Shown piece after piece: positions 1 to 64,000 of a stretch of 64,000 nt of DNA; the stretch's first letter is position 1; every line of letters begins with the position of its first letter. The DNA is taken from assembly GCA_913063155.1 (NCBI GenBank), contig CAJXYU010000003.1, positions 434,001-498,000 of the forward strand. The letters are read 5' to 3'. The stretch comes from an uncultured Desulfovibrio sp. GTDB taxonomy: Bacteria > Desulfobacterota > Desulfovibrionia > Desulfovibrionales > Desulfovibrionaceae. The notes below the pieces were generated by a model, which had not been told where the DNA came from, did not search any database, and saw only the letters and a program-made list of their open reading frames with translations. The translations under genes and the position numbers were made by a program.

Positions 1-423
1 CTGGCCATTGATGAAAAACGCAAACATTTCGAAGCTGCCCTGTGGCACAGGAAGGCGGATGTCCGGGAGCAGGTCCTGGAGCAGGTCTGGTTCAAAGGAG
101 TGCACTCCAACGTGGGCGGAGGGTATTCGCGGACCGGCCTCTCGGACATAGCCCTGGAATGGCTGGCGGCAAAGGCGGTCAAACACGGCCTGGATCTCAA
201 AGCAATGGAACTGGCCCCCGTTCCGGCGGAGGAACGCGAAGAGTCGTGGAAAGGAGCATATAAGATATTGAAACCATTCCACCGCCCCATCGGCCAAACA
301 TACCCCCAGGGACCGACAGACGAAGCCATCCACCAGACCGTGGCCGACCTGTACAAAAACGGCTACCGCCCACGGAATCTTGTCGAGTATATGGAAGCCG
401 GAAAACCCTTAATCGTAAAATAG
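1..423 (+). CDS. DUF2235-domain protein (T6SS phospholipase effector Tle1-like / alpha/beta hydrolase), C-terminal fragment truncated by window start
   Basis: Open frame from base 1 (LAIDEKRKHFEAALWHRK...VWFKGVHSNVGGGYSRTGLSDIALEWL...); VWFKGVHSNVGGGY is typical of DUF2235. Confidence 0.8.
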   Translation: MAIDEKRKHFEAALWHRKADVREQVLEQVWFKGVHSNVGGGYSRTGLSDIALEWLAAKAVKHGLDLKAMELAPVPAEEREESWKGAYKILKPFHRPIGQTYPQGPTDEAIHQTVADLYKNGYRPRNLVEYMEAGKPLIVK

Positions 424-467
424 GCGAAAAGGACTCCCGATGAACGACATGAGCTTCGCACAAAAAA

Positions 468-492
468 GGGAGCCGCCCGGCTCCCATCTTTT
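468..492. terminator. Intrinsic terminator between convergent genes
   Basis: GGGAGCCGCCCGGCTCCC hairpin preceded by an A run and followed by ATCTTTTTATTT. Confidence 0.75.
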
Positions 493-532
493 TATTTCTC
501 CCCGTTGCCCGACCGGGCAATCTCTAGACCTT

Positions 533-739
533 TCACCCGCCCCCGCCGACGCCGGATGGCATGAGCGGCATCCTCCAGTCTCCGGATTCGGCCGTTCCCG
601 TCTTGGCCTTGCAGGCGGACATGAGCTTCTCGGTCTTGGGCGAACCACATTTGGGACACTTCGGGCATTCATCGCGGTTGAAGACCAGCTCTTCAAATTC
701 AAAGCCGCACTCGCGGCACTTGTATTCATAAATAGGCAT
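533..739 (-). CDS. FmdB-family zinc ribbon protein
   Basis: MPIYEYKCRECGFEFEELVFNRDECPKCPKCGSPKTEKLMS; paired CxxC motifs. Confidence 0.85.
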   Translation of the reverse strand: MPIYEYKCRECGFEFEELVFNRDECPKCPKCGSPKTEKLMSACKAKTGTAESGDWRMPLMPSGVGGGG

Positions 740-816
740 AATCGCTCCCCCCCGAAATGGATGGACTCCATATGAAAAGGATGATCATTGCACCGTGATA
801 GTCAAGCGCAGCCTCA

Positions 817-867
817 TTGCACAAAAACAGGCCCTATTGTGCAAAGCATTGCGCAGAAAACTGCACA
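817..867 (+). promoter_or_regulatory. Cluster of TGCACA/TGTGCA half-sites, candidate enhancer (UAS) for the sigma54 activator of the zra-like operon
   Basis: TTGCACAA(817-824)...TTGTGCAA(837-844)...TGCGCA(850-855)...TGCACA(862-867), 60-110 bp upstream of the -24/-12 element. Confidence 0.6.
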
Positions 868-929
868 AAACGTTTAAGCACATATGCACATATCAGAACA
901 ACATTTTGTTTTAATTAGTTTTTATTTTT

Positions 930-947
930 TGGCACGGCTAATGCTTT
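930..947 (+). promoter_or_regulatory. Sigma54 (-24/-12) promoter of zraP-like operon
   Basis: TGGCACGGCTAATGCTTT; GG and GC correctly spaced against TGGCACG-N4-TTGCW; operon encodes a sigma54 activator. Confidence 0.75.
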
Positions 948-1003
948 ACACCAAACCAGTAAGACACAATTTATGGAACTCTCCTTGAAAGAGTCTCCAC
1001 CCC

Positions 1004-1513
1004 ATGGAGGGAAAGACCATGACCAGGAAAAATATCCTTATCACGTCGCTGAGCATCATTGCTCTGTTGGCAATGGCTTCCCTGTCCTTTGCAGGCCAGG
1101 GTCACGGTCGGGGATACGGTCACGGCTACATGAGCGGCAAGGGCTGCGGATACGGAGTCATGTCCTACTACAGCGACCTGACCCCGGAAAAACAGGCCGC
1201 CGTGGATAAAATCGTTGAAAAACACAGCGCCAAGCAGCTGGAACTGCGGGACAAGATGTGGGCCAAGCATGCCACGCTGGAGGCCATGATCAACGCAGGG
1301 AACGCTGATGAAGCCAAGATCAGCAAGCTGATCAGCGAAATGAGCGCTCTGCGCGACCAGATGTGGGAAAACCGCAACGCCTTGCGCACGGAGCTTGAAA
1401 AGGAAACCGGCATCGTCATGCACAACCGCTCCTTAGGACGCGGCGGATATGGTCCTGGTACCTGTTATGACTCGGATGGACAGGGACGTGGCCGCGGCAT
1501 GAACCGCTGGTAA
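1004..1513 (+). CDS. zraP: ZraP-like periplasmic heavy-metal sensor/chaperone
   Basis: Signal peptide, Gly/His-rich N-terminus (GHGRGYGHGYMSGKGCGYG), LTPEKQAAVDKIVEKHSAKQLELRDKMWAKHATLEAMI helical zinc-resistance-associated pattern. Confidence 0.8.
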   Translation: MEGKTMTRKNILITSLSIIALLAMASLSFAGQGHGRGYGHGYMSGKGCGYGVMSYYSDLTPEKQAAVDKIVEKHSAKQLELRDKMWAKHATLEAMINAGNADEAKISKLISEMSALRDQMWENRNALRTELEKETGIVMHNRSLGRGGYGPGTCYDSDGQGRGRGMNRW

Positions 1514-1677
1514 CCAATAAAAGATTTCGTTAACCCGGAAAGCAGGAATGATTCGGGGCGGTCGGGATTGGCTCGATCGTCCCGTTTCTCCGTAGAAACA
1601 ACCTGCCGCCATTTCCAAATTTCAAGGCACGATGGTATCGGAAAGAAACACTTTCCAACAGGAGTGAAGTTGAAGTC

Positions 1678-2502
1678 ATGATCAGAAAAATCACCTCGCT
1701 GACGAGTTTCCTGTCCTTCGCCATCACCCTGATCACCAGCGTGGTCTTGTACATCACCCCCCACGGCAGGGTGGCCTACTGGTCGGACTGGACCTTCTGG
1801 GGCCTGTCCAAGACCCAATGGTCGGACATTCACATCACAGTGGGACTGCTCTTCCTCATCGCCTCGCTTTTCCACATCTGGCTCAACTGGAATCCCATAC
1901 TGGCCTACATGAAAAACAAGGCCAGAGAGCTGGTGGTCTTCACCAAGCCCATGATCGTCAGCGTCGTGCTGACCCTCTTCGTCCTGGCCGGGACCCTTTT
2001 CCACCTGCCGCCCATGCAGCAGGTGCTCGACTTCTCCGAACACATCAAGGAAGGCCATATCGCCACTTACGGCAATCCACCCTACGGACATGCCGAACTG
2101 AGCAAGCTCACAACATTCTGCGCCCACATGGGGTTCGCCCCGGATAAGGCCGTGCAGGCCCTGCGCGCCGCGGGATACACCAACGCACTCTCTCCCGACA
2201 CCCGGTTGGTGGATCTGGCCCATGCCAACGGAGTGACTCCGCAGCAACTCTACGTCGCCATGCGCGACGCCCTGGCTGCGGCCGATCCCTTTGCCGCTCT
2301 TCCAGCTACGCCGCCGGAAGGGCTCGGCAGAACCAAGCTGGCGGACGTCTGCAAGAATTTCGGCCTCCCCTTGCGCAAAACATTGCACAAGCTCGATGCT
2401 GGTGGCATGAAGGCGACTGCCGACATGACATTGAAGGAAATCGCGGCCCGGAACGGAATTCCGCCCCGCGACGTTTACCAGCAGCTCAGAAAAACGGATT
2501 AG
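1678..2502 (+). CDS. DUF4405-type membrane protein with two C-terminal helical repeat domains
   Basis: Four-helix N-terminus with conserved His (SDIHITVGLLFLIASLFHIWLNW); C-terminal duplicated ~55-aa module. Confidence 0.75.
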   Translation: MIRKITSLTSFLSFAITLITSVVLYITPHGRVAYWSDWTFWGLSKTQWSDIHITVGLLFLIASLFHIWLNWNPILAYMKNKARELVVFTKPMIVSVVLTLFVLAGTLFHLPPMQQVLDFSEHIKEGHIATYGNPPYGHAELSKLTTFCAHMGFAPDKAVQALRAAGYTNALSPDTRLVDLAHANGVTPQQLYVAMRDALAAADPFAALPATPPEGLGRTKLADVCKNFGLPLRKTLHKLDAGGMKATADMTLKEIAARNGIPPRDVYQQLRKTD

Positions 2503-2505
2503 TCG

Positions 2506-4386
2506 ATGGAGATACATTCCCGGAAAGACAACGAACAGGGCCCGATGGTCGCCCTTGTCCTGGCTCTCATCGTGCTCGGCGTGGGAAGCCTTTTCCTGAC
2601 CTGGAAAAGCATCGCCCGCCAGCGCGCCCTGGTGGAGAACAACCTGTTCCTTTCCGGCGGGTCCATTGTTCGGGGCGTGGAATCCAACCTCATGCGCATC
2701 GTACGCAGTATGGCCGGAAACCGCGCGGTGCTTCCCATGTTTCCCACCCTGGCCCGCGACCTTTTCGAGGAATTGGCCCAATCCGACGACTTTCTGTTCA
2801 TTGCCATCTACGACGAAAAAGGCGGGGTGCTGGTCACCTCCGAAAAAGAAGGCAAGACCCCCAAGATAGATTTCAGCAACACGCACGAAACCGTGCTCAA
2901 CTCGGGCCAGACCTGGCATTTCATGAGCACGATAGAGAAACGTGAAATCCTGGTTTCCGGCCTGCGCCTGCGCCCGGCCATCTCCGCGTTGCTGGCCCCG
3001 GAAGAACAGACGCTTTCCCCGGCGGAAAAACCATCCGGAGAACAGTCCAACCAGACGGAGAGCACACGGCAGAAGCCGGGAAACAAGGACCAGGAAGCCC
3101 CGGACAACAGCCGCATGCAGCACGGTCGGAATATGGGTCAAAACACCTCCATGCGGAACATGCGCAACAAGACTTATCTGGTCATCGGACTCAACGCGGA
3201 CCGCCACCTGGCCCAGTTCAAGCAGTACCGCCGCGCGGCCATGCTCCAAACCGGCTACGTGTTCCTTGCCGCGGTAGTACTCTGGTCCCTGACCTTTGCC
3301 TACCTGCGCAGGCGCGACCAGGGAAAGAGGCTGGTTCGCCTGGAGCAGTTCCAGAATCGCTTGCTGGACCACATGCCGGACGGCCTGGTCAACCTGGACA
3401 AGGATGGCCAGATCCTGGCGGCAAACGGCTCGGCAAAGAAACTGCTCGCCTCTCCGAACGAGGATAGCCCACAGGAGCTGGTGGGCCGTTTTTGGGAGGA
3501 CTTCCCGTTCGGCAGCCCGGCCGCGGACATCCGCACCGCCGACTTCGGCTGGCAGCAACACGACTACCACGGCCGGCAGTTGGAAATCCTTTCCGTGCCC
3601 TTTCCCGAGGGAGACGACACAGCTCCGGAACTGGGCCTGCGTCTCGTTCTCATCCGCGACCGCACCCGCATCCGCAGCCTGGAAGAAGACCTGAACGAAG
3701 CGCGTCGGCTGGCCGCCATCGGCTCGCTGGCGGCAGGTGTGGCCCACGAGGTGCGCAACCCGCTCAGCTCCCTACGGGGATTCGCCCAGTTCTTCGCCAC
3801 CAAACTCAAGGGGCAGGAACCGTTCGAATCCTACGCCACCACCATGGTGCAGGAATCCGACCGCCTCAACCGCGTGGTCACTGATCTGCTCTACCTGGCA
3901 CGTCCACGGGAACTTGCTCCCCAGGAAGTAGAGCTCAAAGAGGTGGGAGACACCCTCACCAAGCTCATGCGTTTCGACATGCAGCACCGCAAGGTGGAGC
4001 CGCTGTTCGATTTCGAAGCCCCGGAGGTCTGGGCCGATCCGGACGCACTGCGCCAAGTGCTCCTGAATCTCATCGCCAACAGTCTGGACGCCCTGAGCGA
4101 AGACCAGGACGGCGGAGGAACCCTGGAAATTCTGTCGCGCATCGACACGGGCGGCATCTGGGTTTCCGTACACGACAACGGCGTGGGCATGGACGAGGCG
4201 ACCAAGGCCCAAGCCCTGGAACCGTTCTTCACCGGCAAAACCACAGGCACAGGCCTGGGGCTGGCTATCGTGCACAACATCATGCGGGCCCACAAAGGGC
4301 AGGTATACATCGACTCCGACCCCGGGCAAGGAACGACCATCAGACTTTTTTTCCCAAACCCTGCTGAATCCGAAAAACAGGCGTAA
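2506..4386 (+). CDS. Two-component sensor histidine kinase (ZraS-like, periplasmic sensor + PAS + HisKA + HATPase)
   Basis: H-box AAGVAHEVRNPLSSLRGFAQFF; DNGVGMDEATKAQALEPFFTGKTTGTGLGLAIVHNI. Confidence 0.9.
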   Translation: MEIHSRKDNEQGPMVALVLALIVLGVGSLFLTWKSIARQRALVENNLFLSGGSIVRGVESNLMRIVRSMAGNRAVLPMFPTLARDLFEELAQSDDFLFIAIYDEKGGVLVTSEKEGKTPKIDFSNTHETVLNSGQTWHFMSTIEKREILVSGLRLRPAISALLAPEEQTLSPAEKPSGEQSNQTESTRQKPGNKDQEAPDNSRMQHGRNMGQNTSMRNMRNKTYLVIGLNADRHLAQFKQYRRAAMLQTGYVFLAAVVLWSLTFAYLRRRDQGKRLVRLEQFQNRLLDHMPDGLVNLDKDGQILAANGSAKKLLASPNEDSPQELVGRFWEDFPFGSPAADIRTADFGWQQHDYHGRQLEILSVPFPEGDDTAPELGLRLVLIRDRTRIRSLEEDLNEARRLAAIGSLAAGVAHEVRNPLSSLRGFAQFFATKLKGQEPFESYATTMVQESDRLNRVVTDLLYLARPRELAPQEVELKEVGDTLTKLMRFDMQHRKVEPLFDFEAPEVWADPDALRQVLLNLIANSLDALSEDQDGGGTLEILSRIDTGGIWVSVHDNGVGMDEATKAQALEPFFTGKTTGTGLGLAIVHNIMRAHKGQVYIDSDPGQGTTIRLFFPNPAESEKQA

Positions 4387-4391
4387 GCGAC

Positions 4392-5795
4392 ATGACGGAC
4401 AAAACTATTCTCATTGTTGACGACGAACCCGGCCATCGCATGATGGTCCGGGCCGTGCTGGAAGACACGGACTGGCGTGTCCTGGAAGCAGACTCAGGCG
4501 AAAACGCGCTGGAACTGCTGGCCCAGGAATCCATGGAAACGGACAACGGTCATCCAGCCACGCCGGACGTGGCTTTGGTGGACATGAAAATGCCGGGCAT
4601 GGACGGTCTGGAACTGCTGCGCGAGCTGCAGTCCCGCAGACCGGGACTGCCCGTGGTGCTACTCACGGCTTTCGGCAGCGTGGGCTCGGCGGTGGACGCC
4701 ATGAAGAAAGGCGCGTTCGACTACCTGACCAAGCCGGCGGACAACGAAGAACTCAAGGCAGTGGTCGGCAAGGCCCGGGAATACCGTCTGCTGCTGTTGG
4801 AAAACGCCCGGCTGCGCGAGGAAGTGGACGGTGGACACGTGGAGTTCATCGGCGCAAGCCCGGGCGTACAGCATGTGCGCGACCTCATCAATCAGGCCGG
4901 CCCCTCCGAAGCCACGGTGCTCATCCTCGGGGAGTCCGGCACAGGCAAGGAATTGGTCGCTGAAGGCCTGCACCGGGCCAGCAACCGAGCCGACCGGCCG
5001 CTCATCAAGGTCAACTGCGCGGCCCTGCCCGACGACCTCCTGGAATCCGAACTCTTCGGTTACGAAAAAGGAGCCTTCACAGGAGCCATCAAAGACAAGC
5101 CGGGCCGCTTTCAGCTGGCAAACGGCGGCACCCTATTTCTGGACGAAATCGGAGAAATGCCCGGAGCGCTCCAGGCCAAACTCCTGCGTGCGCTGCAGGA
5201 AAAGATCGTGGAACCGCTGGGCAGCGTTAAGCCGGTACACACGGACGTGCGCATCATCGCCGCCACAAACCGGGATCTGAAAAAGGAAGTGGAGGCCGGT
5301 CGCTTCCGTGAAGACCTCTTCTACCGCCTGGCCGTGCTGGAAATAAAGATTCCGCCTCTGCGCAGCCGCCGCGAGGACTTGCCTCTGCTGGTCAGCTTTC
5401 TGCTACGCAAGCTGGGCAACAAGAACAACAAGGCCATCCGCACCGTGACTCCGGCCTTTCTGGACGCCCTGTCCCACTACGACTGGCCCGGCAACGTGCG
5501 CGAACTGGAGAACGTGTTGGAGAGAGCACTGATCCTGTCGCGATCGGACGCCCTGAGCCCGGAACTGCTGCCGCCCCAATTCCACGGAGTGGACCCGGAT
5601 TACCAAACCGCTGTGGAGGAGCACGGCATCGCCGCCTACAGCCCGGCCTCACTGGAGGAGGCCGAAAAAATGGCCATTATCCGGGCGCTGGAAGAAAACG
5701 GTGGACACCGCGAACGCACGGCCGAAGCGCTGGGCATCAGCCGGCGCACCCTGCAATACAAACTCAAGAAATTCGGGCTGACCAGACGGCAGTAA
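4392..5795 (+). CDS. Sigma54-dependent response regulator, NtrC/ZraR family (REC-AAA+-Fis HTH)
   Basis: ILIVDDEPGHR; GESGTGKELVAEGLHRAS; ELFGYEKGAFTGA (GAFTGA sigma54-contact loop); C-terminal RTAEALGISRRTLQYKLKKFG. Confidence 0.95.
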   Translation: MTDKTILIVDDEPGHRMMVRAVLEDTDWRVLEADSGENALELLAQESMETDNGHPATPDVALVDMKMPGMDGLELLRELQSRRPGLPVVLLTAFGSVGSAVDAMKKGAFDYLTKPADNEELKAVVGKAREYRLLLLENARLREEVDGGHVEFIGASPGVQHVRDLINQAGPSEATVLILGESGTGKELVAEGLHRASNRADRPLIKVNCAALPDDLLESELFGYEKGAFTGAIKDKPGRFQLANGGTLFLDEIGEMPGALQAKLLRALQEKIVEPLGSVKPVHTDVRIIAATNRDLKKEVEAGRFREDLFYRLAVLEIKIPPLRSRREDLPLLVSFLLRKLGNKNNKAIRTVTPAFLDALSHYDWPGNVRELENVLERALILSRSDALSPELLPPQFHGVDPDYQTAVEEHGIAAYSPASLEEAEKMAIIRALEENGGHRERTAEALGISRRTLQYKLKKFGLTRRQ

Positions 5796-5818
5796 AAACG
5801 GGGTGAGATACCGACTTT

Positions 5819-5855
5819 CAGGGCCCGTGCACGTTTGAAGCGTGTTCGGGCCCTG
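5819..5855. terminator. Long hairpin after zra-like operon (weak U tract; terminator or other structure)
   Basis: CAGGGCCCGtgCACGtttgaagCGTGttCGGGCCCTG. Confidence 0.45.
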
Positions 5856-5961
5856 CTGCGCCGCACATCGGACTATTTTCCGACGCTCGCAATAACCAAC
5901 TTCCTTTGGATTGTTTTTTTCCGTATGCTGTACGCAAAGAACAAGCTTGAGGAATACCGAC

Positions 5962-7026
5962 ATGCAAGAAGGAACCCCCGTTGCAGCGCAGGTCGCTGCC
6001 ATTCCGCCGAAGATCCGCGAACAGGCCAAGGCGCTGGTGACCAAGCGGTTCAAGTACATCCAGGACCGAGACAACACCTTCAAGGCTCTGGCCCACATCG
6101 GGTTGGAGCGGGCCATGCTCGACATGGTCAACAACCCCGGCGACTTCGAGACCGAGCCGATTCAGGGCGGAGACAGCGCAGCAAAGGCGCTCGACCCTCT
6201 GGACATCCTGCGCAAGGAACTCCAGCTCCCGGCTTTGCCCCAGGTCTTCCTGGAGCTGCAACAGGCCATCAACGCACCCAACACTTCGTCCGACGACCTT
6301 GCCAAGATCATCAGCCAGGACCCGAGCCTGACCGCTTTCCTGCTGCGCATGGTCAACTCGGCTTTCTACAGCCTGCCCATCCAGATCGACACCATCACCC
6401 GCGCAGTGACCGTGGTCGGCGTGAACCAGCTGACCACCCTGGCCGTGGGCACCTCCGTTCTCAGCCTCTTCAAGGACGTCCCCGAGGAAATCGTCAACAT
6501 GGAACGGTTCTGGAAACATTCCATCGGGGTAGGCATCATCGCCCGCAAGCTGTGCAAACTCTCGGGCCAGGGCGACCCGGAACGCAGCTTCGTGGCCGGA
6601 TTGTTGCACGACATCGGACAACTCGTACTGCTCAAGACCGTGCCCGCACGGGCAGGCGGTGTCATCAACCACGGCCGCAACAACCAGATGCTGCTCTTCG
6701 AGGCGGAAAAGGAACTGCTCGGGTTCGACCACGCCACCTTGGGCGGCATGCTCCTGCGCAAATGGAATTTCCCCTATGTCCTGGTTTCGGCAGTGCTGGA
6801 ACACCACCAGCCCAAGCGTAACCAGAAGGAGGCCGAACCCAAACTGGTGCATTGCGCCGAAACCATCGCCACGGGGCTGGGCATCGGCTCCAGCGGCGAG
6901 TTCTTCACCCAGCCGCCCGACCGCGCCGTGTGGGAATCCCTGGAGCTGACTCCCGACAAGCTTGAGATTCTGATCGAGGATCTGGATGAGGAGTTGGATG
7001 AAGCGTTCAGCATTCTGATAGCGTGA
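5962..7026 (+). CDS. HDOD domain-containing protein (signal transduction)
   Basis: ELQLPALPQVFLELQQAINAPNTSSDDLAKIISQDPSLTAFLLRMVNSAFYSLP; start chosen at 5962 after GAGGAATACCGAC. Confidence 0.9.
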   Translation: MQEGTPVAAQVAAIPPKIREQAKALVTKRFKYIQDRDNTFKALAHIGLERAMLDMVNNPGDFETEPIQGGDSAAKALDPLDILRKELQLPALPQVFLELQQAINAPNTSSDDLAKIISQDPSLTAFLLRMVNSAFYSLPIQIDTITRAVTVVGVNQLTTLAVGTSVLSLFKDVPEEIVNMERFWKHSIGVGIIARKLCKLSGQGDPERSFVAGLLHDIGQLVLLKTVPARAGGVINHGRNNQMLLFEAEKELLGFDHATLGGMLLRKWNFPYVLVSAVLEHHQPKRNQKEAEPKLVHCAETIATGLGIGSSGEFFTQPPDRAVWESLELTPDKLEILIEDLDEELDEAFSILIA

Positions 7027-7150
7027 CGAACCGCTGAAAAACGCACGTATGCCATGTTGCTGCAAAAGGCTCAAATCCTCGCGTACCGTAAAAGTACGCT
7101 GCGCCCTTGAACATTTTGGGGCATTGCCTTCACGCTTTTTGAGCGGCTTC
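7027..7150 (-). repeat. Dispersed ~120-bp imperfect-palindromic repeat, copy A (inverted relative to B-D)
   Basis: Ends GAACCGCTGAAAAACGC / GCTTTTTGAGCGGCTTC; core reads ...GGTACGCGAGGATTTGAGCCTTTTGCAGCAAC... on minus strand. Confidence 0.6.
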
Positions 7151-7216
7151 TTGAGTGGGCGGCTTCAATTGACACACAACTGATAAGCGCCTATTTCAGC
7201 AGCACGTAATCAAAGA

Positions 7217-7450
7217 ATGGAGTTGAATATGCGCGAAAAAGTTGAAGCTGTTCTGGACAAGGTCCGCCCCATGCTGCAGGCGGACGGCGGCGATGTGGAA
7301 CTGGTGGAAGTGACGGACGACGGCATCGTCAAGGTCCGCCTCCAGGGCGCCTGCAAAGGCTGTCCCATGTCCCAGATGACCCTCAAGAACGGCATTGAAC
7401 GCACGCTGCTCAAGATGCTGCCCGAAATCAAGGGCGTTGAAGCCGTATAA
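7217..7450 (+). CDS. NifU-like C-terminal domain (Nfu) Fe-S scaffold/carrier protein
   Basis: [17 protein letters not shown]...[19 protein letters not shown]; CxxC motif of Nfu domain. Confidence 0.92.
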
Positions 7451-7484
7451 AGCAAACGAACAACAGTATACATCCATATTTCAA

Positions 7485-7605
7485 GGCTGATCAAAAAGGT
7501 TCGAGTGCAGGGCGCGAGAAAAGATCGATCCGGTACATGCTCTTTCGGTACGTGAGGATCTGAGCTTTTCGTCGAAACGCGGCAATCGGGCCTTTTTCAG
7601 CAGCC
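7485..7605 (+). repeat. Dispersed palindromic repeat, copy B
   Basis: GGCTGATCAAAAAGGTTCGAGTGCAGGGCGCGAG...GGTACGTGAGGATCTGAGC...GGGCCTTTTTCAGCAGCC; near-perfect terminal inverted repeats. Confidence 0.7.
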
Positions 7606-7619
7606 GGCAGGAGAATTCT

Positions 7620-9026
7620 ATGTCCAAGACCGTATCCCGCTTCGCTCCCAGCCCGACCGGCTTCCTTCACATCGGCGGCGCACGCACCGCGCTGTTCGCC
7701 TGGCTGTTGGCCAGAAGCGAGGGCGGCGAATTCGTGTTGCGCATCGAAGACACCGACCGCGAGCGCAGCACCAAGGAAGCCATCGACGCCATCATAGACG
7801 CCATGTCCTGGCTCGGCCTGGAGCACGATGGCGAGATCGTCTTCCAGAGCAAGAACGCGGACCGTCACAATCAGGTCATCGATCAGCTCATCGAGTCCGG
7901 CCACGCCTACTACTGCGACTGTTCCAAGGAAAAGGTCGACGCCATGCGCGAGTCGGCCATGAAGGAAGGCCGCAAGCCCAAGTACGACGGCACCTGCCGC
8001 GAAAGAAACCTGGGACCGGGTGAAGACCGCGTGGTGCGCCTCAAGGCCCCCCAGAGCGGCAGCACCGGATTCAGGGACATGGTCAAGGGCCCCATTTCCG
8101 TGGAGAACAGCGAGCTGGATGACATGATCCTGCGCCGTTCGGACGGCACCCCCACCTATAACCTGGCCGTAGTGGTGGACGACCACGACATGGGCGTGAC
8201 CAGGGTCCTGCGCGGCGACGACCACGTGAACAATACCCCGCGCCAGATCCTCATCTACAACGCCATGAACTGGGACGTGCCCGAATTCGGCCACGTGCCC
8301 ATGATCCTGGGGCCGGACAAGAAAAAACTTTCCAAGCGCCACGGAGCTCTCTCGGTCATGGAATACGAGAAGATGGGCTACCTGCCCGAGGCGGTGATCA
8401 ACTACCTGGCGCGTCTGGGCTGGTCCCACGGCGACCAGGAACTGTTCACCCGCGAGGAACTCATCAAATACTTCAACCCCGAAGGCCTGGGCAACTCCCC
8501 GTCCGTTTTCGACCTGACCAAGTTTGAGTGGGTCAACAGCCAGTACATGCAGCAGGCCGATCCCGAGCGTATCGCCGACCTGGTCATGGACTTCCTGGCC
8601 CGCGAGGTGGGCGAGGAGGAAGCCGCCAAGGTGGACCGCGAGTACGTGGTCAAGGTGGTCCCCCTGCTCCAACCGCGCGCCAAGTCCATTGTGGACATGC
8701 TTGAACAGTCCCGCGTCTTCCTGGTGGACGTCAGCCACCTGCACTACGAGGAAAAGGCCGTGAAGAAGTTCCTGACTTCGGAAGCCAAGGCCATGCTTGA
8801 AGAGCTGCTGGTGCGTTTCGAGGCCGAAGAAAAACTGACCCACGACAGCGTGGAAGCGATCCTCAAGGGTTACGTGACCGAGAAGGGCCTCAAGTTCAAG
8901 GACGTCGGCCAGCCGGTCCGCACCGCGGTCTCCGGCGGCGCTCCCAGCCCGGGCCTCTACGACATGCTGCCCGTGCTCGGCAAGGCGCAGACCGTGGCCC
9001 GCATCAAGAGAGCGATTGAATTGTAA
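7620..9026 (+). CDS. gltX: Glutamyl-tRNA synthetase
   Basis: RFAPSPTGFLHIGGARTALFAWLLAR; KLSKRHGALSV (KMSKS variant). Confidence 0.97.
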   Translation: MSKTVSRFAPSPTGFLHIGGARTALFAWLLARSEGGEFVLRIEDTDRERSTKEAIDAIIDAMSWLGLEHDGEIVFQSKNADRHNQVIDQLIESGHAYYCDCSKEKVDAMRESAMKEGRKPKYDGTCRERNLGPGEDRVVRLKAPQSGSTGFRDMVKGPISVENSELDDMILRRSDGTPTYNLAVVVDDHDMGVTRVLRGDDHVNNTPRQILIYNAMNWDVPEFGHVPMILGPDKKKLSKRHGALSVMEYEKMGYLPEAVINYLARLGWSHGDQELFTREELIKYFNPEGLGNSPSVFDLTKFEWVNSQYMQQADPERIADLVMDFLAREVGEEEAAKVDREYVVKVVPLLQPRAKSIVDMLEQSRVFLVDVSHLHYEEKAVKKFLTSEAKAMLEELLVRFEAEEKLTHDSVEAILKGYVTEKGLKFKDVGQPVRTAVSGGAPSPGLYDMLPVLGKAQTVARIKRAIEL

Positions 9027-9047
9027 AACATGCGGGGTGCTGCTCCG

Positions 9048-9068
9048 CCAAAGGGCTATGCCCTTTGG
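9048..9068. repeat. Perfect 9-bp-arm palindrome of a CCAAAG...CTTTGGAATC repeat family
   Basis: CCAAAGGGC TAT GCCCTTTGG followed by AATCC. Confidence 0.6.
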
Positions 9069-9080
9069 AATCCTGACTTG

Positions 9081-9110
9081 AAAGCCCCGGTAATTACCGG
9101 GGCTTTTTTA
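9081..9110 (+). terminator. Intrinsic terminator of gltX
   Basis: AAAGCCCCGGTAATTACCGGGGCTTTTTTA. Confidence 0.9.
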
Positions 9111-9129
9111 CACGCTTTTCTCCTTGCGA

Positions 9130-9246
9130 CTCTCAAGAAAGGCTCAAGTGCAAGGGGCCAGAAACATTCGGGCCAGACGTATACAATGAAGTACACGAAG
9201 GCTCGTTTTTTTGCAGCGACACGACAATTTACCGTTACCGTCACCC
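9130..9246 (+). repeat. Dispersed palindromic repeat, copy C (degenerate)
   Basis: CTCAAGAAAGGCTCAAGTGCAAGGGGCCAG...GTACACGAAGGCTCGTTTTTTTGCAGCGACACGACAATTTACCG. Confidence 0.5.
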
Positions 9247-9248
9247 AC

Positions 9249-9273
9249 AAAAAGGCCCTCGATTGAGGGCCTT
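9249..9273 (-). terminator. Intrinsic terminator of the candidate sRNA
   Basis: Minus-strand AAGGCCCTC-AATC-GAGGGCCTTTTTG. Confidence 0.85.
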
Positions 9274-9350
9274 GAGAGGAAGGAGAGGTGTCTACTGATG
9301 CTGTCTTGCGTTTTTCATGGAGACTTCACGAAAATCTCCGTGCAGACCAA
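9249..9350 (-). ncRNA. Candidate sigma54-dependent small regulatory RNA
   Basis: -24/-12 promoter at 9356-9375 (minus), GGAGATTTTCGTGAAGTCTCC hairpin (9319-9339), CU-rich linker (9275-9290), terminator AAGGCCCTCAATCGAGGGCCTTTTTG (9249-9273). Confidence 0.7.
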
Positions 9351-9355
9351 TCCTT

Positions 9356-9375
9356 GGAAAGCATCAGCCATGCCA
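9356..9375 (-). promoter_or_regulatory. Sigma54 promoter of candidate sRNA
   Basis: TGGCATGGCTGATGCTTTCC; 16 of 18 positions identical to 930-947 (TGGCACGGCTAATGCTTT). Confidence 0.7.
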
Positions 9376-9440
9376 CCGCTGCACATCCTTGAAGAATCAA
9401 CAGGTTACGTGAATTCCATTTCACCCGAAGAGAATTTTCG

Positions 9441-9498
9441 TGCAGCAATTCGCCCACTTTTTGCGCAGATTGCACATTTCATTGTGCAGACAAGTGCA
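9441..9498 (-). promoter_or_regulatory. Candidate UAS for the sRNA promoter
   Basis: TGCACA-N6-TGTGCA palindrome (9471-9488), TGCGCA (9462-9467), AGTGCA (9493-9498), TGCAGC (9441-9446), matching motifs in zraP upstream region. Confidence 0.55.
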
Positions 9499-9511
9499 GG
9501 CATGGTACACA

Positions 9512-9542
9512 AAAAAAGCCGCCGGAAACCCGACGGCTTTTC
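9512..9542 (-). terminator. Intrinsic terminator of rpmB
   Basis: Minus strand AAAAGCCGTCGGGTTTCCGGCGGCTTTTTTT. Confidence 0.9.
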
Positions 9543-9575
9543 AGACGCCCGAGGCGTCCGGAAAATTGTCCGTAG

Positions 9576-9788
9576 CTATTCGGCCTTGGCCTTGGCTACA
9601 GGCTTGACCACGGCGCCGTTGCGGATGCAGCGGGTGCAGGCCTTGATGGTGGTAACCTGACCGGAAGGCAGCTGATGGCGCACCTTCTGCAGGTTGGGCA
9701 TGAAGCGACGGCGGGTCTTGATATGAGAGTGGGACACGTTATTACCCGTGGCCGGACCTTTACCGCATATATCGCAAACTTGGGACAT
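9576..9788 (-). CDS. rpmB: 50S ribosomal protein L28
   Basis: [38 protein letters not shown]; start refined to 9788 behind GAGGAGGT-like SD. Confidence 0.96.
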
Positions 9789-9995
9789 GGCGACCTCCTC
9801 GCGTATTAAACCAGAATGTTTTGCTTTCTTTTTTTGTTTCGCATGTTCCGGGAAAGTCCCTCCAAACGTGCGGAGGAGATTCTTTAGCCCCTCGGATTCC
9901 AAAAGGCAAGGGTTTTTTTCTTGACAAGAGAAAAAGTTCCCATATAGGAATCACCGGTTGCCCACGATGGGCACATGAGCAAGGGAGAAATCACA

Positions 9996-10529
9996 ATGTC
10001 CGAACTCTGGGTTGCACTGAGCGATATCCCGGCGGATGGCCGGGAATTTTCTTTTGCGGACCAGTCCATCTGGCAGGACCGCTGGAAGGAGTTCGGCATG
10101 AACGCCGCTCCTGGTGAAAAGAACCTTGAGGCAAACGTCACCATTTTGCCGCAGGGAGATGAAGCCGCCCTGGTGCGCGGCACCCTGAAAGGGTCCGTAA
10201 AAGTCCCCTGCGACCGCTGCGCGACTCCGTATGAAATCGAAATCGATACGAGCTTCGATCTTTATGAGGAGTTGCCCGCGGAAGGTGAGGAAGAGGAAGC
10301 CGAGGAAACCCGGCTCCGCAAAAACGACAACGGGGTCGTCGAGTTGGACATGGCCGCCCTGCTCTGGGAAGAGCTGGCCCTGGCCCTACCGATCAAACCG
10401 TTGTGCAGCGACGGCTGCAAAGGCATCTGCCCCGGGTGCGGACGCGACCTCAACACCGAGGAATGCGCCTGCCCCCAGGATGAGGGCGATCCCAGACTTG
10501 CAGTCTTCCGGGATTTGAAGATAAAGTAA
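9996..10529 (+). CDS. YceD/DUF177 family protein
   Basis: VPCDRCATPYEIEID...CPGCGRDLNTEECAC; directly upstream of rpmF. Confidence 0.88.
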   Translation: MSELWVALSDIPADGREFSFADQSIWQDRWKEFGMNAAPGEKNLEANVTILPQGDEAALVRGTLKGSVKVPCDRCATPYEIEIDTSFDLYEELPAEGEEEEAEETRLRKNDNGVVELDMAALLWEELALALPIKPLCSDGCKGICPGCGRDLNTEECACPQDEGDPRLAVFRDLKIK

Positions 10530-10601
10530 CGCCCCCGTGGCTGAAAGGCCCGGCTAAAATTATAGAAATTATTTGGGATTTTATCCCAGAGGAGATGTAA
10601 C

Positions 10602-10778
10602 ATGGCAGTCCCCAAGAAAAAGACTTCCCGTTCCCGTAAAGGTAATCGCCGCGCCCACGATCATATTGCAGCACCCAACGTGGTGTACTGCGAATGCGGC
10701 GAACCCGTGCTGCCCCATCGCGCGTGCGATTCCTGCGGCAGCTACAAGGGCCGTCAGGCTCTGAACAAAGATGCCTAG
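10602..10778 (+). CDS. rpmF: 50S ribosomal protein L32
   Basis: MAVPKKKTSRSRKGNRRAHDHIAAPNVVYCECGEPVLPHRACDSCGSYKGRQALNKDA; 58 aa, not in supplied ORF list; overlaps plsX start by 8 nt. Confidence 0.95.
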   Translation: MAVPKKKTSRSRKGNRRAHDHIAAPNVVYCECGEPVLPHRACDSCGSYKGRQALNKDA

Positions 10779-11820
10779 CACGCAGCCACGTATCGCTGTC
10801 GACGCAATGGGGGGCGATTTCGGCCCCCACATCATCGTGCCTGCCGCTGTCCAAGCGGCCAGGCAGGGGATTTCCATTGCCCTCGTCGGCGACGAAACCA
10901 AAATCGAGGCGGAGCTCTCCCAACTCGACACCAAAGGTCTGGACATCACTATTGTCCCGGCCAGTCAGGTGGTGGAGATGGAGGACAAGCCTGCCGACGC
11001 TCTGCGCCGTAAAAAGGATTCCTCCATTCAGGTGGCCTGCCGCTACGTGAAGGACGGACACGCCGACGGCGTTGTCAGCGCAGGCAATTCCGGGGCCACC
11101 GTGGCCTGCGGAATGTTCACCATCGGCCGCGTCAAGGGCGTGCAGCGCCCTGCGCTGGCCAGCGTTCTGCCCACCGAAAAAAAACCCTGTGTACTCATCG
11201 ACGTGGGCGCGAATGTCGACTCCAAGCCGGAGCATCTGCTCCAGTTCGGACTCATGGCGGACGTGCTTGCCCGTTATGTCCTCGGCTATGAGAATCCGTC
11301 CGTGGGCATCCTGTCCATCGGAGAGGAAGAAGGCAAGGGCAACGCCACTGTCAAGGAGGCCTTCGAGCTTTTCCGGAATTCGCAACTCAACTTCATCGGC
11401 AACGCTGAAGGCCGCGACATTTTCACGGGCGACGTGGATGTGGTGGTCTGCGACGGCTTTGTCGGCAACATAGCCCTCAAGCTTTCCGAAGGGCTTGCGT
11501 CTTCCATGAACAAGATAATGAAACGTGAGCTTAAACGCAGCTGGCTCTCCAAACTGGGCGCCCTGCTCTCCTATCGAGCCTTCCGCCGCTTCAAGAAAGT
11601 TGTGGACTATGCGGAATACGGAGGCGCTCCCCTGCTGGGCCTCAAGGGCATTGCCGTGGTCTGCCACGGCAAGAGCAGCCCGAAGGCCATGACCAATGCC
11701 ATACTCGTGGCGGCGCGTTATGTGGCCAATCAGGCGCACGCGCACCTCGCCACCGAGCTTGAGACACACCGAGGCCTCTCAGCCGGAACGACGGACGCGG
11801 AAAAATCATCCGCCGCCTGA
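10771..11820 (+). CDS. plsX: Phosphate acyltransferase PlsX
   Basis: IAVDAMGGDFGPHIIVPAAV; SAGNSGATVACG. Confidence 0.96.
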   Translation: MPSTQPRIAVDAMGGDFGPHIIVPAAVQAARQGISIALVGDETKIEAELSQLDTKGLDITIVPASQVVEMEDKPADALRRKKDSSIQVACRYVKDGHADGVVSAGNSGATVACGMFTIGRVKGVQRPALASVLPTEKKPCVLIDVGANVDSKPEHLLQFGLMADVLARYVLGYENPSVGILSIGEEEGKGNATVKEAFELFRNSQLNFIGNAEGRDIFTGDVDVVVCDGFVGNIALKLSEGLASSMNKIMKRELKRSWLSKLGALLSYRAFRRFKKVVDYAEYGGAPLLGLKGIAVVCHGKSSPKAMTNAILVAARYVANQAHAHLATELETHRGLSAGTTDAEKSSAA

Positions 11821-11849
11821 GCCGGGACGGCCGTACAACCCCACCACGC

Positions 11850-12836
11850 ATGATGAAAAACAACGTCGTCATCCGCGGTTTAGGCCGCTACGCACCAGAA
11901 AAAGTGCTGACCAACGCCGACCTGGAAAAGATAGTCGAGACCTCTGACGAATGGATCGTCACCAGGACCGGCATCAAGGAACGGCATATTGTCGAAGAGG
12001 GACAGTTCACAAGCGATCTCGGAACCGAGGCCGCCAAAATGGCCCTTGCCGACGCAGGAATGGACGCCGACGAGATCACCCATATCATTGTCGGAACCTT
12101 CACGCCGGACCATCTGGTCCCCTCCTGCGCCTGCATCATCGAGAAAAAACTGGGCATCAAGAACAAGGTGGCCTTCGACATCGCCGCCGCCTGCACCGGC
12201 TTCATATATTCCTTGGAAATGGGTCGGGCCATGCTCGCCCTGCACCCGGATGCGAAAATTCTGTGCATCGGCGCCGAAATGGTCACTCATCGAGTCAACT
12301 TCACCGACCGCACCACCTGTGTGCTCTTTGGCGACGGCGCCGGCGCGGCCGTTTTGACCAACGACGGTGAAGGCCCTGAACTCCTGGACGTGAAGCTGGC
12401 CACAGACGGCAACCTGGGCTCTCTGCTTACGGTTTCGGGCGGCGGAAGCGCCTCCACATACAAGCCGGGCGAGACCATCAGGGACGACTACTTCATCCAG
12501 CTCCAGGGCCGGGAAGTGTTCAAGCACGCGGTTCGCTCCATGGCCACCATCTGCGAGGAGATCCTGGAAGCCAACGGGCTTACCAAGAAAAATGTCGACG
12601 TGCTCCTGCCCCACCAGGCCAACTGGCGCATCATAGATGCAGTGGGCCGCAAGTTCGACATCGCTCCGGAAAAGGTCTACTCCAATATCGATCGTTTCGG
12701 GAACACCTCGGCGGCATCGGTGCCCCTGGCCCTTTCCGAGGCCGTGGAAACCGGTTTCATCAAGGACGGCGACCTGGTCATGCTCACCGCATTCGGCGGT
12801 GGGTTCACCTGGGGCTCCGCCCTCTTGAAATTTTAA
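11850..12836 (+). CDS. fabH: Beta-ketoacyl-ACP synthase III
   Basis: IRGLGRYAPEKVLTNADLE; DIAAACTGFIYSLEM; FGNTSAASVPLAL; GGGFTWGSAL. Confidence 0.96.
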   Translation: MMKNNVVIRGLGRYAPEKVLTNADLEKIVETSDEWIVTRTGIKERHIVEEGQFTSDLGTEAAKMALADAGMDADEITHIIVGTFTPDHLVPSCACIIEKKLGIKNKVAFDIAAACTGFIYSLEMGRAMLALHPDAKILCIGAEMVTHRVNFTDRTTCVLFGDGAGAAVLTNDGEGPELLDVKLATDGNLGSLLTVSGGGSASTYKPGETIRDDYFIQLQGREVFKHAVRSMATICEEILEANGLTKKNVDVLLPHQANWRIIDAVGRKFDIAPEKVYSNIDRFGNTSAASVPLALSEAVETGFIKDGDLVMLTAFGGGFTWGSALLKF

Positions 12837-12938
12837 CACAAATTTCAAACAACCATTTGCCATGAGTTTGCAGTAACGGCCGGATTGGTATATTGGATTC
12901 GCTCAACTGCTCAAACTACAGCAAGAGGATTGTAACGA

Positions 12939-13682
12939 ATGAGTGATCTTCCCAAAATTGCGTTTGTCACCGGCGGCTCCCGCGGGATCGGTCGTGCCAT
13001 CGCAGAGCGGTTGGCGGACGACGGTTTCGAGGTCTGGTTCACCTATGTGAGCCGTCCCGAAGAAGCCGACAAGGTCGTGGCCGCCATTGAAGGCAAGGGC
13101 GGAAAAGCCAGGGCCTTCAGGCTCGATTCAGCCGACCGCGATGCCATTACCTCTTTCTTCAAGGACGAGGTCAAGGGCAAAGTCCAACTGGAAGTTCTGG
13201 TCAACAATGCGGGCATCACCCGCGACGGCCTGCTCATGCGCATGAAGGACGAGGAATGGGACAAGGTCATCCAGATCAACCTGACCGCCTGTTTCGCGTT
13301 CCAGCGCGAAGCGTCCAAGATCATGTCCAGGCAACGCGCCGGGCGCATCATCAACATGACCTCCATCGTGGGGCAGATGGGAAATGCCGGCCAGGCCAAC
13401 TACTGTGCCGCCAAGGCAGGCCTCATCGGCATGACCAAATCCAGCGCACGCGAACTCGCTTCGCGCGGTGTCACCGTCAACGCTGTGGCTCCCGGCTTCA
13501 TCCAGACGGACATGACCCACGAGCTTCCTGAAAAAATAGTCGAAAGCATGCTCACCCAGATTCCCCTGAACCGATTGGGCGAACCTGAGGATATTGCCGC
13601 AGCGGTTTCCTATCTTGCCGGTCCCGGCGGTAGGTATGTCACCGGCCAGGTGCTGGCGGTGAACGGCGGCATGTACATGTAG
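12939..13682 (+). CDS. fabG: 3-oxoacyl-ACP reductase
   Basis: AFVTGGSRGIGRAIAERLA; NNAGITRDGLLMRM; YCAAKAGLIGMTKS. Confidence 0.95.
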   Translation: MSDLPKIAFVTGGSRGIGRAIAERLADDGFEVWFTYVSRPEEADKVVAAIEGKGGKARAFRLDSADRDAITSFFKDEVKGKVQLEVLVNNAGITRDGLLMRMKDEEWDKVIQINLTACFAFQREASKIMSRQRAGRIINMTSIVGQMGNAGQANYCAAKAGLIGMTKSSARELASRGVTVNAVAPGFIQTDMTHELPEKIVESMLTQIPLNRLGEPEDIAAAVSYLAGPGGRYVTGQVLAVNGGMYM

Positions 13683-13724
13683 AGAAAAAAACAACAAAAA
13701 AACCACCTTTCATTGGAGGGGAAA

Positions 13725-13958
13725 ATGTCCGACGTAGCATCCAAAGTAAAAGACATCATCATTGACCAGCTCGGCGTAAGCGCTGATGAAGTTGTTGAAA
13801 ACGCAGCCTTTGTCGAAGACCTCGGCGCAGACTCCCTGGACCTGACCGAACTGATCATGGCCATGGAAGAAGAATTCGACATCGAAATCGACGACGAAGA
13901 AGCACAGAAGATCCTCAAGGTCAGCGACGCCATCAACTACATCGCAAAGAACAAGTAG
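13725..13958 (+). CDS. acpP: Acyl carrier protein
   Basis: [25 protein letters not shown] phosphopantetheine site; start refined to MSDVASKVK. Confidence 0.96.
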
Positions 13959-13988
13959 TTTTAAACGGCATTGATTCCGAAGTAAAAA

Positions 13989-14025
13989 GAGCGTCTTATC
14001 ACCCCGCACGGGGCATAAGACGCTC
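13989..14025 (+). terminator. Hairpin between acpP and fabF (attenuator/partial terminator)
   Basis: GAGCGTCTTATCACCCCGCACGGGGCATAAGACGCTC followed by ATTTACTATT. Confidence 0.7.
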
Positions 14026-14065
14026 ATTTACTATTGCGTAACCCCAACCAAGCGAGACAGGACTC

Positions 14066-15304
14066 ATGAACAGGGTTGTCGTTACCAGCGTTGCCGCCAT
14101 CACCCCTCTTGGCAACGACGTGGAAACCAGCTGGCAGAACCTGCTTGCCGGCAAATCAGGCGTCGTTCCCATTTCCAGGTTCGACACCGAGGCTTTCAAC
14201 ACCAAGATCGCAGGCGAAGTCAAGGATTTCGATCCTTGCGCTTTCATTGACAAAAAGCAGGCTCGCCGTATGGAAATCTTCACCCGGTACGCCGTGGCCT
14301 GCACCAAAATGCTCTTCGACTCCGCAGGTTGGACCATCCCCGAAGAAGAAAAGGGCACTGCGGGTTGCGTCGTCGGCGTGGGACTGGGCGGCCTCGACAC
14401 CATTGAGGAAACCCACTCCAAGATGTTGAAAAAGGGCCCGGGACGGATCTCTCCGTTCTTCATCCCCATTCTCATCGCCAACATGGCCGCGGGTCAGGTC
14501 TCCATCGAGGCCGGAGCCATGGGGCCGAACCTGTGCACCACCACGGCCTGCGCATCGGGAACCCACGCCATCTACGCGGCCTTCTCCGACATCAAGCTCG
14601 GCCGTGTGGACACCATGATCTGCGGTGGCTCCGAATCAACCATCACCCCGCTGGCAGTGGGCGGCTTCAACGCCATGAAGGCGCTCTCCACCCGCAACGA
14701 CGATCCGGAAAAGGCGTCCCGTCCCTTTGACGCGGACCGTGACGGTTTCGTCATGGGCGAAGGTTGCGGCCTGCTGCTGTTGGAATCTCTGGAGCACGCC
14801 AAGGCCCGCGGCGCCGACATCCTCTGCGAGGTTGTCGGCGTGGGCGCTTCCGGCGACGCGCACCACATGACCGCGCCGCATGAAGACGGCGCAGGCATGG
14901 AACTGGCCATGCGCGCCGCCATCCGTGAAGCAGGCATCGACCCATCCCAGATCGACCACATAAACGCGCACGGCACGTCCACCAAACTGAACGACCTGTG
15001 CGAAACAAAGGCCATCAAAAGCATCTTCGGAGACCGCGCCAAGGACATTTCCATCTGCGCCAACAAGTCCCAAATCGGGCATCTGCTCGGCGCTGCGGGC
15101 GGCGTAGAGGCCGTGTTCATGGCTAAGACCCTCTCCGAGGGCGTCATTCCGGGAACCATCAACATGGAGACCCCGGATCCGGACTGCGACCTGGACTACT
15201 GCACGGACGGACCGCGCAAACAGCAGGTCAACTACGCGCTCAGCAACTCCTTCGGCTTCGGCGGAACCAACGGCTGCGTGCTGTTCAAACGTTACGAAGA
15301 CTAG
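14066..15304 (+). CDS. fabF: Beta-ketoacyl-ACP synthase II
   Basis: RVVVTSVAAITPLGNDVETSW; TTACASGTHAIYAA; NSFGFGGTNGCVLF. Confidence 0.96.
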   Translation: MNRVVVTSVAAITPLGNDVETSWQNLLAGKSGVVPISRFDTEAFNTKIAGEVKDFDPCAFIDKKQARRMEIFTRYAVACTKMLFDSAGWTIPEEEKGTAGCVVGVGLGGLDTIEETHSKMLKKGPGRISPFFIPILIANMAAGQVSIEAGAMGPNLCTTTACASGTHAIYAAFSDIKLGRVDTMICGGSESTITPLAVGGFNAMKALSTRNDDPEKASRPFDADRDGFVMGEGCGLLLLESLEHAKARGADILCEVVGVGASGDAHHMTAPHEDGAGMELAMRAAIREAGIDPSQIDHINAHGTSTKLNDLCETKAIKSIFGDRAKDISICANKSQIGHLLGAAGGVEAVFMAKTLSEGVIPGTINMETPDPDCDLDYCTDGPRKQQVNYALSNSFGFGGTNGCVLFKRYED

Positions 15305-15321
15305 TTGCCATACAGACCATG

Positions 15322-15351
15322 AAGGGGAGGCGGTTTCGCCTCCCCTTTTTT
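15322..15351 (+). terminator. Intrinsic terminator after fabF
   Basis: AAGGGGAGGCGGTTTCGCCTCCCCTTTTTT. Confidence 0.92.
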
Positions 15352-15557
15352 ATTTCGTCCGCTAACCAATCGTTCAGTCACATAATACTCTTCCCTATCC
15401 TTCGCATTTCGCAATTTTCAGCATCCAGTTTGCCACTTTGCGCAGATATGCTATGAGCGCCACATTCCGGTGGACGAGGCACACACAAAAGACTAAGTAT
15501 TGGGGCCACTCCAGGCTGAAAACAGTTTTTCAAGACTTTCAAATAAGGGGAACCACA

Positions 15558-16796
15558 ATGGAAGAGCTGCTTATTCAAGACCCGCACGTCGCCGCCGCCA
15601 TCGCCGCGGAGATCGATCGTCAGGTGAGCAAGCTGGAACTCATCGCCAGCGAAAACTTCGTCTCCACAGCCGTGCGCCAGGCGCAGGGCAGCATCATGAC
15701 GCACAAGTACGCCGAAGGCTACCCGGGCAAGCGCTACTACGGCGGTTGCGAATTCGTCGACATCGCCGAAGACCTGGCCCGTGACCGCGCCAAGGAACTC
15801 TTCGACGCCGAGTACGTTAACGTGCAGCCCCACTCCGGATCCCAGGCCAACATGGCCGTGTATTTCGCCTGCTGCCAGCCCGGCGACACCATTCTGGGCA
15901 TGGACTTGTCCCACGGCGGGCACCTGACCCACGGCAGCCCGGTCAACTTCTCCGGCAAGCTCTTCAACGTGGTATCCTACGGCGTGAACAAGGAAACCCA
16001 GACCATCGACTACGACCAGGTCCTGGAACTGGCCAAGGAAAACCGGCCCAAGATGATCGTGGCCGGCGCCAGCGCCTACCCGCGCGTCATCGACTTCAAG
16101 CGTTTCCGCGAAATCGCCGACGAAGTGGGCGCCAAGCTCATGGTGGACATGGCCCACATCGCCGGGCTCATCGCCGCCGGCGAACACCCGAGCTGCATCG
16201 AGCACGCGCACTTCACCACCACCACGACCCACAAGACCCTGCGCGGCCCCCGGGGCGGCATGATCCTGTCCAACCAGGACCAGGAAAAGGTGCTCAACTC
16301 CCAGATTTTCCCCGGCATCCAGGGCGGACCGCTCATGCACGTCATCGCCGCCAAGGCCGTGGCTTTCGGCGAAGCCCTGAATGAAGGCTTCAAGGAATAC
16401 CAGCAGCAGGTGATCAAGAATGCGAAGGTGCTGGCGAACTCCCTGCAGGAGGCCGGCTTCAACCTCGTCTCCGGAGGTACCGACAACCACCTCATGCTCG
16501 TAGACCTGACCAACAAGGACATCACCGGCAAAGACGCCGAACACGCCCTGGACCTGGCAGGCATCACCGTAAACAAGAACACCGTCCCCTTCGAGACCCG
16601 TTCGCCGTTCGTGACCTCGGGCATCCGCCTGGGCACCCCGGCTCTGACCACCCGGGGCATGATCGAGGAAGACATGATCGTGGTGGCCGAAGCCATTGTC
16701 GCGGCCCTCGAAAACTACCAGAACGAAAAGGCGCTGGAAGAAATCTCCCAGGAAGTGGAAGAGTTCGCATCCCAGTTCCCCCTTTACGCTTGGTAA
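15558..16796 (+). CDS. glyA: Serine hydroxymethyltransferase
   Basis: [54 protein letters not shown]. Confidence 0.97.
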
Positions 16797-16878
16797 TATT
16801 ATAGTTTTATGTGCGGGGTTGCGAGGAGGGCCTTGTAGAAAAGGGTTCCCCGCGCTCCCCACCAAAACGTTTCAGCCA

Positions 16879-16915
16879 AAAACGCCCGACTGCGTACAAA
16901 GCAGTCGGGCGTTTT
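16879..16915 (+). terminator. Intrinsic terminator after glyA
   Basis: AAAACGCCCGACTGCGTACAAAGCAGTCGGGCGTTTT. Confidence 0.85.
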
Positions 16916-16984
16916 GTCACCGCCAGCACGGATTTCTCCTTGAGCGAAGCGGAATACAATGACGCGCGCCGGCAGGCCATGAGT

Positions 16985-17004
16985 CCAAAGGAGTAGACCT
17001 TTGG
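16985..17004. repeat. CCAAAGG-N6-CCTTTGG palindrome, followed by further hairpin to ~17040
   Basis: CCAAAGGAGTAGACCTTTGG. Confidence 0.5.
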
Positions 17005-17154
17005 CTGGGGGCAAGGGCAACGCCCCGATCGTCAAAGGCCTCCCGAACAGGCTCCCCAAAAACCAAGTATTTTCATTCGATGACAACCGTGCTAGGGATT
17101 TCCCCTGACACTTGAAAATCCCACCGGACGAAAACAAAATCTGGAGAGAAATAC

Positions 17155-17619
17155 ATGCCCAACAGAATGCCCTGGCCTGAATATTTCATGAGCATCGCAC
17201 ACCTGGTAGCCCAACGCTCCACCTGCCTTCGCCGCGCCGTGGGCGCAATCGCCGTGTTGGACAAACGCGTGGTGGCCACCGGCTATAACGGCGTTCCTTC
17301 CAGGGTTCCCCACTGTGAGGAAGTGGGCTGCATCCGCGAAAAGCTGGGAGTGCCCTCCGGCCAGCGCCACGAACTGTGCCGAGGGCTGCACGCCGAGCAG
17401 AACGTCATCATCCAGGCGGCCACCCACGGCCTGTCCCTGCAAGGGTGCGACATCTACTGCACCACCCAGCCCTGCCTGATCTGCACCAAGATGCTCATCA
17501 ATGTAGGCGCGGCAAACATCTACTACGCGGAACACTATCCCGACGAACTGGCCGAAGCCATGTTGGCCGAGGCAGGGGTGAAACATGCGCTGCTCGAAGG
17601 CGACTTCCAGCCCAAATAA
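17155..17619 (+). CDS. Deoxycytidylate (dCMP) deaminase family protein
   Basis: [60 protein letters not shown]. Confidence 0.93.
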
Positions 17620-18739
17620 ATTCATGTCCCGGGCCATCGAACTGGCTCGCCGTGGACGAGGCCCCACAGCCCCCAACCCGTGTGTGGGAGCAGTGCTCGT
17701 GCACGATGGCTACATCGTGTCCGAGGGCTGGCACACGGCCTTCGGCAAGTTGCACGCCGAACGCGAATGCCTGGCGCAGGCGCAGGAGAAAAGACTCTTC
17801 GAAAGCATCAATCCTGCCCTGTGCACCATGTACGTGACCCTGGAACCGTGCAATCACCACGGCAAGACCCCGCCCTGCTCCGAAGGCATCATTGAGGCGG
17901 GTATCGGCAAGGTGGTCATCGGGGCCAGGGACCAGAATCCCAAGGCCGCCGGGGGCGCAGATCGGCTGCGCGAAGCAGGTGTCGAAGTGGAAACCGGCGC
18001 CATGGAACGGGAATGCCGCGATCTCATCGCCGATTTCCTGGTATGGCAACAAACCGACCGCACCTACAACATCCTCAAGATGGCCGCCACACTGGACGGC
18101 AAGATAGCCTCGGCCGAATACAAGCCCGAGCCTGTCTCCAGCCCCGAATCCTTTGCCCGAGTGCATGAACTCAGGGAATTGGCCGACGCGGTCATCGTGG
18201 GCGGCGGCACGTTCTACGCGGACAACCCCGGCCTGACCTGTCGCAAAGACGACTTGCCTGCGGATTTCAAGCAACCCCTGGCCATCGTCGTCACCTCCCG
18301 ACTGCCCGAGTCGGATGCGGCTTTCACCCTGCTGCAGACCAGGCCGGAACAGACCATGTTCTGGACCGACCAAGTCACGTCCGGAAGCGACGCGGCCGAA
18401 GCGCTGAAAGATATCGGCGTGTATGTCGCAGGACTTCCAAAGCAAGGGCAAGGGTTTGATTTCACACCCGGATTCGAGCTGCTGCGCAAGGCATTTGGCT
18501 GCTACTACACCCTGTGCGAAGGCGGCGGCCGCTTGGCCATGGCCCTGGCCGCACAGGGACTTGTCGACGAGCTGATCCACTTCGTGGCCCCCCGCATGCT
18601 GGGCGATGCCGCTGCACCGGCGGCCTACTCGGGGCGCTCCGGAGTGAACATGGCTGACGCTCTGGACTGGAGAACTGTCGATGTGGAACTGACAGGAAAC
18701 GACCTGATGCTGTCCCTCAGACCCGTAAAGAACGAATAA
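17585..18739 (+). CDS. ribD: Bifunctional riboflavin-specific deaminase/reductase RibD
   Basis: [51 protein letters not shown]. Start 17585 (overlapping upstream gene) or 17624 uncertain. Confidence 0.94.
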
Positions 18740-18793
18740 TCGCACGAATTTTATTATATTCACACTCTTCAACCCTTATGGTATATACAAACC

Positions 18794-19546
18794 ATGAGGG
18801 TTGTTTTCTTGCTGTCGTTAATTCTAGTGGCCGTGTGCGGCGGGAGGGCCACGATTCCGGCGGGTGCCATGGAGCCGGAGGAGCTGATCTACCTGACAGA
18901 GAATTACTATCCGTACAACTATGTTCAGGACGGCAAGGTGGTTGGAATCTCACCGGACATCATCCGCGAAATGTGGAAGGTCATGGGAGCAAGAGAACAG
19001 GAATTCCATCTCTATCCATGGGCGCGGGCCTACCACACGGCGCAAAACGCACCGAATACCGTCCTCTTCGGCATGGCCCGCACCGGGGAACGGGAACATC
19101 TCTTCAAATGGGTCGGCCCCATCACGGTCAATCGCTTCGTCCTTTTCAAACGCAAGGACGCCGACAACGGCCCATTCACCGCCAAGGACCTCAAAGGGGC
19201 CACCGTCGGCACCGTGCGCAACGACGTAAGCGACCAGATCCTGGCAACCATGAAAACCGGCGCGCGCATTCAGCCGGTTTGTACCGTAGACATCAACCTA
19301 CGCAAAATATTGGACAAACGCATCGACTTCCTGGCGCACGAGGAGGCGTGTATGCGCATGCTCCTCAAGAAGCAGCTTCTGAACGAGGACACTCTGGCGC
19401 CGGTACTGACTCTCAGGGAGGTCCCCATCTACATCGCAGTCAGTACCGGCGTGCCCGACGAACTGGTGAAACGCCTCAACTCTGCCCTCGCCCAGGTCCG
19501 CAACTCCCCTGTCTACGACGAAATCTTTGAAAAATACATGCACTGA
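18794..19546 (+). CDS. Periplasmic substrate-binding protein (SBP_bac_3-like), orphan
   Basis: Signal peptide MRVVFLLSLILVAVCGG; LTENYYPYNYVQDGKVVGISPDIIREM; FKWVGPITVNRFVLFKR. Confidence 0.85.
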   Translation: MRVVFLLSLILVAVCGGRATIPAGAMEPEELIYLTENYYPYNYVQDGKVVGISPDIIREMWKVMGAREQEFHLYPWARAYHTAQNAPNTVLFGMARTGEREHLFKWVGPITVNRFVLFKRKDADNGPFTAKDLKGATVGTVRNDVSDQILATMKTGARIQPVCTVDINLRKILDKRIDFLAHEEACMRMLLKKQLLNEDTLAPVLTLREVPIYIAVSTGVPDELVKRLNSALAQVRNSPVYDEIFEKYMH

Positions 19547-19612
19547 TTCATTTTTATCCCCTTCTATTCAAGGCAGTTAAACGCAAAACCCCTGTATGGA
19601 TCCTCTTTTGCA

Positions 19613-19644
19613 TTGACAATATGAACATGAATTCATATTCATAT
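19613..19644 (+). promoter_or_regulatory. Promoter -35 (TTGACA) overlapped by 26-bp near-perfect palindrome, candidate TetR operator
   Basis: TTGACA + ATATGAACATGAATTCATATTCATAT (19619-19644), one mismatched pair. Confidence 0.65.
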
Positions 19645-19669
19645 TCTATCAAAAACACCGGAGGCAATC

Positions 19670-20239
19670 ATGAAAGGATCGTTTTTCAGGGGAACAACCC
19701 ACGTTTGCGACTACAAGTACCAGAAGTCCTTCGACAACTGGCTCAGGCGACTCGTGCACCCTCCTCAGAAGGTGCTGGGCGGCTGGGTGAAACCGGGCAT
19801 GACCGTCATAGACGCGGGGTGCGGCATCGGCTACTTCTCCCTGGGAATGGCCGGACTGGTGGGACCGGGAGGCAAAGTCATCTCCGTTGACCTGCAGGAT
19901 GGAGCATTGGCGAAACTGGAGCAACGCGCGGAAAAATCCGGGCTCGACTCGATCATCGAGACATACAAGTGCGAGGCGGACACCTTGGGTCCCCTACCCA
20001 AGGCCGACTTTGCCCTGGCGTTCTGGATGGTGCACGAAACCCCGGACGCAGGGAACTTCTTCAAGGAACTTCACAGCGCCTTGAACAGGAACAGCTACAT
20101 GCTCTTCACCGAGCCGCCCTTTCACATCAGCAAAAAACGCTTTGAGGAAGAAATCAACCTGGCCGAACAGGCGGGGTTCCGGTTCCTCGGCCAGCCAAAA
20201 ATCCGGTTCTGCAAATCCGCCCTGTTCGAAAGGCCGTAG
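19670..20239 (+). CDS. Class I SAM-dependent methyltransferase
   Basis: VKPGMTVIDAGCGIGYFSLGMAGLVGPGGKVISVDLQ motif I. Confidence 0.88.
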   Translation: MKGSFFRGTTHVCDYKYQKSFDNWLRRLVHPPQKVLGGWVKPGMTVIDAGCGIGYFSLGMAGLVGPGGKVISVDLQDGALAKLEQRAEKSGLDSIIETYKCEADTLGPLPKADFALAFWMVHETPDAGNFFKELHSALNRNSYMLFTEPPFHISKKRFEEEINLAEQAGFRFLGQPKIRFCKSALFERP

Positions 20240-20286
20240 CTTGATCCCGGAGTTCCGAAACGGTACACCCCTTTCCTGGAGAAGAC

Positions 20287-20907
20287 ATGACCAACACCGT
20301 GCGCACGCCGCAGCAAAAGCGCAGCATCGAAAAAAAACGCCGCATCCTCAAGGCCGCTTCGGAACTCATCGAACAGAAAGGTTTTTCCGGAATCACCATC
20401 AAGGGCATAGCCCGAAAGGCCAGGGTGGCCGTAGGCACCTTCTACAGCTACTTCAAGGACAAGGACGATCTGCTTCTCAACCTGATCACCTGGCACAAAC
20501 ACGATCTGGAAGAATCCATCTTTGATCACTTCCGCCAATTGGACACCGAATCCATGACCGGACGCGAAATCTGCCGCTGGATTGTGGAGGCGTCTCATGC
20601 CAGCCATATCTACTCCGCGGAAATGCACCGGCAGGCCCTGGCCCTGCGGCTCACGGATGAAGGCGCGCGAGCCCTGTCCATGCAAACCGAACGCTACGCC
20701 CTCCGACAAACCGAACAAATCCTTGAATCCTTGCAGCACAGGCTGCGGGTCACGGATCTGGAGGCCTCCTCCAGGGTGGCCATGGCCGCCATAGAGGAGG
20801 TGGTGCACAGCGAATGCTTCTTCGAGCAAACCATCGAGCGCGACCGCACTTTCGGAGAACTTATCGACATGCTGGCCCGTTACCTGTTCAAGGATCCCGA
20901 CGCATGA
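20287..20907 (+). CDS. TetR/AcrR family transcriptional regulator
   Basis: RILKAASELIEQKGFSGITIKGIARKARVAVGTFYSYFKDKDDLLLNLI. Confidence 0.93.
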   Translation: MTNTVRTPQQKRSIEKKRRILKAASELIEQKGFSGITIKGIARKARVAVGTFYSYFKDKDDLLLNLITWHKHDLEESIFDHFRQLDTESMTGREICRWIVEASHASHIYSAEMHRQALALRLTDEGARALSMQTERYALRQTEQILESLQHRLRVTDLEASSRVAMAAIEEVVHSECFFEQTIERDRTFGELIDMLARYLFKDPDA

Positions 20908-20966
20908 CGTTTACAGTCGGCCCGGCTCCTGATACTTGAGGGGCACACGACGATAATGAGGTTTGT

Positions 20967-21626
20967 ATGTTCACAGGATTGGTACTGGGAATGGGCAGGA
21001 TCGAATCTGCCGACAACATGGGGAACGAGACGCGCTTCGGCATCCGGGCGCTTTTCGACTTGGACGACATCGTGCTGGGCGAATCCATCGCCGTGAACGG
21101 TGTCTGCCTTACGGTGGAAACCTTCGGAGACCGTTGGTTCACGGCCTATGCCAGCGCCGAGTCCATGCGCGTCACCAACCTTGGCGAGTTCAAGTCCGGC
21201 GGCACCTGCAACCTGGAACGGGCCATGGCCGTGGGCGACCGCCTCGGCGGGCACATCGTCAGCGGGCACGTGGACTGCGTGGCCCAGGTGATGGAAGTAC
21301 GGCCATCGGGCGAATCCAAGATCTACCGAATATCCTACCCGACGAGCCAGGGTCGATACGTCATCACCAAAGGCTCCGTGGCTCTGGACGGCATCAGCCT
21401 GACCGTAAACGCCTGCGGCAAGGACTGGCTGGAGGTGAACATCATCCCCGAAACCCAAAAGGCCACCACCATTTCCGGCTGGGTTCCCGGCCGCAAGATA
21501 AACATGGAGACCGACGTCATCGGCAAGTACGTGGAGCGCATGGTGGCTCCATGGACCGAAGCCGGGGACGTTGAAGAAAAAAAATCCGGCCTGACCATGG
21601 AATTCCTGGCCAAGCACGGATTCTAG
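20967..21626 (+). CDS. ribE: Riboflavin synthase (alpha)
   Basis: MFTGLVLGMGRIES; ESIAVNGVCLTVE; GGHIVSGHVDCVA. Confidence 0.96.
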   Translation: MFTGLVLGMGRIESADNMGNETRFGIRALFDLDDIVLGESIAVNGVCLTVETFGDRWFTAYASAESMRVTNLGEFKSGGTCNLERAMAVGDRLGGHIVSGHVDCVAQVMEVRPSGESKIYRISYPTSQGRYVITKGSVALDGISLTVNACGKDWLEVNIIPETQKATTISGWVPGRKINMETDVIGKYVERMVAPWTEAGDVEEKKSGLTMEFLAKHGF

Positions 21627-21645
21627 GCACATCTCCGATGAATTC

Positions 21646-21678
21646 AAAGGCCCCCTGCACCCGGTGCAGGGGGCCTTT
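21646..21678 (+). terminator. Intrinsic terminator after ribE
   Basis: AAAGGCCCCCTGCACCCGGTGCAGGGGGCCTTT. Confidence 0.85.
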
Positions 21679-21756
21679 ATCATTGACCCCTTTTTCCACC
21701 CACATAATCATACCCGGACAAAACACTTTCTCTTTCAATTTCAAAGGAGGCGGGAT

Positions 21757-22083
21757 ATGGAATTTCTCTTCTGGCTGGCCGTACTCATCATTGTCTGCGC
21801 GGGCTGGTGGAAAATGTTCGAAAAGGCAGGCGCCCCCGGCTGGGCGGCCATCATCCCCATCTACAATCTCTGGGTGCTCAACCGCATAGGCGGCAAGCCC
21901 TGGTGGTGGATGATTCTCTATTTCGTACCCCTCATCAACCTGGTCATGCTCTTCCTCCTGTATATGGCGGTGGCCAGAAAATTCGGGGAAGGCTTCATTT
22001 ATGCGGTGGGCTTATTCATTCTGCCCATCATTTTCTTCCCCATTCTCGGATTCGGCAGAGCGCAATACAGTGCAGCCGCTTAA
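21757..22083 (+). CDS. DUF5684-type small membrane protein
   Basis: FEKAGAPGWAAIIPIYNLWVLNRIGGKPWWWMILYFVPLINLVMLFLLYMAVARKFG. Confidence 0.8.
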   Translation: MEFLFWLAVLIIVCAGWWKMFEKAGAPGWAAIIPIYNLWVLNRIGGKPWWWMILYFVPLINLVMLFLLYMAVARKFGEGFIYAVGLFILPIIFFPILGFGRAQYSAAA

Positions 22084-22101
22084 AGCTGCAGGAAAAAACA
22101 T

Positions 22102-22126
22102 GGGGGCCTTTTGTTAAAAGACCCCC
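22102..22126 (+). terminator. Hairpin terminator
   Basis: GGGGGCCTTTTGTTAAAAGACCCCC. Confidence 0.55.
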
Positions 22127-22319
22127 TCAATTCTTCCTGAATTCTGCCGGAAACATCCCTCCCTCTCCAAATTCATCATCTTGTCGCGTTATAATTTCAC
22201 CCGCCTTTCTAAAGAATCGAACAAAGTCTGCCGATCAAACAAGAGAACAGGCGGAATTTATCCGCCGTCCGGGAGCCCGCACGGAAGCGGATTCCCAAGG
22301 GGAACAGGGAGATAAAGGC

Positions 22320-23045
22320 ATGGCCACGGACGGCAATGTTCTTTTCAGCATAATCACACCAAGCGTGGGATGCAGACCGCGCGCCCTGCAGTATGCGGTG
22401 GACAGCGTGGAAAAGGCTGCACGATTCGCAGGTCTCGGCCCGGAGCAGGTCGAGATCCTCATCGGTTTTGACGGTGTAAAGGGAACTCCTCCCAACAGCC
22501 CCCTGTCCATGCGCTGCATCAACTTCCCCCCCGACAACGACTGGGGCAACGGCATCCGCAACATGCTGGTGAAGATAGCCAAAGGCCGCAAGCTCATCTT
22601 CCTGGACGACGATAACGTGCTCAAGCCCAATGCGTTGCGCCTGTACTTGAAACATTTCGAAGCCGAAATGATCATCGGCCGCATCGACACTCAGCTGGCC
22701 TTCGACAAACCCTACATTCCTGAAGACGGCGACGGCTCCGTGGTGCGCCCCTGCAACATCGACCCGCTCTGCCTCTGCCTTTCCCGCGAACTGGTTGTGG
22801 ACCGCTGCAGCGGCTGGGGCTACCAGGGCAAATACGAGGCCGACTATCTGAACATCCTCGACTGGCACCGTCGCGCCCGCAGCGTGGTGGCCATGGACGA
22901 CCTTGTGGGCATCTACGATGCAGGCCGCAGCCTGGACCGCGCAGCCCTGTCCCGCCGCCAGATGAACCTGCTGGACCGCATGGCCGCCGAAAAAGGCGTG
23001 CCTGCACAGGGAGTCAGAAACAACGTGGTGGCCTTCAACTCCTGA
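22320..23045 (+). CDS. Glycosyltransferase family 2-like protein
   Basis: FSIITPSVGCRPRALQYAVDSVEKA; KLIFLDDDNVLKPNALRLYLKHFE; start set at 22320 rather than ORF start 21807. Confidence 0.75.
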   Translation: MATDGNVLFSIITPSVGCRPRALQYAVDSVEKAARFAGLGPEQVEILIGFDGVKGTPPNSPLSMRCINFPPDNDWGNGIRNMLVKIAKGRKLIFLDDDNVLKPNALRLYLKHFEAEMIIGRIDTQLAFDKPYIPEDGDGSVVRPCNIDPLCLCLSRELVVDRCSGWGYQGKYEADYLNILDWHRRARSVVAMDDLVGIYDAGRSLDRAALSRRQMNLLDRMAAEKGVPAQGVRNNVVAFNS

Positions 23046-23138
23046 CCGCCGCCGATCCCCACATCCCCGCCTCGACACAAAATCCGCTTTGGCGTATCCT
23101 GCGCCCTCCTTTTTGCCATGCATACCGAGGAGAGAATC

Positions 23139-23711
23139 ATGGAACCGACACGCTGCCCCTGGGCCAAGCACCCGCTCGAAATCGAATACCACGACCATGA
23201 GTGGGGCGTCCCTTTGCGCGACGACCGCAAGCAGTTTGAATTCCTGCTGCTCGAATCGGCCCAGGCAGGGTTGAGTTGGCTGACCATCCTCAAACGCAGA
23301 GAAAACTACCGGACCGCCTTTGCCGACTTCGATCCGGAGATCGTGGCCCGCTTCGATCAGACCATGGTGGAGAATCTGATGCAGGACACAGGCATCATCC
23401 GCAACCGCAAGAAAATCGAGTCCGCCATAAACAACGCGCAGGCCTTTCTGAATATTCGGAAAGAATTCGGCACGTTCTGCAATTATGTATGGGGATTCGT
23501 TGACGGTTCTCCCATCCGGAACGCCTGGAAAAGCCTTGATGAGATTCCCGCCACGACGCCTCTTTCCGAGACCCTGTCCAAGGACCTGAAAAAACGAGGC
23601 TTCACCTTTATGGGGCCCACCATTGTCTACGCGTACATGCAGGCCACAGGTATGGTTAACGATCACCTGGTCTCCTGCCCCCGCCACGAAGATGTCAGGT
23701 CCATGGAGTGA
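23139..23711 (+). CDS. tag: DNA-3-methyladenine glycosylase I
   Basis: RCPWAKHPLEIEYHDHEWGVPLRDDRKQFEFLLLESAQAGLSWLTIL; GFTFMGPTIVYAYMQATGMVNDH. Confidence 0.95.
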   Translation: MEPTRCPWAKHPLEIEYHDHEWGVPLRDDRKQFEFLLLESAQAGLSWLTILKRRENYRTAFADFDPEIVARFDQTMVENLMQDTGIIRNRKKIESAINNAQAFLNIRKEFGTFCNYVWGFVDGSPIRNAWKSLDEIPATTPLSETLSKDLKKRGFTFMGPTIVYAYMQATGMVNDHLVSCPRHEDVRSME

Positions 23712-23813
23712 TCAGGCGCAAAACTCACCTTCCTGCCTCGCTCCATAAATGGCCCGCATTCCTTGCTTTGCCTCCGGCATTACGGCCTCCCCACCCGGCC
23801 TTCACAGGAACAT

Positions 23814-23939
23814 CAAATATTAATATAAATATTTGTATTTTATAAACATTTACTGCAAGAAAATTCCATTTCACCATTGAAGACTTTTCAGGTAAATAGG
23901 GGGGTTCCATAATTATGGACCAACGGAAACACCCTTCCG
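23814..23939 (+). promoter_or_regulatory. ribBA leader with three inverted repeats
   Basis: CAAATATTAATATAAATATTTG (23814-23835), TCCATAATTATGGA (23906-23919), CGGAAACACCCTTCCG (23924-23939). Confidence 0.4.
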
Positions 23940-23971
23940 CTGGATATATAGCTCTTTCAAGAGGTGAAAAA

Positions 23972-25189
23972 ATGCCGCTGTGCACCATAGAAGAAGCCAT
24001 TGAGGATATCCGCCAAGGTAAAATGGTCATCATGGTCGATGACGAAGACCGTGAAAACGAAGGCGATCTGGTCTGCGCCGCAGAACATGTGACGCCCGCC
24101 ATCATCAACTTCATGGCCACCCACGGCCGTGGACTCATCTGCCTGGCCATGGACGGCGAGCTGGTCGACCGCCTCAAGCTGCCCATGATGGCCCAAAGCA
24201 ACGAATCCCAGTTCGGCACCAACTTCACGGTTTCCATCGAGGCCCGTGAAGGCGTGACCACAGGAATTTCCGCATTCGACCGCGCCACCACCATACAAAA
24301 AGCCGTGGCCGACGACGTGACTCCCCACGACATCGTCACCCCCGGCCACATCTTTCCGCTGCGCGCCAAGGACGGCGGCGTTCTCGTTCGTGCGGGCCAG
24401 ACCGAAGGTTCTGTGGACATCTCCCGCCTCGCCGGAGAAAAACCGGCCGGCGTCATCTGCGAAATCATGCGCGACGACGGTGAAATGGCCCGTATGCCGG
24501 ACCTGGAAAAATTCGCAGAACAGCACGACCTCAAGATCTGCTCGGTCGCCGACCTCATCGCCTACCGCATGCAGTTCGGGGACGTTTCCGTAACCAAGGT
24601 CGCCGACGCCGAGCTGCCCACGCGTTGGGGACATTTCAAGAGCACAGCCTTCCATTCTTCTTCCGACGGGAAAACCCACATTGCCCTGCACATGGGCGAC
24701 ATCCACCCCGACGAGCCAGTGCTGGTGCGCGTGCATTCCGAGTGCCTTACCGGCGACGTGTTCGGCTCACTGCGCTGCGACTGCGGCAACCAGCTTGCCG
24801 ACGCCATGTGCATGATCCGCAACGAGGGCAAGGGCGTGCTGGTCTATATGCGCCAGGAAGGGCGTGGCATAGGTCTGGGCAACAAAATCAAGGCCTACCA
24901 CCTGCAGGACCAGGGCTACGACACCGTGGAAGCCAACGTGAAGCTCGGCTTTCCGCCGGACATGCGCGACTACGGCGTGGGAGCGCAGATCCTGGTGGCT
25001 CTGGGCGTGTCCAAGATGCGCCTGATGACCAACAACCCCAAGAAGATGGTGGGGCTGGAAGGCTACGGCCTGGAGGTCTTCGAGCGTGTGCCCATTGAAA
25101 CAGGCGCCTGCGAAGTCAACCTCGAATACCTGAAGACCAAAAAGAAAAAGATGGGGCACATGCTCCACTTTGAAGATGAAAACGAGTAA
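23972..25189 (+). CDS. ribBA: Bifunctional 3,4-dihydroxy-2-butanone-4-phosphate synthase/GTP cyclohydrolase II
   Basis: [65 protein letters not shown]. Confidence 0.96.
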
Positions 25190-25221
25190 CGTCACACAAA
25201 ACTGACGCGGAGGATATTTCC

Positions 25222-25692
25222 ATGCTGCACGTGAAGACCATTGAAGGACAACTCGAAGCCAAAGGCCTGAAAGTGGGCCTTGTCGCCGGACGTTTCAACG
25301 ACTTCATCGTCGACAAACTCATCGGTGGCTCGGTTGACTACCTGACCCGCCACGGCCTCGAGCGCGAGAACATCACTCTGGTCAAGGCTCCCGGCGCTTT
25401 CGAACTGCCCCTGGTGGCCAAGAAGATGGCCGAATCCGGCAAGTACGACGGCATCGTGGTACTCGGCGCGGTCATCCGCGGCGCAACCCCGCACTTCGAC
25501 TTCGTATCCAACGAGTGCGCCAAGGGCGTCGCCCAGGCCAGCCTGGAGTCGGGTGTGCCCATGGGTTTCGGCGTGCTGACCTGCGACACCCTGGAACAGG
25601 CCATTGAACGCGCCGGTTCCAAGGCGGGCAACAAGGGTGTTGAAGCCGCTTCCGCCCTGCTGGAAACCATCCGCGTTCTGGAGCAACTGTAG
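25222..25692 (+). CDS. ribH: 6,7-dimethyl-8-ribityllumazine synthase
   Basis: [49 protein letters not shown]. Confidence 0.96.
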
Positions 25693-25695
25693 TTC

Positions 25696-26169
25696 ATGAA
25701 CAAAAAGAAAAAGGGCAACAGGCCCGGCATACGCAGGGTTGGCCGCACCCTGGCCTTCCAGGTCCTCTACGGGCAGTCGTTCGTGGAGGCCCCGGACACG
25801 AAGCAGCTGGAGCAGGCCATCCTGGAAAATCCCGCGGTTCTAGACGAAGAATCCGCGGCGGCCATAGACTTTGCCCAGCAACTGGTCCTCGGCGTCGTCG
25901 CCGACCGCAACGAAATAGACAAGATAATCACCAACCACTCCCAGCACTGGAAGCTGGAGCGGATCGCCAAAGTGGAGTTGTCCATCCTGCGTCTCTCGGT
26001 CTACGAGATGACCAGGACGGACATCCCGCTACGCGCCTGCATCAACGAGGCCATCGAGTTGTCCAAGACCTTCGGGGACGACAACTCTCGCGGTTTCATC
26101 AACGGCATCCTGGACGCCGTTGCCAAGGCCGTGGACGGTGGCGAATTCGGAGTGGAAAAGAAATTCTAA
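25696..26169 (+). CDS. nusB: Transcription antitermination factor NusB
   Basis: RRVGRTLAFQVLYG...RIAKVELSILRLSVYEM...CINEAIELSKTFGDDNSRGFINGILDAVAK. Confidence 0.95.
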   Translation: MNKKKKGNRPGIRRVGRTLAFQVLYGQSFVEAPDTKQLEQAILENPAVLDEESAAAIDFAQQLVLGVVADRNEIDKIITNHSQHWKLERIAKVELSILRLSVYEMTRTDIPLRACINEAIELSKTFGDDNSRGFINGILDAVAKAVDGGEFGVEKKF

Positions 26170-26201
26170 CGGTGAATACAGTAATTTCAAGGACTTGATC
26201 A

Positions 26202-28703
26202 ATGGGCATCGGCAAATACCAACCGGAAAAGATTGAGAATAAATGGCAGGACATCTGGCAGAAGTCCGGATGTTTCGAAGTGGAGGCCGACAAGAGCAAG
26301 GACAAGTACTATGTGCTTGAAATGTTCCCCTATCCGTCCGGCAAGATCCACATGGGACATGTGCGCAACTATTCCATCGGCGACGTGGTCGCCCGCTTCA
26401 AGGCCATGCAGGGCTACAACGTACTACACCCCATGGGTTGGGACGCCTTCGGCCTGCCCGCCGAGAACGCGGCCATCAAGAACAACTCCCACCCGGCCGC
26501 CTGGACCTACCAGAACATCTCCGAGATGCGCGAACAGCTGAAAAGGCTGGGTTATTCCTACGACTGGAGGCGCGAAATGGCTTCCTGTCGTCCGGAATAC
26601 TACAAGTGGGAGCAGCTTTTCTTCCTGAAATTCCTGGAAAAAGGTTTGATCTACCGCAAGAACTCACCGGTGAACTGGTGCCCGGACTGCCACACCGTGC
26701 TCGCCAACGAGCAGGTGGAGGACGGCCTGTGCTGGCGCTGCGATTCCGAGGTCCAGCAAAAGGACATGGAGCAGTGGTTCCTGCGCATCACTGATTACGC
26801 GGACGAACTTCTGGACGATCTGGATAGTCTGGACAAGGGCTGGCCCGAGCGCGTGTTGACCATGCAGCGCAACTGGATCGGCAAAAGCTACGGTTCGGAG
26901 CTGACCTTCCGTTTCAAGGGCATGGACGAGACCGTCACGGTCTTCACCACCCGACCGGACACCCTGTTCGGGGCCACCTTCATGAGCCTGGCCGCCGAAC
27001 ATCCGCTGGTGGAAAAACTCATAGAGAATTACGAAAAGGCCGATGAGGTACGCGCCTTCTGCGACAAGGTCCGCAACATGGACCGAATCAAGCGCGGCGC
27101 CGACGACCTGGAAAAGGAAGGCGTCTTCACCGGCGCGTACGTGGTCAACCCGGTCACAGGCAAGGACATGCCCGTCTACGTGGCCAACTTCGTGCTCATG
27201 GCCTACGGCACCGGCGCGGTTATGGCCGTTCCAGCCCACGACCAGCGCGATTTCGAGTTCGCCACCAAATACGATCTTCCCATGCAGGTGGTCATCAACC
27301 CGCCCGACCTGCACAAAAGCGGCGACATCCTCAATCTGGAGAACATGGACGCCGCATACACCGACCCCGGCTTCCTGGTGAATTCCGGCCAATTCGACGG
27401 CACGGACAACGAATCCGCCAAGAAGGCCGTGGTGGAACACCTGGACAAGGAAGGTTTGGGCAAAATGGCGGTCAACTACCGCCTGCGCGACTGGAACGTC
27501 TCCCGTCAGCGCTTCTGGGGCGCTCCCATCCCGGTCATGTACTGCGACGCCTGCGGGGTGGTGCCCGTGCCCGAGGATGAGCTGCCCGTGCAGCTGCCGG
27601 AGAACGCCCAGGTTCGGGCGGACGGACGCTCGCCGCTGCCCATGATGGACGAATTCGTAAACTGCACCTGCCCCAAGTGCGGCGGCGCGGCGCGGCGCGA
27701 GACCGACACCCTGGACACCTTCTTCGAATCCAGCTGGTACTTCCTGCGTTACTGCGACCCGCGAAACGCGGACGCTCCGTGGGATCGCGAGTCCCTGGAC
27801 TACTGGATGCAGGTGGACCAGTACATCGGCGGCATTGAGCACGCCATCCTGCATCTGCTCTACGCCCGCTTCTTCACCAAGCTGCTGCGCGACTGCGGCT
27901 ACGTCACTGCGGCCGAGCCGTTCGCCAACCTGCTCACTCAGGGCATGGTGCTCAAGGACGGCGCTAAAATGTCCAAGTCCAAGGGCAACGTGGTCGCTCC
28001 CAGCGAAATGATCAAAAAATACGGCGCGGACGCCACCCGCCTGTTCATTCTCTTTGCGGCTCCGCCTGCAAAGGAACTGGAATGGTCGGACCGCGGTATC
28101 GAAGGCGCGTATCGTTTCATCAACCGCCTCTGGCGACTGGTGGAGGACCTGGAAGAGGTGCTCACCCCGGCCAAGCCGGTCTCCTACAGCGACACCAAGT
28201 CGGAAGCGGCCAAGAACCTGCGCCGCAAGGAGCACGATACCATCCGCCGCGCCACCCGCGACATCGAGAACGATTTCCAGTTCAACACGGTCATAGCCGC
28301 CATCATGGAACTGGTGAACGAACTCTACGGCTGCAAAGAAGAACTCAAGGCCACCGAGCCCGAGGCCCTGTCCTCGGCCGTGGCCACCGTCCTGACCTTG
28401 CTCGCGCCCATTGCCCCGCACATCTGCGAGGAACTCTGGGAAGTACAGGGACACAAGGAACGCATGGTTGACCAGCCCTGGCCCACCCATGACGATTCCG
28501 CCCTGGTGCGGGACGAGGTCACCGTGGTCGTCCAAGTCTGCGGCAAGGTGCGCGGCAAGATTACCGTGCCCAACAACGCCCCGCAGGAAGACGTGGAAAA
28601 GGCCGCCATGGAGCAGGAAAACGTGACCAAGCACATCGAAGGCAAAACCGTGCGCAAGGTCATCGTCATCCCCAACAAACTGGTCAACATAGTGGCCAAC
28701 TAG
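26202..28703 (+). CDS. leuS: Leucyl-tRNA synthetase
   Basis: [42 protein letters not shown]. Confidence 0.97.
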
Positions 28704-28721
28704 GGACACGCAAAGCAAAAC

Positions 28722-28760
28722 AAAAGCCCCGGCGCCCATGCAATGCCGGGGCTTTCTTTT
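28722..28760 (+). terminator. Intrinsic terminator of leuS
   Basis: AAAGCCCCGGCGCCCATGCAATGCCGGGGCTTTCTTTTTAT. Confidence 0.9.
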
Positions 28761-28773
28761 TATCCCTTTCCAA

Positions 28774-28893
28774 GCCTGTTCAGAAAGTTCAAGTGCAAGG
28801 CGCAAAATGAAACCAGCCCGCAGCGTATGGAACAATACGTGAGGAGCTGGTTTCTTTGCTGCAACACAACAATCGAGCGCTTTTCAACCGGCG
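28774..28893 (+). repeat. Dispersed palindromic repeat, copy D
   Basis: CCTGTTCAGAAAGTTCAAGTGCAAGGCGCAAAATG...CAGCGTATGGAACAATACGTGAGGAGCTGGTTTCTTTGCTGCAACACAACAATCGAGCGCTTTTCAACCGG. Confidence 0.6.
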
Positions 28894-31593
28894 CTATGGG
28901 ATCACCAGATTATCCGGCCCATCGGGCGGAGCAAACGCGGCCCCCCCTTCGGGCATGCGGGTCACCTGCCCCCATTTGTGCCCCGGCGGCGGGGAGATGG
29001 TGCAGCCTTCAATCGTATTGTGGTGGCTGTAGCCGCCATGAAAATTGACGTCCGTACCGATCTCGCAGTTGCGAACCACGTTGTGGGAGCTGGACCACTG
29101 GATGGTCAGATGACGGACATTGCGGATGACGGAGTCCTCAACCGTGCAGAAATGGCTGCGCGAGAACCGGAAATAACCGTTGCCCTTCTTGCCCTTGTTC
29201 CAGGCCCCGTCCACCAGTGCCCGCCGCACCCTGATGTCCGAGGACGATTCCATCCAGACCGGATGCCGTCCGGCCATGAGCACGGCAACATCCTCCACCA
29301 GGCAGCCCTCGGCCCATTTGAAGACAATGCCGTCCACCGCATACTCGGGCGCGAGATTCTCATATTTCCCGGCCACATCATCCGAGGTCATGCCCGGCAC
29401 CCGCTGCTCCAGACTAAAGCCGCTCAAAACAACGCTGCCGCGCATATCCGGCATGCGCACCTCGGCCCCCTCGGGAAGCTCGATTCCCGGGCCCTGTCGC
29501 AACAGAATGAAATCAGGTCCGCTGTCCTCCACCCTGCCGATGAACTGCCTGAGCCAGGGGTATTCCCTGCGCCAGAGCCGGGCGTCCAGCCTTTCGAAAA
29601 AAGCCTCGTCATTGGGCGCGGCGATCCAGACCGGCGCCGCCCCCTCTTTCCACCCGCTTTCGAACTCAAGAGGCACAAGGTTGGAGACCGGATGGTAGAC
29701 GGCATTGAGTACAGCCTTTCGGGGCCCCCGCGAACCCTCGACCTTGATGACCGCGTCGCCCTGGTCCGCCGTGAGCAGGGAGACCAGTCTGGTAGCAGCC
29801 TGTCCCTGCCCCCGTATGGTCACGTTGCTGCGCCGGATAAATACGGGCGTCTTTACCGGGAATTCACCCTCGGGAAGGATGATGGTCAGCGGGCGTCCCT
29901 CCCCCGCCCGCTCCAGGGCCTGCATGACGGCACCGCCGATGTCGCTTCCCGGTTCGACATCCAACACCGTCACCTGTTCCTGGCTCGGCTGTTCGTGGGG
30001 AGGCCGATGCACTGAAAACTCGGCCACCACATGGCGGAACGAAGGCAGGCTGATAGCCCCTGCCGCCAGTCCGCAAAACAGAAACAGAAGCGTGAAGTTG
30101 AGGATGATGAGCAGCATGCGGATGGAATACTGCAAGGACTGCCGGGCGACATCATGGCCGGTGATCTTCTGGTCGCCGCCCCGCTTCTTGTGCCAGATCT
30201 GCTTGTCCAGATTGAACATGGTCACCACTTTGACCGCAGCCCCGGCCCACTGGTTGTAGAGCATGAGCGGCAGATGGGTGGTGCGCAGCACAAATCCCTG
30301 GAACACATAGACCCAAAACAGTCCGAGGCGGGTAATGATCACCCAGGAAAAGTAAAAAGCCAGATAGAACGGGGAAACGAAAATACTCAACATGAGCACA
30401 CCGGCCGGCCCCACCAACGGCGTCCAGGTGGTGAAACGCTGGTCCAGGACACACCACCAGATGAAGCCGCCCATGGGTCCCGGCCCCAGCTTGATGGCCC
30501 GCATGTTGTTGCGCAACATGTTTCCGTACCAGCGTTTCATGAGCGAAATGCTGGTGACGAGAAATTCTTTTTGCCGCGACTCCATGGCCACTACGGGAGC
30601 ATCCGGGATGTAAAGCATTTCGTAGCCGTTCTTGAGCAGATAATACCAGGTGGACTTGTCGTCGCCCATGAGAAAACGGAACCGTCCGAACAGCCAGCCC
30701 TCCAGGTAGTCGGCCTCCACAAAACGGATGAACTGCTCCTTCACGACCACTTCCGCGCGATACATGGAGAACCGGCCAGTGATGGTCAAAACCCGTTTGG
30801 ACAGACTGTGGGAATGAAACTGGTGGTTTCGTTGTGCGAACTTGAGAGAATACCAATCGTGAAAAAGAGAGGAGACATCCTCCTGTATGCCGATGTTGTC
30901 CGTGGTCAGGGCGGCCATGTTCGGGTGGGTGCGAAAAAAGGGCAGACACTTGGCAAAGGTCCCCGGCTGTACCAGGGTGTCGCCGTCCATGAAGACAACC
31001 ACGTCGTTGCAGGCGTCCGGGTGCCACTGCAGGACGTCGTTGAAGTCCCTGGCGATGGCCCTAAGCGCATGGCCCATGGCGATGCGTTTGCCATGCTCCT
31101 GATGCATGAACACCAGTTGGATGGAATCGCCGCCGTGAACGCCGACCACGGACCGGGAAATGAAATCCGCCTCCTTGTCCGAGCCTACGCTGGCCACGAT
31201 CATGACTTGGCTGGGCAGGTCCAGGACATCGCGAACCAGAGCCTGAAAGACCCGCTCCGTAACGTTGAAATCCTCCTTGAACGAAGGAACCATGATGTAC
31301 AGCCGTTCGGGATAAGGCTGCTTCACCGCGTCCGCTTCGGCCCGCAACCTTGGGAAAACACGCCGCTTGTAAATCACGTGGCGCACGGCGTGGATGACCT
31401 GCCAGGCGTAGCGCCACATACCAAACAGGGATATGGCCACCAGGGCCTGCCGCTTGATGTACCAGGCCCGCTCGGGCAAAGCCCAGAGCACCAAGACGGC
31501 CACGGCAAGATAGGCCAACGTGGGCGGGATGGCTTTCAGCACTGCCTGCGGAACAGGCCTGCGTTGCAGGGAGCTACCGGCTTTCGGCATCAA
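28894..31593 (-). CDS. Alg8-like family 2 glycosyltransferase fused to C-terminal right-handed beta-helix domain
   Basis: VPSFKEDFNVTERVFQALVRDVL...VVVFMDGDTLVQPG...ESRQKEFLVTSISLMKRWYGNMLRNN...; C-terminus with rung-like NVTIRGQG / CLVEDVAVLMAG / CTVEDSVIRNVRHLTIQ / NVVRNCEIG / NTIEGCTIS. Confidence 0.82.
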   Translation of the reverse strand: MMPKAGSSLQRRPVPQAVLKAIPPTLAYLAVAVLVLWALPERAWYIKRQALVAISLFGMWRYAWQVIHAVRHVIYKRRVFPRLRAEADAVKQPYPERLYIMVPSFKEDFNVTERVFQALVRDVLDLPSQVMIVASVGSDKEADFISRSVVGVHGGDSIQLVFMHQEHGKRIAMGHALRAIARDFNDVLQWHPDACNDVVVFMDGDTLVQPGTFAKCLPFFRTHPNMAALTTDNIGIQEDVSSLFHDWYSLKFAQRNHQFHSHSLSKRVLTITGRFSMYRAEVVVKEQFIRFVEADYLEGWLFGRFRFLMGDDKSTWYYLLKNGYEMLYIPDAPVVAMESRQKEFLVTSISLMKRWYGNMLRNNMRAIKLGPGPMGGFIWWCVLDQRFTTWTPLVGPAGVLMLSIFVSPFYLAFYFSWVIITRLGLFWVYVFQGFVLRTTHLPLMLYNQWAGAAVKVVTMFNLDKQIWHKKRGGDQKITGHDVARQSLQYSIRMLLIILNFTLLFLFCGLAAGAISLPSFRHVVAEFSVHRPPHEQPSQEQVTVLDVEPGSDIGGAVMQALERAGEGRPLTIILPEGEFPVKTPVFIRRSNVTIRGQGQAATRLVSLLTADQGDAVIKVEGSRGPRKAVLNAVYHPVSNLVPLEFESGWKEGAAPVWIAAPNDEAFFERLDARLWRREYPWLRQFIGRVEDSGPDFILLRQGPGIELPEGAEVRMPDMRGSVVLSGFSLEQRVPGMTSDDVAGKYENLAPEYAVDGIVFKWAEGCLVEDVAVLMAGRHPVWMESSSDIRVRRALVDGAWNKGKKGNGYFRFSRSHFCTVEDSVIRNVRHLTIQWSSSHNVVRNCEIGTDVNFHGGYSHHNTIEGCTISPPPGHKWGQVTRMPEGGAAFAPPDGPDNLVIP

Positions 31594-33139
31594 GCGCCCC
31601 TGACAGTTGAGGCAATTTCCCCAGCACAGGTGTCCTTACCCGTACTTCCACCCCGAGCCCTGGCACCAGACTGGGGTCGTCGCGGTCCAGCAACACCTTG
31701 ACCGGAACCTCGCTCATGCTTGTTTCCAGGTCCTGTGAAACCACGCCGCCTGCGGCCATGGCATGATGGCCGATGGCCTGGATCACGCCTGTAAGAAAAT
31801 GGCCTGACGAAGGCACGTAGACTTCGGCCTCGTTCCCCGGCGCCAGGCGCTTGGCTTCCTCAAAAGTGAAACGGGCCAGCACCCAGGGTCTGGTGTCAGT
31901 GACCATGAGAGTCAGTACGCTCTCGCCCGGACGCAGGAACGTGCCGTCCACCCGCTTGATGGAGTAAACCATGCCGTCGCGCGGGCTGGTGACCCGGGTC
32001 ATCTGAAGCCTGGACAGAGCCTTCAACATTTCATACTGACGCAGTTCCAGGGTCTTTTGCTGCACCTGGATACGGCCGCGTATTTCCCGCAGCTGCCCTC
32101 GGGCAGCGCCGTCGGACAGGTATTTGCCGTCCTTGGCGCTCCTGGCGTTGCGCTGGGCGAGTTCCAACTCTTCCTGAAGCTCGGCCAGTTCCGCCTTTTC
32201 CTCCAAATATTCCTTGCGGCGCAAATCCCAGAAGGAGCGGCTCACGGCCCCGGACTTCACCAAGGCCTCAGCCCGTTTGAATTCCTTTTCGGCCAGCTCG
32301 ATCTTGGCCCTGGTTCCGGCTATCTTCTGCTGGACCATCTCCACTTCGTGGTCTGCCGCACTACGGTACAGGCCCAAAGCCCGTTCCTCTTCCTGCAGCA
32401 AAGTATAGAGCAATTCGAGCTCCTGTTTTTCCACGTTGATACGTAGTTTGATCTGCTCCAGGTCGCGACGCATCGCGTCATCGTCTATGGCGAAAAGCAG
32501 CTGTCCCTTCTTGACGTTCTCCCCGTCGACGACGGAGATCTTTTCCAGAAAACCGCCCACTTCAGGGGCCATGTCGATGAGCGCGCCCGAGACCACCGCC
32601 CTGGTGCTCACCGCCCGGGAAAGGTTGTTGTAGAGAATGAACATGACCAGGCCGACCGCGAACAGTCCCAGGAGCCAATAGAGAATGGCCCGGCTGCGGA
32701 AGGTGCGCTTGTAGGCGGTCTGCTCCGCCACTGTCAGGGGCCGTTCCGTCTCGATGGGGATCTCGGCCGCATCCACCTTGGCTATGATGCCCTGCACGTC
32801 ATCTATCTTTCCCTCGATGTTGGCCTGAATGTAAGCCTTGAGCAGCATCTTGCTCTTGTCGTTGAGTGCTTCAAAGGAAAAACCGGCCTCCTGATCATCT
32901 ATGCGACGCACCCTGGCCAGGGCGTCGAAGGTCACGTTCATTCCAGCCAGTGGAAGAACAAAGGTCACCTGCCCTTCCCAGTCATCGGACAAACCGCTCT
33001 CGGGGACCTCACACTTGAATCCCTCCAGCGACCAGTCCAGTATGCTGCACTTGCACTCATCAATGTAGGCATGGGCAGGCAGTTGGATACGATGCGATTT
33101 CCGTATCTGATTCTTTTCAAATTCCGTTGGCACGTGCAC
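31574..33139 (-). CDS. PilZ-domain + HlyD-type periplasmic adaptor (Alg44-like c-di-GMP co-polymerase)
   Basis: N-terminal RKSHRI (RxxxR) and DWSLEG (D/NxSxxG) PilZ motifs; TM; VVSGALIDMAPEVGGFLEKISVVDGENVKKGQLLFAIDD HlyD barrel; overlaps GT gene by 20 bp. Confidence 0.88.
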   Translation of the reverse strand: MHVPTEFEKNQIRKSHRIQLPAHAYIDECKCSILDWSLEGFKCEVPESGLSDDWEGQVTFVLPLAGMNVTFDALARVRRIDDQEAGFSFEALNDKSKMLLKAYIQANIEGKIDDVQGIIAKVDAAEIPIETERPLTVAEQTAYKRTFRSRAILYWLLGLFAVGLVMFILYNNLSRAVSTRAVVSGALIDMAPEVGGFLEKISVVDGENVKKGQLLFAIDDDAMRRDLEQIKLRINVEKQELELLYTLLQEEERALGLYRSAADHEVEMVQQKIAGTRAKIELAEKEFKRAEALVKSGAVSRSFWDLRRKEYLEEKAELAELQEELELAQRNARSAKDGKYLSDGAARGQLREIRGRIQVQQKTLELRQYEMLKALSRLQMTRVTSPRDGMVYSIKRVDGTFLRPGESVLTLMVTDTRPWVLARFTFEEAKRLAPGNEAEVYVPSSGHFLTGVIQAIGHHAMAAGGVVSQDLETSMSEVPVKVLLDRDDPSLVPGLGVEVRVRTPVLGKLPQLSGALDAESR

Positions 33140-33223
33140 CTCTCCAAAGATATGAGGCGTTCAGGTAACTCGAAAACCATGCTCCGACCTGCGCGCTGCG
33201 GGTCGCGGGCATTCCATTTACTA

Positions 33224-33260
33224 TTTGACGATTTCCCTATATTCTTTGTCATTCGTCAAA
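33224..33260. promoter_or_regulatory. Inverted repeat in divergent lptE/alg44-like intergenic region
   Basis: TTTGACGA-N21-TCGTCAAA (8-bp perfect arms). Confidence 0.45.
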
Positions 33261-33276
33261 CGCACATGGAGTACCA

Positions 33277-33771
33277 ATGAACATATCAAAATATATACTG
33301 ATATTCATATTATTAATTGGCGTATCGGGCTGCGGCTACGGGTTCCCCACGGGCGAACACGCCTCGCTTCCCAAGGACTATCGCTCCCTGGCCATCGCAG
33401 AGGTCGAGCATCCTACGACCTACCCCTGGATGGAGGCGAGGCTGCGTTCCCTGCTGCGTGACGAACTCAACCGCAGAAACTGGGTGACCTGGGAGAACAA
33501 GAACAAAGCCAAAGCCCTCATCAAACTCTATGTCGAAAAGTACTCCCGCAAGGCAACGGTCACCGGCGTCGACCAGGAAACCCTGCGGTCCTCGGCCAGC
33601 ATCACCATGCGCGCCGTCATCGTTTCCCGCGACACCGGCCGGCAGCTCTGGAGCTCGGGAACCATAAGCACGAATTGGCCCTATTACACCGGCGAGGAAG
33701 ATGAGGCGGACGCACAGGTCACCGAACGCGCCATCCAGATCCTGGCGGAGAGACTCGCTCAGAACTACTAG
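33277..33771 (+). CDS. lptE: LPS assembly lipoprotein LptE
   Basis: Lipobox VSGCGYGF; SLAIAEVEHPTTYPWMEARLRSLLRDELNRR; located before holA. Confidence 0.82.
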   Translation: MNISKYILIFILLIGVSGCGYGFPTGEHASLPKDYRSLAIAEVEHPTTYPWMEARLRSLLRDELNRRNWVTWENKNKAKALIKLYVEKYSRKATVTGVDQETLRSSASITMRAVIVSRDTGRQLWSSGTISTNWPYYTGEEDEADAQVTERAIQILAERLAQNY

Positions 33772-33783
33772 CCCGAGGCAACC

Positions 33784-34770
33784 ATGGCCCGTCCCAAATA
33801 TTCCTTCCTCATTTGCCCGGACCCGCAACTGCTGAAACGGCAGATCGACGGTTCCCTGAACAGTTCCGGCGTTTCCGGCTGGGAACGCAAGGCCTTCTGG
33901 GGCGACGACGATGATCCGCTGCCCCAGCCCTTCTGGCAAGACCTGACCATCAAAGGACTCTTTTCCCAGCCCAAGGCATTGGTGGTGCGCCGAGCTCACA
34001 AACTCAAAGCCGAACAGTGGAAAAAACTCAACGAAGCCATGCGCGGCGTGGGGTCGGACATATGGCCCTTCTTCTGCCTGGAAGGACAATGGAAGGGTAA
34101 GAAGCCTCCTGTCCCGGCCCACCTGGCCAAGCTCGACCTTTTCAAACACGCGGGCAAAAGCGGCTGGAACTGGGAATATCCCGGCCTCGACGAAAAGAAC
34201 CTGCGCGATTTCGTATCCGGCTGGGCCCAGGAAAACGGGTTCACCCTGGATCGGGGAGTACTTCAGGCCCTGGCCATGGCCCTGCCCACGGACGCGGTCG
34301 CCGCGAAGCTTGAACTACAGAAGATAGAGCTGGCAGTGGACGACGGCACACTGGTCACCCGCGAGCACGCCGATCTCGTGGCGCCCACCGGGGAAATGGA
34401 GTTCTTCGAGCTCATGGATTCCCTGGGCAAACAGGGCGCCGAAGCCGCCGTCTGGAAACGGGTGTTGGAGGACCACCTCAAAAAATCCCAAGACAAGATG
34501 ATCTTCAACCTCATCGGCTACCTGGCCGGTCAGGCGCGCATGTATTGGATGCTCATGAGCGGCGAAGAAGCCAAGGTCAAAGCTCATCCCTACGTGAAAA
34601 AAATAAAGACGCCCGTGGCCAAGCGCCTGGGCAGACAGGGAATCGCCCGCATGATCGACCTGGCTCTGGACGCAGAGATGAGCATCAAAACCGGCTCCCG
34701 CAACCCAGAAGAGGTGTTGGATTTCCTTGTGGCCGGGCTGATACGGCTCTTCAGGCCGAGCCGGGCGTAG
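33784..34770 (+). CDS. holA: DNA polymerase III subunit delta
   Basis: YSFLICPDPQLLKRQIDGSL...LALPTDAVAAKLELQKIELAVDDG...; lptE-holA adjacency. Confidence 0.85.
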   Translation: MARPKYSFLICPDPQLLKRQIDGSLNSSGVSGWERKAFWGDDDDPLPQPFWQDLTIKGLFSQPKALVVRRAHKLKAEQWKKLNEAMRGVGSDIWPFFCLEGQWKGKKPPVPAHLAKLDLFKHAGKSGWNWEYPGLDEKNLRDFVSGWAQENGFTLDRGVLQALAMALPTDAVAAKLELQKIELAVDDGTLVTREHADLVAPTGEMEFFELMDSLGKQGAEAAVWKRVLEDHLKKSQDKMIFNLIGYLAGQARMYWMLMSGEEAKVKAHPYVKKIKTPVAKRLGRQGIARMIDLALDAEMSIKTGSRNPEEVLDFLVAGLIRLFRPSRA

Positions 34771-34822
34771 CATTAGAAATTTCCTTAAATCATACCAAAC
34801 CGCTTGACCCCCCACGTACCTT

Positions 34823-35500
34823 ATGAGTGAAGCACCCCATTATCTCGGACATCGGCAGCGGCTCAAGGACCGACTCATGCGCAATCCCATGGAGCTGTCC
34901 GACTACGAGATCCTGGAACTGGTGCTGGCTTCGGTGTTGCCGCGACGGGACACCAAGCCCCTGGCCAAGGACATCCTGGTCAGGTTCGGCACATTGCGGG
35001 CAGCGCTCAACGCCGCTCCCGAACAACTGGCCGAACTCAAGGGAGTCGGCCCTGCGTTACTTGTCCACTGGCGCCTGTTGCAAGAAATCCACGCCCGGCT
35101 CAATGAAGGCCGCATGGCGGAACTGGAAACACTCTCCTCGGTGACGGCCGTGGCCAAAGCCGCCATGGCCCGCATCGGCGGCAAGAAACGCGAAGAATTC
35201 TGGGTGGCCCTGCTGGACGGCGGCAACCGGGTTATCGACTGGGAACAGGTCAGCACCGGCACCGTGGATCGGGTGGACGCCTACCCTCGGGAGATATTGG
35301 CTTTGGCACTCAGAAAACAGGCCCGAAGCCTCATTCTGGTGCACAACCATCCGGGCGGCGACCCCAGCCCCTCGGAAGAGGACAAGGTCCTGACCCTGGG
35401 GGTGACCAAGGTGGCCGGAGCCTTGCAGATTCTGGTTCGCGACCACCTCATTGTCGGTGACAACGGCTACTACAGCTTTCATGAAAACGGACTGCTCTAA
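34823..35500 (+). CDS. radC: RadC/JAB-domain DNA repair-family protein
   Basis: HRQRLKDRLM...DYEILELVLA; LILVHNHPGGDPSPSEEDKVLTLGV. Confidence 0.95.
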   Translation: MSEAPHYLGHRQRLKDRLMRNPMELSDYEILELVLASVLPRRDTKPLAKDILVRFGTLRAALNAAPEQLAELKGVGPALLVHWRLLQEIHARLNEGRMAELETLSSVTAVAKAAMARIGGKKREEFWVALLDGGNRVIDWEQVSTGTVDRVDAYPREILALALRKQARSLILVHNHPGGDPSPSEEDKVLTLGVTKVAGALQILVRDHLIVGDNGYYSFHENGLL

Positions 35501-35522
35501 GATTTTTCAGGGGAGAGAAGCC

Positions 35523-35795
35523 ATGAAACAGCTGCACGCCATCGTCAAAGGGAAGGTCCAGGGAGTCTGGTTTCGGGCCTGGGCACAGGACCTGGCCCGG
35601 GATCTCGGCCTCAGGGGCTGGGTCCGCAACATGCCCGGCGGCCATGTGGAGACAGTGGCCCAAGGCGACGAGGAGATCCTGAAACGATTTCATGAGAGCC
35701 TGTTGGAAGGTCCGCCCTTGGCCAGAGTCAGCGAAATTGACATGGATTGGTCCACTGTGGAGGAACAATTCACGAATTTCTCGGTAAAATATTGA
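35523..35795 (+). CDS. acyP: Acylphosphatase
   Basis: HAIVKGKVQGVWFRAWAQDLARDLGLRGWVRNMPGGHVE. Confidence 0.95.
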   Translation: MKQLHAIVKGKVQGVWFRAWAQDLARDLGLRGWVRNMPGGHVETVAQGDEEILKRFHESLLEGPPLARVSEIDMDWSTVEEQFTNFSVKY

Positions 35796-35886
35796 TTTTT
35801 CCACACGAGGCCCTCTTGCCAACGACAATTGACGCCTTATGTAAAAAAATTCAAACCAAAATAGCAGAAAAACGAGGTGTTTCGCC

Positions 35887-38421
<2,535 letters not shown>

Positions 38422-38444
38422 AGACCCGAGCAAAATAGAACAGG

Positions 38445-38475
38445 AAAGCCGCCTGCAAACGCAGGCGGCTTTTTT
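38445..38475 (+). terminator. Intrinsic terminator of lon
   Basis: AAAGCCGCCTGCAAACGCAGGCGGCTTTTTT. Confidence 0.92.
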
Positions 38476-38514
38476 CATGCATTGCAATCAGCCGGCCCCG
38501 GTCGAGACTCCCCG

Positions 38515-38543
38515 AAAAAGACCGTCTCATGAAGGCGGTCTCG
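38515..38543 (-). terminator. Intrinsic terminator of 38545 gene (minus)
   Basis: Minus strand AGACCGCCTTCATGAGACGGTCTTTTTC. Confidence 0.75.
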
Positions 38544-38544
38544 C

Positions 38545-39135
38545 TTATGTCAGCAGATGGAAAATATGGGGAAGAGACGCGAGGCCCTCCCGCGATTCAC
38601 GAATCTGTCTGTCAGGAGCGCGACCTTCGTAAGTGACGTTGAATATCAGGTTGAACGGCTTGTCCTCATTGAGCACCTGACTCAACTCATGGATTTCCAG
38701 CAGGACCATGTCCTGGTCGAAACCGTCCACATCATCCCAGCGAAAAGTGACCCCGCCGATTCCCGATGCCCTGCAGACGCCGAGTATGTCCTTTTTGCGC
38801 AACGGCTTGGTTACCTTGGAAAGAGGGATTTTGTGACTGTCCTCCTCCACATGGTCGAACGATTGTGCCCGGCCATCCAGAAAAACCTCCAGGCCAAAAT
38901 GGGGGCCGCCCAAAAGTACGCCGGAGCTGCCGTAAACACGGGACACGGCCTTTCCGGTCTTCTTTTTCACGTCTTCCAAGAGGTCGCCCGAGTCCTCGTG
39001 GGACGCCAGGGCGCTGAGCACTTCCGCCCAGCCTTTGGAGCCATAGGCACGCATGCCCTTCTTGATCAGATACCTGTCAAGATGCAGCAACCCTATGGTG
39101 TAAAAATCGCCTATAAGAGATATTTCCAACTTCAT
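38545..39135 (-). CDS. Conserved hypothetical protein
   Basis: Intact frame (MKLEISLIGDFYTIGLLHLDRYLIKKGMRAYG...), own terminator, downstream of a TPR gene; no recognised family. Confidence 0.75.
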   Translation of the reverse strand: MKLEISLIGDFYTIGLLHLDRYLIKKGMRAYGSKGWAEVLSALASHEDSGDLLEDVKKKTGKAVSRVYGSSGVLLGGPHFGLEVFLDGRAQSFDHVEEDSHKIPLSKVTKPLRKKDILGVCRASGIGGVTFRWDDVDGFDQDMVLLEIHELSQVLNEDKPFNLIFNVTYEGRAPDRQIRESREGLASLPHIFHLLT

Positions 39136-39172
39136 TCGATCGAGTTCCCCTGCTCCTGTGGAACGCAACGTG

Positions 39173-40117
39173 TTACCCGTCCATGTCAGGACTGTCTACT
39201 ATATTGGACCCGGGGTCGGTGACGATGGCGTCCGTAAGGCCGCCCAAAGACTTGTACAGGCGTCCGGCCTCCGTTCCCACCTTTTCGGGCACGGGCGGCT
39301 TTTCATACCTGGCCAGGAGGTTCGTATCCCTGTACAGGGCTTCTATGAGCCTGCACAGCCCCAAGGCGGGAACCAGTTCTTCGTTGATCTCCAATGCCTG
39401 CCGCACGTTCTCGAAACATTTTTTCCAATCGCCCTGCTCGTAGTAGACTCTTGCCAGGTTGTAGTGGAGGTGATCATCCCCTTCCAAGCTGAATTCAAAG
39501 GCGCGGGAGTAGTAGCGAGAGGCCTCGTTGAACATGCGGTGTTTGCGCAGGGAAATGCCGAATTCGTTGAACAAATGCTTGTGCTCGGGCTGGAAGGCCG
39601 CCTCCATGCTCACCAACTGCTTGAACACGGCCTGGGCGTGGGAGACCTTCTTGAGTTCCGTGTAGGAAATCCCCAGTCCGAAGATGGCCCGGATATTCTC
39701 CTCGTCCACCTCCAAGGCCATGGAATACTGCTCGGCGGCTTCCTCGAATTCTTCTTCCGTTCTGTGCTGGTCCCCCTTCTCGATGGTGTCGTGCAGATTG
39801 CGCATGGCCGGGCCGACCTTGCCCATGTGAATCTCCACCTCCGGGGCGTATTCCTGCATGAGTTGGTCAAAGGAAATTTCCTCGGCCTTGCCCGTGGGTA
39901 CGAAGTGGGAGTTGATCTTTCTGATCGAGTAGGTTTCCTCACCGGTCTGTTCCACGAACCAGAGGATCTTGGACTTCTGCTTCCTGGCGGTGGTCCCTGA
40001 ACCAATCTTGATCTCACGAACCGAGGAAAAGACACAGATCAAAGGCTCCTTGTCGCAATCCACGCCCTGGCAATCAAAGCTCGGCGAATAGGTGTTTTCG
40101 GAGATTTCAGGAGGCAT
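39173..40117 (-). CDS. Tetratricopeptide repeat protein
   Basis: EEFEEAAEQYSMALEVDEENIRAIFGLGISYTEL...NEASRYYSRAFEFSLEGDDHLHYNLARVYYEQGDWKKCFENVRQALEI. Confidence 0.88.
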   Translation of the reverse strand: MPPEISENTYSPSFDCQGVDCDKEPLICVFSSVREIKIGSGTTARKQKSKILWFVEQTGEETYSIRKINSHFVPTGKAEEISFDQLMQEYAPEVEIHMGKVGPAMRNLHDTIEKGDQHRTEEEFEEAAEQYSMALEVDEENIRAIFGLGISYTELKKVSHAQAVFKQLVSMEAAFQPEHKHLFNEFGISLRKHRMFNEASRYYSRAFEFSLEGDDHLHYNLARVYYEQGDWKKCFENVRQALEINEELVPALGLCRLIEALYRDTNLLARYEKPPVPEKVGTEAGRLYKSLGGLTDAIVTDPGSNIVDSPDMDG

Positions 40118-40384
40118 ATAATTCCTACTAACATATTGTACACATTAGTCTTTCAATCTTTATAAACCAAGAACCGTGATTTATCCAGCAATATCGGAAG
40201 GGTCAAAGACAGAAAGGAAAGATTTCTCTGCGCGGTCACATGTCTGGACATTCCGGCCAAAGAGATTACCTTCCCGCGTAGAGGATTGCGCATCGTTGCC
40301 AGCAGAGAGCTTTTCCGCTATGGAAAGAGCCCGCATGGGGACATGCCCATACGGTTACATTACTAAGATTTCTGGAGAGTAGGT

Positions 40385-40636
40385 ATGCCCATATTCGAAT
40401 ATATCTGTGAAAACTGCGGAAACGAATTCGAGGAACTGGTCTTTGAGCGCGACGAACGTCCCGCATGTCCCAAATGCCAGTCCGTGCAGACCAGCAAGCT
40501 CATGTCCGCCGTCCGTTCCAAAGTCGGTTCCGGAGCAACCGGAGGCGATTACGAAGCCGCCGCGCCATCCGCGCCGAGCGCCTCGTCCTCTCCCTGCTCG
40601 GGATGCTCCGGCGGAAACTGTTCCAGCTGCAAGTAG
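40385..40636 (+). CDS. FmdB-family zinc ribbon protein
   Basis: MPIFEYICENCGNEFEELVFERDERPACPKCQSVQTSKLMS; C-terminal CSGCSGGNCSSCK. Confidence 0.88.
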   Translation: MPIFEYICENCGNEFEELVFERDERPACPKCQSVQTSKLMSAVRSKVGSGATGGDYEAAAPSAPSASSSPCSGCSGGNCSSCK

Positions 40637-40675
40637 AACCGGGCATATTTCCACACCACACAAGGATTCCGTTTC

Positions 40676-41614
40676 ATGAAAGAAAAAATCGTCATTGCCA
40701 CGCGAGGCAGCAAGCTGGCCCTGTGGCAGGCTGAGCATATTTCCGCCCTTCTGCGCGAACAGTACCCAAGCCTCATCGTGGAATTGCTCAAAATCAAAAC
40801 CAAGGGCGACAAGATTCTGGATGTACCCCTGGCAAAAGTCGGCGGCAAAGGGCTGTTCGTCAAGGAAATCGAGGAAGCTCTGCTGGACGGCAGGGCCGAC
40901 ATGGCCGTGCACTCCATGAAGGATGTTCCCACGGAACTGCCCGAAGGCCTGGAAGTGGGCGTCATCCCCGAGCGTGAAGACCCCACCGACACCCTGCTCT
41001 CCGCCAAATACGACGGCCTGGACGGACTCCCCGAAGGAGCCTTGGTGGGCACTTCCAGTCTGCGCAGGCAATCCCAGTTGGCGGCACTGCGTCCGGACCT
41101 GAAAATCGAGTCTCTGCGGGGCAATCTGGATACGCGCGTGAACAAGCTGCTGGAAGGCCAATACGACGCCATCGTGGTGGCCACCGCAGGCCTGAACCGC
41201 CTCAACATTTCCGCTCCCAAAAGCACAATCCTCGGCCCGCCGGACTTCCTGCCCGCCGTGGCCCAGGGGGCTTTGGGCATCGAATACCGCACCAGCGACG
41301 AGGAGGTGCAGGAAATGCTCGCCTTCCTCAACCACGACCACACCAGACACCAGGTGCTGGCCGAACGCGGCTTTCTCACCGGCCTGGACGGAGGTTGCCA
41401 GGTGCCCATCGCAGCATGGTCGGTCATTGAGGGCAACACCCTGCGCCTGACAGGCTTCGTGGCCGACACGGACGGTTCCCGTCCCATCCGCCTGGAAGCC
41501 GTAGGGTCCGTGGAAGACGCCTGGGAACTGGGTATGGGGCTGGCTCAGGACGTGCTCGCAGCTGGCGGCGACGAGATTCTGTCCGAAGTCTACCAGCGCG
41601 AGGCAGGAGAATAA
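40676..41614 (+). CDS. hemC: Hydroxymethylbilane synthase
   Basis: [45 protein letters not shown]. Confidence 0.97.
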
Positions 41615-41615
41615 C

Positions 41616-41891
41616 ATGCCGGATCGGGACCCTGCCCTGCTGGAACTGCAACGAATTCCCGGCGTGGGGGCCAGCCTTGCGGACGACCTGTACAGACTGG
41701 GATTCCGCAAGGTCGAGGACCTCCGGGACCAGGATCCCGAAGCCATCTACCGCAGTCTCATGGCCTTGGAAGGTCAGCATGTGGACCGCTGCGTGCTCTA
41801 CGTCTTCCGCTGTGCCGTCTATTTCGCCTCCAATGAAACCCACGATGAGGAATTGCTCAAATGGTGGAATTGGAAGGATTCAGAGTCCTAA
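41616..41891 (+). CDS. Helix-hairpin-helix (Cdd1-like) protein
   Basis: LQRIPGVGASLADDLYRLGFRKVEDLRDQDPEAIYRSLMALEGQHVDRCVLYVFRCAVYFAS. Confidence 0.85.
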   Translation: MPDRDPALLELQRIPGVGASLADDLYRLGFRKVEDLRDQDPEAIYRSLMALEGQHVDRCVLYVFRCAVYFASNETHDEELLKWWNWKDSES

Positions 41892-41928
41892 TGAAAACAA
41901 CCTGTTAATCATCAATAAACATACCGCC

Positions 41929-41955
41929 TAAACATTCTCGTCAAATCTCCGATAA
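41929..41955 (+). promoter_or_regulatory. Sigma28 (FliA)-type promoter
   Basis: TAAA (41929-41932)-N15-TCCGATAA (41948-41955); consensus TAAA-N15-GCCGATAA. Confidence 0.75.
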
Positions 41956-41995
41956 AGTATGTAGCAAGAGTTGCAACCGTACAAGGAGGTACACC

Positions 41996-42202
41996 ATGGT
42001 CGAGAGTTTTAGCGTTCAGCCCGCCGTGCCCAAGCAGGACATGGCCCAAACGATGAAGGACATCAAGAAGTTGAAGATGCGCCGCCAGGTATTCGAGAAC
42101 CCCGAACTGGCCAAGCAGTTGGTCAAGACGGAATCCACCGCGACCTACAACGCACGAGGCAATTTGGTGCAAGCGGTGTCAGGAGATCTCGGCAATGCCT
42201 AA
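41996..42202 (+). CDS. Small hypothetical protein (68 aa), putative flagellar-regulon member
   Basis: ATG behind AGGAGGT SD; sigma28-like promoter upstream and strong terminator downstream; MVESFSVQPAVPKQDMAQTMKDIKKLKMRRQVFENPELAKQLVKTES. Confidence 0.8.
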   Translation: MVESFSVQPAVPKQDMAQTMKDIKKLKMRRQVFENPELAKQLVKTESTATYNARGNLVQAVSGDLGNA

Positions 42203-42232
42203 GGCTACCGGCAAAGCCGGGATAACAGGGAA

Positions 42233-42269
42233 ATCGGCCTGAATGCTCCAAAGCAGCATTCAGGCCGAT
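42233..42269 (+). terminator. Intrinsic terminator
   Basis: ATCGGCCTGAATGCTCCAAAGCAGCATTCAGGCCGAT followed by TTCTTTT. Confidence 0.9.
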
Positions 42270-42430
42270 TTCTTTTGTGACCTTTCAAAACAACCCGTCT
42301 GTCGTGTTGCCGCACGCAAAAGGGTTTCTCATGTACCCCCGGGATACGTTGCCCCCCGTTCCGCGCTCGTGCCCAGATACGAACCGTTTTGAAAAACCAC
42401 AATCAAGCAGCTCTTATCACAACTGTTTCC

Positions 42431-42862
42431 TCACCACTCATCGCGACGGGGCGCACGGCGCATACGCTTTTTGTCGGCTTGCCGCTTTTTGCGTTCCTGC
42501 GTGCGACGGACCGAACTAAGGGTGGGCATGGTAGGCTTGCGCGGCGTCACGGGCTTGAGCGCCCACTGCAGAAGTTCCACAAAACGCCTGAGCACCTCAT
42601 CCCGGTTACCCTTCTGGGACCGGAAGCTGTGCGAACTGATGCGCAGCACCCCATTCTTGTCGATGCGGCGGCGCAGCTTGCCTTTGACCGAGACCTTCTG
42701 CAGTTCTGTCAGCCTTCTGGTCCTGTCCACATTGAAAAAAACAGTGGCCTTGGTGGCCGTGGTGTTCACATGCTGGCCGCCCGGCCCCGGGGAGCGGCTG
42801 AAAGTAAAGCGCAGCTCCTCTTCCGGAATGGAGACCTTTTCATTAATATAAATCATGCTCAT
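42431..42862 (-). CDS. arfB: ArfB/ICT1-like peptidyl-tRNA hydrolase (release factor-like GGQ protein)
   Basis: FSRSPGPGGQHVNTTATKATVFFNV GGQ motif, basic C-terminus RKKRQADKKRMRRAPRR. Confidence 0.92.
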   Translation of the reverse strand: MSMIYINEKVSIPEEELRFTFSRSPGPGGQHVNTTATKATVFFNVDRTRRLTELQKVSVKGKLRRRIDKNGVLRISSHSFRSQKGNRDEVLRRFVELLQWALKPVTPRKPTMPTLSSVRRTQERKKRQADKKRMRRAPRRDEW

Positions 42863-42967
42863 GCAGGTCATCTTGGCACGACGCGGTGATCGACCGCAAC
42901 CGTCTTTTCCGGTTGACACCGGTGCGCGTTTCGTTACTCTCCGCAAAAAACAGACAAGGAGCACACC

Positions 42968-43453
42968 ATGAGTGAATGTCCCTGCGGCTCGGGCAAGGCT
43001 TTCGACGCCTGCTGCGAACCATATATTTCAGGAAAGGAAAACGCGCCCACTGCCGAGGCGCTCATGCGCGCCAGATACTGCGCCTACGCCACCGGCAATC
43101 TCGACTACCTCAAGGAGAGTCTGCTGCCGGAAAAACGGGCCGACCACGACCCCGAGGCCGTACGCAGCTGGGCCGAGGATTCCGAATGGCTCGGCTTGAC
43201 CATAATGGACACCAAGGCGGGCTCCGAACAGGACAACACCGGCGAGGTGGCGTTTTCGGCCCGCTTCAAGCAGAAAAACATGGTGCAGGAGCACCGCGAA
43301 CACAGCCGCTTCAAAAAGGAAGACGGCAAGTGGTTCTATGAAGACGGTTACCTGCTGCCCCCGGCAACGGTGCGCAACGAAAGCAAGGTGGGCCGCAACG
43401 ACCCCTGTCCTTGCGGGTCCGGCAAGAAGTACAAGAAGTGCTGCGGCCGTTAA
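42968..43453 (+). CDS. YchJ-family protein with two SEC-C zinc motifs
   Basis: [18 protein letters not shown]-terminal [21 protein letters not shown]. Confidence 0.93.
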
Positions 43454-43478
43454 CAGACTGCCCACGGCTGATCCGAAA

Positions 43479-43516
43479 AAAGGCCCCACGCGTAAATCCA
43501 TACGCATGGGGCCTTT
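43479..43516. terminator. Terminator (convergent)
   Basis: AAGGCCCCACGCGTAAATCCATACGCATGGGGCCTTT. Confidence 0.8.
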
Positions 43517-43557
43517 CTGTTGCCTTATCAATAGGGCTTCCCAGCTGCCGTCAGCGG

Positions 43558-45453
43558 CTACAATGCCATAACGGCGTCCTTGATGCCCTGCTTGTCTATG
43601 CCGAGCTTGGAACGAAGCTGCTTCTGGGTTCCATGCTCCACAAACTCGTCGGGCAGGCCCAGGCGCTTGACGATCAGGTCGCCCGGCACTCCCCTTTCAT
43701 TGAACAGTTCCAGGATGGCCGAACCAAATCCGCCTGCCAGAGAGTTCTCCTCGACAATGAGTATCTTCTTGAACCGTCCTGCCAAATCCAGCAACTGCGC
43801 TTCGGGCAGCGGCTTGATGAACCGGGCGTTGAAGACGGCGACGCCGTGGCCTTCGCCTTCAAGTTCCATGGCCGCTTCTATGGACGGATACACACGGGAG
43901 CCGATGGCTACGATGACGGCCTCATCGCCCTCGTGCACCAGTTCGCCTTCACCAAGGGGAATGGCCAGCGGCTCGGGATCAACGTCCGCTCCCACGCCGG
44001 TGCCGCGCGGATAACGCACGGCCACGGGCCCTTCGGTTTCAAAAGCCGTGACCATCATGCGCGCCAACTCGGCCTCGTCCTTGGGAGCCATGACCATGAG
44101 ATTGGGAATATGACGCAGGAAGCTCATATCGAACGCACCGTGGTGCGTTGCGCCGTCCTCGCCCACCAATCCACCTCGGTCCAGGAAAAGCTTCACGTTC
44201 AGATTCTGCAGGCAGACATCATGGACGATCTGGTCATAGGACCGTTGCAGAAACGTGGAATAGATGGCCACAGCGGGCTTGAACCCTTGGGTGGCGAGCC
44301 CGGCCGCATAGGTCACGGCGTGCTGCTCGCAGATGCCTACGTCCACGAAACGCTCGGGGTGGCGCTCCAGAAAACAGGATGTGCCGGTGCCTTCGGGCAT
44401 GGCCGCGGTGATGGCCACGATCTTTTCGTCCTTGTCGGCCAAGCGGCAGAGCATGCTGCCGAAAATATCGGTGTAGGAAGGGAATCCCGTGCCCACGAAT
44501 TTCTTGGCCAATCCGGTCTCGGGCTCGAAACGGCCCACCCCGTGAAAATAGGTGGGGTTGTTCTCGGCGGGCTCGTAGCCCTTGCCCTTCTTGGTCAGCA
44601 CGTGCACCAGCACGGGCTTGTCTATCTTGCGCACCTGTTCGAAGACCTTGATCAAGTCCTCGGTGTTGTGGCCGTCGATTGGCCCCACATAGGTGAACTG
44701 GAAGGCTTCGAAAAGCATGCCCGGAGTGAAAAACGTCTTGAGCGAATCACCGGATCGCTTGACGTAGGTGGCCAGATCGCCGCCGATGCCGGGCACGTTG
44801 GCGACCCAGTTCTCCACGTCGGACTTGAGGCGCTGCAGCAGGGGCGCGGTGAGTTTTCGGCTGAGAAACGCGGACATGGCGCCCACGTTCCTGGAGATGG
44901 ACATCTCGTTGTCATTGAGCACCACAACCATTTTACGGCCCATGCCGCCCGCCTGATTCAGGCCTTCGAAGGCCAGTCCCGCCGTCATGGAGCCGTCGCC
45001 TATGACCGAAACCACGTCGTAGTCGTCCCCGGCCAGATCGCGCGCCGTGGCCATGCCCAGCGCCGCGGAAATGGAGGTGGAGGAATGGCCCACCCCGAAA
45101 TGGTCGTATTCGCTCTCGGCCATGCGCGGGAATCCGCTGAGTCCGTCCATCTGGCGCAGGGTGTCGAAGCGGTCGGCCCGCCCCGTAAGCAGCTTGTGGG
45201 CATAGGCCTGGTGGCCCACGTCCCAGACGATCTTGTCCTTCTCGAAGTCGTAGGCCTTGAACAGGGCCAGGGTCAGCTCGATGACGCCCAGGGACGGAGC
45301 CAGATGGCCGCCGCCACCGGCAACCTGCCGGATGATCACCTGCCGTAGTTCATGGGCCAGGGACTTGAGATCCCTCAGCTCCAGCTTCTGCACATCGGAC
45401 GGGCGCTTGATGCCTGCCAACAGGCTTTTGTTGTTTGCTTCACTCATAATCAT
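43558..45453 (-). CDS. dxs: 1-deoxy-D-xylulose-5-phosphate synthase
   Basis: GGGGHLAPSLGVIELTLAL; DGSMTAGLAFEGLNQAG; HHGAFDMSFLRHIPNLMVMAPKDEAEL. Confidence 0.97.
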   Translation of the reverse strand: MIMSEANNKSLLAGIKRPSDVQKLELRDLKSLAHELRQVIIRQVAGGGGHLAPSLGVIELTLALFKAYDFEKDKIVWDVGHQAYAHKLLTGRADRFDTLRQMDGLSGFPRMAESEYDHFGVGHSSTSISAALGMATARDLAGDDYDVVSVIGDGSMTAGLAFEGLNQAGGMGRKMVVVLNDNEMSISRNVGAMSAFLSRKLTAPLLQRLKSDVENWVANVPGIGGDLATYVKRSGDSLKTFFTPGMLFEAFQFTYVGPIDGHNTEDLIKVFEQVRKIDKPVLVHVLTKKGKGYEPAENNPTYFHGVGRFEPETGLAKKFVGTGFPSYTDIFGSMLCRLADKDEKIVAITAAMPEGTGTSCFLERHPERFVDVGICEQHAVTYAAGLATQGFKPAVAIYSTFLQRSYDQIVHDVCLQNLNVKLFLDRGGLVGEDGATHHGAFDMSFLRHIPNLMVMAPKDEAELARMMVTAFETEGPVAVRYPRGTGVGADVDPEPLAIPLGEGELVHEGDEAVIVAIGSRVYPSIEAAMELEGEGHGVAVFNARFIKPLPEAQLLDLAGRFKKILIVEENSLAGGFGSAILELFNERGVPGDLIVKRLGLPDEFVEHGTQKQLRSKLGIDKQGIKDAVMAL

Positions 45454-45462
45454 TTCGAAGAA

Positions 45463-46359
45463 TCAATACACCCTGTCCACAATATAGCGCGCCAGCTCGG
45501 TGAGAAACGCCTGTTCGTCGCCGCTGTAGGCTTCCAGGTATTTCACGGCGCGATCCACGTATTCACGGGCCAGTTCCTTGCTTTTTTCCAATCCAATGAG
45601 CGCGGGGTAGGTGCTCTTGCCCTGCTCTTCGTCGCTGCCCACGGGCTTACCCAGGGTGGCCTCGTCACCTACCACGTCCAACACGTCGTCAACGATCTGG
45701 AAAGCCACGCCGATGGCCCGCCCGTATTCCCGGGCATTGTCGATGTCGTCCTCCCCGACTCCGGAAAGAACGGCTCCACATTCGCAGGCCGCAGTGATAA
45801 GCGCGCCGGTCTTCATGGCATGCATACGCCGCAGCTCGTCCAGTGGCGCCAATCCGGCCCGGCCCGTGAATTCCATGTCCATTGCCTGGCCGCCCACCAT
45901 GCCGCCTGAACCGGCGGCTTGAGCCAGCACGTTCACGGCACGGAGCACGCGGTTAGCTGAAAGTCCCTGCTTCAGCCCTGCCTCGGTCATGAGCACGAAG
46001 GCCTCGGTGAGCAGGCCGTCTCCGGCCAGTATGGCGGTGGCTTCGCCGAACTGCTTGTGGTTGGAGGGCTTGCCGCGCCTCAAATCGTCGTCATCCATGG
46101 CCGGAAGGTCGTCATGGATGAGGGAATAGGTATGAATACATTCCAGGCTCGCGCCGAACGGCAAGATCTTGGCGCTGTCGCCGCCGAGCATGGCGCACCA
46201 TGAAAGGGCCAGGACGGGCCGCAAGCGTTTGCCGCCCGCAAGCAGACTGTACTCCATGGACTGGAGGAGACGCTCCGGGATATCACGGCCTTTCAAACAC
46301 GCACCGAGAAACGATTCAACCGTTGCAGCGCGGTGAGCCAGTTTTTCCTTGACGCTCAT
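45463..46359 (-). CDS. ispA: Polyprenyl (farnesyl) diphosphate synthase
   Basis: LAGGKRLRPVLAL; SLIHDDLPAMDDDDLRRGKPSNHK; FQIVDDVLDVVGD. Confidence 0.96.
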   Translation of the reverse strand: MSVKEKLAHRAATVESFLGACLKGRDIPERLLQSMEYSLLAGGKRLRPVLALSWCAMLGGDSAKILPFGASLECIHTYSLIHDDLPAMDDDDLRRGKPSNHKQFGEATAILAGDGLLTEAFVLMTEAGLKQGLSANRVLRAVNVLAQAAGSGGMVGGQAMDMEFTGRAGLAPLDELRRMHAMKTGALITAACECGAVLSGVGEDDIDNAREYGRAIGVAFQIVDDVLDVVGDEATLGKPVGSDEEQGKSTYPALIGLEKSKELAREYVDRAVKYLEAYSGDEQAFLTELARYIVDRVY

Positions 46360-46596
46360 CTATTCGTCCCCTTCGGCATCAAAACCGTCCAGGGCTTCGA
46401 ATTCCTTGAGCAAGCCGTCGCTGACCACCTTGACCTCATGGCGGGCATTTTCCAACTGTTTGCCGCAGCCCTTGGCCAGCTCCAGCCCTTCCTTGTACAG
46501 GGCCACTCCCTCTTCCAAAGGAAGCTCGCCGCGCTCCAGGCGCTCCACTATTTCTCTGAGGCGTTCCAGCCTCTGCTCGAATGTCTGTTCTGCCAT
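46360..46596 (-). CDS. xseB: Exodeoxyribonuclease VII small subunit
   Basis: TFEQRLERLREIVERLERGELPLEEGVALYKEGLELAKGC. Confidence 0.95.
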   Translation of the reverse strand: MAEQTFEQRLERLREIVERLERGELPLEEGVALYKEGLELAKGCGKQLENARHEVKVVSDGLLKEFEALDGFDAEGDE

Positions 46597-46698
46597 TTTC
46601 TCACCTTGAAAACGTGTCGTCCGCTTCTTGTACCCGATTACCGAGCCGTGCTCCAGTGTTGTCTTGAACGCCGGACGATACGCGGCACGGGCGATGTA

Positions 46699-46986
46699 TC
46701 AACCGATGAACATTTCGAATCCCTCGGCGTATTTGGTGGGTTCGAATTCAATCACCTTGTATTCGGCCACGCCTTCCAGATGGAACGGGTCCTCGGAAAT
46801 GAGAGCCTGCACTTCGGCGGCGTCCGCAGCCTTGCAGAGAATAAACCCGCCCTCACGCGGCTTTTGAGGTCCGGAAACAATGAATTTGCCCTGCTCGTAA
46901 TATTTTTCCAGAAATTCGACGTGGCGTTCAAGGTTGTCCATGACAGCCTCAATGGGCTTCACGTACGTCAGTATGACCAAAAACAT
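46699..46986 (-). CDS. YciI-family protein
   Basis: HVEFLEKYYEQGKFIVSGPQKPREGGFILCKAADAAEVQALISEDPFHLEGVAEYKVIEFEP. Confidence 0.9.
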   Translation of the reverse strand: MFLVILTYVKPIEAVMDNLERHVEFLEKYYEQGKFIVSGPQKPREGGFILCKAADAAEVQALISEDPFHLEGVAEYKVIEFEPTKYAEGFEMFIG

Positions 46987-47026
46987 ATTCCATCTACCTT
47001 TTTGTTATATATTCGGTGAGTCGCAT

Positions 47027-47650
47027 TTATTCGTTCGGCTCGGCATGGACACGAACCAACTCGGGTTCATGCCCCCAGTAGTATCGGGGATACCAGAAGC
47101 TGAAGGCCAGAAGCCCGGCCGTGACCGGCCAGCCCAAGGTGGCCCGCGCGGAGAGAAACAGCCCCGTGGTGGTCCAGGCCAGCAGTGCAGCCAGCACAAC
47201 CGCCTTGAGCAGGTAGACTCCGGCCCAAAGCAGGGTCACCCTGTTCCAGACAACCATGTAGTGCCTGCTTGCGCGGATATGCTCCGGAAAGGTCTCCACA
47301 CCCACGGCCTGTTCCGCGAAGTAGCGCAAAAGCGGTCTGCGGATGACGATGGAGAGCAGGAAGCAGAATCCGAAGGCGCCGCCGAAGACGATGGGTGCGA
47401 ACAGAAACCAGTCCGGGTCGTGCGTCAGCAGCACGGTGATCAGCTCGGCCACGGCGTAGATGCCGCCAAACGTGGAAAAGGCATCCCAATTCCGTTCCTT
47501 CATAAGCCAGAAGGCCATGACCAGCAGACACCACACCGAAGCGCAGACGGCGCCGGGCAGGGCCATATCCGCTTTACGGAACAGATAATAGGTGACCATC
47601 GGCGCCACCGAGCCCGCCACGATTTTCCCTAATGGCGCCTTTCGGAGCAC
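47027..47650 (-). CDS. Multi-pass membrane protein (VC0807-like)
   Basis: Hydrophobic helices: SVAPMVTYYLFRKADMALPGAVCASVWCLLVMAFWLMKERNWDAFSTFGGIYAVAEL. Confidence 0.6.
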   Translation of the reverse strand: MLRKAPLGKIVAGSVAPMVTYYLFRKADMALPGAVCASVWCLLVMAFWLMKERNWDAFSTFGGIYAVAELITVLLTHDPDWFLFAPIVFGGAFGFCFLLSIVIRRPLLRYFAEQAVGVETFPEHIRASRHYMVVWNRVTLLWAGVYLLKAVVLAALLAWTTTGLFLSARATLGWPVTAGLLAFSFWYPRYYWGHEPELVRVHAEPNE

Positions 47651-47653
47651 GGC

Positions 47654-48550
47654 CTACTTCTCCAGAGCCGCTTCGCTCTTGCTGAAAAGCGGTTCCGGGT
47701 CGACGGGCACACCTTGGGCGTAGACCCCCAAATGCAGGTGCGCCCCCGTGGCGCGTCCCGTGGAGCCGGAAAGGCCTATCTTCTGGCCGCTTTTGACCAT
47801 CTGCCCTTCCTTCACCAACACCTTGGACATGTGCGCTGAAAGGGAGATGATGCCGTTGCCATGGTCCAGAAACACGCAATTTCCGGCAAAGTAAAAGTCC
47901 TTGCCCACCAGAATGACCTTGCCCGGAGCGATGGAGCGGATGGGCGTACCCAGGTAGGCGCGGAAATCCAGCCCCCAATGCCGACGTTTGGTATCGCCGT
48001 TGAAGGTTCGGCGCAGCCCGAAACGGCTGAGCTTTTTGCCTTTGACCGGCCGAGAGAAAGGCACGTTCCAGCGACGCACCGGCGAAACCGTCTTCAATGC
48101 TTTTTTTGAAAGCGCACGTTCACGCTCGATTTTGGCGTGATACTTTTGGGGAGGTTTAACCAGGCGAGGCGCAACACGCAGGGTTTCCTGGGGATACTCG
48201 TGGTCGACCACCTGGATGAGCTTCCGGAAGCGGCGACGCTCGCCGTCCACGAAGGCCTCCACTTCCAGGGAATACGGTCCGAGCTTGGCGTACAGGCTCG
48301 TGCCGAACATGGCCAGAGCGCTGGAAACGCCGCTTTCGGTCCTCACGGGAGGAGCCACTGAACGGCCGTCAAAAACGATTTCCACATCCGAGAGTTTCGC
48401 CCCGGATGAAATTTTCACGAGAAAGGGTTGGCCCACACCCGCGGAATCGGGCGCCTCGATGGAGAGTACGCTGTCCACGGCATGGGCGGACAATGGAACA
48501 AAGAATATCATCAGCAGAACGGCAAAGAACGTGTGCAATGAGCGAGTCAT
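47654..48550 (-). CDS. M23-family peptidoglycan metallopeptidase
   Basis: HWGLDFRAYLGTPIRSIAPGKVILVGKDFYFAGNCVFLDHGNGIISLSAHM...TGRATGAHLHLGVYAQG. Confidence 0.93.
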   Translation of the reverse strand: MTRSLHTFFAVLLMIFFVPLSAHAVDSVLSIEAPDSAGVGQPFLVKISSGAKLSDVEIVFDGRSVAPPVRTESGVSSALAMFGTSLYAKLGPYSLEVEAFVDGERRRFRKLIQVVDHEYPQETLRVAPRLVKPPQKYHAKIERERALSKKALKTVSPVRRWNVPFSRPVKGKKLSRFGLRRTFNGDTKRRHWGLDFRAYLGTPIRSIAPGKVILVGKDFYFAGNCVFLDHGNGIISLSAHMSKVLVKEGQMVKSGQKIGLSGSTGRATGAHLHLGVYAQGVPVDPEPLFSKSEAALEK

Positions 48551-48589
48551 AAGAATTCCCGTTGATTTGAAGATGGTGAAATGGACCGG

Positions 48590-49546
48590 CTATTGGAGCA
48601 TCTGATCCACATTTTTTTCGAAAAGCGGCGCAGGGTCCACCAGTTTGCCCAGCACGCCTATGCTCAGATGCAAATGCGGCCCCGTGGCCCGGCCCGTGGA
48701 GCCGGAAAGGCCCACCAGCTGTCCCCGCGAGACCGTCTCGCCTTCCTTCACCGAGACCTTGGAAAGGTGAAAGTACATGGAGACCACGCCGTTGCCGTGG
48801 TCGATGTATACGGAATTGCCCGCGTAATAATGGTTGCCCACCAGGAGTACCTTGCCGTCGGCCACGGCGTGGATCACCGCTCCTTTGGGGGCGCGGAAAT
48901 CCATGCCCCGATGCGGGTTCTTGGGCTGCTTGTTCAGAAAGCGCTGCAAACCATAGGCACTGGTCACGTCGCCGTCCACCGGTCGTTTGAACGGCAATTT
49001 CCACATGCGCTCCGGGCTGATGGTGTTGCGTGCCTCGGCAATGACCTTGCGCTCTCTGGCGATGCGGTCATAGACCTCCTGCGGCGGAGTAACCATCTTC
49101 TTGGGCAAGGTCAGGTCCTGTCTAGGGAACTTCTTGGCCGCGATGGTCACGTTCTTCTTGTAGGTCTTGCGCACACTGTCAATGCTGGCGGTGACCACCA
49201 GTTCCTGCTTGCCCGGCTTGGCGTTCAGAACGTCGGTGCCAAGCATGGCCAAAGCCACGTGCTTGTCGTTCCAGACATTGATTTTGGGCATGACTTCCTT
49301 GCCCTGCCAGTAGATGTCCACCTCGTTGAGAGGTTTGGTGGAGGTAATACGCACCAGGAAAGGTTCCCCTACGGGCACGCTGTCCGGCGCGGCAAACACG
49401 AGTTGAGGCTGGGCCTGGGTGGCGTTGGCGTCTGTGGAAAGGGTTACGTCGTCGCCTTCCTCCAACCCGAACTGGGCGTACGCGGCCGGGGCGGCCAGGA
49501 TCAGGAAAAGGCACAGAAACATGTATGGAATTCGCCTGGAAATCAT
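48590..49546 (-). CDS. M23-family peptidoglycan metallopeptidase (tandem paralogue)
   Basis: HRGMDFRAPKGAVIHAVADGKVLLVGNHYYAGNSVYIDHGNGVVSMYFHL...TGRATGPHLHLSI. Confidence 0.93.
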   Translation of the reverse strand: MISRRIPYMFLCLFLILAAPAAYAQFGLEEGDDVTLSTDANATQAQPQLVFAAPDSVPVGEPFLVRITSTKPLNEVDIYWQGKEVMPKINVWNDKHVALAMLGTDVLNAKPGKQELVVTASIDSVRKTYKKNVTIAAKKFPRQDLTLPKKMVTPPQEVYDRIARERKVIAEARNTISPERMWKLPFKRPVDGDVTSAYGLQRFLNKQPKNPHRGMDFRAPKGAVIHAVADGKVLLVGNHYYAGNSVYIDHGNGVVSMYFHLSKVSVKEGETVSRGQLVGLSGSTGRATGPHLHLSIGVLGKLVDPAPLFEKNVDQMLQ

Positions 49547-50958
49547 TATTTCTCCTCTGATGCGTTGGTCACTGTGGCGGCGATACTACCATCCTTGACA
49601 CGAATGTCGAGTGTATCTCCAGGGGCCACCTCCGCCGGGCTGCGCAGGAAGGCGCCGGTCTTTTCGACCCGAACCAAGCTGTAGCCGCGTTCCAGGGGCT
49701 TTTCCGGGTCCAGTCCATGCAGCCCGGCCTGGAGCACGCTGAATTCGCGTTCACGGCCTTCAAGCATACGGTGCGTGGAGTTGTAAAAGCCTTGCACAAC
49801 TGCGGAAAGCCGCGTGGCCTTGCGCCGGATGTTGTCCTCGCCATGGGCGCGCATGAGGCGGCCCGTGAGCTGCGCGGCACGATCGGCCTTGCGATGAACG
49901 CCGGCCTCGCCCGCGCGGCTCAGGCGATCGGCAAGCGACCGGAAAGTCTCCTCAAATCGTTCGACCTTGCGCACCGGAGAGAGCCAGAGCAGTGCCCGCC
50001 GCAATTCGGCAAAGGAGGCGCTCTTCTCGCCAACCTGGGCGGCATAGGCGCGGGTGAGCCCCATCTCCAGCTGGTCCACGGACTGCATGAAGGTCTCGCG
50101 CCGCGGCCAGAGTTCCTGGGCCGCATGGCTGGGCGTGGCCACGCGCCTGTCGGCCACGAAATCGGCAATGGAGACGTCGGGCTCATGCCCTATGCCGGAA
50201 ACCACGGGCACCTGGGCGCGGTAAATGGCATCGGCCACGGGTTCCGTGTTGAAGGCCCAGAGGTCCTCCAGCGAGCCGCCGCCACGAATGAGCACTGCGA
50301 CCTCGGCCCAGCCGGTCTCGCAGACCTGGTCCAGGGCGCGGGCGACCTGTTCGGGCGCTTGATCCCCCTGCACCAAAGTTGGGTAAATACGTATCTCGGC
50401 CCCGGTCCCTCTCTGGTCTGCAATGCGCAGAAAATCGCGGATGGCCGCGCCGCCGGGAGAGGTTACCACGGCGACACGCTTGGGATCGCGCGGCAGGGCC
50501 ATCTTGCGGTCCTCGTCGAAATAGCCCTTGGCGGCCAGCTTTTTCTTGAGTGCATCGAAGGCCATGCGCAGGTCGCCGACACCCTGTTCCTGCACCAGTT
50601 CGGCGATGAGCTGGTACTGGCCACGAGGTTCATAAACATTGAGCCGTCCGGCACAGAGCACTTCCATACCGTCTTCCAGGACCTCGGCCAGGCTGAGCGC
50701 GCCGCCCTCCTCCACTTCGCCGGTAAGCGGGTTGACTGCCTCGCCGCCGCGGCTCACGGGCTGGGCCGACTCCTGGGACCTTTTGAACCAGACCGCGCTC
50801 AGCACGGCGTCGCCGTCGGTGAGCGAAAAATAGAGGTGTCCGCTGGCTGGCCGGGCCAGATTGGTGACCTGCCCGCGCACCCAGACGAACGGGAACTCCG
50901 CTTCCAGCAGGTCTTTCACTGCGCGGGTTAGTTCTGAAACGGACAGGATTGCGGACAT
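49546..50958 (-). CDS. xseA: Exodeoxyribonuclease VII large subunit
   Basis: SVSELTRAVKDLLEAEFPFVWVRGQVTNLARPASGHLYFSLTD; VLIRGGGSLEDLWAFNTEPVADAIYRAQVPVVSGIGHEPD. Confidence 0.96.
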   Translation of the reverse strand: MSAILSVSELTRAVKDLLEAEFPFVWVRGQVTNLARPASGHLYFSLTDGDAVLSAVWFKRSQESAQPVSRGGEAVNPLTGEVEEGGALSLAEVLEDGMEVLCAGRLNVYEPRGQYQLIAELVQEQGVGDLRMAFDALKKKLAAKGYFDEDRKMALPRDPKRVAVVTSPGGAAIRDFLRIADQRGTGAEIRIYPTLVQGDQAPEQVARALDQVCETGWAEVAVLIRGGGSLEDLWAFNTEPVADAIYRAQVPVVSGIGHEPDVSIADFVADRRVATPSHAAQELWPRRETFMQSVDQLEMGLTRAYAAQVGEKSASFAELRRALLWLSPVRKVERFEETFRSLADRLSRAGEAGVHRKADRAAQLTGRLMRAHGEDNIRRKATRLSAVVQGFYNSTHRMLEGREREFSVLQAGLHGLDPEKPLERGYSLVRVEKTGAFLRSPAEVAPGDTLDIRVKDGSIAATVTNASEEK

Positions 50959-50983
50959 AATGCTTTGTTTGCCTCCGGCGGCC

Positions 50984-51007
50984 AAAGAACCTTTTAAAAG
51001 TTTCTTT
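50984..51007. repeat. Palindrome of the CCAAAG...CTTTGGAATC repeat family
   Basis: AAAGAACCTTTTAAAAGTTTCTTT followed by GGAATCTCC. Confidence 0.5.
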
Positions 51008-51053
51008 GGAATCTCCAAAACGTTTTAGCAACGGCTTCGCCGTGCCCTAAAGA

Positions 51054-51668
51054 CTACTCAGTCACCACCGCCGCGCCCGCACCGATCATGACCGCCCCCG
51101 CACTACGGTTGGCGATCTTCCAGATACGTGTGGAACGCACGGCCTTGCGGCCACGGGCGGCTAGCCAGGCGTAAGCCACGGGCACAAGGAAGATAACCGG
51201 AATCGTGATTGCCACCACAAGGACGATGTCCATGGCGCTCAGGGAAGCCATATTCACGAAGCCAGGCAGAAATCCGCAGTAGAAAGCGATGACCTTGGGG
51301 TTGCCGAGGCTGACGCACAGGCCGCCCGCAAAACAGCGCATGCCTCCGCGTACGGAACGGTTGAGAACGGCTTCTCCGGACGGAGGTTCCGCCAACCAGC
51401 ACTTGATGCCGAGATAAATCAAATAAACCGCGCCGAACCACTTAAGCACCATAAAGGTCTCGCCAAGCTGGGCGGCCACCCAGCCCATGCCGAACATGGC
51501 CATGAGCAAATACACGAGATCGCCGATGACCTGTCCTGCGGTCCAGAACACGGCGGTGGAGAATCCCCGGGCCAAGGACTGGGCGACCACGGCGGTGATG
51601 CCCGGACCTGGAATGATTGCGAACACGAATGTGGCGAAAGCCAACCCGATAGCGCCTTCAAATGTCAC
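51054..51668 (-). CDS. LysE/RhtB-family amino-acid exporter
   Basis: IPGPGITAVVAQSLARGF...GGLCVSLGNPKVIAFYCGFLPGFV. Confidence 0.92.
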   Translation of the reverse strand: MTFEGAIGLAFATFVFAIIPGPGITAVVAQSLARGFSTAVFWTAGQVIGDLVYLLMAMFGMGWVAAQLGETFMVLKWFGAVYLIYLGIKCWLAEPPSGEAVLNRSVRGGMRCFAGGLCVSLGNPKVIAFYCGFLPGFVNMASLSAMDIVLVVAITIPVIFLVPVAYAWLAARGRKAVRSTRIWKIANRSAGAVMIGAGAAVVTE

Positions 51669-51680
51669 GACCGCCCTCCT

Positions 51681-52295
51681 TTACTCAGCAACAACCGCCA
51701 CACCGGCGCCGATCATGACGCTTCCGGCGGCGCGGTTGGCGATCTTCCAGAACCGGGTGGACTGTGCTGCCTGGCGCCCTTTGACGGCCAACCCGGCATA
51801 GCCGACAACAGACAGGTAGACGATGGGCAGGATAATGCCCACCACCATCGCCATGTCGGTTCCGGTAAGGTTCGTCATGTCCACGAATCCGGGCAAAAAC
51901 CCGCAGTAGAAGGCAATGACCTTGGGGTTGCTCAGGCTGACACACAAACCGCCAAACAGCGACCGACCGCAGTTTCTGTGCACCGTGGGAGCCGCACTTC
52001 CGGCCGCGGACGGCTTGGCCAGCCAGCACTTGAAGCCGAGATAGAACAGATAGCCTGCCCCGAGAATCTTGAGGATGACGAACGCCTCACCCATTTGCGA
52101 AGCCACCCAGCCCATGCCGAACATGGCCAGCATGAGATAGACGAAATCCCCCATGACGAGCCCCGCGCCCCAAAGCACGCCTGGAAGAAAACCGCGGGAC
52201 AGGGACTGGGCTATCACGGTGGTGATGCCCGGCCCGGGAATGGCCGCAAACACGAATGTGGCGAAAGCCAGCCCGATTGCACCTTCAATGGTCAT
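51681..52295 (-). CDS. LysE/RhtB-family amino-acid exporter (tandem paralogue)
   Basis: IPGPGITTVIAQSLSRGF...GGLCVSLSNPKVIAFYCGFLPGFV; same length (204 aa) as neighbour. Confidence 0.92.
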   Translation of the reverse strand: MTIEGAIGLAFATFVFAAIPGPGITTVIAQSLSRGFLPGVLWGAGLVMGDFVYLMLAMFGMGWVASQMGEAFVILKILGAGYLFYLGFKCWLAKPSAAGSAAPTVHRNCGRSLFGGLCVSLSNPKVIAFYCGFLPGFVDMTNLTGTDMAMVVGIILPIVYLSVVGYAGLAVKGRQAAQSTRFWKIANRAAGSVMIGAGVAVVAE

Positions 52296-52352
52296 GACAC
52301 GTCCCCTTTTGTTTCACGAATGCGAAGCAGCCAAAAAGTTTGGAAAAAGGGT

Positions 52353-52388
52353 CCGGGGGAAAACCTCTTTTAAAAGGTTTTTCCCCGG
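52353..52388 (-). terminator. Long palindromic terminator-like element after proS
   Basis: CCGGGGGAAAACCTCTTTTAAAAGGTTTTTCCCCGG. Confidence 0.6.
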
Positions 52389-52401
52389 CCTGCCTAACTT
52401 C

Positions 52402-54138
52402 CTACTTGAGCCCCCAGGCCTGCCAGATGGACTCCCGCCACTGGCCGAAAGCCTCGGAGAAGCTGTCCAGCGGCAACTCGATGCGTTCGCCGGTCTTGCG
52501 GTCCTTGGCCTCGATGATGCCGTTCTTGAGCCCCTTGCCGCCCAGCACGAGCTGCATGGGGTAGCCGATGAGGTCGGCATCCGCGAACTTGACGCCCGGA
52601 CGCTCCTTGCGGTCGTCGTAACAAGCGTCCACACCCATGGCCTTGAGTTCGGCGTAGAGCTCCTCGGCCCTGGCGTTGACGGCTTCGTCCTTGCCGCCCA
52701 GTGAAATGAGGCAGACTTCGAACGGGGCGATGGACGGCGGAAAAATCGCACCGTTTTCGTCGTTGTTCTGCTCGATGGCCGAGGCCACGATGCGGGAGAC
52801 ACCAATACCGTAGCATCCCATGATCAGGGGCTTTTCCTTGCCGTTCTCGTCCAGGAAAGTGGCATTCATCTTTTCGGAGTATTTCAGGCCGAGCTTGAAC
52901 ACGTGCCCCACTTCGATGCCCTTGGTAAACTCAATCTCACCATGGCACTCGGGGCAGGGGTCGGATTCGGTGATGACGCGCAGGTCGGCAAACTGCTCGA
53001 TTTTGCAGTCACGGCCCAGGGAAAGATGCCTGACGTGGGTGTCGGCCTTGTTGCCGCCCGCAATCCAGTCCGTGGCGCGGCACAGCTCGTAGTCGGCCAC
53101 AATGCGCACGCCCTCCTTGAGGCTCCGCGGACCGGCGAAGCCCACCGGCGCACCGGTGAGTTCCCGAACCAACGCCTCGTCGGCCATGTCGATCTCATCG
53201 CCGCCGATGAGATTACGCAGCTTGGCGTCGTTCAGTTCGCGATCGCCTCGCACCAGGGCGGCGACGGGTTCGCCGTCGACCACGAAAAGCAGCGTCTTGA
53301 CCAGGGCGGACTGCTCCACGCCCAGAAATTCGCAGACTTCCTCGACAGTATGCTTGCCGGGAGTGGCGACCTCTTCCAGAGCCGGACATTCGGCGTCGCA
53401 CAGGCATTCACCCTCGGGCTCGTTGATCCGGGCCTTTTCCAGGTTGGCCGCAAATTCACAGGCTTTGCAGGAGGCGATGGTGTCCTCACCGGTCTCGGCC
53501 AGGACCATGAATTCATGAGAAAAATCGCCGCCGATGGCCCCGGAGTCGGCCTGGACCGGCTTGAAGCGCAGGCCGATGCGGGAGAAGGCCTTCTTGTAGG
53601 CCTCGAACATGTTCCAGTAGGAGGCTTCCGCGCCTTCCTCATCCTTGTCGAAGGAATAGGCGTCCTTCATGATGAATTCGCGGCCGCGCATGAGGCCGAA
53701 ACGCGGACGGATCTCGTCGCGGAACTTGGTCTGCACCTGATAAAGATTGATGGGCAGTTGCTTGTAGGAACGCACTTCACCGCGCACCAGGTCGGTGATG
53801 ACTTCCTCGTGCGTGGGGCCGAGACAATAGTCGCGGCCATGGCGGTCGTTGAAGCGAAGCAGTTCCTTGCCGTAGTAGTCCCAGCGCCCGGTTTCCTGCC
53901 ACAGGTCGGCGGGCTGCACGGAAGGCATGAGCACTTCCAGAGCTCCGGCGTTGTCCATTTCCTCGCGGACGATGTTGGCGACCTTGTTGATGGAACGCAG
54001 GCCCAGCGGCAGGTAGTTGTAGATGCCGCTGGTAAGCTTGCGGATCATACCCGCGCGCATGAGCAGTTTGTGGGAGATGACTTCGGCTTCCGCCGGATCT
54101 TCCTTGAGCGTGGGTATGTAATAACGGGACAATTTCAT
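52402..54138 (-). CDS. proS: Prolyl-tRNA synthetase
   Basis: [56 protein letters not shown]. Confidence 0.97.
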
Positions 54139-55211
54139 TATCTGTTTCTCCTTTCTTCCAGAAAAGTCTCTATTTCCTTCATGAATTCGGGCAGCAGGTT
54201 CTCATCTCCCTTCACCTTGCGGACAACCTCGCCCTTCCTGAAAATGATACCGAGCCCGCGCCCGCCCGCAATGCCGATATCGGCTTCGCGCGCCTCGCCC
54301 GGGCCGTTGACCACGCAGCCCATGACAGCCACGGTGAAAACCTCCTCCACCCCACGCAGGGCTTCCTCCACCTGCTGGGCCAGCCCGATGAGATCGATTT
54401 CGGTGCGGCCGCAGGTGGGACAGGAAACAATCTCCGGACCGCGCTCGCGCAGCCCCAGGGAGCGCAGAATCTCCCAGGCCACGCCGATCTCGGCCACAGG
54501 ATCGTGGGTCAGGCTCACCCGCAGGGTGTCGCCAAGCCCCTGCCAGAGCAGGATGCCCAGCCCCACCGCCGATTTGACCGCACCGCGGACCAGGGTTCCG
54601 GCCTCGGTAATGCCGATGTGCAGCGGGTAATCCACCTTGGCGGCCAACAGCTCGTAGGCCGTGATGGTATTGAGCACCGAAGACGATTTCAGGGAAATCT
54701 TGGTGTCATGAAATCCCCGGTTCTCAAGCATGGCGATATGACCCAGTGCGCTTTTCACCATGGCCTCGGGGGTGGGGCCGCCGTATTTCCTGAGCAGGTC
54801 CTTTTCCAAAGACCCGCCGTTGACGCCGATGCGGATGGGCGCGCCCGCTGCCTTGGCGGCCTGGACTACGGCGTCCACCTTGTCCTCGCCGCCGATGTTG
54901 CCGGGATTGATGCGCAGGGCGTCCATGCCCGCATCAAGGGCGGCCAAAGCCAGACGATGATCGAAATGAATATCCGCCACCAAGGGCACGGGCGAAGCCT
55001 TGCGGATCTCGCCCAACGCTTCCGCAGCCCTGGAGTCGGGCACGGCAAGGCGCACGATCTCGCACCCGGCCTCGGCCAGCCGGTTGATCTGGGCAATGGT
55101 GGAAGGCACGTCGCGGGTGTCGGTATTGCACATGCTCTGCACGCGCACGGGATTGTCCCCGCCGACCCCCACACCGCCTATGCTGACGGCTCTTGTTTTT
55201 CTACGGTTCAT
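54138..55211 (-). CDS. ispG: 4-hydroxy-3-methylbut-2-en-1-yl diphosphate synthase
   Basis: [72 protein letters not shown]. Confidence 0.97.
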
Positions 55212-55338
55212 AAGGAATGGGACGTTACTTCATTCGCCCCCGAAAGCCAAGACCGGAGCGTGGGCGGCAAAAGCAATTTATTAATGATTCCCATGGAAGT
55301 ATGTGTTCAAATCCAATGACAAAAGTGAAGCGTCGACC

Positions 55339-56133
55339 ATGAAAAACATCATATTTCCCACGCTGTTCATCCTCACCCTTCCCCTGCCGGGCACGAACAC
55401 GGCCCGATGCGCCGATTTCCAGCTGCTCTGCGGAAACCTGATTCCACTCAACTACAAGAACGCCCACGGTGACGCCGAGGGGTCTTCCGTGGAGATACTG
55501 GAACAGATCATGAGCAAAGCGGGGGCTCCGGTCTGTGCCAAACACTGCCGGTTCGAACCACTGGCCCGGGCGCTGGCAGACCTGGATGAAAAACCAGACA
55601 CGGTGTTCATGTCCATGGCCATGACCGAGCAACGGAAGCAACGCTACAAATGGGTCGGGCCGATCTATTCCATGAAGCTGAGTCTCATCGCCCGCAAAGA
55701 CAAGCACATCCGCATCACCGCCCCTGCGGATCTGGAAAGGTACGTCATCGGTGTGATCCGTGAAAGCGCCCCTGCCCAAATTCTGGTCAACCATTACGGC
55801 ATCTCCGGGAAAAACTTCGTGGAGCTTTCACGCGACACACAGCAGTTCGGCATGCTGAAAAAGGGACGCGTCGACCTGATCACCCACACGGACATTTCGG
55901 CCCCCCTGGTCCTGGAACACATGGGACTCTCTCCCGAAGAATTTGAAATGGTCTTTGTACTCAAAAGCATAGATCTCTATTTCGCTTTCAACCGCCAGAC
56001 CGGTGATGCGCTCATCAACCGGCCGCAGTCTGAACTCAATGCAATGAAGGAGGTCCGTGTCGACGGCGGCAGCCTGTATATGGACATCCTCTGCAGGCAT
56101 GGGCAAGGCTGCCCTTTGCCTTTGGCCCAATAA
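55339..56133 (+). CDS. Periplasmic substrate-binding protein (SBP_bac_3-like), orphan
   Basis: Signal peptide; SSVEILEQIMSKAGAP...MSMAMTEQRKQRYKWVGPIYSMKLSLIARKD. Confidence 0.8.
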   Translation: MKNIIFPTLFILTLPLPGTNTARCADFQLLCGNLIPLNYKNAHGDAEGSSVEILEQIMSKAGAPVCAKHCRFEPLARALADLDEKPDTVFMSMAMTEQRKQRYKWVGPIYSMKLSLIARKDKHIRITAPADLERYVIGVIRESAPAQILVNHYGISGKNFVELSRDTQQFGMLKKGRVDLITHTDISAPLVLEHMGLSPEEFEMVFVLKSIDLYFAFNRQTGDALINRPQSELNAMKEVRVDGGSLYMDILCRHGQGCPLPLAQ

Positions 56134-56192
56134 ACCGATTCTCATAGCTTCCACCCTTTTTCTCCTGGTACGAAAAAAGTTGAAGTTTTTTG

Positions 56193-56226
56193 TTGACTCT
56201 ATTCGCTAATAGTAATTATTACTATT
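56193..56226 (+). promoter_or_regulatory. Rubrerythrin promoter with Fur/PerR-like palindrome
   Basis: TTGACT -35 (56193) and AATAGTAATTATTACTATT perfect 9-1-9 palindrome (56208-56226) over the -10 region. Confidence 0.65.
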
Positions 56227-56261
56227 TCAACAAAACAAGACCACAAAGGAGAAATCAAAAC

Positions 56262-56756
56262 ATGTCCAAGACTCTTGAAAACCTGAAAGACGCTTTTGCC
56301 GGAGAATCCCAGGCCAACCGCAAGTACCTCGCTTTCGCCCAAAAGGCCGAGGATGACGGTCTGCCCCAGGTAGCCAAGCTGTTCCGCGCCGCTGCGGAAG
56401 CGGAGACCATCCATGCCCACGCTCACCTGCGCCTCATGAAGGGCATCGGCTCCACCGCCGAGAACCTCCAGGCCGCCATCGACGGCGAAACCTACGAGTT
56501 CAAGACCATGTATCCGGAAATGATCGAAGACGCCAAGGCAGAAGGCGAGCGCGCCGCAGAGCGGTACTTCGGCTTCGCCAACCAGGCCGAGGAAGTGCAC
56601 GCCGAGTACTATTCCAAGGCTCTGTCCCAGATGGATAAGCTGGAAGACGTGGATTACTATATCTGCAGCGTCTGCGGCCATATCCACGAGAACGAGCCGA
56701 GCGAAAAGTGTCCCATCTGTGGAGCCGCTCCGAAGGCATACTTCAAAATCGACTAG
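56262..56756 (+). CDS. rbr: Rubrerythrin
   Basis: TLENLKDAFAGESQANRKYLAFAQKAEDDGLPQVAKLFRAAAEAETIHAHAHL; YYICSVCGHIHENEPSEKCPICGAAPKAY. Confidence 0.97.
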   Translation: MSKTLENLKDAFAGESQANRKYLAFAQKAEDDGLPQVAKLFRAAAEAETIHAHAHLRLMKGIGSTAENLQAAIDGETYEFKTMYPEMIEDAKAEGERAAERYFGFANQAEEVHAEYYSKALSQMDKLEDVDYYICSVCGHIHENEPSEKCPICGAAPKAYFKID

Positions 56757-56812
56757 CAGTTTCAGGACAGTCTCATCAGAACCGAGCACCTCGCAATCGA
56801 CTCGGATCTCCC

Positions 56813-56848
56813 GGCCTGCATAGCCCCACTTGCTGTGCAGGCCTTTTC
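56813..56848 (+). terminator. Intrinsic terminator after rubrerythrin
   Basis: GGCCTGCATAGCCCCACTTGCTGTGCAGGCCTTTTC. Confidence 0.85.
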
Positions 56849-56949
56849 TTTATAAAGCAGATCATGTACGCGTGTGACTTTGCCGATCCGAGGAAGGGAT
56901 CGGATCGGCTGTTCCATCTTCATACCACTCTATTCACCGGGAATGAAAA

Positions 56950-57402
56950 ATGAAATTACGGCTGATGATTGTTTTGGCCTTTGCCGTGCTGGTGCTGTCC
57001 GCATGCGGAAAAATGGATGTTGTCCACAAACCGGCAGTGGGAATAGAAGAAGCCCAACGGCTTTACATCATCAAAAACGATTCCACGAAAGAAGGGTTTC
57101 TGCAGGCACTGGAAAGCTGGTGCAAAAAAGAGGGAATCCGCTACAGCGTTCTTCCCTCCACTGCGAATGTCCAAGACCACGCATGGACCTTGACGTACTA
57201 TGGCCGCTGGTCCTGGGACCTGGCCATTTTCCTGTCGGATGCGGAGATCACCGCTTTCCACAACGGCAAGATCGTCGGACGCGAGAAGCTGGTCGTCGGA
57301 CAGTGGGACAAACACAAATTCGAAAAGGGTGAAAAGAGAATCCACAAGCTGATGGACATGCTCTACAACCGGGCCACCCACTATTACACTTCGGAAAAGT
57401 AA
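56950..57402 (+). CDS. Small lipoprotein (Sbal_3080-like)
   Basis: Lipobox LVLSACGK; VQDHAWTLTYYGRWSWDLAIFLSDAEITAFHNGKIVG. Confidence 0.7.
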   Translation: MKLRLMIVLAFAVLVLSACGKMDVVHKPAVGIEEAQRLYIIKNDSTKEGFLQALESWCKKEGIRYSVLPSTANVQDHAWTLTYYGRWSWDLAIFLSDAEITAFHNGKIVGREKLVVGQWDKHKFEKGEKRIHKLMDMLYNRATHYYTSEK

Positions 57403-57415
57403 CTCCCTTCCGGCA

Positions 57416-58501
57416 TTATTCAGTCAACACGGACGAATCGAAATCGAACACGACGTAGTCGACTGCGATATCCCGGCCTGCAAAGTCCCTGGCGGCTGCG
57501 CAGGCCTTTTCCTTGAGCAACGCCAGAAGACGGGACAGCACGCTGCTGTCCTTGAGCATTTCCTGTACCTGACGGGCCGTGTTGGCCCTGCGGATGGTAT
57601 CCAGCATGGAATCGGGCGCTCCGGCCTCCGAGCAAAGTTCCGCCAGCAGGTCGAAATCCACGGGATGGGTATTGGCGTGGGTGTACGGCAAGCCCTGGGC
57701 GTGCTTGACCAGCTTGCCGAAAAAGAGCGACCAGGTCACACGATTGAAGCCTTGGGCTGCTGCGGCCTGCATGGAATACTCAAAAAAGTCGGCTGCCTGC
57801 ACCGCCGCCAGGGCTGATACGTCCGGATGCAGTTCCAAATAGTATTTTTCGCTGCGCCTGCCCGTGGTGAAGATCACATGGTCGATGTTCTGGGCGCCGG
57901 CCACATCCAGGGCCTCGGAGATCGACGCGGTCCAGGAGTCGTGGGAGTATGGTTTGACGATCCCGTGCGTGCCCAATATGGAAATGCCACCCACGATGCC
58001 CAGCTTGGGATTCATGGTTTTGCGAGCGAGGATGTCCCCCTGAGGCACTTCCACCAGCACGGAAATGGAGCCGGCGTCCATGCCCTCGGCCGCCTCCAGC
58101 ACCGCCGCTTGGATCTGCCCGCGCGGAGTCGGATTGATGGCAGCTTCCCCCACATCCACGGGCAGGCCGGGTAAAGTCACCCGCCCCACGCCCAAACCAC
58201 CGTCCACCAACACCTTGGTGGGCCCTTCCATATCGTGAAGGCTGACCACGGCCTGGATCTCGGTCCCATGGGTGGCGTCCGGGTCGTCGCCGCCGTCCTT
58301 GAGGACCGTGACCCGCACCAGCGGTTCTTCCTCTTCATAGCGCTCGATGGGAATGGACAGCCGGTTGCCGTCGGGCAACGGCGTCTCCACTGTGCCCAAC
58401 TCCTTGCCGGTGAACAGGAAATGGGCTCCAGCCTTGGCTGCGGCCGCGGCGCAGGTGCCGGTGGTGTATCCGGTGCGAAGTATCTTGTTGTTTCTGTGCA
58501 T
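57416..58501 (-). CDS. cbiD: Cobalt-precorrin-5B C1-methyltransferase
   Basis: LRTGYTTGTCAAAAAKAGAHFLF; GEAAINPTPRGQI; GGISILGTHGIVKPYS. Confidence 0.95.
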   Translation of the reverse strand: MHRNNKILRTGYTTGTCAAAAAKAGAHFLFTGKELGTVETPLPDGNRLSIPIERYEEEEPLVRVTVLKDGGDDPDATHGTEIQAVVSLHDMEGPTKVLVDGGLGVGRVTLPGLPVDVGEAAINPTPRGQIQAAVLEAAEGMDAGSISVLVEVPQGDILARKTMNPKLGIVGGISILGTHGIVKPYSHDSWTASISEALDVAGAQNIDHVIFTTGRRSEKYYLELHPDVSALAAVQAADFFEYSMQAAAAQGFNRVTWSLFFGKLVKHAQGLPYTHANTHPVDFDLLAELCSEAGAPDSMLDTIRRANTARQVQEMLKDSSVLSRLLALLKEKACAAARDFAGRDIAVDYVVFDFDSSVLTE

Positions 58502-60012
58502 TATTGGGAGTTCACTTTTCTTGGCGCTTCATACAGATGCATGCCCGCGGCCTGGGTGATATTTTCGATCATGTTGCTGAACATGACCATGTGCAATGGG
58601 TACAGCCCGTACCAATAAGCGATGCCCGGCAGCCCGCGCGGCATGAAGCTGGCGGTCATCTTCATCTCGACAACGTTTTCCCAATGCGGAGTGAGGCGGA
58701 ATTCCAGCAACGCCTCCCCCGGCAACCGCATTTCGGCCCGTAACAGGAGACGGCGTTCCTCCTGAACATCCACCACCCGCCAGAAATCCAGTGCATCCCC
58801 TATCCGGGCCCTTTCCTGGTCGCGGCGGCCGCGCTTCAGGCCGGGTCCGGCCAGCAGGCTGTCCAGCCAGCCCCGCAGCCGCCAAAGCGGATCACCGTAA
58901 TACCAGCCATGCTCGCCGCCGATGCGCTCGATAATCTTCCAAACCTCGGCGATGTCGCCCTGCAGCCGGGCCGCAAAACTGATCCGCTTTTCGGCGCCGC
59001 CCGCATAGGACGCGTCTTCCCTGGCCGCCCATTCCGGGATACAGGCGTCTCCCACATCAAAACAATGAGAATCGAGAGCCATGCGCTCGGTACGTTGCAG
59101 GGCCCTGCGGATGGCCACCCGGCAGGAAACCATTTCCTGGGGTATCATGTCCCGAATGCGATTGTCGCGACAGATGACCTCGTTGCGCAGCCCCTCCACC
59201 AGCGGCCGCACCAGCCCCATGGGTACGGGCGTGGTCAGATTCACCCAGTAGGAGGACAGCCGGGGCGACATGAACGGCATGGGAATGAGCACGGGCTTTC
59301 GGATACCCGCCTCTTCAGCGTAAAGACGGAACAACTCCGCATAGGTGAGCACGTCCGGTCCGCCTATGTCCAGAATCTGCCCTGCGGTCTCCTCATTTTC
59401 CAGGCAACCGACCAAGTACTGGAGTACGTTGCGGATGGCAATGGGCTGGGTCTTTGTATTCACCCACCGAGGGGTGAGCATCACCGGCAGCCGCTCGCAC
59501 AGGTAGCGCAGGATCTCGAAGGACGCGCTGCCAGACCCCAGAATCATGGCCGCACGAAGCGTGGTGCACTGCGCCTGGCCCAAAGCCAGGATGCGGCCCA
59601 CTTCGGCGCGGGACTTGAGGTGCTTGCTGAGCGGCATGTCCTCCAGGTCCTCGCCCAAACCGCTGAGGTAGATGATGCGCTTCAAACCCGCCGCGTTTCC
59701 GGCTTCCACCATATTGCAGGCGGCCGCTCGATCCAGATCGGAAAAATCGCCGATGCCCTTGGTCATGGAATGAACCAGATAGTAGGCCGTATCGCACCCC
59801 ATGACCGCCTTGGCCAATTCCGAAAACCTGAAGGCGTCGGCCACCACGGGTTCAAGGTTGGGATGGTCGCCCCAGGGTCGGGCCCGGATCTTCTCGATGG
59901 AACGGCCCGCAGCCCGCACCCGACAGCCGCTTTCCAGCAGCAACGGCACGAGCCTGCCGCCAACATAGCCGGTGGATCCCAGTACGAGAACCCGTCCCAT
60001 CTCACCCATCAC
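58501..60012 (-). CDS. SDR/NAD(P)-binding oxidoreductase with C-terminal DUF2867 (SRPBCC) domain
   Basis: VLVLGSTGYVGGRLVPLLLESGCRVRAAGRS; C-terminal GDPLWRLRGWLDSLLAGPGLKRGRRD...LDFWRVVDVQEERRLLLRAEMRLPGEALLEF. Confidence 0.9.
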   Translation of the reverse strand: MMGEMGRVLVLGSTGYVGGRLVPLLLESGCRVRAAGRSIEKIRARPWGDHPNLEPVVADAFRFSELAKAVMGCDTAYYLVHSMTKGIGDFSDLDRAAACNMVEAGNAAGLKRIIYLSGLGEDLEDMPLSKHLKSRAEVGRILALGQAQCTTLRAAMILGSGSASFEILRYLCERLPVMLTPRWVNTKTQPIAIRNVLQYLVGCLENEETAGQILDIGGPDVLTYAELFRLYAEEAGIRKPVLIPMPFMSPRLSSYWVNLTTPVPMGLVRPLVEGLRNEVICRDNRIRDMIPQEMVSCRVAIRRALQRTERMALDSHCFDVGDACIPEWAAREDASYAGGAEKRISFAARLQGDIAEVWKIIERIGGEHGWYYGDPLWRLRGWLDSLLAGPGLKRGRRDQERARIGDALDFWRVVDVQEERRLLLRAEMRLPGEALLEFRLTPHWENVVEMKMTASFMPRGLPGIAYWYGLYPLHMVMFSNMIENITQAAGMHLYEAPRKVNSQ

Positions 60013-60018
60013 GGCCTC

Positions 60019-60261
60019 CTAGTAAACGTCTTTTTCCCACCCCAACGACTTCAGGCAACGCTCATAAACGTCTTGACGCATAGCCTCATTCTCCGGGTTG
60101 TCCGCAAAGGTCTCATTCACTTCCTTGAGGCACTGTGCGGAATGCTCTTCGAACACCTCGTCCTCTTCTCTGGGGTCGGCAATGTTGGGGTGCGACCACT
60201 TGGAGGAAAAACACCCGCCCAGGAACACCAGCAGCAACAACATGACAGCGATTCGTTTCAT
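60019..60261 (-). CDS. Small lipoprotein, hypothetical
   Basis: MKRIAVMLLLLVFLGGCFSS lipobox. Confidence 0.7.
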   Translation of the reverse strand: MKRIAVMLLLLVFLGGCFSSKWSHPNIADPREEDEVFEEHSAQCLKEVNETFADNPENEAMRQDVYERCLKSLGWEKDVY

Positions 60262-60273
60262 GACTTCTCTTCT

Positions 60274-61266
60274 CTATTCTTCCTTGAGCTCACGGCCCAT
60301 GAGCTCGATTACAGCATCGCCAGGATCCTTGCCTTCGTAAATGATTTTATAGACCTGTTCGGTGATGGGCAGTTCCACGCCGATCGTCTTCGAAAGCTCA
60401 AACAGGGAGCGGGTGGTCTTGACCCCTTCGGCCACGGCCTGCATCTCGCCCACAATATCGTCGAGCTTCATGCCCTGCCCCAGCTTGAGCCCCACCTGGC
60501 GGTTGCGGGACAGATCGCCCGTACAGGTCAGCACCAGGTCGCCCATGCCGGAAAGCCCCATGAAGGTTTTCACGTCCGCGCCCATGGCGACGCCCAAGCG
60601 GCTCATCTCGGCCAGCCCTCGGGTAATGAGCGCAGCGCGAGCGTTGGTGCCGAACTCCAGGCCGTCGGCTATGCCCGTGGCTATGGCCATGACGTTCTTG
60701 ACCGCTCCCCCGAGTTCCACTCCTCGGTAATCGACGCTGGAATAGACGCGGAAAAAGGAATTGGAAAAGAGTTCGCGCAGTTTTTTTCCCAGTGCCTGGT
60801 CTTCGCAGCCCAAAGACACGGACGTAGGACATTCCCTGCCCACCTCATTGGCGAAGGACGGACCGGAGAGCACCGCATACCGGGGCTTTTTATCTCCCAG
60901 GGCCTCGGTCACCACCTGGGACATGGGGGACAGGCTGCCCAGTTCGATGCCCTTGCTGGCGCAGACGACGACAGGCTCCTGAGGAAAAAGATCCCGGCAA
61001 TTCTCCAGGAAACCGCGCAGGAACTGGCTGGGGACCACCACAAGAAAGACGTCCGCCCCGTCCAAAGCTTCGGACACGTCGCCGGTCATTTCCAGGTCCG
61101 GGCTCAAACCGATGCCCGGCAGGTACTCCCTGTTTTCCCGCAATTCGCGCATGCGGTTCACCAAATCGGAGTTGCGGGCCCAGAGCACGACTTGCCGCCC
61201 GGTCTTGGCCAGCATGTCGGCCAGGGCCGTTCCCCATGCGCCCGCACCAAATACCGCTGTTTTCAT
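60274..61266 (-). CDS. gpsA: NAD(P)H-dependent glycerol-3-phosphate dehydrogenase
   Basis: AVFGAGAWGTALADMLAKTGRQVVLWAR; GLSGMGDLVLTCTGDLSRNRQVG. Confidence 0.97.
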   Translation of the reverse strand: MKTAVFGAGAWGTALADMLAKTGRQVVLWARNSDLVNRMRELRENREYLPGIGLSPDLEMTGDVSEALDGADVFLVVVPSQFLRGFLENCRDLFPQEPVVVCASKGIELGSLSPMSQVVTEALGDKKPRYAVLSGPSFANEVGRECPTSVSLGCEDQALGKKLRELFSNSFFRVYSSVDYRGVELGGAVKNVMAIATGIADGLEFGTNARAALITRGLAEMSRLGVAMGADVKTFMGLSGMGDLVLTCTGDLSRNRQVGLKLGQGMKLDDIVGEMQAVAEGVKTTRSLFELSKTIGVELPITEQVYKIIYEGKDPGDAVIELMGRELKEE

Positions 61267-61302
61267 GAGTTCGGTCTCTCCTCAAAGTCAGAGTGAATCG
61301 GG

Positions 61303-62544
61303 TCAGGGCTTTTCCGCCCAAAGAATGAATACCGGATTTTGGGCCTTGAAGCGCAAATCCCCCGCCAGCCTGTCCGCGGAGTTGGCCTGGAACTGGGTGA
61401 CCCCGAAATGCCAGCCCGCCTTCTCGAAAGAGGTTCGGGCAAGAAGCAGGGTCTCCAGCAGGATGCAATGAATGACCATACGACCGCCCGGTTTCAGGCG
61501 TTCGCAGGCAAGATCCAGCAGATCGTTTTGCAGGTTGGATTCACCCCCCAACCCGCCACCGATGAAAATACGGTCCGGGTCGGGCAGATCGCCCAGGCAG
61601 TCGGGCATCTGTCCGTGCACCACCTCCACCATCCAGGCGCCGGTACGCCGCTGGTTCTCGCGAATCATGGCTGCACGGGTCTTGTTGCGCTCCACCGCGT
61701 AGACATTGCCGGCCCGGGCCAGATGCGAGGCCTCGATGGCCACCGCGCCGCTTCCCGCGCCCAGATCCCAAACCACGGACTCCTGCTCCACGGCCAGCAG
61801 GGAAAGCCCTGCCGCGCGCACGGGCAGCTTGGTGATCAGTCCGCGCTGATGCAGATAATAATGATCGGGGATACCCAGATGCAAAGTCAATTCCGGCGGG
61901 TATTCCCGCTCCAGGAAAATGATGTTCAGCGGTGAAAACTCCATGCCCCAGGTTTCCTGCAACCCGAGTTGGCGCACCCTTTCTTCGGGTGTTCCCAGGT
62001 TTTCCAGCACGGTCATGGTAAAGCCGTCGGCCCCGCGTTGCAGCATGGCCTTGGCCACCTCGACCGGACCGTTGACCTCGTCCGTGAACACGGCGATGGT
62101 CTCGGAGTGCACCAGAGCAGAATAAAGCGGCGTGAAGTCGTCGCGGCCGTGCAGGGAGACGAAGGCCGTTTTTTCCCAAGGCACTCCCAACCGCGCCGCC
62201 GCCAGTTGCACCGTGCTCAATGAAGGCAGCACCAGAATGTTTTCCCGACCGAATTCGCGGGAAAGCCTGTGTCCGATGCCGAAAAAGAGCGGGTCGCCAT
62301 CGGCCAGCACCACCACGCGCTTGCCGCTGGCGGCCACGGACCGAATGGTCTCCATGATGCCGTCCAGAGGGGAGGAGATGACCAGCCGTTCGGCGGCGGG
62401 GCAGAACTCGGTCGGACATGCGTCCAAAAGGCGACGTCCACCAACTGCGAGGGCCGCCCCTTGCAACAGGGATCGGGCTTCGCTGTCCAGGTCCAGGCTC
62501 CCGGGCCGCATCCCAAGGATATATATGGGTTCCGTGAAAGGCAT
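61303..62544 (-). CDS. cbiET: Precorrin-6Y C5,15-methyltransferase (decarboxylating), CbiE-CbiT fusion
   Basis: LADGDPLFFGIGHRLSREFG (CbiE); SVVWDLGAGSGAVAIEASHLARAGNVYAVERN (CbiT). Confidence 0.94.
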   Translation of the reverse strand: MPFTEPIYILGMRPGSLDLDSEARSLLQGAALAVGGRRLLDACPTEFCPAAERLVISSPLDGIMETIRSVAASGKRVVVLADGDPLFFGIGHRLSREFGRENILVLPSLSTVQLAAARLGVPWEKTAFVSLHGRDDFTPLYSALVHSETIAVFTDEVNGPVEVAKAMLQRGADGFTMTVLENLGTPEERVRQLGLQETWGMEFSPLNIIFLEREYPPELTLHLGIPDHYYLHQRGLITKLPVRAAGLSLLAVEQESVVWDLGAGSGAVAIEASHLARAGNVYAVERNKTRAAMIRENQRRTGAWMVEVVHGQMPDCLGDLPDPDRIFIGGGLGGESNLQNDLLDLACERLKPGGRMVIHCILLETLLLARTSFEKAGWHFGVTQFQANSADRLAGDLRFKAQNPVFILWAEKP

Positions 62545-62661
62545 GGTTTCTCTTGTAACGCGGAAGCGTCTCGGGGGAAAGGGCTTTCAGCGGCAGGGCC
62601 CCGCCGCCCCGAAACGAGGAATTCCTTGCCTTTGACGGCGCGAGCGGTCACATTCAGTGCC

Positions 62662-63954
62662 ATGTCTACCCGGGAACAGGACAAGGGCCTGTGGTCGTGG
62701 ACCTTCTACGACTGGGCCAACTCAGCATTCGCCACACTGGTGCAGACCTTCATCTTCGCCGCCTACTTCACGCGCTCCGTGGCCGCGGACGAGGCCTCGG
62801 GAACGGCGCTGTGGGGCAATATGATGGGCGTGGCCGGATTGTTCATCGGGCTGGGTGGCCCCATCATGGGAGCGGTCGCCGATCGCACCGGGCGCCGAAA
62901 ACCCTGGATTGCAGTATTCTCGGCCCTCTGCATCACGGCCACCGCCATGCTCTGGTTCGTGGAACCGGACGCCTCCTGGATATGGCCCGCCCTGATCCTG
63001 ACCGGCATCGGCACCATCGGCTCCGAATACGCCAACATCTTTTACAACGCCATGTTGCCCGACCTGGCAGAGTCCGACCGCATGGGGCGCTGGTCCGGCT
63101 GGGGCTGGGGCATGGGCTACGCAGGCGGCCTCATCTGCCTGGTGCTGGCCCTCTACGGGTTCGTGGACAAGAACGCCTTCCTGCCCATTCCGCACGGCAA
63201 CGCCATGCACGTGCGGGCCACCATGTTCCTCGCGGCCGGCTGGTATCTGGTCTTCTGCCTGCCCCTGTTCCTGCGCACAAAAGACACCCCGCCCACGGGG
63301 CGGTCGTTCGTCCGGGCCCTGCACGAAGCCACGGCGCAACTGGCCGATTCCCTGCGGCACGTCCGAAACTACAGGAGCATCGCCCTCTTCCTGTTGGCCC
63401 GAATGCTCTACAACGACGGTCTGACCACCATGTTCGCTTTCGGCGGCATCTATGCGGCAGGGACCTTCGGCATGGGGCCGAGCGAAGTGATCGTTTTCGG
63501 CATCGGACTCAACGTCACGGCCGGTCTCGGGGCAGCCGCCTTCGCCTGGCTGGACGACAAGGCCGGACCACGCAAGGTCATCCTCTGGTCCCTGGCGGGG
63601 CTCATCGTTCCCGGCGTGTCCATCCTGCTCGTGGACTCCAAAGTCCTGTTCTGGATTTTCGGCCTGACGCTGGGTATATTCGTAGGCCCGGCGCAGGCCT
63701 CCAGCCGCACCTGGCTGGCGCATACCGCCCCGAAGGAACTGCAGAACCAGATGTTCGGGCTCTTCGCCCTGTCCGGAAAAATCACCAGCTTTGCAGGGCC
63801 GCTGCTGGTCGGTTGGTTGACCTTCATCAGCGGCAGCCAGCGCGTGGGCATGTCGGCGGTCATCGCCCTGTTCGCGGCCGGATTCCTGCTCATGCTCGCC
63901 GTACCACAAGTGACTGCTGTAACAAATCCCCAAGGAGATTCCATACATGGCTGA
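62662..63954 (+). CDS. MFS transporter, UMF1/Atg22-like
   Basis: LWSWTFYDWANSAFATLVQTFIFAAYFTRSVA; GPIMGAVADRTGRRKPWIAVFS; GLFALSGKITSFAGPLLVGWL. Confidence 0.93.
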   Translation: MSTREQDKGLWSWTFYDWANSAFATLVQTFIFAAYFTRSVAADEASGTALWGNMMGVAGLFIGLGGPIMGAVADRTGRRKPWIAVFSALCITATAMLWFVEPDASWIWPALILTGIGTIGSEYANIFYNAMLPDLAESDRMGRWSGWGWGMGYAGGLICLVLALYGFVDKNAFLPIPHGNAMHVRATMFLAAGWYLVFCLPLFLRTKDTPPTGRSFVRALHEATAQLADSLRHVRNYRSIALFLLARMLYNDGLTTMFAFGGIYAAGTFGMGPSEVIVFGIGLNVTAGLGAAAFAWLDDKAGPRKVILWSLAGLIVPGVSILLVDSKVLFWIFGLTLGIFVGPAQASSRTWLAHTAPKELQNQMFGLFALSGKITSFAGPLLVGWLTFISGSQRVGMSAVIALFAAGFLLMLAVPQVTAVTNPQGDSIHG

Positions 63955-64000
63955 CTTCCATCTCTTTCTGAACGACGAAGAAAAGACCTACCTCAGGGAT
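63947..64000 (+). CDS. N-terminal fragment of a downstream gene (18 codons; AMMECR1-type N-terminus possible)
   Basis: ATG behind AAGGAGATTCC overlapping upstream stop by 8 nt; MADFHLFLNDEEKTYLRD. Confidence 0.4.
   Translation, partial: MADFHLFLNDEEKTYLRD

Follow-up and report, generated by a model that had tools for sequence, protein, structure and literature searches.

A candidate sigma54-dependent small RNA that shares regulatory signals with a ZraPSR-like operon and appears to derive from a small membrane protein mRNA in Pseudodesulfovibrio

The DNA considered here is a stretch of 64,000 nucleotides, which we call the window. Within it, a short transcription unit lies on the minus strand between two conserved neighbours. 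These are rpmB, upstream, encoding ribosomal protein L28 (positions 9579 to 9788, minus strand), and gltX, which is convergent (7620 to 9026, plus strand). The unit has a sigma54 promoter of the -24/-12 type, TGGCATGGCTGATGCTTT (9358 to 9375, minus strand), with a predicted transcription start near 9349. Further upstream, between 9440 and 9498, is a cluster of activator half-sites (GTGCA at 9440, TGCGCA at 9462, TGCACA at 9471, TGTGCA at 9483, and GTGCA at 9494). This cluster is predicted to be the enhancer for a ZraR-type regulator. The expected product is a small RNA of about 102 nt (9248 to 9349, minus strand), in which some 75 nt separate the start from the hairpin of an intrinsic terminator. 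The original prediction, made from the letters of the window, had described a perfect 9-bp hairpin with a U tract and about 100 nt devoid of a plausible ORF. Both descriptions were correct: the stem (9252 to 9273, minus strand) has 9 perfect pairs, a 4-nt loop, and a U tract downstream, and no candidate frame in the transcript runs beyond 8 codons, the longest lacking a Shine-Dalgarno sequence. The predicted fold is more stable than those of shuffled sequences (z = -3.1). No Rfam model matched the RNA above threshold, so by this search it has no homology to a described family. Note that rpmB has its own terminator, between rpmB and the RNA (9515 to 9540, minus strand). The RNA is therefore not simply rpmB read-through. 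The DNA adjoining the small RNA terminator (9150 to 9240) resembles intergenic stretches at 7040 to 7150 and 7480 to 7600. All contain GGCTC/GGTTC, GTAC..GTAC dyads, and TTTTTGCAGC; a counterpart also follows the small RNA in the related genome G010. These stretches look like a dispersed intergenic repeat.

Nearby, on the plus strand, is an operon encoding a ZraP-like periplasmic protein (1004 to 1513; Pfam Metal_resist, PF13801), a DUF4405 membrane protein (1678 to 2502), a ZraS-like histidine kinase (2506 to 4386; HisKA/HATPase_c), and a ZraR-like response regulator (4392 to 5795). The last of these has Response_reg, Sigma54_activat (AAA+, with GAFTGA), and HTH_8 (Fis-type HTH) domains, and is the predicted activator. 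Hence, by Pfam, all three parts of a ZraPSR system are present: a ZraP-like protein, a sensor kinase, and a sigma54 response regulator. We take DVU3384-3381 of D. vulgaris to be the counterpart of this operon, from the gene order. The zraP-like gene has a sigma54 promoter, TGGCACGGCTAATGCTTT (930 to 947), that is identical to the promoter of the small RNA at 16 of 18 positions, as had been claimed. The claim that TGCACA/TGTGCA clusters precede both promoters also held; the same hexamers occur between 818 and 890, starting at 818, 838, 850, 862, and 885.

We searched 36 Pseudodesulfovibrio genomes, several of which are drafts, for the unit. BLASTN with the whole 291-bp region found only one real match in the genus, in G010. 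Taken alone, this would suggest no conservation. After this result, we used rpmB as an anchor and scanned downstream for the promoter, which showed otherwise. A -24/-12 site was present directly downstream of rpmB at 21 of the first 30 loci scanned, in every case with TGCACA or TGTGCA upstream. Beyond those 30, genome G012 has the same promoter and upstream sites after rpmB. Most of the other genomes have an unrelated gene after rpmB, with the unit and its promoter further downstream. Such insertions were seen in G013, G015, G020, G022, G027, G031, G033, G008/G009, and G032; they encode a solute-binding-like protein, a sensor-like protein, and others, and the unit is undisturbed. The gene order rpmB - unit - gltX - nifU - HDOD - zraR - zraS - DUF4405 - zraP is found throughout the genus, apart from local insertions and a few losses. 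The original prediction had staked itself, in advance, on the promoter, upstream sites, and terminator being conserved in relatives, and they are.

The same promoter, in most relatives, precedes an ORF that has a ribosome-binding site and encodes a protein of about 93 amino acids. This protein has a C-terminal SHOCT domain (PF09851) and one hydrophobic segment, which probably spans the membrane. Differences between the ORFs, by codon position, are 0.36/0.26/0.52, and this pattern indicates a real gene. The coding form is also present in the outgroup genus, where one of two copies has a strong sigma54 site. Hence, the proposal of a small RNA gene stands for the window, which carries a form with no ORF, and fails for most relatives, in which the unit is the mRNA of a SHOCT membrane protein. 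In G007, rpmB and the SHOCT unit occur twice, 8.4 kb apart (C1:4036013-4036814 and C1:4044410-4045210), and one of the two SHOCT copies is frameshifted. A remote SHOCT paralogue in the window genome (C1:431371) was considered as the relocated gene of the unit. It was rejected, having neither a sigma54 promoter nor TGCACA sites.

The SHOCT ORF is absent from the locus in six genomes: the window genome (G000), G010, G017, G028, G002, and G012. All six retain the promoter, the activator sites, a CU-rich run described below, and the terminator. In a midpoint-rooted tree of GltX and ZraR, these genomes form two clades. Clade A contains the window genome, G010, G017, and G028 (support 100/99). The second contains G002 and G012 (support 97/91) and has the coding genome G001 as its sister. 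The 3'UTR of the coding form in G001 is kept almost letter for letter in G002 and G012. Since the neighbouring genus carries the coding form, the simplest history is one in which the ORF was lost twice. Loss in two separate lineages is, on these comparisons, well supported. By descent, then, the RNA would derive from the 3' end of an mRNA, with no parental ORF left in the window genome. One further genome, G016 (C1:1696762-1697038), has a SHOCT ORF broken by a stop codon (TAG) and a frameshift, with the promoter and 3' element intact. This is a possible intermediate in ORF loss.

The part of the RNA that has changed least is at the 3' end. The sister genome G010 matches the window without a difference over a stretch of about 33 nt, GCAAGACAGCATCAGTAGACACCTCTCCTTCCTC (9276 to 9309, minus strand); over the preceding 40 nt, the two agree at 55% of positions. 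At the terminator-proximal end is a CU-rich element, CACCUCUCCUUCCUCUC (9274 to 9290, minus strand), which is the predicted seed. Its 9-nt core has a mean predicted unpaired probability of 0.87. The 3' tail of 16S rRNA is CACCUCCUUU, and the CU run resembles it, so has the look of an anti-Shine-Dalgarno sequence. In coding relatives, a CU-rich run CACCUCYCC (CACCTCCCC-type), typically ACACCTCCCC or CCTCCTCTCC, follows shortly after the stop codon and precedes the terminator. Such runs were found in 25 of 28 coding-type 3'UTRs and in all six RNAs without an ORF. No clear CU run was found in the coding-type genomes G021, G026, and G034, or in either outgroup genome. Within clade A, all four genomes share the 12-mer CACCTCTCCTTC without change, and the body of the RNA has drifted. 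The relatives have no 5' fold in common, and no helix apart from that of the terminator. The CU run is predicted to be mostly unpaired in four of the six ORF-less RNAs, and only 33-42% unpaired in G017 and G028. We also considered whether the run could be a Shine-Dalgarno sequence for the other strand. An ATG does follow on that strand in some coding-type genomes, and not in G001, G003, or G017; the U tract sits on the strand of the small RNA. This possibility was rejected.

Logically, a CU run retained where the ORF has gone cannot act only in cis on that ORF. Selection on the RNA itself would be the simplest reading of its retention. An alternative is that the RNA is a functionless relic, with a promoter that still fires and a transcript that has been decaying since the ORF was lost. 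The rapid divergence of the 5' body, noted above, is what such decay would produce. Similarly, exact and near-exact complements of the seed (GAAGGAGAGGTG), in the four clade A genomes, showed no clear excess over a reversed control, and most matches were inside genes, away from start codons. We consequently propose no target. Against decay, six species, from two separate clades, have preserved the promoter, upstream sites, CU motif, and terminator amid diverging intervening sequence. Furthermore, the 3' element is present in coding relatives and so is older than ORF loss. We consider a relic unlikely, if the least so of the alternatives.

The CU run might instead be a cis element of the mRNA, rather than a seed that acts in trans. 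It could pair with the Shine-Dalgarno sequence of SHOCT itself, or contribute to termination or stability. Indeed, the run in coding-type units could pair with GGAGG/GAGGTG of the same mRNA, and it always adjoins the terminator. However, the run persists in RNAs with no ORF or Shine-Dalgarno sequence to control. Nor does it generally accompany terminators: in a like-for-like scan of terminator-like hairpins, it occurred at 12 of the 14 detected from the units and at only 14 of 335 others (4%) in the same loci. A role in cis alone therefore strikes us as improbable, and we favour selection on the RNA as a molecule acting on other transcripts.

We turn now to regulation. TGCACA/TGTGCA hexamers are enriched, compared to dinucleotide shuffles, in the promoters of 29 coding-type units (71 occurrences versus 7.4 expected), of the six ORF-less units (16 versus 1.6), and of 34 zraP genes (114 versus 16). 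The commonest hexamer upstream of the unit, and of zraP alike, is TGCACA, at several-fold over shuffles. In the 4.3-Mb window genome, the shared promoter sequence, in a search pattern derived from these same two promoters, occurs with fewer than 3 mismatches only at zraP and the rpmB-gltX unit. A genome scan of the kind proposed by the original prediction, with promoter and upstream sites together in a gapped pattern (TGCACR-N50..80-TGGCAYN6TGCW), yielded three matches, compared to none for a reversed control. The three are zraP, the rpmB-gltX RNA, and a third RNA-like locus. Orthologues of ZraR, 77-96% identical, are encoded beside zraP and zraS in the genus. Because of the shared enhancer hexamer, the linkage, and this conservation, we infer that the ZraR-like protein activates both zraP and the RNA. 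Co-regulation of the unit with the ZraPSR-like operon, as first suggested, is well supported at the level of sequence, with the hexamer common to every zraP promoter examined in the genus and a conserved zraR nearby.

A different enhancer-binding protein might, in principle, activate the unit. Regulators of this kind are numerous in this group of bacteria, with 37 in D. vulgaris (PMC4641369), and the spacing of hexamers differs between the unit (-102/-67/-59) and zraP (-92/-81/-69). Yet the top hexamer is the same in both promoter sets, the linkage is conserved and, besides the third locus, no further promoter in the genome has the pattern. The D. vulgaris ZraR homologue, DVU3381, is reported to control zraP-like DVU3384 and its own operon, DVU3382-3381, and is filed under envelope stress (PMC4641369). 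Activation by some other protein is thus decidedly improbable, and the neighbouring ZraR homologue is our preferred candidate. Finally, it is very improbable that the transcript encodes an unrecognized tiny peptide: the window genome and G010 do share a frame ending ARQHQ-stop inside the identical stretch, but its starts differ (ATG and GTG) and lack a Shine-Dalgarno sequence, the frame is absent from G017, G028, G002, and G012, and identity of the stretch extends to every codon position and past the stop, which points to the RNA instead.

At the third match (G000:C1:517,806-517,882), a hexamer cluster of the same kind and a sigma54 promoter precede a predicted transcript of about 300 nt; the unit is placed at L195:1368-1740 (G000:C1 from about 517,867). 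Counterparts with the same layout were retrieved from 21 further genomes of the genus, G010 among them. In most species, the 3' part has several ACCUCC-type (ACCTCC) runs before the terminator, and a frame of 60-90 codons has its ATG at the predicted transcription start, so might be leaderless. The frame is weakly coding (differences by codon position of 0.27/0.31/0.34). There is a conserved CGGACGCC..GGCGTCCG hairpin; Pfam gave no match, and Rfam none that was convincing. Many of these promoters also contain, after the hexamers and ahead of the -24 element, a palindrome resembling GTTGMNCATGCAAC (TGTTGAACATGCAAC), where a second regulator might bind. The locus appears to supply the regulon with a second RNA.

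Our preferred explanation, to which we assign a probability of about 0.62, is as follows. The ZraR-like regulator, encoded 4 kb away, would bind the enhancer and activate transcription of a roughly 100-nt RNA from the sigma54 promoter. This RNA appears to descend from the mRNA of a SHOCT small membrane protein, the ORF having been lost and the promoter, enhancer, CU element, and terminator kept. Since the CU run outlives the ORF, it is most naturally read as a site that pairs, in trans, with Shine-Dalgarno sequences; the unpaired element would, most likely, mask ribosome-binding sites of other mRNAs. Pairing would then lower translation of these targets during envelope or metal stress, the presumed inducing signal. 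We found no Hfq gene in 21 genomes of the order, including the window genome, in searches where controls were positive. Hence, the mechanism would be Hfq-independent, and resemble that of anti-Shine-Dalgarno small RNAs such as NfeR1. The evidence carrying this explanation was read from DNA: the promoter, the identity of the enhancer with that of zraP, conservation, ORF absence in two clades, and retention of the CU run. A wider picture, possible rather than probable, is that the ZraR regulon of Hfq-less Pseudodesulfovibrio has a post-transcriptional arm of two sigma54-driven RNAs with anti-Shine-Dalgarno runs. One would be the rpmB-gltX RNA, a dual-purpose mRNA that became a pure small RNA, by ORF loss, in two lineages. 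The other would be the genus-wide RNA of the third locus. Together, they might damp translation of membrane or other proteins in envelope stress. In either case, a ZraPSR-type metal or envelope response would gain a candidate RNA branch, in a group of sulfate reducers that yielded no Hfq gene.

Qrr, GlmY, and CrcZ are products of small RNA genes activated, via sigma54, by NtrC-type regulators. The unit has the features of this class: -24/-12 elements with conserved GG and GC, upstream sites in common with 34 zraP promoters, and, as predicted from sequence, a short ORF-less transcript with an intrinsic terminator. Regulators, sequences, and mechanisms differ, and the known examples are linked to Hfq, RapZ, or Crc. 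Closer in phylogeny are the sigma54-dependent ncRNAs of D. vulgaris Hildenborough, from the same broad group, which are listed as targets of DVU0653, DVU0679, DVU1419, and DVU2359 (PMC4641369, PMC3333781). There, as here, a sigma54 promoter and regulator sites precede the ncRNA, and DVU1419 is placed under envelope stress (PMC4641369). The class is therefore not new. In contrast, PMC4641369 lists no ncRNA for DVU3381, the ZraR homologue. The consulted parts of both reports give the ncRNA functions as unknown and do not describe a history from mRNA to small RNA (PMC4641369, PMC3333781). The open-access literature searched held no description of an RNA for a ZraR-type regulator. Hence, the original suggestion of an undescribed RNA output stands for this type of regulator and, given the ncRNAs reported in D. 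vulgaris (PMC4641369), not for the bacterial group.

In its probable mode of action, the RNA is like NfeR1, of the Sinorhizobium alpha-r14 family, an anti-Shine-Dalgarno small RNA that acts without Hfq (PMC10746234). Both combine variable bodies with a conserved CCUCC-type seed, which in the RNA here is predicted to be unpaired, although only weakly so in G017 and G028. In NfeR1, there are three hairpins with CCUCCUCCC; LsrB activates the RNA and NtrC represses it (PMC10746234). The unit here has one run, before the terminator, and a sigma54 promoter; we saw no homology between the two.

By origin, the nearest parallels are CpxQ, from the 3'UTR of cpxP, an envelope-stress protein mRNA (PMC9438474), and GlnZ, from the 3'UTR of the sigma54/NtrC-driven glnA mRNA (PMC9731577). 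In each case, a stress or starvation mRNA has a regulatory 3'UTR. RNase E releases CpxQ and GlnZ, and both use Hfq, whereas here no Hfq was found and, in two clades, the ORF is lost and the RNA would be its own transcript. The RNA belongs to neither family. Neither a change from coding to non-coding in two lineages nor the conserved anti-Shine-Dalgarno-like 3' element was found described in the open-access literature searched. The locus offers a traceable series, from an intact mRNA with a candidate regulatory 3'UTR, through the broken ORF of G016, to two separate ORF-free forms. Such a series would illustrate how a small RNA gene can arise from a protein gene.

Follow-up and report, generated by a model that had tools for sequence, protein, structure and literature searches.

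Several described systems share part of the layout of the locus analysed here. The alginate machinery of Pseudomonas combines a GT2 synthase, Alg8, described with five transmembrane (TM) helices (PMC8461298), and Alg44, a PilZ-TM-membrane-fusion partner, with AlgG, AlgX, AlgK, and AlgE, its beta-helix being free in the periplasm. Rhizobial BgsBA, which makes a mixed-linkage beta-glucan, is a bicistronic, c-di-GMP-activated pair of an HlyD-like protein and a GT2 synthase, in which the c-di-GMP sensor is the C-terminal end of the BgsA glycosyltransferase (GT) rather than a PilZ domain on the HlyD partner; no beta-helix is described there (PMC9495663). In the atypical alginate operons of deep-sea bacteria the outer-membrane genes (algKE) and modification genes are reported to have been lost, and the parts of that report cited here give such losses and no GT-beta-helix fusion or TolC-type partner (PMC7112194). 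Finally, tripartite efflux and type I secretion (HlyD/AcrA/MacA-TolC) join an adaptor bearing the RLS motif and a TolC outer channel to an ABC, RND, or MFS transporter. The architecture considered below, a PilZ-HlyD gene together with a GT2-beta-helix fusion, was not found described in the open-licence literature searched.

Within the window (the whole analysed stretch of 64,000 nucleotides from an uncultured Desulfovibrio sp.), the locus is an isolated pair of reverse-strand genes between leuS and lptE. The fusion protein P0001 (28894..31593, 899 aa) is defined by its ORF, Pfam matches, homologues, an AlphaFold model, and Foldseek, and its partner P0002 (31574..33139, 521 aa) is an Alg44-like PilZ-TM-HlyD adaptor and putative c-di-GMP receptor (PF07238, PF16576, and PF13437). 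Coordinates, Pfam matches, and the model agree with the preliminary description of both ORFs, and its 20-bp overlap holds with the TTG start of P0001 at 31593, becoming 17 bp with the ATG at 31590 directly after it. The flanks it named are also correct: leuS (26202..28703, forward strand, TIGR00396, 1132 bits) is the convergent and lptE (33277..33771, forward strand, PF04390, 33.4 bits with a cut-off of 23) the divergent neighbour, both being context outside the system, and no AlgK/E/X/G-type genes lie near the pair. A holA-like gene in the flank has a TIGR01128 score of 78.3 bits, slightly below the cut-off of 80. In G+C as well as third-position G+C the pair is similar to the neighbouring genes, which neither indicates nor opposes a foreign origin.

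The synthase part of P0001 (residues 1-510, 30064..31593, reverse strand) was delimited by PF13641, AlphaFold, hydropathy, motif alignment, and a tree. Glyco_tranf_2_3 (PF13641) matches residues 96-358 (E 1e-33), and the GT2 motifs MDGD (D203, D205), GDDK (D311, D312, K313), and LxxRW (R354, W355) are present. According to the model and hydropathy there are five TM helices, 2 N-terminal and 3 C-terminal (376-405, 409-430, and 486-510), as in Alg8, plus an amphipathic helix at 440-460. Foldseek matches of the GT part include hyaluronan synthase (7sp8, E 1.5e-12) and cellulose synthase (4hg6, E 6e-8), which have the same processive membrane GT2 fold; unlike these enzymes, however, P0001 has LxxRW instead of QxxRW, a separate PilZ partner, and a fused beta-helix. 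In a comparison set without authentic Pseudomonas Alg8/Alg44, where “Alg8-like” denotes GTs some of which belong to alginate-type operons, the fusion GT is 37-39% identical to Alg8-like GTs over 424-490 aa, versus ~22% over short stretches only for E. coli BcsA/PgaC, and the tree splits fusion GTs from Alg8-like GTs with 99/100 support. Some of the latter have operon partners such as a nucleotide-sugar dehydrogenase, a ManC-type transferase, an AlgG-like protein, AlgX, or alginate lyase, and the closest unfused relatives of the fusion GT are found in such alginate-type operons. Domain match, active-site motifs, and tree placement beside the Alg8-like GTs thus support the earlier assignment of the N-terminus as an Alg8-like processive GT2.

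P0002 consists of a PilZ domain (residues 11-105, E 9.9e-6), one TM helix (~150-172), and a periplasmic part of HlyD type (HlyD_D23, E 5e-11; HlyD_3, E 3e-10) that includes a long alpha-hairpin. The RKSHR and DWSLEG segments noted previously are intact and correspond to the c-di-GMP-binding motifs RxxxR and (D/N)xSxxG, of which R13xxxR17 and D35xSxxG40 are invariant or nearly so among the adaptors of the family. Judged by domains and motifs, the identification of P0002 as a putative Alg44-type c-di-GMP receptor is supported. The pair resembles Alg8-Alg44 in its five-TM GT2, its PilZ-TM-membrane-fusion partner, and the retained PilZ motifs, as well as BgsBA in having two genes for an HlyD-like protein and a GT2 (BgsA being set beside P0001 by description). 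In contrast to the Pseudomonas alginate system, however, the long hairpin of P0002 carries a TolC-docking RLS motif, RAEALVKSGAVS (residues 289-300, 32240..32275, reverse strand), an exact RxxxLxxxxxxS at the predicted hairpin tip (motif definition from PMC3391258). An exact motif in the same place occurs in 9/9 adaptors of Desulfovibrionaceae versus 0/12 elsewhere, a difference confounded with phylogeny, as all nine come from one family.

As for the C-terminal part of P0001, Pfam sequence searches give only sub-threshold beta-helix matches, and PDB sequence searches with the fusion and with the third-gene protein discussed below return almost nothing; folds were therefore compared instead. 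The AlphaFold model shows a strand ladder at residues 540-899, with blocks mostly at pLDDT 80-97, and its Foldseek matches include beta-helix lyases and tailspikes, which supports the right-handed beta-helix of the preliminary description (~540-899, 28894..29976, reverse strand). The model was built from 14 sequences and has a pTM of 0.54, so relative domain placement in it is unreliable. Since five TM helices and one amphipathic helix precede the domain, the predicted topology puts it on the periplasmic side, in line with the earlier proposal. A phage origin was considered owing to the tailspike matches, but PHROG sequence matches are very weak and no such origin is claimed. Regarding AlgG, P0001 shares the right-handed parallel beta-helix (model and Foldseek) and has no NF038177 match, while hhalign against an AlgG-like protein yields a probability of 0.5%. 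A DPHD motif is ascribed to AlgG; it was rejected as a test, being missing in P0001 yet also in two AlgG-like proteins.

Full-length fusions are conserved in Desulfovibrionaceae (9/247 genomes sampled), Desulfobulbaceae, Campylobacterales, and Gammaproteobacteria, and no further copy was found in a phylum-wide sample of 345 genomes. Whole-fusion homologues in several phyla, with 34-63% identity, rule out a chance ORF or frame artefact as well as a fusion unique to this genome. A PilZ-HlyD gene lies upstream of the fusion in every locus with flank. One relative (L038) has its adaptor gene broken into two frames. In loci outside Desulfovibrionaceae for which flank exists, the fusion is always followed by a third gene (14/14); by genome, it is present in 10/10 such genomes, 0/9 Desulfovibrionaceae, and 0/3 GT-only genomes. 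All 35 PDB matches of its protein model with E <= 0.001 are TolC-family entries, the model having pLDDT 66 overall, ~85-95 in the helical core, and ~120 unresolved N-terminal residues; the Pfam OEP match is sub-threshold. By fold, this gene appears to encode a TolC-type channel. In the genome of the window the search for it gave only a weak 16-bit match inside an 870-aa frame, which was not accepted. This genome has five other OEP proteins, and no channel is genetically linked to the pair.

New in this analysis are thus the third gene of TolC type outside Desulfovibrionaceae and the RLS motif within Desulfovibrionaceae adaptors. Together they make a tripartite-pump layout likelier than a stripped alginate machine, and suggest a TolC-type channel, either dedicated or shared, as the way out for the polymer in place of AlgK/AlgE. 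The outer-membrane exit, left unknown in the preliminary description, is accordingly narrowed in type, although none is linked to the pair here. Unlike the HlyD/AcrA/MacA-TolC systems, which the locus resembles in the adaptor motif and in the outer channel of relatives, the inner-membrane part would be a polysaccharide synthase with a cytoplasmic PilZ gate.

We consider it fairly probable that the pair is a c-di-GMP-gated, Alg8/Alg44-related exopolysaccharide synthase with a polymer-acting beta-helix fixed at its exit and an HlyD adaptor that passes the polymer on to a channel of TolC type. Binding of c-di-GMP to the PilZ motifs would let the adaptor activate the GT2, whose active-site motifs are those of an enzyme polymerising a nucleotide sugar, and the chain would be extruded via the GT2's own membrane channel, as the hyaluronan/cellulose synthase fold match suggests. 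Emerging beside the beta-helix, it may be modified or trimmed by that domain, most likely by a uronic-acid C5-epimerase or lyase reaction, in view of the fold and the conserved K/R/H/D/N cluster described below. The long hairpin would then dock on a TolC-type channel. For Campylobacterales, Desulfobulbaceae, and Gammaproteobacteria this would be the dedicated one, recognised by gene and fold next to the fusion; for Desulfovibrionaceae, where the RLS motif is present, it would probably be a general TolC-like channel of the cell. Whether this amounts to a distinct class of synthase-dependent secretion, having a polymerase with attached periplasmic tailoring enzyme, a PilZ-gated HlyD adaptor, and a TolC-type conduit instead of a TPR-protein/beta-barrel porin, is put more tentatively, at somewhat under an even chance.

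The beta-helix could instead be a non-catalytic periplasmic guide or scaffold feeding an unaltered chain from the synthase to the adaptor and channel. A fixed 1:1 fusion would fit such a role, and profile searches found no above-cut-off match to known epimerase/lyase families and no AlgG relation; a beta-helix fold is by itself no proof of catalysis. However, 39 beta-helix residues are invariant across 21 aligned fusion sequences, and the invariant columns amount to 24% in its C-terminal half versus 27% in the GT core. The invariant cluster (N799, K800, N805, Y807, R812, R827, H828, Q832, W833, N838, D848, N850, H852, N859, and H872) is rich in polar or charged residues, among them K800, R812, R827, H828, D848, N850, H852, N859, and H872, and looks like an active site, which suggests an enzyme and makes a mere guide unlikely.

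A genuine alginate (mannuronan/guluronan) synthase with fused epimerase, to which the Alg8-like kinship of the GT and the Alg44-type partner would point, appears improbable. Unlike in Pseudomonas, the beta-helix is fused to the synthase and has no AlgG sequence relation, and AlgE, AlgX, and GDP-mannose dehydrogenase were not found in the genome. PF03721 identifies only two full proteins, one UDP-glucose-dehydrogenase-like and one TviB-like, whose best NCBIfam equivalog models are TuaD and TviB with scores under the equivalog cut-offs; a further protein that might act as GDP-mannose dehydrogenase is missing. The genome check proposed earlier for an AlgE-type porin gave no match with PF13372, nor did PF16822 for AlgX, a model that matched no control genome, though it finds AlgX in L040. 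With only UDP-sugar-type dehydrogenases, alginate is an unlikely product on sequence grounds, and a UDP-uronate polymer is our guess. The same missing AlgE/AlgX matches, the lack of a nearby channel gene, the patchy occurrence within the family, and the split gene of L038 could also mean that the pair is left over from an alginate operon that has decayed, with no functional secretion route. This is the least probable account: both frames are intact in the window, the motifs are invariant across phyla, distant Desulfovibrionaceae copies still share 50-63% identity from end to end, and none of the nine has lost the RLS motif.

With the beta-helix built into the synthase, the family offers structural biology a simple system of two or three genes in which to study how synthesis, modification, and export are coupled. 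Should the TolC-type exit prove right, tripartite efflux and type I secretion would be connected to the synthase-dependent secretion of polysaccharides. The family also points to a polymer not yet characterised, both in sulfate reducers and in those Campylobacterales, Desulfobulbaceae, and Gammaproteobacteria that are known chiefly through metagenomes. In the sulfate reducer studied here, the predicted activity of this two-gene machine is probably to make a slime polymer under c-di-GMP control, modified as it leaves the membrane.

The window comes from a 4.3-Mb Desulfovibrionaceae genome (G000; contig C3:434001-498000), and both open reading frames of the preliminary description were found as described. 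The upstream product (P0002, 521 aa, 31574-33139, minus strand) consists, as claimed, of a PilZ domain (11-105), one TM segment and an HlyD-type periplasmic part. The downstream one (P0001, 899 aa, 28894-31593, minus strand) has GT2 at 96-358, TM helices and a C-terminal domain of ~360 residues, for which beta-helix matches by sequence are sub-threshold only. The 20-bp overlap of the two genes holds with a TTG start and shrinks to 17 bp if the next ATG is used. Of all PilZ matches in the genome, the strongest is at C3:499034-499351, ~1 kb past the window end.

The GT2-beta-helix fusion is real: 21 relatives were detected among 84,980 species genomes, and complete fusions with 34-54% identity to P0001 occur in Halodesulfovibrio, Desulfobulbaceae, Campylobacterales (including Sulfurimonas, Sulfurospirillum, and Helicobacteraceae MAGs), and Gammaproteobacteria. 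In Halomonadaceae (three loci) and an alphaproteobacterium (one locus), the match is limited to the GT part. Within Desulfovibrionaceae, the beta-helix is present in 9 of 247 sampled genomes, each time within a ~900-aa frame and directly preceded by the PilZ-HlyD gene; as no additional copy turned up in 345 genomes sampled across the phylum, the system is rare and patchily distributed. At L038:6428-8184 (genome G213) the PilZ-HlyD gene is broken into two overlapping frames, by a frameshift or an assembly error. In a genome of the same genus (L035:4466-10338, G148) the pair occupies the same place, divergent from lptE-holA, which was not found next to it in the other relatives' stretches.

The AlphaFold model of P0001, built on a 14-sequence alignment, has a mean pLDDT of 81 and a pTM of 0.54, the beta-helix being predicted well and the relative domain placement not reliable. 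Foldseek against the PDB matches the GT part to hyaluronan and cellulose synthases, and the beta-helix to K1 capsule lyase and phage tailspikes; profile comparison gave no relation of the beta-helix domain to AlgG. TM-like helices are located at 14-37, 48-66, 376-405, 409-430, and 486-510. Helix 440-460, with its lower hydrophobicity (0.9-1.4), contains the invariant residues Q448, W449, and K455, with Q465, W467, and K469 invariant after it; it is presumably the counterpart of the amphipathic helix that hyaluronan synthases have on the cytosolic side. We therefore infer a topology of five TM helices with a periplasmic beta-helix, the side initially proposed. Alg8 is also described with five TM helices (PMC8461298).

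Regarding conservation, the alignment of 21 fusions has 39 invariant residues in the beta-helix domain, many of them polar or charged and mostly within 798-874 (among them N799, K800, N805, Y807, R812, R827, H828, Q832, W833, N838, D848, N850, H852, N859, and H872). Invariant columns make up 24% of the beta-helix C-half vs 27% of the GT core in the 14-sequence alignment. Judging from sequence, the conserved residues appear to resemble an active site, and the basic ones would suit an anionic polymer.

In the GT tree, the fusions split from unfused Alg8-like GTs at 99/100 support, with E. coli PgaC and BcsA very distant; both groups share GDDKS or GDDKT and LxxRWxGN in place of QxxRW. This relatedness upholds the Alg8-like nature of the GT, in a comparison set without authentic Pseudomonas Alg8. 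A single origin of the fusion would fit the tree, although its midpoint rooting relies on outgroup branches of great length. In Jannaschia, the operon of the unfused GT also encodes a nucleotide-sugar dehydrogenase, a ManC-type nucleotidyltransferase, a NosD/AlgG-like protein, and AlgX, and an unfused Rhizobium GT has an AlgG-like protein nearby. Seemingly an unfused cousin of the pair, a Halomonadaceae locus (L020:6514-13326) combines an Alg8-like GT with a nucleotide-sugar dehydrogenase, PilZ-HlyD, a PL14 lyase, and an alginate lyase.

As for the product, G000 encodes one UDP-glucose-dehydrogenase-like and one TviB-like enzyme. Alginate is unlikely, because neither a third full member of the nucleotide-sugar dehydrogenase family nor the AlgE or AlgX families were found in this genome (the AlgX model also matched no control genome); the best guess is a polymer of a UDP-derived uronic acid. 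Atypical alginate operons without algKE are reported from deep-sea bacteria (PMC7112194). The nearest known two-gene system, rhizobial BgsBA, likewise combines an HlyD-like protein with a c-di-GMP-activated GT2, but differs in the site of c-di-GMP sensing (PMC9495663). In the open-licence papers covered, we found neither a GT2-beta-helix fusion nor a TolC-type partner described.

A putative partner of this type follows the fusion outside Desulfovibrionaceae: in all 14 loci with flanking sequence, the next gene, on either strand, is a member of a single divergent family (alignment A2). It was found in 10/10 such genomes tested, in two of which the fusion contig ends too early and the gene is located at the edge of a contig; it is absent from 9/9 fusion-bearing Desulfovibrionaceae and 3/3 GT-only genomes. 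Pfam gives weak OEP signals in two members only. The predicted structure has long helices and a beta-hairpin in TolC-type order, and its PDB matches at E <= 0.001, 35 in total, belong without exception to the TolC family. Some of these proteins have an N-terminal SPOR-like domain (in L008, PF05036 exceeds its cut-off with 26.2 bits), and in both L008 and L014 a further, separate SPOR-like protein comes next (observations at L005:7814-9343, L008:6743-8644, L008:8768-9520, and L014:3422-4534), possibly a link to peptidoglycan.

The hairpin tip of TolC-docking adaptors bears the motif RxxxLxxxxxxS (PMC3391258). This motif stands at the same place in 9/9 Desulfovibrionaceae adaptors (RAEALVKSGAVS in the window), whereas 0/12 adaptors from lineages with the dedicated channel have it (two of these sequences being incomplete), a contrast that is confounded with phylogeny. 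G000 encodes five OEP proteins. Most simply, Desulfovibrionaceae would use one of their general TolC-like channels, while in the other lineages the system would have co-evolved with a private one.
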